A stretch of DNA of 35,166 nt from an uncultured Alphaproteobacteria bacterium (GTDB lineage Bacteria > Pseudomonadota > Alphaproteobacteria > CAAGCB01 > CAG-977), in NCBI GenBank assembly GCA_944392845.1, contig CALXYE010000095.1:1-35166 (forward strand), read 5' to 3'. Below, piece after piece: positions 1 through 35,166 of the stretch. Made by a program: the position numbers and the translations under genes. The notes below the pieces were generated by a model. It ran no database searches and had not been told where the DNA came from. It saw only the letters and a list, made by a program, of their open reading frames with translations. How positions within the stretch are numbered: position 1 is the first letter of the stretch; each line of letters starts with the position of its first letter.

Positions 1-82
1 GATGCGGATTGCTATACGCCGGCATCAGCGATTCGTGCGCCATGGCAACATTGCTGTCAAAAATGCCTTGGAACAAACGTCC
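1..82 (-). other. In-frame open continuation after the S41 peptidase stop
   Basis: After the TAA stop of the S41 gene (83-85), the same minus-strand frame stays open to the window edge for 27 codons. It reads GRLFQGIFDSNVAMAHES and onward, which looks more protein-like than the other frames. The only ATGs in this frame lack a visible ribosome binding site. It could be the rest of a longer S41 protein cut by a nonsense mutation, the start of a downstream gene, or chance. The sequence beyond the edge is needed to decide. Confidence 0.2.
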
Positions 83-1573
83 TTACCGCTGAACGGATTT
101 TTGACGATAAAGAGCGGCGGCATTAACCGCCGCTTTTTGATTTTGAGAAAATTTCCGCAACGTCGAATGAAGACTTGAACGGCCTTCTTTTGCCGCATTT
201 TCATGTTCAAGCTTGGTCAATGCGGGTTCCAAATATTTTGCATAATACGCTTTGCGCGGATCGGAAGGGGCTTTGGGATCGTATTCGGCGAAAACGCGCT
301 TGCCCGTTACGGGTTCGTTCAAGGCGCGAAATCCCTTTACGCGCCCTTCGTCCCTGTCCATCGTCAAAGCAACGTCCAAAGCATCCCTGCCGGAACAATT
401 AACATCCGGAGCATGCCCTTTGACTTCTATATTTTCGCCTTCTTTGTCCCAATACGTCAGCTTTGTTACGCCGACGCGCATCAAATAACCGCACGGCATT
501 GCAAAGCTGCCTTGCGTAAACTGTTGCATCCCCGCGGTGTTTTCACCGATATAACGCACGTTCGGATGATGATAAAACGACGTATAAGCGCTTTCTCCCG
601 AAGACGCCACTCCGCGGTCAATCAGAACATCCAAACGCCCTTTAAAGCCTTTTTCTTCGTTAAACGGATAATACGTCTGCGTTTCGTCAAACAAAGTGCG
701 AGTGCGGTTTGAAAAATGTTCGCGAACCAGTATCTGATCTTTTTTCAATCCGTCTTTGGCATAGTTCGATTCTTTATAAGCGCCGTGATCGTGCAAAAAT
801 TTGTTTGAAAGCTTTGTATCGTTAATCTCGCAACGTTTATACGAATTCGTCATGTTGCCGTACAGGCGTTTTGCCACATGATCTATCGGTTTGTCTTCTC
901 CGCCCCCGTTGCCGCGCACGTCCAGCAAAATGCGCCCCTTTTCCCATTTTTCCCGATTCTCGCCGTATGTCTTGTCAAACGCCTCTATAAACCCCTGCCA
1001 CCGTTCGTAACTGCCGTCGGCGCCCAATCTGGGAACGGAAACGACCAAGATGTCTTCGTCGCCGTTCCGTATCGTTCCGATTTGCCACAACGCGCATTCG
1101 TTCCCGAACGAATCATGCGTTCGTTCTTCGGCAAGAACGGTGTAATTTTCAGGCTTGGTTTTCGCGTCGGCGATATTCTTTCCGACATTCGGCTTTTCTT
1201 TTTCCCCGCCGCCCGTCGCGTGCGCCGTCCCCGTCATCAGCATAAAATGCCGATCCTGTATGTACGGCGCCGTCGTCCGCGCGACGTTCAACATAAAATC
1301 TTTTTGACGGACGGGCTCTTTGATGTCGTCATACAGCCGTTCCACGGACTTTTCAAACGCGGCGTTGTTCTCTGCGCCGAACGATTGCCATCCGACATGT
1401 TCCCGCGAAGCCTTCGCCCAAAACGCCAGATTGAATTTTTGTTCTTCTTCGGATAATACCCGATCATCCAGTTCGGGATGTTCTTTGCCGAAATCGCCCA
1501 GCGTCAATCCCCGATATGACGCCGTCATTTGTTCTTCGGATACAGATTCCAGAATCTCTTTAAAGCTTGTCAT
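83..1573 (-). CDS. S41-family (C-terminal-processing-like) serine peptidase
   Basis: This 496-residue protein resembles the S41 (tail-specific/tricorn-like) peptidases. The visible family signatures are the core strand motif DVRGNGGG, the nucleophile region RGVASSGESAY (Ser324/Ser325 within SSGE), and the later GENTAG segment. No signal peptide or PDZ domain is evident, so the protein is either cytoplasmic or exported by an unusual route. The N-terminal 140 residues are helical and charged and resemble no family I know. The start ATG at 1573 has a purine-rich stretch (GGGAG, then CGGGAA) upstream. The gene lies 70 bp downstream of the ATP-grasp gene on the same strand and may be the last member of that operon. 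The substrate is unknown. Peptidase-fold assignment is fairly firm; activity is inferred. Confidence 0.75.
   Translation of the reverse strand: MTSFKEILESVSEEQMTASYRGLTLGDFGKEHPELDDRVLSEEEQKFNLAFWAKASREHVGWQSFGAENNAAFEKSVERLYDDIKEPVRQKDFMLNVARTTAPYIQDRHFMLMTGTAHATGGGEKEKPNVGKNIADAKTKPENYTVLAEERTHDSFGNECALWQIGTIRNGDEDILVVSVPRLGADGSYERWQGFIEAFDKTYGENREKWEKGRILLDVRGNGGGEDKPIDHVAKRLYGNMTNSYKRCEINDTKLSNKFLHDHGAYKESNYAKDGLKKDQILVREHFSNRTRTLFDETQTYYPFNEEKGFKGRLDVLIDRGVASSGESAYTSFYHHPNVRYIGENTAGMQQFTQGSFAMPCGYLMRVGVTKLTYWDKEGENIEVKGHAPDVNCSGRDALDVALTMDRDEGRVKGFRALNEPVTGKRVFAEYDPKAPSDPRKAYYAKYLEPALTKLEHENAAKEGRSSLHSTLRKFSQNQKAAVNAAALYRQKSVQR
114..138 (+). terminator. Terminator-like hairpin inside the 3' end of the S41 gene
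   Basis: GCGGCGG (114-120), loop CATTAA, CCGCCGC (127-133) and then TTTTT form a perfect 7-bp stem with a T tract on the plus strand. It would suit a plus-strand gene ending left of the window, but it falls inside the last codons of the minus-strand S41 gene. It may therefore be only a by-product of an Ala-rich coding stretch. Confidence 0.35.
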
Positions 1574-1643
1574 TTCCCGTTTTCCGCTCCCGTTGCTTTA
1601 CATTGTAGCGGATTTTTTAAAAAAAACAAACAAGCCGGCGCGA

Positions 1644-2600
1644 CTACGATACCGCGTTTAAAATATAACCGACCCGTTCCTCAGGCGTCAGACCGACAGG
1701 ATAAGTTTTTTCGATTTTTTTGACAACGGTCGCCAAACCGCTGCCGTTGGCAATCTGAATCGCCAGTCCGGGACGCGCGTTCAGCTCCAGCATCATCGGC
1801 CCTCTGTCCCTATCCAAAACAATATCCGCACCCAAATATCCCAGTCCCGTCATTTCATAGGCTTTCGCGCCGATCAGCAGGTGTTCGCGCCAAAACGGAA
1901 CGACCAGTTTTGACAGATCCGCCCCCGTATCGGGATGAACGCTGACGGGACGGTTATGCATCACCGCGCGCAACGTTTTTCCGCTCCGAATGTCCAAGCC
2001 TACTCCGACGGCGCCTTGGTGCAGATTCGCGCGGCCGCCCGATTCCGCCGTTGCCAAACGCATCATCGCCATCGCGGGATATCCCTTATAGACAATGATG
2101 CGCACGTCGGGAACCCCCTGATAGCTGAAGTTTTTGAACAAATCGCTGAAATTGACCGTTTCCTCAATAAGGGCGACGTCGTACTGTCCGCCCAAACTGA
2201 ACAACCCGCTCAAGGTATTGGATATATGCCCGAAAACTTCCCGAAAGCTCAAAACTTTTCCCGAGGCGGTAAAAAAACGGTCTTCTTCCCAACGGTTGAC
2301 AACCAGAACGCCTTTACCGCCGCTGCCGTGAGCGGGCTTGATGACGAATTGCGGCGCATTTTTGATGACGTCGGGAAAATCTTTAACCTGGTGCTGATAT
2401 TCAATCACGCCGATCAAACGCGGCGTATTGATGCCCGCCTTTCCCGCCAGCACCTTCGTTTTGACCTTATCGTCGACCAAAGGATACAAGCGGCGGTCGT
2501 TCTGCGGCGCGATAATCTTATAATTGCGGGCGTTCATCCCCAACACGCCGTTCGCTTTCAAAGCGGAAGGAAGGCTGTAATTTTTCAACCAACCGAACAT
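1644..2600 (-). CDS. RimK-like alpha-L-glutamate ligase-related ATP-grasp protein
   Basis: This 318-residue protein is of the 'alpha-L-glutamate ligase-like' ATP-grasp family, which would join an amino acid to an acceptor carboxylate at the expense of ATP. The ATP-binding segment FVIKPAHGSGGKGVLVV (about residues 85-102) and the metal-binding ELNARPGLAIQIAN near residue 285 are both present. Length matches the family (roughly 320 residues). The ATG at 2600 is 1 bp after the stop of the membrane-protein gene, so the two are almost certainly co-translated. Known family members occur in exactly this three-gene arrangement with an inactive-transglutaminase/7TM protein and a retropepsin-like protease. 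The true acceptor is unknown. The stop codon is TAG. Confidence 0.85.
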   Translation of the reverse strand: MFGWLKNYSLPSALKANGVLGMNARNYKIIAPQNDRRLYPLVDDKVKTKVLAGKAGINTPRLIGVIEYQHQVKDFPDVIKNAPQFVIKPAHGSGGKGVLVVNRWEEDRFFTASGKVLSFREVFGHISNTLSGLFSLGGQYDVALIEETVNFSDLFKNFSYQGVPDVRIIVYKGYPAMAMMRLATAESGGRANLHQGAVGVGLDIRSGKTLRAVMHNRPVSVHPDTGADLSKLVVPFWREHLLIGAKAYEMTGLGYLGADIVLDRDRGPMMLELNARPGLAIQIANGSGLATVVKKIEKTYPVGLTPEERVGYILNAVS

Positions 2601-2601
2601 A

Positions 2602-4137
2602 TCACCTTCCTTTTGCCAAGGATGAAAAGCGTTTCAATTCGGTCAGACGGTACCCCGTATACGTTCCCAACAGCATGACGGCAAACAAAATCACCAGATT
2701 GATTTCGTTAAAGGCAAACGTGATATGGCGGATGTATTCGCTGCTGATGACAAGGTAAGTCACCGCCGCGGTCACCATGCTGTAAAAGATTTCGGACAAG
2801 GCGTTGGAAGCGCCGTCTTCTTCCCAGGTAATGGAAGCGCGTTCGATAATCCATGCCGTAATGATAATGGGAAAGAACACGGCCGAAGAAGCGAATTCCC
2901 ATCCCGTACGGTACCCCGCAACGGTCAGAATCTGAATGATCAGAATGACAAAGATTACGACCGATGAAATCCTCGGCACCAAAAGAAGGTTTAAATGCGA
3001 CAAAAGCGCGCGCAAGAGCAGTCCGACGGCAATAATGACGGAAAAGCCGGCCAAGCCCGCCCAAAAGCCCGTCTTGACCAGCGACATGGCAATCAGCATC
3101 GGCGTGAACGTCCCCATTGTTTTAATTCCGACGACGTTGCGCATCAAAACGACGATAAGGATGCCCAAAGGAAAGACCGTCAGCCATTTCAAAGCGTTCT
3201 GTTCCAGCAGGGGCAGGCCGTAGATTGAATAATCGAACACGCGGCGATAGCCTTCCGCCTGCGCCCGATGGCCGGCCAGCTTGAACGACGAAACGACGGA
3301 ACGCAGCGCCGAAAAGCGCACCTTGGACTCCCTGCCGCCCGCGACGTCCAGCAAAGACGCGCTGCCGCGCTGGAAGATAATGAAGTTTTCGGGAAGACCG
3401 GGCTTGCCCGTATTTATGTCGAACAACCGCCATTTGCGGCCGTCATAGGCTTCCAGCATAAGATCCGCTTCGGCCGCCTGCTTGCCCTCCTCCAAACGCA
3501 CGCCGTGCACCAATCGGGCGGGAATTGATTTCAACGCCAACAGCTCGATCATTTTCTCGGCGCGCTGCTTCTGGTTAACCTTGACGGGCAGGAACGCGTT
3601 GACGGCGGGGCTCAAAGGTTCTTTGTTGAAAATACCGATGATTTTTTGCGGCCAGATTCCCTCGAAGTTTTCGGCTTCGGCCAGAATCTCCTCCGCCGTT
3701 TGCTTTTGGCGTTCGTCATAGACGGGCTTTTCCAAGGGCGGGATTTTTTCGTCGGTCAGTTTGCCGCGCTTTTCTTCGTTATCGTACACGGTCAAACGAT
3801 AATAAATGTTCTGTTCCTTTTCCTGCGGCCCCGACGTAAATTCAATTCGTCCGTTTCGGACGTCCCTGCGGACTTCATAACCCTGCGCCCGAACGTCCTC
3901 GTTCAGAATCCTGAAATTCCTTTTGGCGGAAGGCACGGCCAAAGACACCTTTACGGGCTCTCCCGTCGGCACGAACGACACGCGCGCGTCAATGTTCCAG
4001 ACTTTTGCCGTACGGTTCGGACGGAAATCAAATCCCCAGTACGTGATCTTATAATATGCCCCGTACCCCGCAAACGCCGCGGAAAGCAACAGCAAAAGCG
4101 TCAGAACCTTGCGAACCGTAAACAGCTTTTTTATCAT
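2602..4137 (-). CDS. Inactive transglutaminase-like domain fused to seven TM helices (UUP1-type)
   Basis: A 511-residue inner-membrane protein. It starts with a single anchor helix (about residues 10-28), has a soluble domain of roughly 270 residues, and ends with a polytopic domain (about residues 315-495) whose hydrophobic segments fit seven helices. This layout is that of the 'inactive transglutaminase fused to 7 TM helices' family. The soluble domain contains the transglutaminase-like region LLALKSIPARLVHGVRLEEG, but I see no clear Cys-His-Asp triad, consistent with the family name. It sits between the retropepsin-like lipoprotein (11 bp upstream) and the ATP-grasp ligase (1 bp downstream). 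A role in envelope peptide sensing or modification is an inference from the gene set. Confidence 0.82.
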   Translation of the reverse strand: MIKKLFTVRKVLTLLLLLSAAFAGYGAYYKITYWGFDFRPNRTAKVWNIDARVSFVPTGEPVKVSLAVPSAKRNFRILNEDVRAQGYEVRRDVRNGRIEFTSGPQEKEQNIYYRLTVYDNEEKRGKLTDEKIPPLEKPVYDERQKQTAEEILAEAENFEGIWPQKIIGIFNKEPLSPAVNAFLPVKVNQKQRAEKMIELLALKSIPARLVHGVRLEEGKQAAEADLMLEAYDGRKWRLFDINTGKPGLPENFIIFQRGSASLLDVAGGRESKVRFSALRSVVSSFKLAGHRAQAEGYRRVFDYSIYGLPLLEQNALKWLTVFPLGILIVVLMRNVVGIKTMGTFTPMLIAMSLVKTGFWAGLAGFSVIIAVGLLLRALLSHLNLLLVPRISSVVIFVILIIQILTVAGYRTGWEFASSAVFFPIIITAWIIERASITWEEDGASNALSEIFYSMVTAAVTYLVISSEYIRHITFAFNEINLVILFAVMLLGTYTGYRLTELKRFSSLAKGR

Positions 4138-4148
4138 TTCTTTTCGCC

Positions 4149-4688
4149 TTATTTAAGCGTGTGGGAAAGCGACGTATCCACGATCGCGCGTCCGCTCAGG
4201 ATATTGCGGCCGATCAAAGCCTGATATTCGAAATTATCGCGCTTTGCCAAAGTAAATTCGCTGGTAAATTCCTCGCCGCCGAACCTGACCGCCATACTGA
4301 CCTTGAGGCGGTCTTCCTTTTCCTTGATTCTTTTGATGCGGATGCTTTCAAGAACGCGTTTTTCAAACGCGTGCGTTTCCCCCGACCGCCTGTTGACGAT
4401 TTTGAACGAAACCCATTTTTCCCCGTCGCGCTCAAATTCCCTAATATCGTCGGCATCCAGGGACGACGTCGTGGCTCCCGTATCTATTCTGGCTTCAAAG
4501 GCCGACTTCATCGGCAAGATATAAATCGGTTCGACCGCGCCGATTACGTTCGACGGCGTTTCGGCCTTTTTCGGCACTTCCCTGACGGGCGGCGCGACGA
4601 CCGAAACGGCGGGGCATTGCGGGCTTTGACACCCGAACGACAAAACCGAAAGGCTCAAAACCGCCGTGATCTTCATAAAAGCCTTCAT
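4149..4688 (-). CDS. Retropepsin-like aspartic protease lipoprotein (PF05618 'ATP-dependent zinc protease' family)
   Basis: A 179-residue protein with an N-terminal export signal ending near SFGC, which could be a lipoprotein cleavage site although the -3 residue is Ser rather than Leu. The mature part carries the retropepsin-like active-site motif DTGATTSSLDA (about residues 71-81), and the C-terminus has ALIGRNILSG, the usual second hallmark of the family. The family was first annotated as an ATP-dependent zinc protease, but the DTG motif indicates an aspartic protease acting as a dimer. It is the first gene of the operon with the membrane protein and the ATP-grasp ligase. The start at 4688 follows a G-rich stretch (GGGCGGGG); Met5 is an alternative. 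Confidence 0.8.
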   Translation of the reverse strand: MKAFMKITAVLSLSVLSFGCQSPQCPAVSVVAPPVREVPKKAETPSNVIGAVEPIYILPMKSAFEARIDTGATTSSLDADDIREFERDGEKWVSFKIVNRRSGETHAFEKRVLESIRIKRIKEKEDRLKVSMAVRFGGEEFTSEFTLAKRDNFEYQALIGRNILSGRAIVDTSLSHTLK

Positions 4689-4785
4689 AATCCCCGCCCT
4701 TGCTAAAATTTATTTCTCTAATTGTATGTATTGCCCCGCGTAAAGCAAGCAAAATTCGTCGGAAACGACTCGAAGATTTTGGGTA

Positions 4786-4813
4786 TTGACTCCGCATCGG
4801 CGCGGCATAATAT
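4786..4813 (+). promoter_or_regulatory. Candidate promoter of the lactate/malate dehydrogenase gene
   Basis: TTGACT (4786-4791) is a good -35 element. The best -10 candidates are TAATAT at 4808-4813 (16-bp spacer) or CATAAT at 4806-4811 (short 14-bp spacer). It lies about 70 bp upstream of the ATG at 4884, between divergent genes. Confidence 0.4.
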
Positions 4814-4883
4814 TGATTGCGCGAGTGCGGACAAAAAAGCGCCGCGCTCAAACGGAAACCGTCAAAAACATCGGAACGGAACT

Positions 4884-5801
4884 ATGCGAAAGATTACTGT
4901 CGTCGGGGCTGGATTTGTCGGATCAAGCATTGCTTATTCTTTAATGCTGGCGGAAGCGACGGACGAGATCGCGCTGATTGACGTCAACGAAGCAGCCGTC
5001 CGCGCGGAGGTCGCCGACATCCGACCGGGTCTGTCGGCCATCAGTCCGACGCGCGTACATGAAGGATGCTGGGCGGACGCGGCCGACAGTGATATCGTCA
5101 TCGTTACGGCGGGCATCAGCCGCAAGCCGAACGAAAGCCGCATGGATCTGATCGGAAAAAATGCGTCGATTGCCCGCGGAATCGCTCAAAAATTAAAGGA
5201 ATACGGCTCGTCGGCGCTTGTTATCGTCGTATCGAATCCCGTTGACGTCATCACGCGGATCATTGCCGAAGAATTGGGCGAAACGACGGGGCGCGTTTTC
5301 GGAACGGGATGCCTGCTTGATTCGGCGCGTTTCGGTTCCGTTTTGGCGGATTTCCTGAACGTTTCGGAAAAGTCCGTTCGCGCTTTCGTCGCGGGCGAAC
5401 ACGGAGAGGGACAGGTTTTACTGTGGAGCTCCGTCGAAATTGACGGCATCCCCCTTAACGCTTGGTTAAACGAAAGAAACTCGGAGATCCGCGAAGAAGA
5501 TAAGCGCCTGATTGCGAAAAGAATCGCCGATATGGGAGCGAACATCATTGCCGGCAAAGGACGCACGCACTACGGCATCGCAGGCTGTACGGCGTATATC
5601 GTCAACGAATTAAAGCAGGGAAAGACGCTCCTTTTGCCTTTGACGCGCCCCCTGACGGGCGAATTCGGATATGCGGGCGTTTGCGCCAGCCTTCCCTGCG
5701 TGCTGACGACGGACGGAATTACGGGAAGCAAAACCGACGGCATAACCCCCGACGAGATTGAACAAATCAAGCGTTTCCTTGAAGCCTCTAAAAACGCATG
5801 A
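4884..5801 (+). CDS. NAD-dependent L-lactate/malate dehydrogenase
   Basis: A 305-residue Rossmann-fold enzyme of the LDH/MDH family that interconverts a 2-hydroxy acid and its keto acid with NAD(H). It shows the dinucleotide motif VVGAGFVGSSIA at the N-terminus, ID after the second strand, the substrate loop TAGISRKPNESRMDL, the LDSARFG segment and the catalytic histidine in GEHGEG. In the substrate loop the residue that is Gln in typical LDHs is Arg, which in this family favours malate/oxaloacetate. The following NESR resembles lactate enzymes (PGETR) more than malate ones. The start at 4884 is chosen because the family begins with this strand; the open frame upstream (to 4722) is non-homologous. 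Monocistronic by position. Confidence 0.85.
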   Translation: MRKITVVGAGFVGSSIAYSLMLAEATDEIALIDVNEAAVRAEVADIRPGLSAISPTRVHEGCWADAADSDIVIVTAGISRKPNESRMDLIGKNASIARGIAQKLKEYGSSALVIVVSNPVDVITRIIAEELGETTGRVFGTGCLLDSARFGSVLADFLNVSEKSVRAFVAGEHGEGQVLLWSSVEIDGIPLNAWLNERNSEIREEDKRLIAKRIADMGANIIAGKGRTHYGIAGCTAYIVNELKQGKTLLLPLTRPLTGEFGYAGVCASLPCVLTTDGITGSKTDGITPDEIEQIKRFLEASKNA

Positions 5802-5824
5802 ATTTTTTTCGCTTTAAAAAATCC

Positions 5825-5841
5825 CTTAAGCGTTCCTTAAG
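5825..5841 (+). promoter_or_regulatory. PmrA/QseB-type direct-repeat operator
   Basis: CTTAAG (5825-5830), five bases, CTTAAG (5836-5841). This is the form of the PmrA/QseB box, two YTTAAK hexamers separated by 5 bp. It lies 60 bp upstream of the ygiW-like start, in the right place for activation or autoregulation of the operon by its own OmpR-type regulator. Confidence 0.65.
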
Positions 5842-5901
5842 TTCGGAATGTTGAACTGAAATTGTCATCGGGAAAACAACATCGTTTTAAGGAGAAAACA
5901 T

Positions 5902-6267
5902 ATGAACAAGTTTACAGCACTGACTTCCCTGGCTTTGATTTTCGGTTTGGCGGACGGCGCGTCGGCTCAGATGATGCCCCGCGGCGGCTTTCAAGGCCCC
6001 GGACTGCCGATTATGACGGTCGCGGAAGCTTTAAAGGTATCCGACGATACCCCCGTCAAGCTGGAAGGCAAGATTGAAAAAAGCCTCGGCGACGAAAAAT
6101 ATCTGTTTAAGGATGCATCGGGCTCGATCACGATCGAAATCGACGACGATGATTGGAAGGGCGTAACGGCAACGCCGAACGATACGCTCGTTATTGAAGG
6201 CGAAGTTGATTCCGGCATGTTCGAAGCTACCGAAATTGACGTCAACACCGTTACCTTGAAAAAATAA
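5902..6267 (+). CDS. ygiW: YgiW/YdeI-family periplasmic OB-fold (BOF) stress protein
   Basis: A 121-residue exported protein. Residues 1-22 form a signal peptide ending in ASA, followed by a roughly 95-residue bacterial OB-fold domain with [20 protein letters not shown] and the characteristic [10 protein letters not shown] and VIEGEVD strands. Members such as E. coli YgiW/YdeI help tolerate peroxide, cationic peptides and other envelope stress. A strong ribosome binding site AAGGAG (5889-5894) lies 7 bp before the ATG. The gene is 1 bp upstream of the response regulator gene, so it is the first gene of a ygiW-qseB-qseC-type operon, as in enterobacteria and Pasteurellaceae. Confidence 0.85.
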
Positions 6268-6268
6268 C

Positions 6269-6925
6269 ATGCGGATACTACTCATCGAGGATGACGGGCT
6301 AATCGGCGACGGAATAAAAAACGGTCTGGAAAAACCGGGATTCGCCGTCGATTGGTTTTCCGACGGAAACGAAGGGCATGAAGCCCTGTTCCAGGCGGAA
6401 TACGACGCCGTCATCCTCGATCTGGGCCTGCCGGGACGCGACGGCCTTTCGATCCTGAAAGACTGGAGAAATCGCGGACGCTCCGAACCCGTTTTGATCC
6501 TGACCGCCCGCGGCGACGTGGACGAACGGGTCGCGGGGCTGAACAGCGGCGCCGACGATTATCTCGGCAAGCCGTTTTCCCTCAAAGAAGTCCAAGCGCG
6601 GCTCAATGCCCTGATACGGCGGAAAAACGGCGTTTCCGCTCCCGAAATCGTTTATCGGAACGTTACTTTCAATCCGCAATCCCGCAAGACTTTCCTTAAC
6701 GGTCGGGAAGTCGCCCTGTCACCGAAGGAAACGGCTCTTTTAGAAGCCTTGTTATTCAACCGCAACAAGGTCTTGTCTAAAGAGATTTTGGAAAACAAAC
6801 TTTATTCCTGGGACGACGAGGTTTCCAGCAACGCCGTTGAAGTCCACGTTCACCATTTGCGCAAAAAGCTCGGCAAAGACATCGTAAAAACGGTCAACAA
6901 GCTCGGATACATCACGGAGGATTGA
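6269..6925 (+). CDS. qseB: OmpR-family response regulator, QseB/PmrA-like
   Basis: A 218-residue regulator with an N-terminal receiver domain (acidic pocket Glu7-Asp8-Asp9, phospho-acceptor Asp51 in [22 protein letters not shown] switch region, and a KPF lysine near residue 101) and a C-terminal winged-helix DNA-binding domain ending in [21 protein letters not shown]. That recognition helix and the GLPGRDG loop are typical of the QseB/PmrA branch. It is translated right after the ygiW-like gene (1-bp gap, no good ribosome binding site of its own, so probably coupled). Its stop directly abuts the kinase start. A CTTAAG-N5-CTTAAG box upstream of the operon is its likely target. Confidence 0.88.
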
Positions 6926-8275
6926 ATGAAAAAGCTCAATCTGCGCCTGCGTCTGACCGTTTTTTTCATTGTAATCTCGGTTGCCGTGTTCGCGACGGCG
7001 GGAATTTTATCGTGGACGGAATGCCGCGAAAAAGTCGATGAATTTTTTGACACATACCAAATCGCTTTGGCGCGCAGATTATCAACGGCAAACTGGGAAC
7101 AAATCGCCCCCGGCATGCAGGAAATCAGCGACGGGTTGGTTAAAGATATCCGTAACGCCGACGACGAAGACGATGCCGTCGGTTTTGCCGTTTTCAACAG
7201 CGAAGGGCGGAGAATCTTTCATGACGGGGAAAACGGACGGGATTTTCACCCGTTCGGCAGAACGGGCAGCTTCGGCACGGAAGACGTTGACGAAGAAGAC
7301 TGGCGCGTCATTCGCATGATGACGACGGACGGCAAATATATCGTCGCCGTCGGACAAGAGCTGGACTATCGCCGCGAAGTCACGGAAGACATGTTCGAGG
7401 AATTCATGGCGCCGTGGGGTATCGGGCTGATTGTCCTGCTGACGGCGATCATTGTTATGCTGACGTTGGAATTCACGCCGCTGAAACGCCTGGCGGCCGA
7501 TTTAAAAAAGCGTCCCGCGGAAGACCTCTCCCCGCTTGACGAAGCAAACATTCCCGACGAAGTGCGCCCGTTGACGGACGCCGTGAACGGACTGTTCAAA
7601 AGAATTGAACGAATGCTTCAAAGAGAACGCAGCTTCATCGCCGATTCCGCCCACGAACTCCGCAGCCCTCTGACGGCGCTCAAGGTTCAACTGGAAGTCG
7701 CGCGGATGAACGAAGATGATCCGAAAAAGCTCGACGACACGCTCCGAAAATTAGAACGCGGCATTGACCGCGCGGCACATTTGGTCGAGCAGTTATTGGC
7801 TTTGTCGAGAATCGATTCTTCCTTTGAACGGGAGCATGCGCCCCTGGATTGGAGGGAGATCGTCGCTCAGGTCACGGACGAGTATGCGCGGAGCGCGCGG
7901 GAAAAAGAAGCGGTTATTCGCGAAGACATTTCGGGACCTCCGCCTTTTTCGGAAGGAAATCCCGTTTGGGCGGCGCTGATGTTGCGCAATTTGGTTGACA
8001 ACGCGTTAAAATACAGTCCCGCAGGATCGGAAATCAGCATTTCCGTCAAAGACGGAAAACTCGCCGTGTGCAATTCAAACACCGCCGTTCCCGAAGAACG
8101 CCTGAAACATTTGTGCGAACGTTTTTATCGGCCGTCGGGACAAAAAACGGACGGAAGCGGCTTAGGCCTTGCCATTGTTTCGGAAATCGCGGCCGTACAC
8201 GGTTGTTGCACGGATTGCGCCAATACGCCGAACGGCTTTTGCGTAACCGTCTATCGCAAAAAGAATTTATCATAA
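6926..8275 (+). CDS. qseC: Sensor histidine kinase, QseC/PmrB-like
   Basis: A 449-residue inner-membrane kinase. It has a first TM helix (about residues 10-31), a periplasmic sensor of about 130 residues, and a second TM helix (about 165-186). A HAMP-like linker follows, then the H box SAHELRSPLTAL with His243, the N box NLVDNALKYSP (Asn355/Asn359) and GSGLGLAIV near the end. The periplasmic part has two acidic clusters (NADDEDD and EDVDEED), which recall the acidic metal or cationic-peptide sensing patches of PmrB/PhoQ; the ligand is not known here. The start ATG at 6926 directly follows the regulator stop, with GGAGG just upstream. Partner of the response regulator before it. Confidence 0.88.
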   Translation: MKKLNLRLRLTVFFIVISVAVFATAGILSWTECREKVDEFFDTYQIALARRLSTANWEQIAPGMQEISDGLVKDIRNADDEDDAVGFAVFNSEGRRIFHDGENGRDFHPFGRTGSFGTEDVDEEDWRVIRMMTTDGKYIVAVGQELDYRREVTEDMFEEFMAPWGIGLIVLLTAIIVMLTLEFTPLKRLAADLKKRPAEDLSPLDEANIPDEVRPLTDAVNGLFKRIERMLQRERSFIADSAHELRSPLTALKVQLEVARMNEDDPKKLDDTLRKLERGIDRAAHLVEQLLALSRIDSSFEREHAPLDWREIVAQVTDEYARSAREKEAVIREDISGPPPFSEGNPVWAALMLRNLVDNALKYSPAGSEISISVKDGKLAVCNSNTAVPEERLKHLCERFYRPSGQKTDGSGLGLAIVSEIAAVHGCCTDCANTPNGFCVTVYRKKNLS

Positions 8276-8452
8276 CTTTATACTTAATAAAAAACGATGC
8301 ACGCCTTTGTTTCTTATATTATTCTTTTTTTTAAAACAAAGGATTTGAAAGCTGAAAATAACTTTTAAAACATAACAAAGCGATAATGCAAAAAAACAAC
8401 AATAAACATATTGATTACAATCCCACAGAGATATACGCATGCTTTATTTAAA

Positions 8453-8481
8453 TTGAAAACGTCCAAAGTCAATGCTATACT
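8453..8481 (+). promoter_or_regulatory. Strong sigma-70-type promoter of the repeat-protein gene
   Basis: TTGAAA (8453-8458), 17-bp spacer, then TATACT (8476-8481), with a TG two bases upstream of the -10 (extended -10). The predicted transcript would start about 25-30 bases before the ATG at 8516. The preceding 8276-8452 is AT-rich intergenic sequence with no gene. Confidence 0.65.
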
Positions 8482-8515
8482 TATATTTGTGGCAATTTGT
8501 TTCGGGAGGGAAAGA

Positions 8516-8806
8516 ATGCTTCATAAAATTCTACAGTCTTTTAAAAGCGATCCTGAACAAGATTACAGTAATTTCGAAGGAGACTTGACGGGCGGCCTTC
8601 GAAAGGAAGACCAAACGGGCGGCTTTTGGAACCCTGATATGACGGGCGGTTTTTGGAACCCCGACATGACGGACGGCTATTGGAAAGAAAAGGTAAGGGA
8701 AGATTATATGGATTGTAAAGAGGGCGGTACGAATTGCAGAGAAGGCGGTACGGACTGCATAAACAACGCCGCCGCCATTGCCGCGCGACGCCAAGGCGGA
8801 CGTTAA
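8516..8806 (+). CDS. Small repeat-built protein of unknown function
   Basis: I do not recognise this 96-residue protein. The start ATG at 8516 is chosen because GGGAGGG precedes it and a strong promoter lies just upstream; the longer frame from 8411 would overlap that promoter. After a polar leader (residues 1-23) come four 9-residue units starting at Thr25, Thr34, Thr43 and Thr52 (consensus TGGFWNPDM). Three cysteines at 67, 74 and 81 then form a CX6CX6C array with the repeat C(K/R)EGGT(N/D). The C-terminus is Ala-rich and basic. No signal peptide or TM segment is visible. The repeats and regularly spaced cysteines fit a ribosomal-peptide precursor, a metal-binding peptide or a small structural protein, but no modifying enzyme is adjacent. 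Confidence 0.65.
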   Translation: MLHKILQSFKSDPEQDYSNFEGDLTGGLRKEDQTGGFWNPDMTGGFWNPDMTDGYWKEKVREDYMDCKEGGTNCREGGTDCINNAAAIAARRQGGR

Positions 8807-9110
8807 GGCATTTTCAACGTTTACTTTCCGTAAAAGGCCGCGCGAAATTTTAGGGCTTTTAAAATAATTTACGCGAAACGGATAAGCCGTTGCAAACGAC
8901 GCCGAAATCGGTCGGCAATAAGCAAACGTTCCGAAAGCTAAATTTCACTTTTCAAAAATAACGCGTCTTTTAAAAGGCGCGCCCGGCGGGATTGTTCGCT
9001 GCGCTCACCCCTCTTCGGGGGCCGCTCAACACGAACACGTTCGTGTCTGCGCGTCGTTCGCTTCCGCTCGCCGAACCCACTCGCGGGCTCTCTTCCCGCT
9101 TATCGGGCAC

Positions 9111-9138
9111 AAAAAAATCCCCCTTTCAGGGGATTTTT
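9111..9138 (-). terminator. Terminator hairpin in the outer tRNA-Arg(CCG) repeat
   Basis: AAATCCCC and GGGGATTT arms around a CTTTCA loop, with a run of seven T on the minus strand. It is a near-identical copy of the terminator directly behind the tRNA gene, 160 bp away. Confidence 0.75.
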
Positions 9139-9272
9139 GGCGCGCCCGGCGGGATTGTTCGCTGCCCTCACCCCTCTTCGGGGGCCGCTCGACCCGAACG
9201 CGTCGTGTCTGCGCGTCGTTCGCTTCCGCTCTCCGACCCCACTCGCGGGCTCTCTTCCCGCTTGTCGGGCAC

Positions 9273-9298
9273 AAAAAAATCCCCTTTCAGGGGATTTT
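9273..9298 (-). terminator. Rho-independent terminator of tRNA-Arg(CCG)
   Basis: Immediately after the encoded CCA, the minus strand reads AAATCCCC TGAAA GGGGATTTTTTT: an 8-bp stem and a seven-T tail. Confidence 0.85.
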
Positions 9299-9374
9299 GG
9301 CGCGCCCGGCGGGATTCGAACCCACGACCCTCGGCTTCGGAGGCCGATACTCTATCCAACTGAGCTACGGGCGC
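9298..9374 (-). tRNA. tRNA-Arg (anticodon CCG)
   Basis: A 77-nt cloverleaf on the minus strand. The acceptor stem is GCGCCCG/CGGGCGC with discriminator G and an encoded CCA. The D arm reads GCTCAGTTGGATAGAGT, the anticodon loop is CTCCGAA (anticodon CCG), and the T arm is GTGGGTTCGAATCCCGC. It reads CGG arginine codons. A terminator follows directly, and then tandem copies of its 3' end. Confidence 0.95.
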
Positions 9375-9445
9375 ACGGCACTTTCGAAACAATACCCCAT
9401 CCGCAACGAAAAACAAATAAAAAATTCCCAAAATCCAGATTCAAC

Positions 9446-9472
9446 TTGACGCTTGCGGGTTTTGCATATAAA
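9446..9472 (+). promoter_or_regulatory. Candidate rpmB promoter
   Basis: TTGACG (9446-9451) and TATAAA (9467-9472) with a slightly short 15-bp spacer, about 40 bp before the rpmB start and divergent from the tRNA gene. Confidence 0.5.
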
Positions 9473-9511
9473 AGGACGTATCGGTTTTTTTATTATGAAG
9501 GATTAAAGACC

Positions 9512-9802
9512 ATGGCAAGACGTTGTATCGTCACCGGAAAAGGCGTAATGACCGGCAACAATGTCAGTCACGCGAACAACAAGACCCGTCGCCGTTTCCT
9601 CCCGAATCTGCAGTCGGTGTCCCTGTTGAGCGAAACGCTGGGCGCTACGGTTACTCTGCGCGTTTCCACGCGCGGCCTGCGTACGATTGAACACAACGGC
9701 GGATTGGACGCTTATCTGGTTTCGACTCCGAACAGCAAGCGGTCCTACGAAGCGCGTCGTGTGAAAAAGCGCATCGTCGGCGTCGCCGCTCAGAAAGCGT
9801 AA
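9512..9802 (+). CDS. rpmB: 50S ribosomal protein L28
   Basis: A 96-residue basic ribosomal protein of the large subunit. The sequence [20 protein letters not shown] and the following [13 protein letters not shown] are diagnostic of L28, and the length (about 97 residues) and C-terminal GGLDAYLV region match the alphaproteobacterial form, which lacks the zinc-binding CXXC pairs. The ATG at 9512 is preceded by GAAGGA. The gene stands alone with its own promoter and a strong terminator, as is common for rpmB in this class. Confidence 0.96.
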
Positions 9803-9824
9803 TTTCCGCGACACAAAAATATGA

Positions 9825-9855
9825 AAGCCGCCCGTTTTGGCGGCTTTTATTTTAT
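9825..9855 (+). terminator. rpmB terminator
   Basis: AAGCCGCC (9825-9832), loop CGTTTT, GGCGGCTT (9839-9846), then a T-rich tail. Confidence 0.85.
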
Positions 9856-9992
9856 ATAACAAGACGCCGTTTCAAAAAAAGCCTTCCTGCTTTTATAAAA
9901 AACGCTCCCCTGACGACGGCGGCCGCATTGAACTAAAAGTGTCCCGAACGAAAACTTTAAAACAGCGCCGAACGCCGCAACGGCGGCAACCG

Positions 9993-10433
9993 TTACAATT
10001 TCCTGATAAAGCAAATGATTCTCCCGGCTTCGGCAACCCCCGCCTTTTTATGAAAGGCCGCGCTTGACGCGTTTTCGGATTCGCAATCGCTGCCGAATTC
10101 AACGGCGCCCTTTTTTCGGCTCCATTCTTCACATGCGCCGACTAATTTTCTTCCGATTCCTTTGCGGCGAAATGACGCGTCAACAAAAATCCCTTCCAAA
10201 TAACCGACGGGAAACGTTTCCGCCCCTTCAGCGTAATCTTTTCGAAGCGTACATTGGGCAAAAGCGACGGGCCCGCCGCCTTCTAAAGCCGCAAACAAGG
10301 CGGCATCTTCGTCCGCGGCGTATTTTTCAAGTTCCGCAAGCAACGCCGCAGTTTCATGCTCCGGCTACAATGCCGAAGCCAAGCCGAGGACCGTTTGCGC
10401 TTCTCCGCGCGTCAGCCTGACAATCCGCGTCAT
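9993..10433 (-). pseudogene. AAC(6')-I-like aminoglycoside/GNAT acetyltransferase interrupted by a TAG codon
   Basis: From the ATG at 10433 (with AAGGAAG upstream), the frame reads MTRIVRLTRGEAQTVLGLAS, then AL, a TAG (10365-10367), and PEHE, and stays open to 9993. The 147 codons equal the usual length of AAC(6')-I type acetyltransferases (about 146 residues). The hallmarks FAQCTLRKDYAEG, PVGYLEGIFVDASFRRKGIG (acetyl-CoA loop), EFGSDCESEN and the RIICF C-terminus are intact. The TAG falls where the family has Trp in the conserved LWP motif, so a single TGG to TAG change explains it. A shorter product could start at TTG 10343 but would lack the first strand and helix. Aminoglycoside acetylation is a family inference only; such chromosomal genes often have other substrates. 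Confidence 0.8.
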
Positions 10434-10516
10434 AATATCTTCCTTTTTTACCGATATTCTCCGAGATACGGGCGGCGCTCTCGGTATTTTTCGGCGCCGC
10501 AAAAAAACAAGCCTTT

Positions 10517-11644
10517 TTAATCCAGCGTCTTCTTATAGGCTTTCATTGTTATCAGGGTAATGATCGCGACGAAAGCCGTCAATGACCAAAAATTCGGCGC
10601 AACGTCGGCAAAGCCCGCCCCTTTAAGCATAACGGCGCGAACAATCCTTAAGAAATAAGTCAAAGGAATACAGCTTCCCAAATATTGCGCCCATTCGGGC
10701 ATTCCGTAAAACGGAAACATAAACCCCGTCAGCATCAAAGACGGCAACAAAACGAAAATCGACATTTGCAATGCCTGCGTTTGATTTTTCGCCGCCGTCG
10801 AAATCAAATAGCCGAGCAGCAAATTGCACGTAATAAACAGCAATAATGCCGCCGCCAGCACGCCGCCCGATCCCAATACGGGAATCCCGAACAAAAAGCG
10901 CGCCAAAAACAAAATAACGCCCGACTGAAAAAATCCGATAAAAATGAACGGACAGATTTTGCCGACCATAATTTCGAACGGACGGGCGGGCATGGATAAC
11001 AGGTTTTCCATCGTCCCGCGTTCCCGTTCGCGGGTCAGCGCCATCGCCGTCATCATCACGCCCGTAAAAATCAGCACCATGCCGATCAACCCGGGAACGA
11101 TGTTGTAGCGGGTAAAACCTTCAGGATTATATTTTTTCTGAACGGTGAACGAAAAAGGCGGACGGACGGCGGCCAAATCCGCAAGAGGGCCCTTTAATTC
11201 TTTGGCAATGACGCTTTCGGCAATTCCCTGCAAAGCGCCCAAAGCCCCCGATACGGACGTCGGATCCGATGCATCGGCTTCGATCAGAACCGAAGGCGCT
11301 TTCCCCCTGACGACGTCCGCGGTAAACCCGTCGGGGAACGTAATGACGAACATGTCTTTTCCCGACCTTAAACGCGCATCCCCCGCGTTATCCGAAAAGA
11401 CTGCGCCCGCAATTCTGAAATATTCGGAACGCTCCAAAGCCGAAACGATGCTGCGCGTCAAAAAGGTATCGTCCCGCAAAATCACGCTTGCGGGCAGATA
11501 CTTCGGATCGGTATTAACGGCGTATCCGAACAGCAAAAGCTGAACGACGGGAATCATCACGATCATGACAAGCGTCGGCCTGTCCCGTTTAAGCTGAATG
11601 AATTCTTTTTTTATCAGCCCTTTGATTCTCTGCCGCGAAAACAT
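10517..11644 (-). CDS. ABC-2 type exporter permease (YbhS/YbhR/YhhJ-like)
   Basis: A 375-residue inner-membrane permease. The N-terminus MFSRQRIKGLIKKEFIQLKR precedes the first TM helix (about residues 25-45). A large periplasmic domain of about 130 residues is followed by five C-terminal helices, with the ABC-2 signature region LTRERERGTMENLLSMPARP near residue 210. It starts 1 bp after the ATPase gene stop. E. coli YbhGFSR has two permease subunits; only one gene is present here, so the transporter would be a homodimer. The operon suggests drug or toxic-compound efflux. It is the last gene of the operon; no T-tailed terminator is visible between 10434 and 10517. Confidence 0.88.
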   Translation of the reverse strand: MFSRQRIKGLIKKEFIQLKRDRPTLVMIVMIPVVQLLLFGYAVNTDPKYLPASVILRDDTFLTRSIVSALERSEYFRIAGAVFSDNAGDARLRSGKDMFVITFPDGFTADVVRGKAPSVLIEADASDPTSVSGALGALQGIAESVIAKELKGPLADLAAVRPPFSFTVQKKYNPEGFTRYNIVPGLIGMVLIFTGVMMTAMALTRERERGTMENLLSMPARPFEIMVGKICPFIFIGFFQSGVILFLARFLFGIPVLGSGGVLAAALLLFITCNLLLGYLISTAAKNQTQALQMSIFVLLPSLMLTGFMFPFYGMPEWAQYLGSCIPLTYFLRIVRAVMLKGAGFADVAPNFWSLTAFVAIITLITMKAYKKTLD

Positions 11645-11645
11645 G

Positions 11646-12563
11646 TCAGTTTTCCTTCGCCCGATTCATGTAATATATGAACGCATCTTCCAGCGAAGTC
11701 GGCACTTCGTCTAAAGAAAGACCGTTTTCCGAAGCCTGCGGAGCAATCAAACGTTTCAAGGCTTCGCCGTCCGTCCCGCTGACGTGCAGGTCTTCGCCGA
11801 ATAAAGCCGTCGTTGCGACGGCGGGATTGCCTTCCAACGCTTCGCGGACTTTAGCGGCGTTTTTTCCGCCGACGCGAAACGTTTTCAGCTTCGTTTTCGC
11901 AATAACTTCTTCAACGCTGCCTTTCGCCATCAGGTCGCCGTAAGCGATATAAACAATCTCATGGCAGCGTTCCGCCTCATCCATATAATGCGTACTGACC
12001 AAGACGGTCAGCCCCGCCTCCGACAAACGGTACAGTTCATCCCAGAATTCCCGCCGCGCCTTCGGGTCAACGCCCGCCGTCGGTTCGTCAAGCAACAGAA
12101 TTTCGGGTTCGTGAAGAATACAGGCGGCCAGCGCCAAACGTTGTTTCCACCCGCCCGACAGCGCCCCCGCAAGCTGATCCGCGCGGCTTTCCAAGCCTAA
12201 CCCCTTCAGCGCTTTTTCCACCCGTTCGGAAACGCGGTTCATACAAAAAACGTTTGCAACAAATTCTAAATTTTCACGAATGGTCAGATCTTCCCAAAAA
12301 CTGAATTTTTGAGTCATATAGCCGACTTTTTCCTTAATTTTTTCCGCCTGAGTTCTGAAATCCATTCCCAGACACGTCCCTTCGCCGCCGTCAGGCGTCA
12401 GCAATCCGCACAACATGCGGATCGTCGTCGTCTTGCCGCTGCCGTTCGGCCCCAAAAATCCGAAAATGCGTCCTTTCGGCACGCGAATGTCAATGCTGTT
12501 CACAACCGTCCTGCCGCCGAAACTTTTCGACAGGCCGCGCACGTCTATCGCCGCTTCATCCAT
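11646..12563 (-). CDS. ABC transporter ATP-binding protein (YbhF-like, single domain)
   Basis: A 305-residue nucleotide-binding subunit with Walker A GPNGSGKTT, a Q-loop in YMTQKF, signature LSGGWKQRLALA, Walker B ILLLDEPTAGVD and the switch His in VSTHYMDEA. The C-terminal 80 residues form the extra domain common in ABC-2 exporters. E. coli YbhF carries two such ATPase domains in one chain, while here there is one. The gene overlaps the end of the membrane-fusion gene by 8 nt and is followed 1 bp later by the permease gene, so the three are translated together. It drives export through the ABC-2 permease. Confidence 0.92.
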   Translation of the reverse strand: MDEAAIDVRGLSKSFGGRTVVNSIDIRVPKGRIFGFLGPNGSGKTTTIRMLCGLLTPDGGEGTCLGMDFRTQAEKIKEKVGYMTQKFSFWEDLTIRENLEFVANVFCMNRVSERVEKALKGLGLESRADQLAGALSGGWKQRLALAACILHEPEILLLDEPTAGVDPKARREFWDELYRLSEAGLTVLVSTHYMDEAERCHEIVYIAYGDLMAKGSVEEVIAKTKLKTFRVGGKNAAKVREALEGNPAVATTALFGEDLHVSGTDGEALKRLIAPQASENGLSLDEVPTSLEDAFIYYMNRAKEN

Positions 12564-13509
12564 TTTCGCCGATCTCCACGGTTACGGGTTGCCCCGGATG
12601 AAGGTTTTCCGCCTTGTTTTCAAAAACGGCCTCGACCATAAAAACAAGTTTCTGACGGCTTTCCACGCTGTAAATAACGGGCGGCGTATATTCCGCTTTG
12701 CCCGAAATGAAAACGACTTCGGCAAGCCTGTCCCCGCCGCACCCGTCGCAAGTTACCCGAACTTTCATATTCGGTTTGACGCGCGCCAAATCCTTCTGAG
12801 GCACGAAAAAGCGAACCTTGACGTTTTCGGGCGGCAGGAGCGATAACACGGGCCTGCCCGCCGCCACGAATTCTCCCTTTCTGAAAAAAACGTCCTCGAC
12901 GCGCCCCGCCGTTTTTGCCCTGACCGACATTTCCGAAGCCTGCCGTTCCAATTTTTCCAGATTGCTCACGGTGATTTTCAGGTCGGCGTGCGCCGCCGCT
13001 ATCCTGTCTTCGCGCGCTTTTAATCCCCCCGCTTTATAGCTTGCCGACAGCTCGGCAACTTTGGCTTTCGCCGTTTCGTACTCCGCCTTCCGCGCATCAT
13101 AAGCCGAACGGGTTGCATTTCCGGATTCAAACAGGGCCGCAATTCGCCGAAACTCCGACAAGGCGTTTGCCAAAACGGCCTCAGCCTGTTCCTTCTGTTT
13201 CAGGATAACGTCTAATTCTTCCTTACGGGTTCCTTTATTCAGATCGGCCAAAGACGAACGGGCGCGCGCGACTTCCTCCGCCGCCCGTTTCAACTCCAAA
13301 CGCCAAATTTCGGAATCAACCGAAAACAGTTTATCGCCGACGGCCACCGAATCGCCCTTAGCGACGTTCACTTCGTCCAGAACTCCGCCCGCATACGGAG
13401 AAACATAAACATATTCTCCTTCAATATAACCGTCAAAGCCCGTCTTTTCGCGCGGCATACACCCGAAACACAGCAAAAACGCGACAAACACGGCAGATTT
13501 TTTAAGCAT
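12556..13509 (-). CDS. HlyD/YbhG-family membrane fusion protein of the ABC exporter
   Basis: A 317-residue periplasmic adaptor. The N-terminus MLKKSAVFVAFLLCFGC is an export signal that may end as a lipoprotein. The lipoyl halves (YVSPYAGGVLDEVNVAKGDSV and the later MSVRAKTAGRVEDVFFRKGE) flank a long alpha-helical hairpin (about residues 65-185), and a beta-barrel domain follows. The ATG at 13509 is preferred over an upstream in-frame ATG. It is preceded by a perfect AAGGAGG at 6 bp and overlaps the end of the TetR gene, which indicates coupling. It links the inner-membrane ABC exporter to the cell exterior, as YbhG does in E. coli. Confidence 0.88.
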   Translation of the reverse strand: MLKKSAVFVAFLLCFGCMPREKTGFDGYIEGEYVYVSPYAGGVLDEVNVAKGDSVAVGDKLFSVDSEIWRLELKRAAEEVARARSSLADLNKGTRKEELDVILKQKEQAEAVLANALSEFRRIAALFESGNATRSAYDARKAEYETAKAKVAELSASYKAGGLKAREDRIAAAHADLKITVSNLEKLERQASEMSVRAKTAGRVEDVFFRKGEFVAAGRPVLSLLPPENVKVRFFVPQKDLARVKPNMKVRVTCDGCGGDRLAEVVFISGKAEYTPPVIYSVESRQKLVFMVEAVFENKAENLHPGQPVTVEIGENG

Positions 13510-14143
13510 CGCGCGCCTCCTTCGCCGCATTCAAAACGGCGTCGCAGTTTCTGTAAACGATTTTCAATATTTCAGAACGCGTTTTCTCGTCATATCCCCC
13601 GATCTCCAAACGTCGGAGCAAAATCTCGCGATGCAAGCGAAAAATAAAGACCTGTCCCAAAAGCGTATGCGCCAAAATCAACGTTTCGGGAGAATCTGCC
13701 GGCAAATCCGCCGCCTTTCCGGCCAAAGCGCACAGTTTTTTGTGAACGGGCTCAAAAACGCCTGCGTATATCCTGCCGTACGCTTCCGTCGGATGCATAA
13801 GTTCCCTAAGCACCAAACCCGCCATATCGTCAGATAATCCGCTTTCGCACAAAAAGATAAAAAGTCGGCCGAGAAGCGCCTTTAGCTCTCTCCCCGCCTC
13901 CGCGGGCGTCAAAGCCTCGGCGTCGGCAAGATTGCCGAAAGAAGGAAACGTCTTCCCGATTTCTTCGCCCGCCCGCGCTATAACGGCATTATACAGTTCA
14001 CGCTTCGATCCGAAATAATACGTTATCGCGGACAGATTCACGCCCGCCCGACGCGCCAGCTCGCGCGTCGAAACGCCTTCGTAACCGCAAACGGCAAACA
14101 GGCGGGTCGCTATCGTCAACAGTCTTTCTTTCGTGTCTTTCAT
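13502..14143 (-). CDS. TetR-family repressor, CecR/YbiH-like
   Basis: A 213-residue regulator. The N-terminal helix-turn-helix reads GYEGVSTRELARRAGVNLSA followed by ITYYFGSKRELY. The C-terminal ligand domain has FLCESGLSDDMAGLVLRELMHPT and resembles the CecR (DUF1956) group, whose E. coli member controls ybhGFSR. The ATG at 14143 has AAGGA upstream; the extra N-terminal residues of the longer open frame are not homologous and would run through the promoter. It overlaps the membrane-fusion gene by 8 nt and heads the efflux operon. A palindrome overlapping its own -35 box is the likely operator, so autorepression with the efflux genes is expected. Confidence 0.88.
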   Translation of the reverse strand: MKDTKERLLTIATRLFAVCGYEGVSTRELARRAGVNLSAITYYFGSKRELYNAVIARAGEEIGKTFPSFGNLADAEALTPAEAGRELKALLGRLFIFLCESGLSDDMAGLVLRELMHPTEAYGRIYAGVFEPVHKKLCALAGKAADLPADSPETLILAHTLLGQVFIFRLHREILLRRLEIGGYDEKTRSEILKIVYRNCDAVLNAAKEARDA

Positions 14144-14165
14144 CGTTCCGTCCTTTTCCGCGCGT

Positions 14166-14194
14166 ATCTTAATCCTTATCCGAAAATAAGTCAA
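14166..14194 (-). promoter_or_regulatory. Promoter of the tetR-efflux operon
   Basis: On the minus strand: TTGACT (14194-14189), exactly 17 bp, TAAGAT (14171-14166), about 25 bp before the tetR ATG. Confidence 0.75.
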
Positions 14195-14204
14195 TCGACT
14201 GATT
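14185..14204. promoter_or_regulatory. Imperfect palindrome, likely TetR operator
   Basis: AATAAGTC-AATC-GACTGATT: 8-bp arms with one mismatch around a 4-bp centre. It overlaps the -35 box of the tetR promoter, the classic site for a TetR-family autorepressor. It also sits between tetR and the divergent acetyltransferase gene, so it could affect both. Confidence 0.6.
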
Positions 14205-14266
14205 TATTTTTACGGTTTGATAAAGCGGTTAAAAAACGTTTATCGTTAAAGGCGGAGGAAGTTTAC

Positions 14267-14806
14267 ATGCTCTTAACCACCGAAAGAATGATTTTGCGCC
14301 CGTGGCGGGAAGAAGACGCTCCCGCCCTTTACGAACTGGCAAAAGACCCTCAAATCGGTTGCGCCGCCGGCTGGGAACCGCACGCTGACATTAACGAAAG
14401 CCTGAATATTATTAAAACCGTCCTTTGCAATTCGCAAATAGAAGAAGACTTTGCCTTAACATTTAAAGAACAGGAAACGCCGATCGGATGCGTCGGCCTG
14501 CGCGTCGGAAAGCAAAGCTCGCTAAACATCGCGGAAAACGAAGGCGAAATCGGTTTTTGGCTCGGCACGCCGTATTGGGGAGCAGGGTTAATGACGGAAG
14601 CCGCAAAGGAAATCATCCGTTACGGTTTTGAAGAAAAAAAGCTTTCAAGCATTTGGAGCGGATACTACGACGGCAACGAGCGTTCAAAACGCGTTCAGGA
14701 AAAATGCGGACTGCAATACCGTTATACGGTCGCCCGAAAGCCCGTCCCCCTTTTAAACGAAATCCGAACGGAACACGTTACCTGCCTGACGAAAAAGGGA
14801 CAATAA
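14267..14806 (+). CDS. GNAT acetyltransferase, RimJ/RimL-like
   Basis: A 179-residue GNAT protein of the RimJ/RimL group (acetylation of protein N-termini or small molecules with acetyl-CoA). The N-terminus TTERMILRPWREEDAPALYE, the central strand EGEIGFWLGTPYWGAGLMTE with its acetyl-CoA loop, and NERSKRVQEKCGL in the last helix are all typical. A strong GGAGGAAG lies upstream of the ATG at 14267. It is divergent from the tetR-efflux operon and shares its 120-bp intergenic region, so it may respond to the same repressor. The substrate cannot be told from sequence. Confidence 0.88.
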   Translation: MLLTTERMILRPWREEDAPALYELAKDPQIGCAAGWEPHADINESLNIIKTVLCNSQIEEDFALTFKEQETPIGCVGLRVGKQSSLNIAENEGEIGFWLGTPYWGAGLMTEAAKEIIRYGFEEKKLSSIWSGYYDGNERSKRVQEKCGLQYRYTVARKPVPLLNEIRTEHVTCLTKKGQ

Positions 14807-14834
14807 CCGTTTGACGGTACGGCCGTTATTTTTT
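14802..14834 (+). terminator. Imperfect terminator after the GNAT gene
   Basis: AATAACCGT pairs with ACGG and TTATT (14819-14830, three bases bulged), followed by six T. The stem starts within the stop codon. Confidence 0.45.
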
Positions 14835-14841
14835 CGTTGTA

Positions 14842-14853
14842 CCCCCCCCCCCC
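14842..14853 (+). repeat. Poly-C tract (C12)
   Basis: Twelve consecutive C in an intergenic position between the GNAT terminator and the tRNA-Arg(CCT) repeat. Such runs are prone to slippage and to sequencing error. Confidence 0.9.
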
Positions 14854-14940
14854 TCCTTTTCCCTTTGTCCGCAACGGATCGTCGGATGAAGCGCGAACCC
14901 GAAGAGAGGGGGCGACTCCCCCGCCCGATACATAAACAAT

Positions 14941-14969
14941 AAAGCCTTCGGAAAAATCCGAAAGCTTTA
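14941..14969 (-). terminator. Copied hairpin in the outer tRNA-Arg(CCT) repeat
   Basis: AAAGCCTTCGG, a six-base loop and CCGAAAGCTTT. It has one base change relative to the hairpin just behind the tRNA, which leaves a single mismatch in the stem. Confidence 0.6.
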
Positions 14970-15140
14970 TGATGCGGTGTCCTCGGGGGGACCGCTAAGC
15001 GAAAACGGCAAAGGCGTTTTCGTCTGCAAGGTCGCTGATATCCCGATCCGTCAGGAAGCAAAGCCTTCCGCAACGGATCGGCGGATGAAGCGCAAACCCG
15101 AAGAAGAGGGTTCGACTCCCCCGTACGATACATAAACAAT

Positions 15141-15169
15141 AAAGCCTTCGGAAAAATCCGAAGGCTTTA
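15141..15169 (-). terminator. Hairpin terminator of tRNA-Arg(CCT)
   Basis: AAAGCCTTCGG (15141-15151), loop AAAAAT, CCGAAGGCTTT: an 11-bp stem a few bases after the CCA. The T tail (ATTGTTTATG on the minus strand) is weak. Confidence 0.65.
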
Positions 15170-15174
15170 TGATG

Positions 15175-15251
15175 TGGCGTCCTCGGGGGGAGTCGAACCC
15201 TCGACCCTCAGTTTAGGAAACTGATGCTCTATCCTGCTGAGCTACGAGGAC
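15175..15251 (-). tRNA. tRNA-Arg (anticodon CCT)
   Basis: A 77-nt cloverleaf. The acceptor stem is GTCCTCG/CGAGGAC with discriminator G and an encoded CCA. The D arm reads GCTCAGCAGGATAGAGC, the anticodon loop is TTCCTAA (anticodon CCT), and the T arm is GAGGGTTCGACTCCCC. It reads AGG arginine codons. A diverged copy of its 3' end lies 200 bp downstream. Confidence 0.95.
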
Positions 15252-15294
15252 GCTAACCCTTACTTTTTACCCGTTTTCATCCGAAAAGAAAAGG

Positions 15295-15322
15295 AAAAAG
15301 AAAAGGCGGGGATTTTCCCGCC
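15295..15322 (-). terminator. Terminator of the ATP-grasp/esterase operon
   Basis: On the minus strand GGCGGG, AAAATC, CCCGCC and then TTTTCTTTTT, starting 7 bp after the esterase stop. Confidence 0.8.
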
Positions 15323-15328
15323 TCCGCT

Positions 15329-16078
15329 TTAGAGTATTTTACTGAGGAAATAGGGCATCTGATTACGCCAAGACGGCCAATCATGGGGAACGTCATAGCC
15401 CCAATAATCAACCCAAGCAGGGATGTTTTTGGCGCGAAGGATGTCTTCCATTACATGCGTGTCGTGCAGGCATTCGTGTTCCCACGCGCCTTGGCCGCAA
15501 CAAATGATGATGTCCGAACGGCGGTAAAGGTTCAGGATGTGTTCGTCGTTCATGTTCGGCAGGTATTCCATCGGAGAATTGAAATAGATGCCGTCTTCCG
15601 AACAATCGCCGAAAAACGAACGCACGCTGTAAAGTCCGCTCAAGGAAATCATGCCGTCAAAAATGTCGGGGCGGCGGAAAAAGAAATTCGCCGCATGCAA
15701 GGCGCCCATACTGCACCCCGTGGTCATCATGCCGCCCGCGCGGTAACCGTTGCTGCCCATCTGATTGACGTCCAAAGCCCAGGGAACGACCTCTTCGCAG
15801 ACGTAATGAAAATACTGTTCGAAACGATACAACCTGTCGCCCGGCCAGCCGTAATTTACAAACGTTTCCCAATCCAGCCCGTCAACGCAAAACAGCTGCA
15901 ACCGCCCTTCTTCAATAAAGCCCGAAACGGCGTCCACCATTCCGAAACCTTCATATTCGTAAAACCGTCCGCATTGCGACGGGAATACCAATGTCGGGCG
16001 TCCCGCATGACCGTACACCTTTAATTCCATGTGACGGCCGAGGCTGGGGCTGTATTCGTTATAATATTCGACTTTCAT
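15329..16078 (-). CDS. Alpha/beta-hydrolase, putative esterase
   Basis: A 249-residue protein of the putative-esterase group (COG4947-like). It has the nucleophile elbow GCSMG with Ser123, followed by ALHAANFFFRRPD, and a C-terminal His in DVPHDW, the usual catalytic histidine position. No signal peptide is visible, so it is probably cytoplasmic. Its ATG overlaps the stop of the ATP-grasp gene (TGATG, 1 nt shared), so the two are coupled. The natural substrate is unknown; hydrolysis or acyl transfer on the product of the ATP-grasp ligase is an inference from the pairing. A terminator follows. Confidence 0.8.
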   Translation of the reverse strand: MKVEYYNEYSPSLGRHMELKVYGHAGRPTLVFPSQCGRFYEYEGFGMVDAVSGFIEEGRLQLFCVDGLDWETFVNYGWPGDRLYRFEQYFHYVCEEVVPWALDVNQMGSNGYRAGGMMTTGCSMGALHAANFFFRRPDIFDGMISLSGLYSVRSFFGDCSEDGIYFNSPMEYLPNMNDEHILNLYRRSDIIICCGQGAWEHECLHDTHVMEDILRAKNIPAWVDYWGYDVPHDWPSWRNQMPYFLSKIL

Positions 16079-17262
16079 CAGTATTTTTCCTGAACAAAAT
16101 TCATGATTTCGTCGGTTTCTTCCTGCGTTTTTGCGCGCATCAGGTACATGTGGTCGCCCATGACGGGGGCGAAGATTGCGTCAACGTCATGATACTGCAT
16201 CAGATTTTCGCCGTAACGTTCGACGATTTCTTCGTGCGTATGAACATAGTTAAAGCAGTCTTTGCGTGCCAGATAAATGCCGATATATTTCTTTTCCGTC
16301 GGCTGATACAGCTTGTCATGGACAATCATATCCGCATAGAGCTGATAAACGTCGGTATCGTGTTCATAGTTCATCAGTTCGGGCATACATCCGCCGGGGG
16401 GACGCATATTGACTTCCAAAGCGACGTAATCGCCCGCCTTACCCAAACCTTTCTTGTCCTCGTAAAGTTTGAAAAATTCAAAGTGGAAGAAACGCGCCGC
16501 CGTATTAAAGGCGGAAACAACGGCACGCCCCGCTTTTTCCAGCTTCGGATCAATTTGCATAACGGAATAATAGCGCAGGTCGTCGCCGCAGTTGACCGTT
16601 TCCGCCACATTCTCGGGGAAAATGTGGCTGGTCATAAAGATCGGTTCGTTTTCATAATTCGTCACGCCGTCAAACGTAACGATCAAACCGTTGACGAATT
16701 CTTCCATAACGTACGGAACGGGCGGATGATCGTTATAGAACGCGTCGAATTCCTCGCGATTGCTCAGCTTATAGGACGCATAAGCGCCGACGCCGACGTC
16801 GGGCTTGACGAAAACGGGGAATCCGACTTCCGCCAAAAATTTTTCGCCTTCCTCGCGGGTCGATACCAGATGACAACGCGCCGAAGGAACACCCGCTTTT
16901 TTAAAGTGGTTTTTCATCAGGTACTTGCGTTTATTTTCCAACACGTCGGGATACTTCGTTCCTTCAATGTTAAAGTCGGTACGCAGACGCGCATCCGTTT
17001 CCAGCCAGTATTCGTTAAAGGATTCCAACCTGTCGATACGCCCGTATTTATGCGTAAAATACGCGACGGCGCGCAACATTTCGTCATAATTTTCCATATT
17101 GTCGACGCGGTAATATTCGGTCAGAGACTCCTTCAGGTAAGGAGAAAGGGAATCATAAGGGGCTTCGGCGATTCCCAAAACGTTCACGCCCATTCTTTTC
17201 AAACGATCGGCAAAATTGACGTAGTGCGTCGGAAAATGAGGGGAAAGAAAAACAAAATTCAC
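16078..17262 (-). CDS. ATP-grasp carboxylate-amine ligase-like protein
   Basis: A 394-residue ATP-grasp enzyme. The N-terminus MNFVFLSPHFPTHYVNFADR is a pre-ATP-grasp Rossmann-like domain. The nucleotide part shows KRKYLMKNHFKKAGVPSARC, FPVFVKPDVGVGAYAS and the metal-binding ALEVNMRPPGG. I choose the GTG at 17262 because TAGGAG precedes it by 8 bp and the family begins there; the longer frame to 17313 adds unrelated residues. It would activate a carboxylate with ATP and join it to an amine. The downstream esterase is translationally coupled. The acceptor and donor are unknown. Divergent from galU across about 145 bp. Confidence 0.82.
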   Translation of the reverse strand: MNFVFLSPHFPTHYVNFADRLKRMGVNVLGIAEAPYDSLSPYLKESLTEYYRVDNMENYDEMLRAVAYFTHKYGRIDRLESFNEYWLETDARLRTDFNIEGTKYPDVLENKRKYLMKNHFKKAGVPSARCHLVSTREEGEKFLAEVGFPVFVKPDVGVGAYASYKLSNREEFDAFYNDHPPVPYVMEEFVNGLIVTFDGVTNYENEPIFMTSHIFPENVAETVNCGDDLRYYSVMQIDPKLEKAGRAVVSAFNTAARFFHFEFFKLYEDKKGLGKAGDYVALEVNMRPPGGCMPELMNYEHDTDVYQLYADMIVHDKLYQPTEKKYIGIYLARKDCFNYVHTHEEIVERYGENLMQYHDVDAIFAPVMGDHMYLMRAKTQEETDEIMNFVQEKY

Positions 17263-17408
17263 GGTAATAACTCCTAAACGGTCTGCTTTTAGCACCTTGT
17301 GATAAATTCGCAAGCTCGGCCGTCAATGTCAAATTATTTTTAGTTTTCTTTATTATAAAAAATGGGATAAAAATAAACCGAGACGAAATAATACTTGGAG
17401 AAGATTCT

Positions 17409-18278
17409 ATGTCCAAAGTACGCAAAGCCGTTTTCCCCGTCGGCGGATTGGGAACCCGTTTTTTGCCCGCGACGAAAGCCATGCCCAAGGAAATGCTTCC
17501 CATCGTAGACAAGCCTTTGATTCAATACGCTTTTGAAGAGGCCAAAGCAGCGGGCATTGAACATTTTATCTTTGTTACGGGTCACGGCAAAACGGCGATT
17601 GAGGACCATTTCGATTCCAATTCCCGTTTGGAAGAGCTGTTGCGTAAAGACAACAAAACCGAACTGCTGGCCTTTTTAAAGGATTGCTCCTTTGATTCGG
17701 GCGAAATCTCTTACACGCGCCAAAGCGAGCCGAAAGGATTGGGGCATGCGGTTTGGTGCGCGCGCGATCTGGTCGGGGACGAACCGTTCGCCGTGCTTTT
17801 GCCCGACGACATTTTTCATTGCAAGACGCCGTGCCTGAAACAAATGACGCAAATCTATTCCGAAGTCGGCGGCAATCTGGTCGCCGTACAGGAAGTCCCG
17901 CGCGAACAAACCTCCAGATACGGCGTTTTGGACGTCGAAACGGATAACGGCCTTTTGGTTCGCGCCAAGGGCGTCGTCGAAAAACCGTCTCCCGACAAGG
18001 CGCCTTCGACTTTGGCAATATCGGGACGCTATATTTTATCCCCCGAAGTGTTCAAAGAACTGAACAAGCAAAAAACGGGCGTATCGGGAGAAATTCAGCT
18101 GACCGACGCGATCGCCTCAACATTGTCGAGGGTTCCCATGCACGGCATTCGTTACGAAGGGCGGCGTTTTGACTGCGGGAACAAAATCGGCTTTTTGATG
18201 GCAAACATTGAATTTGCGCTTGACCGTCCCGACATTGCCTCCGAATTCAGGGAAGCGATAAAAACTTTGAACATTTAA
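17409..18278 (+). CDS. galU: UTP-glucose-1-phosphate uridylyltransferase
   Basis: A 289-residue nucleotidyltransferase making UDP-glucose from UTP and glucose-1-phosphate for polysaccharide and envelope synthesis. The nucleotide-binding motif FPVGGLGTRFLPATKAMPKE and IVDKPLIQYAFEEA are diagnostic of GalU, as are GLGHAVWCARDLVGDEPFAV and the LPDDI metal site. Full length, with GGAGAA before the ATG. The MFS transporter gene starts 13 bp after its stop, so the two probably share a transcript. Confidence 0.95.
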   Translation: MSKVRKAVFPVGGLGTRFLPATKAMPKEMLPIVDKPLIQYAFEEAKAAGIEHFIFVTGHGKTAIEDHFDSNSRLEELLRKDNKTELLAFLKDCSFDSGEISYTRQSEPKGLGHAVWCARDLVGDEPFAVLLPDDIFHCKTPCLKQMTQIYSEVGGNLVAVQEVPREQTSRYGVLDVETDNGLLVRAKGVVEKPSPDKAPSTLAISGRYILSPEVFKELNKQKTGVSGEIQLTDAIASTLSRVPMHGIRYEGRRFDCGNKIGFLMANIEFALDRPDIASEFREAIKTLNI

Positions 18279-18291
18279 ACGGCGGCCTTTG

Positions 18292-19458
18292 ATGGCATTC
18301 TTTTCGGACAGAAGCCTGAACATCCTTAACATCCATTACTGCCTGAGGGCAATGGGATGGGAAATGTGCAGCATGTTCACCCTGTCCTACCTGTACAAGC
18401 AGGGGCTTTCCCTGCCGGCCGTTTTCATCGCGTACGCGGGAATGTTGTGCGTACGGACTTTGACGCGTCCCGTTGCGATGTACTTGTGCCTGAATAAAGG
18501 CGTGCGCTTCACGCTGATCGTCGGCACGATTGTTTTCGCCTGCCGTTATTTGGTTATGATTCCCATCGAAGGCGTCAGTTTCCTGCTGATCCCGTTCATG
18601 CTCGTTTCAGGCTTGGCCGACGTCCTTTATTGGGTTTCCTACCATAACTATTTTGCTTCCGTCGGTTCTTCCGACACCAGAGGCTCCGCCGTCGGCATCA
18701 GGGAAGCGATTACGACGACCGTCGCCGTTTTAGGACCTTTGTTCGGCGGAATATTGCTGTCAATCGACAGAATATATGCTTTTCTCCTGCCGTTCGTCCT
18801 GACTTTGGTTTCCGTTTTTCCCCTGTTGAAAACGCCCGACATCCCCAAACCCGTCCCCGCGACGAAAGAAGAAAAAAAACAAGTCGGACATTTCGGATTT
18901 TTTGTTTTCGTCGGCGACGGATGGTTTTATCAGGCGGGCGCCGTTTGGCCGCTGATCGTTTTTATGATCCTTGACGACAATTACGGCAATTTCGGTTTTA
19001 TCCTGGCTTTGGCAGCGTTTTTCAGAGCGTTGGGAAACCTGTTTTTCGGTTCCATGATCGACAAGGGCAAAGGCCGCCTGATCAGTTATATCGGATACGG
19101 AATGCATATCGCCGTCTTTGCCGTTCGGGGCTTTTTTGCCTATACCGTCCCCGTCATCATCGCTTGCGACTTTTTCGCCGCGATCGCTTACTGTTTTTCG
19201 ATGACGGGGCTGATGAGCGCCGTTTATAACGCGACGAAAAGTTCGGCTCATCCGCTTTATTTCACCTACTATACGGAACTGGGCTGGGATGCGGGCGCCA
19301 TAACCGCCATGCTGGCCTGCGCGGGACTGGCCGCGGCGGGCATTGATCTGCGCTGGAGCCTGTCGATCGCCGCGGGCGGCGCATTGCTGTCCGCCTTTGT
19401 TCTCGGCAGGTATTACGGACAAAACGGCAAAAAATCAGATTTAAAAAAAGCCGCATAA
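18292..19458 (+). CDS. MFS-type transporter
   Basis: A 388-residue polytopic membrane protein with about eleven or twelve hydrophobic segments, split by a charged central loop (PATKEEKKQVGHFG near residues 190-203), the usual six-plus-six MFS layout. The ATG at 18292 is used; the codon before it is a TTG. SDTRGSAVGIREAIT in the first half resembles the loop between helices 4 and 5 of MFS exporters. The substrate is unknown. Its position 13 bp behind galU suggests co-transcription but not necessarily a sugar-nucleotide role. A terminator follows and serves the convergent hinT as well. Confidence 0.8.
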   Translation: MAFFSDRSLNILNIHYCLRAMGWEMCSMFTLSYLYKQGLSLPAVFIAYAGMLCVRTLTRPVAMYLCLNKGVRFTLIVGTIVFACRYLVMIPIEGVSFLLIPFMLVSGLADVLYWVSYHNYFASVGSSDTRGSAVGIREAITTTVAVLGPLFGGILLSIDRIYAFLLPFVLTLVSVFPLLKTPDIPKPVPATKEEKKQVGHFGFFVFVGDGWFYQAGAVWPLIVFMILDDNYGNFGFILALAAFFRALGNLFFGSMIDKGKGRLISYIGYGMHIAVFAVRGFFAYTVPVIIACDFFAAIAYCFSMTGLMSAVYNATKSSAHPLYFTYYTELGWDAGAITAMLACAGLAAAGIDLRWSLSIAAGGALLSAFVLGRYYGQNGKKSDLKKAA

Positions 19459-19460
19459 AA

Positions 19461-19480
19461 AAGGCTCCTTTCGGAGCCTT
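19461..19480. terminator. Bidirectional terminator between the MFS gene and hinT
   Basis: AAGGCTCC-TTTC-GGAGCCTT, an 8-bp stem. T tails occur on both strands, with six T on the minus side, serving the two convergent operons. Confidence 0.9.
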
Positions 19481-19483
19481 TTC

Positions 19484-19843
19484 CTATTTTCCGATCATCG
19501 CGCCGAGCTTTCCGCCCGCAAAGATATGAATATGCAAATGAGGAACTTCCTGACCGCCGTTTTTGCCGATATTGCTTAAAATACGGTATCCTTCCTCCTC
19601 ATGCCCCAGTTGCTTCGCCACGGCGGCCACCGCCTTGAAAAAGCCCGCGATCTCGGCATCCGAGGCTTGACCGACGAATTCGGGGAAATTGCGGTACGGT
19701 CCCTTCGGAATAACCAAAACGTGGACGGGCGCCTTCGGATTCAGGTCGGGAAACGCCAAAGCGTACTCGTCCTCATAAAGTTTGGTCGTCGGAATCTCTC
19801 CGCGCAGGATTTTTGCAAACACGTTGTTTTCATCATAAGCCAT
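19484..19843 (-). CDS. hinT: HIT-family nucleotide-binding hydrolase (HinT-like)
   Basis: A 119-residue histidine-triad protein that hydrolyses AMP-linked phosphoramidates. It carries the opening FAKILRGEIPTTKLYEDEYA, VHVLVIPKGPY, and the histidine triad HLHIHIF near the C-terminus. It is 5 bp downstream of hisE, the usual alphaproteobacterial order (hisE followed by a HIT gene). Full length. Confidence 0.93.
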   Translation of the reverse strand: MAYDENNVFAKILRGEIPTTKLYEDEYALAFPDLNPKAPVHVLVIPKGPYRNFPEFVGQASDAEIAGFFKAVAAVAKQLGHEEEGYRILSNIGKNGGQEVPHLHIHIFAGGKLGAMIGK

Positions 19844-19848
19844 TTTCT

Positions 19849-20175
19849 TTACTCCTTTTTGCGGCTGCGTTTTTCTTCAATGCCCGAAACGCCTTCGCGC
19901 TTTTCCAAACACGCGGAAACGTCCGAAGGGCTTACTCCCGCATCCGCCCATAAAACCGATAAATGATACAGCAGATCGGCGCTTTCGGAAATGATGCGCT
20001 CCCTGTCGTCCCGAACGGCGGCGATGACCGTTTCGACCGCTTCCTCGCCGACTTTTTGGGCGATGCGCTCCCGCCCCCGTGAAAACAGTTTCGCCGTATA
20101 AGACGTTTCGGGATCGCTCCCTTTACGGCTTTGAATAACGCCGTATAAACGCTCTAAAACTTCCATTTGCATCAT
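19849..20175 (-). CDS. hisE: Phosphoribosyl-ATP pyrophosphatase
   Basis: A 108-residue enzyme catalysing the second step of histidine biosynthesis, the hydrolysis of phosphoribosyl-ATP to phosphoribosyl-AMP. It has SYTAKLFSRGRERIAQKVGE, EEAVETVIAA and ESADLLYHLSVL, which hold the conserved acidic metal ligands of the MazG-like fold. The ATG at 20175 overlaps the hisA stop by four bases, which indicates translational coupling. The C-terminus is short and basic. Confidence 0.93.
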   Translation of the reverse strand: MMQMEVLERLYGVIQSRKGSDPETSYTAKLFSRGRERIAQKVGEEAVETVIAAVRDDRERIISESADLLYHLSVLWADAGVSPSDVSACLEKREGVSGIEEKRSRKKE

Positions 20176-20897
20176 CCCTTCAAAACGGCGATCGCTTCCG
20201 CCGCCGTAAAACGCCCGTCATAAATCGCGCGCCCCGCAATCACGCCCGCGACGTTCTTTTCCGCCAAAGCGCGGCACGCCCGAATGTCATCCAGCGAAGA
20301 AACCCCGCCCGAAACGATCACGGGAACGGACGTGCTTTGCGCCACGGCTGCGGTCGCTTCCAAATTAGGCCCCAGCAAAACGCCGTCGCGGGAAATGTCG
20401 GTATAAACGATCGCTTCAACGCCCGCGTCTTCAAACCGCCGCGCCAGTTCGACATCCGTTATTTCCGACGTTTCCGCCCATCCTTCAACGGCGACTTTTC
20501 CGTCCCTTGCGTCAATGCCGACGGCGATGCGGTTCGGGAAAAGATCACACGCCTTTTTTACAAAATCGGGATCGCGCAAAGCCGCCGTCCCCAAAATAAC
20601 GCGGGACACGCCTTTGTCCAACCATTTCCGAACGGATTCGACCGAACGGATGCCGCCGCCCAGCTCTATTTTAACGTCGACGGCCTTCAGAATATCCTCC
20701 ACGGCATCAACGTTGACGGGACGCCCCGCAAACGCGCCGTCAAGATCAACGACGTGTATCCATTCCGCCCCCTGCCGTGCAAAAGACTTCGCCCGTTCGG
20801 CGGGATGCGAAGAAAAAACCGTCGCTTTATCCATATCCCCGCGTTCAAGCCTGACGCATTCGCCGTTTTTCAGATCTATGGCAGGCAGCAAATACAT
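20172..20897 (-). CDS. hisA: Phosphoribosylformimino-5-aminoimidazole carboxamide ribotide isomerase
   Basis: A 241-residue TIM-barrel isomerase of histidine biosynthesis. The catalytic aspartate motif LLPAIDLKNGECVRL, the phosphate loops ELGGGIRS and VSGGVSSLDD, and YTDISRDGVLLGPN (second catalytic Asp) are all present. The ATG at 20897 is chosen over 20906 because AAGGA is correctly spaced for it. hisE overlaps its end. hisF, normally between hisA and hisE in this class, is absent, and so are hisB and hisH upstream: a divergent exported-protein gene begins 86 bp away. Confidence 0.95.
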   Translation of the reverse strand: MYLLPAIDLKNGECVRLERGDMDKATVFSSHPAERAKSFARQGAEWIHVVDLDGAFAGRPVNVDAVEDILKAVDVKIELGGGIRSVESVRKWLDKGVSRVILGTAALRDPDFVKKACDLFPNRIAVGIDARDGKVAVEGWAETSEITDVELARRFEDAGVEAIVYTDISRDGVLLGPNLEATAAVAQSTSVPVIVSGGVSSLDDIRACRALAEKNVAGVIAGRAIYDGRFTAAEAIAVLKG

Positions 20898-20914
20898 TCC
20901 GAACATCCTTTCCT

Positions 20915-20934
20915 AAAACATTTTTTAATGTTTT
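20915..20934. promoter_or_regulatory. Inverted repeat in the hisA upstream region
   Basis: AAAACATT-TTTT-AATGTTTT: perfect 8-bp arms 18 bases before the hisA ATG, next to its ribosome binding site, in the 86-bp divergent spacer. It could be an operator or a leader hairpin. Confidence 0.35.
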
Positions 20935-20983
20935 TTCGGTTATATATGAAATAAACTGTAAAAATATAAATAACGGGTATCCG

Positions 20984-23083
20984 ATGAAATTGAAATATTT
21001 TTTATTGTCCGTGCTGATTCTTGGCGCCCTTCGGATGCCCGCGCTTGCCTATGTCGAAGACGCGGCTCCGTCAAATTCCGCTTCGGGCGGGTTGGCGGAC
21101 GAGCTGTTTACTTTTGACCCGAACCTGTCGTCAATCAAGCTGGAATACGTTGATTTCAAGATCGGGCGGGGACGCACCGTTTCCGAATGGGGCAAGGACA
21201 TCGGCCGGTATAATTTCAAGCTGTTCGGATGCCGTAGGAACTCGAAAAAGCTGATTCTGAACGAAGGGCGCGCCATGCGGCGCGACATGAAATTTCAGGA
21301 CGTGTTTTTTGAAGAGATGAACGAACTGTTTCCCGTCGTCGTCAACAAGGACAGCCCTTACTTCCCCTATTCCGTCGGCGACCGCATCCCGGGGTACGTC
21401 ATTACGGCCGAAATCAAAGACCTGTTCGTCAACGTATGCGACCATTACGACTGGCGTACAAGGTCGTATCCGCGCCTGCGCAGCGGGTCTGCGGAAATCA
21501 AAGTCCTTTGGCGCGTCATGACGCCCTTCAACCGCAAACTTTACTGGGAAGACACGACCTACGGTTACGCCGACATTCAAGACCCTGTGCGCAACGGAGA
21601 AGTCCGCCTGATCGAAAAGGCTTTTGCCGATGCGGTCGCCCGCATGGTCGGCGCGCCGGGCTTCATTGACGTGATGCGCGACGTCCCCTCCGAAGAAGAA
21701 ATCGGCAAAGCCAAGGCCGATTATGACGCGATGGTTTATGCCCACATCCAGAACCGCCGCAACCTGATGTCTTCGTACCGCCGCAAACGGATGAAATTTT
21801 ACCATGAGCGCGAACGCGTCCGCATTTTGAACGCTTTGGAAAAGATCGGACAGCGTAACGACGCTCTGGCTTCCCTGATTATGGAAAAGGAAAAAAACAT
21901 CAATTCCCTGACGGACGAGCAGCTTGAACATCTGGTCAAAGAACAGGCGGAACTGGCTTCGCAAATTTCCAAAGAAACGCAGCAGCTCGGCGAGCTGGCG
22001 CAAACGGACGTACAAAAGGGCGAAGAGATCGTTACGCTGACCGAGCGCGCGAAACGTTTGGTGCAAAAGGGCGAGCTGAATTTCGAAGAACAGGACGAAT
22101 TAAACGCCCTGCTGAAGGAAATTACGGAAAAATCCGAAGACCTGACTTTGGATGCCGCCGTACGCGCGGACATCGGATATTTGTTGGATTCCGACGAACA
22201 ACAGTACGGGATTCTGGGACGCCTGCTTAAAAACGCGCGAACGGAACAAGGATTTTACGGGCGTCTGTTAAAGGATATGCCGCTGATTCGGCTGTTTGAC
22301 GGCTTTTTGCTGGAATCGTCCTTGGAATCGCTTTCGCCGTCGGACGGCACGCTGAACGACGACCTGTTCCGCGAAGCCAAAAAATACGGCTTTGAAGTTT
22401 CAAAAGCGGACGGCACCATCACCATTGCCAATCAAAAGCCGTTCCGTTACCTGTCGCCGAACAGGATTTACCGCATCCGCTCCAGCGTCGTCGCCGTCTT
22501 GAACGACAAGGATGTCGGCTCGGGCGTCGTAATAGCGCCGTCGTTAGTGCTGACGAATTACAGTATTGCGAAAAAATCGCCTTATATCAAAATCGAATTC
22601 CTTGACGGGCGCATCAAATCCGCCATGGTTCTGCGCGCCAATCGGGAAAAGGACGTCGCGCTCCTGTTCGTTCCGCCCAAAGACGTTTCCGATTACACTT
22701 GGGCGATTCCCGTCCGCCTTGACTTGCCGCAGGTCGGCGAAGAATTTTACGCGATCGGCACGCCGATGCGGGGCGGCTTTGAAGGCGCCATGGAAAACGG
22801 CAGGGTCGCGGGTTACCGATACGGCGCGAACGGCGTTGATATTCTGACCGATACGAACGTCCAAAGCGTTTCTTTGGGCGGCCTGTTGGTTGACGGAAAC
22901 GGAAACGCCGTCGGACTGGCTCACGCGGGAGAAAACCTGGTTGAGGTGCGCGACGGCTTTATTCCCCTCGGAGACGCCTTTGATGCGCTGAATATCCGCA
23001 TTCGCGACCGTTCCGCGGATGAAACGCCGACGCAAAAGGCTCTTCGTCTGAAAAAAGAACGCGAAGAAAATTATATCAAATAG
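20984..23083 (+). CDS. Exported coiled-coil protein with a degenerate trypsin-like (HtrA-type) domain
   Basis: A 699-residue protein with a signal peptide (residues 1-22, ending PALA). An N-terminal domain of unknown type follows (about 25-235, with AEIKDLFVNVCDHYDW and KLYWEDTTYGYAD). A charged helical coiled-coil region spans about 240-410. A C-terminal chymotrypsin-fold domain (about 495-670) has the HtrA-like strands SSVVAVLNDKDVGSGVVIAP and LVLTNYSIAKKS. The catalytic His position (LTNxH) is Ser527. The Asp is kept at 557 (KDVALL). The nucleophile motif GNSGGPL reads VSLGGLL, with Leu631 in the Ser position. The protease is thus very likely inactive. No close family recognised; the periplasmic location is inferred. 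Confidence 0.8.
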   Translation: MKLKYFLLSVLILGALRMPALAYVEDAAPSNSASGGLADELFTFDPNLSSIKLEYVDFKIGRGRTVSEWGKDIGRYNFKLFGCRRNSKKLILNEGRAMRRDMKFQDVFFEEMNELFPVVVNKDSPYFPYSVGDRIPGYVITAEIKDLFVNVCDHYDWRTRSYPRLRSGSAEIKVLWRVMTPFNRKLYWEDTTYGYADIQDPVRNGEVRLIEKAFADAVARMVGAPGFIDVMRDVPSEEEIGKAKADYDAMVYAHIQNRRNLMSSYRRKRMKFYHERERVRILNALEKIGQRNDALASLIMEKEKNINSLTDEQLEHLVKEQAELASQISKETQQLGELAQTDVQKGEEIVTLTERAKRLVQKGELNFEEQDELNALLKEITEKSEDLTLDAAVRADIGYLLDSDEQQYGILGRLLKNARTEQGFYGRLLKDMPLIRLFDGFLLESSLESLSPSDGTLNDDLFREAKKYGFEVSKADGTITIANQKPFRYLSPNRIYRIRSSVVAVLNDKDVGSGVVIAPSLVLTNYSIAKKSPYIKIEFLDGRIKSAMVLRANREKDVALLFVPPKDVSDYTWAIPVRLDLPQVGEEFYAIGTPMRGGFEGAMENGRVAGYRYGANGVDILTDTNVQSVSLGGLLVDGNGNAVGLAHAGENLVEVRDGFIPLGDAFDALNIRIRDRSADETPTQKALRLKKEREENYIK

Positions 23084-23320
23084 CTTTTTAAAAGCTCCCT
23101 CGCGAATCGGGTCGCTATATTTTCCGCCTCACTAAAAGAGGCGCGCGCCGATGCCGTTTACGATATCGTTAAAGTCTGCGGCGATACCGAAATCTGCGAA
23201 AATGCCAAGGTTCTCGGTCGCGGCGAGAAAGTCTACGGCAATGCTAAAATTTGCGGCGATACGGACTTTACGGGAACCTTATCCACGTGTGACAAACGAT
23301 ATTGTTCCGACTGTCCGTAA
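23084..23320 (+). pseudogene. In-frame remnant of a beta-helix-type repeat protein
   Basis: Directly after the TAG stop of the exported-protein gene, the same frame stays open for 78 codons to a TAA at 23318-23320. It contains VKVCGDTEICENAKV and EKVYGNAKICGDTDF, which match the hexapeptide-like 'VYGNAxVYGDA' repeats of left-handed beta-helix proteins. It has no ATG, GTG or TTG start in frame. It is most likely a decayed fragment, or readthrough extension, rather than an independent gene. The rest of 23321-23429 holds only a terminator and the leader of the next gene. Confidence 0.5.
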
Positions 23321-23330
23321 AACTTAAACA

Positions 23331-23360
23331 AAAAGAGCCCTTTATAAAGGGCTCTTTTTA
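23331..23360 (+). terminator. Terminator after the exported-protein gene and remnant
   Basis: AAAAGAGCCC-TTTATAAA-GGGCTCTTTTTA, a strong hairpin with a T tail on the plus strand; near-symmetric, so it may work in both directions. Confidence 0.85.
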
Positions 23361-23429
23361 TAAACGCCTTCTCTTGATTCCCGAAAAAAAATCATGTATC
23401 CTCAATAAAAGTTTGATAGAGGAAACTTC

Positions 23430-24089
23430 ATGAGAAACCATCCGACCAGCGTGGAAGACGCCGTTTCACAGATCGAGAATTCGTTTAACAGAGGCGGAAG
23501 ATATCTTGAAAACGGCGAACCGAAATACACGGCTCACGCCGTTCGGATGGAAGAAGAAACGGGCATAAGGGGCATTGCGGGGCATTACCGTTTTATCAAC
23601 GGCGAAACGCCCGCTCACGCCGAATACGGTTACAGAAAACGCTTTCAAAAGTACGCCTTGGCCGAAGGAATGGCGAATTCCGAAGATCCTTTTATCAAGG
23701 AAGCCGCCGCCCGAATCGGTGAAAAAGCCGCAGACGTCCTGCCCGAAGTCAATGCCGAAATTTCAAAATTGACGGAACTGAATCCCGAACTGAAGCGTTT
23801 AAACTATAACCGTCGCAGCTTTACGGAAAGCTATCGGGCGCTGATCGGCATTACGTCGCAATATAACGTGGACGACATCAACGGCTATTTACATGCCTAC
23901 AGGACAAACCGCAAGGATGCTTCCGTCCATCGGCGGATGGACGCCTTAAAGAAACAAGGATTTCGTTTCGGATGGATTCCCGCGGCAAGCACCTTGGATA
24001 AAATAGAAGCCTTCGCCGAACGCCGTTCACGCCGATTGCCCGAAGAGTTCAGACCGCTTGCCGCCAGGAAAAAAGCGGCGGAACGCTAA
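23430..24089 (+). CDS. Hypothetical protein, 219 residues
   Basis: I do not recognise a family. The predicted protein is soluble and highly charged, largely helical, with no signal peptide or TM segment and a basic C-terminus (ERRSRRLPEEFRPLAARKKA). The ATG at 23430 is preceded by GAGGAAA, a good ribosome binding site. It ends 1 bp before the stop of the convergent pap gene, with no terminator visible between the two. Codon use resembles the neighbours, so it appears resident rather than recently acquired. Confidence 0.7.
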   Translation: MRNHPTSVEDAVSQIENSFNRGGRYLENGEPKYTAHAVRMEEETGIRGIAGHYRFINGETPAHAEYGYRKRFQKYALAEGMANSEDPFIKEAAARIGEKAADVLPEVNAEISKLTELNPELKRLNYNRRSFTESYRALIGITSQYNVDDINGYLHAYRTNRKDASVHRRMDALKKQGFRFGWIPAASTLDKIEAFAERRSRRLPEEFRPLAARKKAAER

Positions 24090-24090
24090 A

Positions 24091-25632
24091 TCATTTGTCT
24101 TCGTCCGGGGGCGGGATTTCCTTGTCCGTTTTATAATCCAGCACTTTTTCCAAATAACGGCACAACAGCTTCATCGTTTTGATGCGTCCGTATTTCTTAT
24201 TATTATCGGGAACGACAAACCACGGCGCGCACTTTGTATCCGTTTTTTTCAGCATATCGTCAAAGGCTTCGTCGTATTGTTCCCATTTTTCGCGGTTGCG
24301 CCAATCTTCGCTGCCGATTTTCCATTGCTTATAGGACGTTTCTTCGCGCGCCTTAAAACGGGCGAGCTGTTCGTCTTTGGAAATATAAAGCAGGAATTTG
24401 ACGACAATGTTGTCCCCTTGCACCAGCTGTTTTTCAAAGCGGTTGATTTCGTCATAGGCCTGTTTCCATTCCCGTTCCGTCGCGAAATGTTCAATACGTT
24501 CGACCAAAACGCGCCCGTACCAGCTGCGGTCAAAAACGGTCAGAAGCTTTTGTTCGCTCAACCGCCGCCAAAAACGCCACAAATAATGGTGAGAAAGCTC
24601 TTCTTTCGTCGGAGCCGAAATCGGAAAAATATCGCAATCGCGCACGAACAAAGAGGATGTTAAGCGGCTGATAACGCCGCCCTTTCCCGACGCGTCGGGT
24701 CCTTCAAACGCCAAAATAACCCGCTTGTTTCTTTTTTTAACCTCGGTCAATAAAGCATTCAAACGCGCCCGCAAATAAGGAAGCTGTTCCTTATATTTTT
24801 CCTTTGAAATCGACGCGTCCGGATTGATGTTTTTAACAAAATCGGGTTTTTCGTATTTTTTCTTTTTCCGTTTTTTGTCTTCTTCGCGCTTCTTTTCTTC
24901 TTTTTCCTTGAACTTACGGCGTTCTTCAAGCTCTTTTTCAACGTGAGAGCAAAAGATGTCCAAGGCTTTCCTGATACGCTGGGTAAAGGTACCTTCCTTT
25001 ATTTCAAACCACGGAGCATAGTCCTTATCCGTGTAACGGATCAGCTTGCGCGTCGTTTCCTCGAAACCGTCGGACAGACAGCAGTTTTTCCAATCGTCGT
25101 CCATGACGCGCCATTTTTCGTACGGATCTTCGTCCAACGCCCGCAAAAAGGCTTCCTGTTCGTTTTTGTCTTTATGAAACCACAGTTTGCAAAAAATAAC
25201 GCCCGAATCGGCCAGCGTCTTTTCAAAATTGTTACAGTTATCCAACAGTTCGTACAAACCGTCATCGTTGATTTTATCATACGCGCGGGATGTCAGCGGA
25301 TCCGAATACCACGAACTGACGAAGATCCCCGTTTTTCCGTTCGAAGGCGTGTCGCGCCAATAACGGCGGTACTCGATGCGCTCCTGTTGGAGGTTGCGCC
25401 GTTCGTAAGCGCGCAAAACGACGGAACGCTGATCAAGCCAATCCCTCAAAATCGCCAGAGCCGCATTCTTTCCCGACCCGTTCACGCCGCATAATAAAAC
25501 AATAACGGGAACGTCAACCTCGCGAATTTTTGTTTGCAATTCGATCAGACGGGTTCTGATTTCCGTTTCTTCCTTATCGCCGAAATTGGCTTCAAATTCG
25601 ATTTCTTCGTCTTCGGAATGATGTTTTCCCAT
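24091..25632 (-). CDS. pap: Two-domain PPK2, polyphosphate:AMP phosphotransferase
   Basis: A 513-residue fused PPK2 protein that transfers phosphate from polyphosphate to a nucleotide. The N-terminal domain has the P-loop LLCGVNGSGKNAAL and the C-terminal domain FEGPDASGKGGVI. The C-terminal half also has FDRSWYGRVLVERIE and AREETSYKQWKIGSEDWRNR, the catalytic half in this class. Between the domains lies a lysine/glutamate-rich linker (about residues 232-265, including EKKREEDKKRKKKKYEKP). The length (about 500) fits Pap of the AMP phosphotransferase type. It is 10 bp downstream of ppk1, so the two form one operon for polyphosphate synthesis and use. Confidence 0.9.
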   Translation of the reverse strand: MGKHHSEDEEIEFEANFGDKEETEIRTRLIELQTKIREVDVPVIVLLCGVNGSGKNAALAILRDWLDQRSVVLRAYERRNLQQERIEYRRYWRDTPSNGKTGIFVSSWYSDPLTSRAYDKINDDGLYELLDNCNNFEKTLADSGVIFCKLWFHKDKNEQEAFLRALDEDPYEKWRVMDDDWKNCCLSDGFEETTRKLIRYTDKDYAPWFEIKEGTFTQRIRKALDIFCSHVEKELEERRKFKEKEEKKREEDKKRKKKKYEKPDFVKNINPDASISKEKYKEQLPYLRARLNALLTEVKKRNKRVILAFEGPDASGKGGVISRLTSSLFVRDCDIFPISAPTKEELSHHYLWRFWRRLSEQKLLTVFDRSWYGRVLVERIEHFATEREWKQAYDEINRFEKQLVQGDNIVVKFLLYISKDEQLARFKAREETSYKQWKIGSEDWRNREKWEQYDEAFDDMLKKTDTKCAPWFVVPDNNKKYGRIKTMKLLCRYLEKVLDYKTDKEIPPPDEDK

Positions 25633-25642
25633 TGCCGTTCCC

Positions 25643-27937
25643 TTACTTCATAACCATAGAATTGACCGCCAGCTTTTTTTGTTTCGTCAGCCGCTTCTTT
25701 GTCGTTTTTTTGGCGGGCTTCGCCGTTTTTTTCTTCACGTTTTTAATATCTTTTTTCTTGGCTTCTTTTTTATCGGCCGCATCGGTTTTCCGCTCCTCGC
25801 GGCGGACGGCGATCTTTTGGCGCGCCACCGTCGAACGCAGCTTTGCCGACCCGCGCCCCGACAAACTGGGATGCGTCATAAAAAACTGGTGGCAGCTGAA
25901 GGCCTGAGGGCTTTCGGACAGGCGCGTATAGCTCATATCTTCGTGCAACAGCCAGCTCAGCGCTTCGTCCTTGACGTTCGCCTGCATAATTTGCCCCATA
26001 ATCTGTTCATGCACCGTCGGATTTTCAATAGGCACGAGCGTTTCCACGCGGTGAAGCGTGTTTCGGGGCATCCAGTCCGCCGAAGAGATAAAGACTTTCG
26101 CATCGGGAGAAGGCAATTTTACCCCGTTGCCGAAACAGACGATTCTTGAATGCTCTAAAAAACGTCCGACAATGCTCGTCACGCGGATATTTTCGGACAA
26201 CCCCGCCAGTCCCGGACGCAAAGCGCATATCCCGCGCACAATCAGCGTGATTTTCACGCCCGCGTTCGACGCTTTATAAAGCGCGTCTATCAGGACGGGA
26301 TCAAGCAACGAATTCATCTTTGCCCAGATTGACGCGGGCTTTCCCGCTTTGGCGAAAGCGATTTCCGCCTCAATCAGCTCTATCAGACGGTCGCGCAGGT
26401 TCAATGGCGCGATGCACAGTTTTTTCAACCCCTCGGGTTGTGCGTATCCCGTCAGATAATTGAACACCAGCGCCGCATCGTGACACAGATCCTTATCGCA
26501 GGTAAAGAAAGACAGGTCGGTATAGATATTGGCGGTGACTTCATGATAGTTTCCCGTTCCGAAGTGAGCGTATCCGCGCATTTTCGTGCCTTCTTTACGG
26601 GTCACCAAAGAAATTTTGGCGTGCGTTTTATAGTTCATCAGGCCGAACACGACGTGAACGCCTGCCTGTTCCATGTCCTTTGCCCATTTCAGGTTGGCTT
26701 CCTCGTCAAAACGGGCGCGCAACTCAACGACGGCCGTCACGGCTTTGCCCGCGCGCGCGGCGTCAATCAGCGCTTTGACGATCGGAGAATTTTTGTTTGT
26801 GCGGTAAAGCGTTTGTTTGATCGAAACAACGTCGGGATCTTTTGCCGCCTGACGCAGGAACTTTACGACAACCTCGAAGGATTCGTAAGGATGATGAATG
26901 ACCATGTCTTTTTTGCGAATGGCGGCGAAGTGATCGCCTTTAAAATCGCGGACGCGTTCGGGACGGCGGGGTTTGTACGGTTTAAACAGCAAATCCCTGC
27001 GGTCGGGAACAATCAGCGAAGACAATGCCCTGATGCCGAGGAACCCTTTTCTTCGCGAAACGTTTTCCCGATCAACGTCCAGTTTATGCTCGACAAACGC
27101 CAACAAAGAATCGGGCATTTCGGCATTTGCGACCAACGCGATCACGTCGCGGCGGCGGCGGCGTTCCAGCGCCGTTTCAAATTGCGCGATCAGATCTTCG
27201 GAGCGTTCGTCAACCTCTAAAAGACTGTCGCGGATAATGCTGAACAGCCCCGACTGCCTGACCTTAAAATTCGGAAAAATCTGATCGATAAAAAGCATAA
27301 CGATGTCTTCCAACGCAATGAAGCGGTCGGGATTTTTGCTCAGCCGCACAAAGCGCGACAGACTGCCCGGCAAGGGAAGAAGCGCTTTTTGTTCATGCCC
27401 GTCAATGTGTTTCAGCGACAGAATCAGGGAATGTGACAGATTCGGCAAAAACGGGAAGGGATGCGCGGGATCCAAAGCGATCGGCGTCAGCACGGGAAAA
27501 ATCGAATCCTCAAAAACGGCCTGCAACAACTTTTTGTCCTGTTTCGACAGGTCTTCCTTTCCGACAATGTACAAACCTGCACGCTCCAGCTCCGTTCGCA
27601 GGCGGACGAAATATTCGTCCTGCTTTTCGCGCAAATCGTCAACGGCTTCGCGTACGGCGTCCAGCTGTTCCTGAGGCGTCCTGCCGTCGTCGCTTCTGGC
27701 CGTAACGCCCGCGTAAATTTGCGCCGCCAGCCCCGCAACGCGCACCATGAAAAACTCGTCCAGATTCGAGCCCGAAATCGCCAAAAAGCGCAAACGTTCC
27801 AACAAAGGATAACGTTCGTTAACGGATTCTTCCAAAACGCGACGGTTAAACGCCAGCCACGACAGCTCCCTGTTAAAAAAACGCGAAGGAGAAGTCATCG
27901 TTACGGGTTCCGAACAGACAAGAGCATCCGACGCCAT
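25643..27937 (-). CDS. ppk1: Polyphosphate kinase 1
   Basis: A 764-residue kinase that builds polyphosphate from ATP. Hallmarks in order are FFNRELSWLAFNRRVL at the start, ILTPIALDPAHPFPFLPNLS-like sequence in the first third (here VLTPIALDPAHP), the autophosphorylation His in YAHFGTGNYHE, and the HKD-like C-terminal half ending with RVETLVPIENP. The ATG at 27937 has GAGGA 8 bp upstream. Typical PPK1 proteins are about 690-720 residues. This one has an extra 60-residue C-terminal tail with about 20 lysines (KKEAKKKDIKNVKKKTAKP and on). It is followed by pap on the same transcript. Confidence 0.93.
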   Translation of the reverse strand: MASDALVCSEPVTMTSPSRFFNRELSWLAFNRRVLEESVNERYPLLERLRFLAISGSNLDEFFMVRVAGLAAQIYAGVTARSDDGRTPQEQLDAVREAVDDLREKQDEYFVRLRTELERAGLYIVGKEDLSKQDKKLLQAVFEDSIFPVLTPIALDPAHPFPFLPNLSHSLILSLKHIDGHEQKALLPLPGSLSRFVRLSKNPDRFIALEDIVMLFIDQIFPNFKVRQSGLFSIIRDSLLEVDERSEDLIAQFETALERRRRRDVIALVANAEMPDSLLAFVEHKLDVDRENVSRRKGFLGIRALSSLIVPDRRDLLFKPYKPRRPERVRDFKGDHFAAIRKKDMVIHHPYESFEVVVKFLRQAAKDPDVVSIKQTLYRTNKNSPIVKALIDAARAGKAVTAVVELRARFDEEANLKWAKDMEQAGVHVVFGLMNYKTHAKISLVTRKEGTKMRGYAHFGTGNYHEVTANIYTDLSFFTCDKDLCHDAALVFNYLTGYAQPEGLKKLCIAPLNLRDRLIELIEAEIAFAKAGKPASIWAKMNSLLDPVLIDALYKASNAGVKITLIVRGICALRPGLAGLSENIRVTSIVGRFLEHSRIVCFGNGVKLPSPDAKVFISSADWMPRNTLHRVETLVPIENPTVHEQIMGQIMQANVKDEALSWLLHEDMSYTRLSESPQAFSCHQFFMTHPSLSGRGSAKLRSTVARQKIAVRREERKTDAADKKEAKKKDIKNVKKKTAKPAKKTTKKRLTKQKKLAVNSMVMK

Positions 27938-28001
27938 TGCAGAAATCCTCTAAATCAACAAAAAAATCCGCATATTTTTTACCATATTTCCGCAACGGAT
28001 G

Positions 28002-28028
28002 AAATAAACATCTAAGATATGTTTATTT
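28002..28028. promoter_or_regulatory. Perfect 10-bp inverted repeat between ppk1 and the SixA-like gene
   Basis: AAATAAACAT, 7-base centre (CTAAGAT), ATGTTTATTT. It lies in the 150-bp spacer between divergent promoters, 65 bp before the ppk1 ATG and 60 bp before the plus-strand ATG. This is a good position for a shared operator. Confidence 0.5.
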
Positions 28029-28087
28029 TCCGCGTCCTTTCCTCTATCCTTATATCATCAAAGAAACAAAATACGGGGGAAAACAAG

Positions 28088-28714
28088 ATGACGAAAAAAA
28101 AGACGGCGACCGAAACGAAAAAGGCGGCGGCGCCCGCGAAAACAAAAAAAACGCCTGCGAAAAAAGCGAAATCCGTTGAAAAAAAGGCTCCTCCCCGCAA
28201 ACATTTCCTGATTCTGATGCGACACGGCAAGGCGTCCAAGGATTACGATCTGTATGAGGACATTGACCGCCCTTTGAACAAAAGAGGGAAAAAAGACGTC
28301 AAAATCATGCGCAAACAATTGGCCGTTTCGGACGTTGCGCCCGACGTGATCATATGTTCTCCCGCGCGGAGAGTCACGGAAACGTATGAAGAGATATACA
28401 GAGCCTTTCCCGACGTGCCCGCGTTTTCGTCCAAGGCGCTTTATTTAGCGACGGCTTCGGATCTGATGGAACTCCTCCGCCAAGTCAGGGAAGACGTTTC
28501 AAACGTCATGCTGATCGGGCACAATCCCGGATTAGCGGAGCTTGCCGAAATCATATGCGACGGCGCATACAGCGATGACGAAGCGTTTCGGCGCATGGGT
28601 AAAAAATTTCCGACATCCGCCGTCGCCGTACTGGAAATCACGGGAAACTGGGCGGACGTCAAAGATAATTCAGCCCGCCTGATCGCCTTTGCAAGGCCCG
28701 TCGATTATAAATGA
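28088..28714 (+). CDS. SixA-like histidine phosphatase with a lysine-rich N-terminal tail
   Basis: A 208-residue protein. Residues 1-38 are Lys/Ala/Pro-rich (14 lysines, for example KKAAAPAKTKKTPAKKAK), resembling a histone-H1-like tail. A histidine-phosphatase domain follows, with ILMRHGKASKDYDLYEDIDRPLNKRG shape: the motif LMRHGKAS has nucleophile His46, and the second His is in LIGHNPGLAELAE. SixA proteins dephosphorylate phosphohistidine on regulatory proteins. The ATG at 28088 is preferred, with GGGGGAA before it; the longer frame to 28019 would overlap the inverted repeat. Divergent from ppk1, as SixA-like genes often sit beside polyphosphate genes. Confidence 0.85.
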   Translation: MTKKKTATETKKAAAPAKTKKTPAKKAKSVEKKAPPRKHFLILMRHGKASKDYDLYEDIDRPLNKRGKKDVKIMRKQLAVSDVAPDVIICSPARRVTETYEEIYRAFPDVPAFSSKALYLATASDLMELLRQVREDVSNVMLIGHNPGLAELAEIICDGAYSDDEAFRRMGKKFPTSAVAVLEITGNWADVKDNSARLIAFARPVDYK

Positions 28715-28734
28715 TACTTTGTTACTTTTTATGA

Positions 28735-28765
28735 AAAAGCCCTCTTCCAAAAGAAGAGGGCTTTT
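28735..28765. terminator. Bidirectional terminator between the convergent SixA-like and LPD7-like genes
   Basis: AAAAGCCCTCTT (28735-28746), 7-base loop, AAGAGGGCTTTT (28754-28765): a 12-bp perfect stem with T tails on both strands. Confidence 0.9.
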
Positions 28766-28782
28766 CGTTATTCGGCGAATCC

Positions 28783-30489
28783 TTATCGCGAAGCCGCCTT
28801 TTGATCCAATATAAATTTGGTCAGCGCGGCGCCGCGCAGAGGATGCGGAACCGAAGCCTTTTGTTCCTGAACGGACGGCGCGGGTTCCGATACGGAAGAA
28901 CGTACAGCCTGCGTTTCCTTTAAGGGCGCGACCTCATTTAACGAAGTCCGTTCCTGTTCGACCAAATGATCATGAAAGGATTTGCGGCGGGAAACGCGCG
29001 GTTTTTGGGAACTCTGTTGCTTCTTTTTGCCTCGCGTTTCAAGTTTTTCCGATGTTTCCTTGATTTTTTCCGAAACTTTGAGCGCCTGATTCGCTTTCGG
29101 AGCCGCCTTACGCGCCTCTTTCGCGCGTTTCACCTGTTCCGCCGCCTTGTTTTGGCGCTTTCTCATTTTGTTCACATGCGCCTGAATTTCTTCGGTGCTT
29201 TTTCCTTTGGACACCATTGCGGCCGCTCTGTCTTTAAGGGCGTCCTCGCTAAATTTTAGCGTTTTTTGGGATGTGAGCGCCTTCAGCGACAATTCGGAAC
29301 TCGACAAACGAACCGCCATCAATTTTTCATCCCGAATAGCCGACTTACGTTTTTTAGTTTCGCGATACTTGGATGCATAAGAAGAATCCAAGTCCGCCAT
29401 CTTCATTTCAATGCGCGCCTTTTCTTGGTCGGGCGACAAATTTTCTTCCTCCGCTTTTGCACGGATACCGAAACGTTCGATACGTTCCGCCAACTTTGCC
29501 TCGCGCGCCGTCAGATTTTTGCCTTCCGCCCGTTTTTGCGCGATTGTATCCTTCAAACCGGGCTTGTCTTCCGTTCCGTAGTACTCGGAACGCCAACTTT
29601 CTAACTGTTCCTTAATAATATCCTTGCGAACAGCCGCCATAATATCCTTATAGCCCTGCTTAATCTCGCTAACCAGTCGGCTTTCCTCCCGACGGTTCTG
29701 CATCAAAACGGCGTTGGTCGTCTTTCTGCGCGCCTTCATACCGCTGTCGCGGCGGGCGGAAGGTTTCGAACCGCCGCGCCACAAGGCTTCGACGGCTTCT
29801 TCCCTCATTCCTGCAAAAATCAGAGCGTCAGCCACCTTCATTTCTTCAATTTCCTGCGGAGACAGGGACGGCGCGGCGTCTTCCGCCGCTTTCGACGCCG
29901 CAACGGCGCCGATCAGGACGTCCAACCCCGGAGTCGCCGGCTTTCCGATAAGGTATTCGGGCGCTTTTGCCGCCGTCGGCGCCGCCTTGAGTTGCGCGCG
30001 CGCCAAGGCCTCGGATTTCTTGGAAGCGGAGCTTTTTTCCAATTTGACGCCCGCCGAAGAACACGCCTTCAGCAAGACCTCGCGCGTCGCGGAATCAAGG
30101 TCGGCCGCTACGGCATCCCAGCCTTTTTCGCGAATCGCCGCCAACAGCATCCTGATCTTGGACGGAGAGGGCAAGTTTCTGTTCACGCGGCGGAAAATGT
30201 GCGCCTTGTTTCCCGCGTCAATCACGCCGCCGCCGCCGACAAAATCCACTTTAACGGCTTCTTTTCCGCTTTTAAGCGTAACCAAGCGAACGGTTGATAT
30301 CTTTGAAGCGGCCGAACTGATTCCCGCCCGTTTAAAAGCTTCTTCCTGCTTGGTTTGAAATTTTTTCCAGAACTCAAACAAGCGGCGGGGTTCCTTCGCA
30401 TAAAGTTCGGATTTTTTATCTCCGGACGTTTTTTCTACGGAACCTATAAAAACTTCACCGTTCGGGTTTTGTTTATTTTCTTCCGCCAT
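28783..30489 (-). CDS. Large charged protein with an LPD7-like segment (gene 2 of pair)
   Basis: A 568-residue cytoplasmic protein, rich in Lys, Ala and Glu, with long predicted helices. The segment around residues 85-150 (GGGGVIDAGNKAHIFRR, then MLLAAIREKGWDAV and REVLLKACSSAGVKLE) resembles the LPD7 domain of large polyvalent and relaxase-associated proteins, though weakly. The C-terminal half (about 250-480) is a coiled-coil region, followed by a proline/serine-rich tail. The ATG at 30489 has AAAGGAGC upstream; the longer frame from 30525 begins at a GTG and reads through that site. It starts 45 bp after the preceding gene of the pair and is probably co-transcribed. No function is known. 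Confidence 0.65.
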   Translation of the reverse strand: MAEENKQNPNGEVFIGSVEKTSGDKKSELYAKEPRRLFEFWKKFQTKQEEAFKRAGISSAASKISTVRLVTLKSGKEAVKVDFVGGGGVIDAGNKAHIFRRVNRNLPSPSKIRMLLAAIREKGWDAVAADLDSATREVLLKACSSAGVKLEKSSASKKSEALARAQLKAAPTAAKAPEYLIGKPATPGLDVLIGAVAASKAAEDAAPSLSPQEIEEMKVADALIFAGMREEAVEALWRGGSKPSARRDSGMKARRKTTNAVLMQNRREESRLVSEIKQGYKDIMAAVRKDIIKEQLESWRSEYYGTEDKPGLKDTIAQKRAEGKNLTAREAKLAERIERFGIRAKAEEENLSPDQEKARIEMKMADLDSSYASKYRETKKRKSAIRDEKLMAVRLSSSELSLKALTSQKTLKFSEDALKDRAAAMVSKGKSTEEIQAHVNKMRKRQNKAAEQVKRAKEARKAAPKANQALKVSEKIKETSEKLETRGKKKQQSSQKPRVSRRKSFHDHLVEQERTSLNEVAPLKETQAVRSSVSEPAPSVQEQKASVPHPLRGAALTKFILDQKAASR

Positions 30490-30534
30490 AGCTTTTGCTC
30501 CTTTGTCCGAGGCATGTTCTGACACAATGCGCGA

Positions 30535-32997
30535 TTAGCGCCCTGCTGCACCCTTTTGAACCTGTTGCAAGATGGTCGAAACCTTCTTTTGCATTGATGC
30601 ATCCATTCCCTTCTGAGGAGCATCCATTCCGCGGGCGACCCATTTGCTTTCCAAATCTGCCTGCGCATACTTCATCATCGAATTATTTTCTCCGACTTTC
30701 TGCAAAATCTGGCTGTGAGAAGGCTTCTTGTCTTCTCCGGGGTTCCCACCCAAGCCGGACAAAGAACTCATCATGGCTTTTTGGCTGCTGACCTGAACCT
30801 CTATCTGACTCTTCATCACTTCGGGCGTTACCTTCAATGACGCTTTTTCCTTATCGGGATCCAACGCAATTTGTTTATACGTTACTGCCGTGCTCTGTAT
30901 CGCGGAAATTTCCAGCAAAGCATCCGCCCGAGCATCCAGAACCGCGGCTTCCCGCTTCTGCTTCAAGTCCTTGTCCAAATGTTTCGGATTGATCAAAGGA
31001 ATTTTTTCGGGCTTATCCTTCGGATTCGATGAAACCTTATACTGTTCCGCCATCTTCTTGGCTTTTTCGTCGGCAGGCGTCAACGCTTCTCCCGCAGCTT
31101 CCTTGCGTTCGGCTTCGATCAACGCCGCGCGGATACGCTTGCGCTGTTCCATCGTCGCTTCGATCGACGCCTGTTTTTCCGCCGCGTTCTTACGGCTCAT
31201 AACGTCTTTCATGCAGTCGGACGTAATTTTGTCAACCGCGTCAAAACGTTCCTGAACCTGCTTCTTTTCCTCTTCTGTCAAAGGCGGCAGAGTTTCCGAC
31301 TTATCTTCCTTATCTTGTTTTGCCCCTTTGTCTTCCTTCGGTTTATCGTCTTTTTCAGGACCGTCAGCCTGTTTATCGCCTTCCTTGGGCTTATCGTCTT
31401 TTTCGGAACCGTCGGCCTGCTTATCGTTATCCTTAGGTTGTTTATCGTCAGTCTGCTCCTGCGTCGCTTCTTTTTCCTGCTTCGGCGGCGACGGCGGCAC
31501 GTACGTCCCGTTCACCGTACGGGCGTCAAGATCCAAAGCCTTTTCACGATACGTCGGAACGCCGTTCGCCTTTTTCTGTTCCTGTTGCGCCAGCAGCATC
31601 CGTTCCGCCTGCTTTTTCAATTCGGGCGAAGGCTGATATCCCTTAACTTCCATGCCTAAAAGCGAACAGGCCAAAAACATCTGGCGTTTGAAATTTTCCG
31701 ATCCTTTCAGGTTCGCAACCGTCCAGCCGCGCTTTTGCCCCATGCGAACCATCGTCATGCAGTCCTCCAGACTGGGGCCGTCCTTCGCGCTGGGGTATTT
31801 CATCGCAATGTTTTTCTGACGCGTCTGGAGCGTCGTTCCCGTTTCCAAAGAAATATCTACGGGACAATTCGGATCTTTCGGGTCTTTTTGCGAAATGCCC
31901 GTAATCATCGAATAGGGCATTTTAAATTCGGAAGACGCCGCGCGGCCTTCTTCGTCATAATACCCCAGCCAACGCTTCATATCCTCCGCTTCTTTGAGCA
32001 GATCGATTTCTTCTTCGTTTTCTTTGTCGCTTTCGGCTGCGTTCGCGCGCCCTTCCGCCAAGTCGGCAATATCGCAGAATTCCTGAACGTCCTTAGGCTT
32101 ATATTCGGGAACATGCTGCTTTAACAGCCAATTCATGCGGCCGGCGTACGCATCGCGTTCCTCTTCGGGATAATCGCGTAAATCAACGGCGATATCGTTT
32201 GAACGATTTTCAAATTCCTCTTCCAAGCCGTATTTTTCGACCTTGTCCTTAAGGGCTTTTTCCTCGTCGCTCAGCTCTTCGCCGCCGTTCAGTTTTGCTT
32301 CGATTTCGTTCTTTTTTCCTTCAAGGGCGGGAACATCCTCATAAAATTCGGAACGCGCCATATCCAAAACGACGCCGTCATATTCGCGTTTCTTCGCCGC
32401 CATGAAAAAAGACGGATTTTCCTTATAAAACTTTTTGTTCAGCTCTTCCTTATCCGCATCGGAAGCAGCCGCCGCGGATTCCTGTTCATAGCGTTCCAAA
32501 TACCCGCCCGCCGAAGCGTATTCGGGGTTATTTGCCGCTTCGCGGCTTTCCTTAACAATATCGGCAAAAGATACGGGCTTGGCGTCTTCATCCGCGTGCG
32601 TCAGCTCGCCGCTCAACATAAAGACCAATTCTTTGGCCGCCTTGTCGGAATAATCCGCTTCCTCCAAGAAAGCATCCTTGCTCACGGAATCGGGATCTTC
32701 CGTCAGCTGAAACTTTTCGACCAGATTGTTCAGTTGAATTTCTTCGTTCGTCCATTCGGACTTATCCTTGCCGGCCAGGACGTCCTTTACTTTTTTCTGT
32801 TCGGGAGCACCGTAATAAGCCTGATGAAACTGTTTCAACACGCGTTCGTCATAAGGCCCTTTTTGCGCGACGGCGAAATAATCGGCGTTTTCCTGCGCGA
32901 ATTTTTTATCGATTTCTTCGGCCTGCGACGGATTCGCCTGTTTTTCGGCTTCATAACGTTTCAAAAAGTCTTCGTACTCTTTCAGCAATTCAGCCAT
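30535..32997 (-). CDS. Large charged protein with an N-terminal duplication and an LPD7-like domain (gene 1 of pair)
   Basis: An 820-residue cytoplasmic, acidic protein. Residues about 10-115 and 165-275 are two copies of a roughly 105-residue unit: DFLKRYEAEK with AEEIDKKFAQENADYFA, versus GYLERYEQES with KEELNKKFYKENPSFFM. Residues about 415-470 match the LPD7 hallmark: RGWTVANLKGSENFKRQMFL followed by ACSLLGMEVKGYQPS. A 60-residue Lys/Asp/Gln low-complexity region with near-repeats of DKQADGPEKDDKPKE follows, then helical sequence to the end. The ATG at 32997 has GGAGGA upstream. A promoter lies about 45 bp further up. It is the first gene of a two-gene unit; function unknown. Confidence 0.7.
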   Translation of the reverse strand: MAELLKEYEDFLKRYEAEKQANPSQAEEIDKKFAQENADYFAVAQKGPYDERVLKQFHQAYYGAPEQKKVKDVLAGKDKSEWTNEEIQLNNLVEKFQLTEDPDSVSKDAFLEEADYSDKAAKELVFMLSGELTHADEDAKPVSFADIVKESREAANNPEYASAGGYLERYEQESAAAASDADKEELNKKFYKENPSFFMAAKKREYDGVVLDMARSEFYEDVPALEGKKNEIEAKLNGGEELSDEEKALKDKVEKYGLEEEFENRSNDIAVDLRDYPEEERDAYAGRMNWLLKQHVPEYKPKDVQEFCDIADLAEGRANAAESDKENEEEIDLLKEAEDMKRWLGYYDEEGRAASSEFKMPYSMITGISQKDPKDPNCPVDISLETGTTLQTRQKNIAMKYPSAKDGPSLEDCMTMVRMGQKRGWTVANLKGSENFKRQMFLACSLLGMEVKGYQPSPELKKQAERMLLAQQEQKKANGVPTYREKALDLDARTVNGTYVPPSPPKQEKEATQEQTDDKQPKDNDKQADGSEKDDKPKEGDKQADGPEKDDKPKEDKGAKQDKEDKSETLPPLTEEEKKQVQERFDAVDKITSDCMKDVMSRKNAAEKQASIEATMEQRKRIRAALIEAERKEAAGEALTPADEKAKKMAEQYKVSSNPKDKPEKIPLINPKHLDKDLKQKREAAVLDARADALLEISAIQSTAVTYKQIALDPDKEKASLKVTPEVMKSQIEVQVSSQKAMMSSLSGLGGNPGEDKKPSHSQILQKVGENNSMMKYAQADLESKWVARGMDAPQKGMDASMQKKVSTILQQVQKGAAGR

Positions 32998-33040
32998 AAC
33001 GGTCCTCCGCAAGATATTTTTTGACGCTTTATTTTACTGT

Positions 33041-33070
33041 ATCATATTTTTTTCCTTTTTAATATGACAA
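33041..33070 (-). promoter_or_regulatory. Promoter of the LPD7-like gene pair
   Basis: Minus strand: TTGTCA (33070-33065), 18-bp A/T spacer, TATGAT (33046-33041), about 40 bp before the ATG at 32997. Confidence 0.6.
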
Positions 33071-33133
33071 AATTTTGAAAAAACCGCTTTTCATTTTTAT
33101 CGGAAATCTGCCGAATTTTGATTTTATGTTGAC

Positions 33134-33168
33134 AAAAAAATGCCGCCTTTATTGCTAAAAGCGGCATT
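33134..33168 (-). terminator. pgk terminator
   Basis: AATGCCGC and GCGGCATT arms around a 14-base A/T loop, followed by seven T on the minus strand, 20 bp after the pgk stop. Confidence 0.85.
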
Positions 33169-33188
33169 CTTGGATCAAAAAGGGAAAA

Positions 33189-34385
33189 TTACTTTTCCAA
33201 AACCTTTACGCCCGGCAGGATCTTGCCTTCCATCCATTCAAGGAAAGCGCCGCCCGCAGCGGACAGATAAGACATTTTATCGGCAACGCCCGCTTTTTTC
33301 AAAGCGGAAACGGTATCGCCGCCGCCGCCGACCGACAACAGCTTTCCGGCAACCGTCAGATTGCCGACGGCTTCGGCGATCGTGTCCGTCGCCTTATTAA
33401 AGGGTTTGGTTTCGAAAGCGCCGACGGGACCGTTCCAAATAACCGTCTTGCAGCCTTCCAATTTTTTAATAACGTCTTGGGCTGATTTCGGACCGATATC
33501 CAAAATCATTTCGTCAGCCTTGACGTCATTAACGTCCGCCGTACGCAAGGAAGCCGGATTTTCAGCAAATTCCTTCGCGACAACGACGTCGGTCGGCAAA
33601 ACGATCTCACACTTGGCGGCCTTGGCTTTTTCCAAAATCTCGCGCGCCGTGTCGGCCATTTCCTTTTCACACAGCGAATTGCCGACGTTGACGCCCTGAG
33701 CGAACAGGAACGTATTGGCCATACCGCCGCCGATGACCAAAACGTCAACTTTGGAAACCAGATTGCCCAGCAAGTCCAGCTTCGTGGACACCTTGGCGCC
33801 GCCGACGATCGCCGCAACGGGACGGACGGGGTTACCCAAGGCCGCATCCAAGGCTTCCAGCTCGGCCTGCATCAAACGTCCCGCCGCATTCGGTTTCAGC
33901 TTCGCCATGCCTTCGGTCGAAGCGTGGGCGCGGTGAGCGCAGGAAAACGCGTCGTTAACGTAGATATCGACGTTTTCCGCCAACTTCGCCGCAAATGCGG
34001 GATCGTTCTTTTCTTCTTCGGCATAAAAACGCAGGTTTTCCAGCAGAACGACGTCGCCGTCCTTCATTTCGGCGACGGCTTCGGCGACCTTCGGGCCGAT
34101 GCAATCGTCAACGAACTTAACGGATTGTCCCATCGCGGACGCCAGAGCGTCCTGAATCTGCTTCAAGGACATTTCGGGGTTGCGCTGACCTTTCGGACGG
34201 CCGAAATGCGACGCGACGACGACTTTGGCGCCTTTTTTGACCAGCTCTTTCAGCGTCGGAACCAAACGGTCGATACGGGTCGTGTCCGTGATTTTTCCGT
34301 CTTTAACGGGAACGTTCAGGTCGGCGCGGACAAAAACGACTTTACCCGCGGGCTGCAGATCGTCGAGAGTATTGAATTTAGCCAT
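33189..34385 (-). CDS. pgk: Phosphoglycerate kinase
   Basis: A 398-residue glycolytic enzyme transferring phosphate from 1,3-bisphosphoglycerate to ADP. It has [15 protein letters not shown] at the N-terminus, [11 protein letters not shown], the [15 protein letters not shown] hinge region and the nucleotide-side [17 protein letters not shown]. Full length for the family. The ATG at 34385 is preceded by GAAGGA. It lies 75 bp downstream of gap on the same strand, a common gap-pgk order, separated by a hairpin that may reduce readthrough. Confidence 0.97.
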
Positions 34386-34414
34386 AAACTTTTTTCCTTC
34401 TTTATTATAAGAAA

Positions 34415-34443
34415 ACGGCTCCCTCCGAAAAGGGAGGAAGCCG
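34415..34443. terminator. Hairpin between gap and pgk
   Basis: CGGCTCCCTCC-GAAAA-GGGAGGAAGCCG with one bulged base. It has a T run on the plus strand and a short TTTT on the minus strand. It could partly terminate or stabilise the gap transcript before pgk. Confidence 0.65.
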
Positions 34444-34460
34444 CTTTTTTTCGCACTTTA

Positions 34461-35166
34461 TTACAGGAACTTCGCCATAGCGACAGCCGTGTCGGACATA
34501 CGGTTGGAGAACCCCCATTCGTTGTCGTACCAGGACATGATGCGCAGGAAGTTGCCTTCGATGACCGTCGTTTGATCCGCACAGAAAACGGAGCTGTGAG
34601 AATCGTGCGTGAAGTCAGAGGAAACCAAGGGCAGTTCGTTATAGCCCAGAATGCCCTTCAGTTCGCCTTCGGCGGCGGCCTTCATCGCGGCATTGACTTC
34701 TTCCTTCGTGACGTCGCGTTCCAAAACGACCTTCAGGTCAACGACGGAAACGTCGGGCGTCGGGACGCGAATGGCGGAACCCTGCAACTTGCCCTGCAAT
34801 TCCGGCAGAACCAGACCGACGGCCTTCGCGGCGCCCGTCGTCGTCGGAATCATCGACAGAGCGGCAGCGCGGGCACGGTACAGATCTTTGTGCAGCGTGT
34901 CAACCGTGCGCTGGTCGCCCGTATAGGAGTGAATCGTCGTCATATAGCCGTGCTTAATGCCGAATTTTTCATGCAAAACTTTCGCAACGGGAGACAGGCA
35001 GTTCGTCGTGCAGGAACCGTTGGAAACGATTTTGTCTTCGGCCGTCAAAGCCTTGTCGTTAACGCCGAAAACGACCGTGCGGTCGGCGCCCTTGGACGGA
35101 GCGGAAACCAGAACGCGCTTGGCGCCGGCTTCCAGATGAACTTTCGCTTTTTCGGCGTCGGTGAAA
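34461..35166 (-). CDS. gap: Type I glyceraldehyde-3-phosphate dehydrogenase (5' part beyond the window)
   Basis: The C-terminal 234 residues of GAPDH; the frame is open to the right edge, so the N-terminal NAD-binding part is outside. The catalytic cysteine motif [20 protein letters not shown], the phosphate-site [20 protein letters not shown], and the C-terminal [13 protein letters not shown] are all present. The open frame continues upstream of the ATG-less LTAEDK with [20 protein letters not shown], as in the full enzyme. It precedes pgk in the same direction. Confidence 0.96.

What the first reader, a model, noticed from the sequence alone, without database searches (positions are those of the whole stretch)
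14871..15251. Second tRNA-Arg (CCT) also has a 3'-end tandem repeat, plus a 17-base copy of its T arm in inverted orientation
An independent roughly 200-bp repeat behind a different tRNA-Arg shows the same logic as the CCG gene: 3' end, terminator and spacer copied. In addition, 15106-15122 is perfectly complementary to the T arm at 15186-15202. In a readthrough transcript the trailer could pair with the tRNA T arm and block folding or processing. The element is kept perfect in the inner copy and degraded in the outer copy. Two cases in one window suggest a process specific to tRNA-Arg loci in this lineage, or integration/excision scars.
Basis: partly seen in the sequence, partly recalled or inferred. 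Interest (0 to 1): 0.62.

Follow-up and report, generated by a model that had tools for sequence, protein, structure and literature searches.

The report
RtT-like repeats behind many tRNA genes
The repeat and inverted T-arm behind this tRNA-Arg gene are one case of a widespread unit, a copy of the tRNA's own tail split open in its T loop by a cluster of hairpins, that sits behind at least 14 kinds of tRNA gene and is related to the RtT repeat known from E. coli's tRNA-Tyr operon.

Summary
In detail: tRNA-Arg(CCT) is followed by two ~200-nt units (92% alike), and 15106-15122 is a perfect 17-nt inverted copy of its T arm. The Arg-specific reading is wrong. Each unit has a fixed anatomy: terminator, inverted copy of the host tRNA's T arm/acceptor, then a direct copy of the tRNA 3' third split inside the T loop (GTTCG^AATC) by a 57-100 nt hairpin-rich insert. 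Such units occur behind 14 anticodons (Arg, Gly, Glu, Ser, Lys, Val, Pro, His, Tyr), in this family, in rumen Alphaproteobacteria and in a gammaproteobacterial-looking genome. A covariance model built only from units of this family finds all four RtT units of the E. coli tyrT-tyrV locus; Rfam's RtT model (RF00391) does not recognise the alphaproteobacterial ones. Helices covary strongly, yet G-U pairs are as rare as A-C, pointing to DNA-level palindromes more than RNA. Inserts pass between different tRNAs of one genome, stopping at the T loop, while arms stay host-specific. At Arg-CCT, 7 of 11 genomes have a unit, partial unit or remnant; 4 have none. It lies behind a terminator, so a required role in tRNA folding is unlikely. 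Origin and function remain inference.

The parts
15175..15251 (-). tRNA-Arg(CCT), T arm at 15186-15202
   Evidence: ARAGORN and Rfam tRNA 62.4 bits
15139..15170 (-). terminator hairpin 1, centre of the 97-bp imperfect palindrome
   Evidence: inverted repeat I4
15106..15129 (-). inverted arm of unit 1: inverted T arm (15106-15122, 17/17) plus degraded inverted acceptor strand (15123-15129)
   Evidence: I2; sequence
15093..15100 (-). copy of the 5' half of the T arm (CGGGTTTG), predicted to pair with the inverted arm as a short hairpin
   Evidence: sequence; DNA fold
14993..15092 (-). T-loop insert of unit 1: about 100 nt, two strong hairpins, divergent from the family consensus
   Evidence: anatomy and fold; not recognised by model R2
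14976..14992 (-). direct copy of the tRNA 3' end (3' half of T stem and acceptor strand, GTCCCCCCGAGGACACC)
   Evidence: D1
14939..14970 (-). terminator hairpin 2 (copy of terminator 1)
   Evidence: D1, I1
14868..14929 (-). unit 2, outer, truncated: degraded inverted arm (14906-14922, 88%) and start of the insert
   Evidence: D1, D2, I3
9298..9374 (-). tRNA-Arg(CCG), neighbouring gene with two recognised units
9151..9241 (-). unit 1 of the CCG gene: split T arm with insert, recognised by the model
   Evidence: R1 77.3 bits
8988..9079 (-). unit 2 of the CCG gene: split T arm with insert
   Evidence: R1 84.0 bits
8976..8993 (-). direct copy of the CCG tRNA 3' end closing unit 2; the inner copy is at 9139-9156
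   Evidence: D3

Best explanation
The feature is an RtT-class tRNA trailer unit. Shown: the unit runs terminator, inverted copy of the host tRNA's T arm and acceptor, copy of the T-arm 5' half ending GTTCG, a hairpin-rich insert, then the T-arm 3' half, acceptor strand and CCA, often followed by a second terminator, and it can be tandemly repeated. Predicted: folded as a single strand, the inverted arm can pair with the unit's own split T-arm copy, with the insert hairpins branching out at the T loop. Inferred: it is mainly a DNA-level palindromic element. The insert spreads between tRNA trailers by gene conversion or T-loop-targeted insertion. The host-specific arms arise and are renewed by fold-back (template-switch) copying of the tRNA end around the terminator hairpin, and the units multiply by unequal recombination. 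It is tolerated because it sits behind the tRNA's terminator. Any effect on tRNA-Arg(CCT) would be limited to readthrough transcripts.
For: Model R1, built from nine units of this family, hits all four units of E. coli tyrT-tyrV and nothing else there (23.8 bits for the best, 14.5-16 for the others), and three of three units behind tRNA-Lys in G357 (34.2 bits each), which Rfam calls RtT at 77-82 bits. Of 55 family hits, those examined with enough upstream sequence lie on the same strand behind a tRNA, the first unit starting 57-84 nt after CCA; the rest sit near contig ends. Inverted arms match their own host best in 21/28 units and direct copies in 23/28, against 34 anticodons. Covariation: 153 double-changed cells against 46 in shuffles. 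Insert helices have 6 G-U and 8 A-C cells of 633, against 60 and 12 of 924 in tRNA stems and 27 and 11 of 740 in terminators. Inserts of Lys-CTT and Val-TAC in G004 are 94% alike and of Ser-GGA and Lys-TTT in G007 92%, the similarity ending at the T loop. Orthologous Arg-CCT loci are 7 occupied, 4 empty; inverted arms follow each tRNA even where the T arm changed.
Against: The window's own CCT insert is too divergent for model R2; it is placed by anatomy, and by R2-recognised units at the orthologous gene in G001, G003 and G007. E. coli RtT is annotated as an RNA (rttR), and conserved junction sequence with tandem G-A pairs also fits an RNA. The G-U test against terminators alone is weak for the ratio (p 0.10) though not for the rate (p 0.001). 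Arg units cluster by host, as under vertical inheritance. No mobilising enzyme was found: IS200-type Y1 transposases are absent from G000, G005 and G009, which carry units.
Confidence: 0.6

Rival explanations
1. A structured RNA of the RtT type: made by readthrough, folded into an acceptor/T-stem-like helix with CCA, and processed from the tRNA precursor to act as a regulator or decoy.
For: E. coli rttR is annotated as ncRNA; strong covariation; conserved tandem G-A step in a hairpin in 27 of 39 units and a tandem GA motif reported for RtT (PMC7657543); recurrent GATGAGAAC junction.
Against: In the alphaproteobacterial and G357 loci a terminator lies between tRNA and unit. G-U pairs are not favoured over A-C. 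Presence is polymorphic between relatives.
Confidence: 0.25
2. One reading: the inverted T arm is a regulatory element that captures the tRNA T arm in readthrough transcripts and blocks folding or processing.
For: Predicted in the minimum-energy fold; at Arg-CCT the inverted arm matches its own tRNA over 13-18 nt in five genomes; where tRNA and unit copy differ, the inverted arm follows the tRNA in 57 of 83 cells and the unit in 6.
Against: Unit absent in 4 of 11 orthologues; it could act only past the terminator; for most other tRNAs two T-loop positions are systematically not complementary.
Confidence: 0.07
3. Scars of integrative elements whose attachment site is the tRNA 3' end, leaving tandem 3'-end copies.
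For: The copies begin in the T loop and run to CCA, like TpsiC-type attachment sites (established knowledge); units are tandem and variable in number.
Against: The T arm is split by the insert instead of contiguous; terminators are copied too; host-specific inverted arms and a related insert recur behind 14 anticodons and in E. coli.
Confidence: 0.05
4. Plain tandem duplication of a tRNA end and terminator, with no special element.
For: Tandem copies with 92% identity.
Against: The same insert family sits in the T-loop split behind unrelated tRNAs and in E. coli.
Confidence: 0.03

Closest known systems
RtT RNA (Rfam RF00391), 178-bp repeats of the E. coli tyrT-tyrV locus, rttR
   Same: Same anatomy: inverted arm GGGGAAGGATGAGAAGCTTCG, then AAGGTTCG, insert, AATCCTTCCCCCACCACCA, tandem; all four units hit by a model without E. 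coli in training.
   Different: E. coli has no terminator between tRNA and unit, and I know of RtT only behind tRNA-Tyr there; Rfam RtT does not recognise the alphaproteobacterial units even at relaxed thresholds.
TpsiC-loop tRNA attachment sites of tyrosine integrases
   Same: Boundary in the T loop, copy of the tRNA 3' end downstream.
   Different: The copied T arm is interrupted by the insert; no island or integrase between the copies.
REP / IS200-IS605-derived palindromic elements
   Same: Short hairpins with stem mismatches, insert directly 3' of a fixed tetranucleotide (TTCG), no target duplication seen.
   Different: Behind tRNAs in one orientation; arms copied from the host; Y1 transposase absent in several genomes with units; IS200 ends unlike the insert.

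Membership tests
RtT (RF00391) | reaches the Rfam gathering score (45 bits) | tested here: not met
   window and relatives: no RtT match at E up to 1; met only by the E. coli and G357 units
RtT (RF00391) | tandem repeat directly behind a tRNA, each unit ending in the tRNA 3' end | tested here: met
RtT (RF00391) | sequence and structure relation of the insert to RtT units | tested here: met
   R1 without E. coli hits 4/4 E. coli units and 3/3 G357 units; R3 hits the window CCG units, the G357 units and one E. coli unit. For the CCT unit itself the relation was not detected
RtT (RF00391) | processed RNA released from the tRNA transcript | not testable with these tools
   no expression data
tRNA attachment site scars | unbroken tRNA 3' portion at the distal end, element with integrase between the copies | tested here: not met
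   T arm split by the insert in the units; units of 120-200 nt are too short for an integrase gene
IS200/IS605- or REP-type elements | Y1 HUH transposase in the genome | tested here: not met
   PF01797 not found in G000, G005, G009, which carry units

The most novel reading that the evidence does not exclude
A class of self-spreading palindromic DNA elements across Proteobacteria that home to the T loop of tRNA 3'-end copies and rebuild their arms from each new host tRNA, acting through a folded single-strand form; E. coli RtT would be one relic of it.
Probability: 0.3. Interest if true: 0.78.

Novelty: new variant of a known kind. Interest (0 to 1): 0.58.

Why it matters
RtT has stood as a curiosity of one E. 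coli operon. The data here make it one member of a class found behind 14 anticodons in two classes of bacteria, with arms copied from each host tRNA and a T-loop split that shows clearly only when many hosts are compared. This makes the origin of RtT testable, helps explain repeat-broken contigs at tRNA genes in such genomes, and offers a natural case of concerted change between a tRNA gene and a palindrome beside it.

Tried and rejected
Arg specificity: rejected by the survey of the genome's tRNAs and by relatives. A + strand tRNA facing the CCT gene: ARAGORN and Rfam find none. Known Rfam families: none in the window at gathering score except tRNA; weak matches only. HUH/IS200 mobilisation: Y1 transposases absent in G000, G005, G009; the copies near tRNA-Arg(ACG) in G007 and tRNA-Gly(CCC) in G001 look like ordinary IS200 inserted after terminators. 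Retroelement primer-binding-site reading: the inverted copy matches best in the T stem and decays toward the acceptor, the opposite of a primer-binding site. The phylum- and class-wide scans with R2 scored only the top 11-111 candidates per genome, so their near-absence of hits says little; the order scan around G357 found only G357. The comparison of inverted arm against unit copy had an offset fault in the direct-copy column and is not used. One search aligned the arm to the tRNA first and is biased; one search replaces it. Most non-proteobacterial matches of the pattern scan have no tRNA upstream and do not show this anatomy. Paper searches in the library found no description of such units beyond brief RtT mentions. 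E. coli K-12 could not be searched whole, so units behind other E. coli tRNAs were not looked for.

Full report
What is there. The minus-strand tRNA-Arg(CCT) gene (15251-15175) is followed by a terminator hairpin, a perfect 17-nt inverted copy of its T arm, about 100 nt of hairpins, a degraded direct copy of its 3' end, a second terminator and a second, truncated unit. The stretch 15106-15202 as a whole is a 97-bp imperfect palindrome centred on the terminator. The neighbouring tRNA-Arg(CCG) has two units of 162-163 nt.

Not Arg-specific. Of the 37 tRNA hits in the genome, Gly-CCC and Ser-GGA also have units and Val-CAC has an inverted-arm remnant. In the family (12 genomes held) units stand behind Arg-ACG, -CCG, -CCT and -TCT, Gly-CCC, Glu-TTC, Ser-GGA and -TGA, Lys-CTT and -TTT, and Val-TAC. 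A pattern scan of one genome per species led to rumen Alphaproteobacteria with a different insert behind Glu-TTC and Val-TAC. A model of that insert then found further units behind Pro-CGG, Lys-TTT, His-GTG and Tyr-GTA. That makes 14 anticodons.

Anatomy. In tRNA sense a unit reads: terminator; inverted T arm and acceptor; short loop; T-arm 5' half ending GTTCG; insert; AATC with the T-arm 3' half; acceptor strand; CCA; often a second terminator. The insert therefore splits a copy of the tRNA's 3' third inside the T loop. Host identity is written in the arms: the inverted arm fits its own tRNA best in 21 of 28 units and the direct copy in 23 of 28, against 34 anticodons. By position, the inverted arm matches its tRNA from two nucleotides before the T stem through TTC, fails at the next two loop positions (14-18%), and resumes in the 3' half of the stem. 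A frequent inverted loop reads GATGAGAAC, which would place tandem G-A pairs opposite the T loop.

Relation to RtT. E. coli tyrV is followed by units of the same anatomy. Model R1 was built from nine units of this family only. It hits all four units of the E. coli tyrT-tyrV locus, including one between tyrT and tyrV, and nothing else there (the scores, 14.5-23.8 bits, are modest, but all four fall on the right strand at the right places). It also hits three of three units behind tRNA-Lys in genome G357, which Rfam independently names RtT at 77-82 bits. Model R3, from the rumen units, hits the window's CCG units, the G357 units and one E. coli unit. An E. coli tRNA cluster used as control gave no hit. 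Rfam RtT itself finds none of the alphaproteobacterial units tested.

DNA or RNA. The insert helices covary strongly: 24 double-changed cells against 8.5 in shuffles, 153 against 46 in the larger set (that alignment was fitted to the structure). But G-U pairs, which RNA helices tolerate, are no commoner than A-C mismatches: 6 and 8 of 633 cells, against 60 and 12 of 924 in tRNA stems and 27 and 11 of 740 in the terminators behind the same tRNAs. This favours palindromes kept at the DNA level. Against that stand the annotated rttR RNA of E. coli and the recurrent unpaired junction.

Evolution. Units behind the same Arg tRNA resemble each other across genomes, as expected from descent. Yet Lys-CTT and Val-TAC of G004 share inserts 94% alike, and Ser-GGA and Lys-TTT of G007 92% alike, with similarity ending at the T loop. 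So inserts also pass between tRNA loci while the arms remain those of the host. At the orthologous Arg-CCT gene, 7 of 11 genomes have a unit, partial unit or remnant and 4 have none. Five keep a 13-18 nt exact inverted T arm, and in the window genome both the tRNA T arm (GAGGG..CCCCC instead of GTGAG..CTCGC) and the inverted arm differ from the relatives in the same way. The tRNA and its palindrome change together.

Folding of the readthrough RNA does put the tRNA T arm into the long hairpin, so the physical possibility is real. Because a terminator precedes the inverted arm, because the unit is absent in 4 of 11 genomes, and because most inverted copies mismatch the T loop, a conserved role in blocking tRNA folding is unlikely.

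Limits. The CCT insert of the window is not recognised by model R2 and is assigned by anatomy and by recognised units at the orthologous locus. The genome is a 177-contig assembly in which repeats appear to break contigs, so copy numbers are lower bounds. Breadth outside the searched groups is unknown. Model E-values are rough. Older RtT work (Egan and Landy on the 178-bp repeat, Boesl and Kersten on the RNA) is cited from memory and was not found in the paper library.

Noticed in passing
window 15175-15251: The T stem of tRNA-Arg(CCT) (GAGGG/CCCCC) carries an A-C mismatch and differs from the T arm shared by all ten relatives, as if it had been altered together with its palindrome.
   Followed up: partly
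window 14842-14854; L083 and L095 near the direct copies: Runs of 10 or more C follow units or extend the copied T-stem CCCC, for example AATCCCCCCCCCCCTTGG behind tRNA-Glu.
   Followed up: no
L072 1-400 (G000:C23): A contig begins in the tail of a tRNA-Gly(CCC) and carries two units; several tRNA-bearing contigs of this assembly end at or near such arrays.
   Followed up: partly
L154 1316-1950; L096 1640-1857: IS200-type elements inserted just after the terminator of tRNA-Arg(ACG) in G007 and behind the tRNA-Gly(CCC) unit in G001.
   Followed up: yes
L146 around 7062, L142, L145 and other Bacteroidota contigs: A palindrome of the form ATTGTGAGCGAAGCGAACAATC, with the same G-A-mismatched GAGC-GNA-GCGA hairpin, away from tRNA genes.
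   Followed up: no
L071 1564-1695: An RtT unit lies between E. coli tyrT and tyrV in addition to the three downstream repeats (Rfam).
   Followed up: yes
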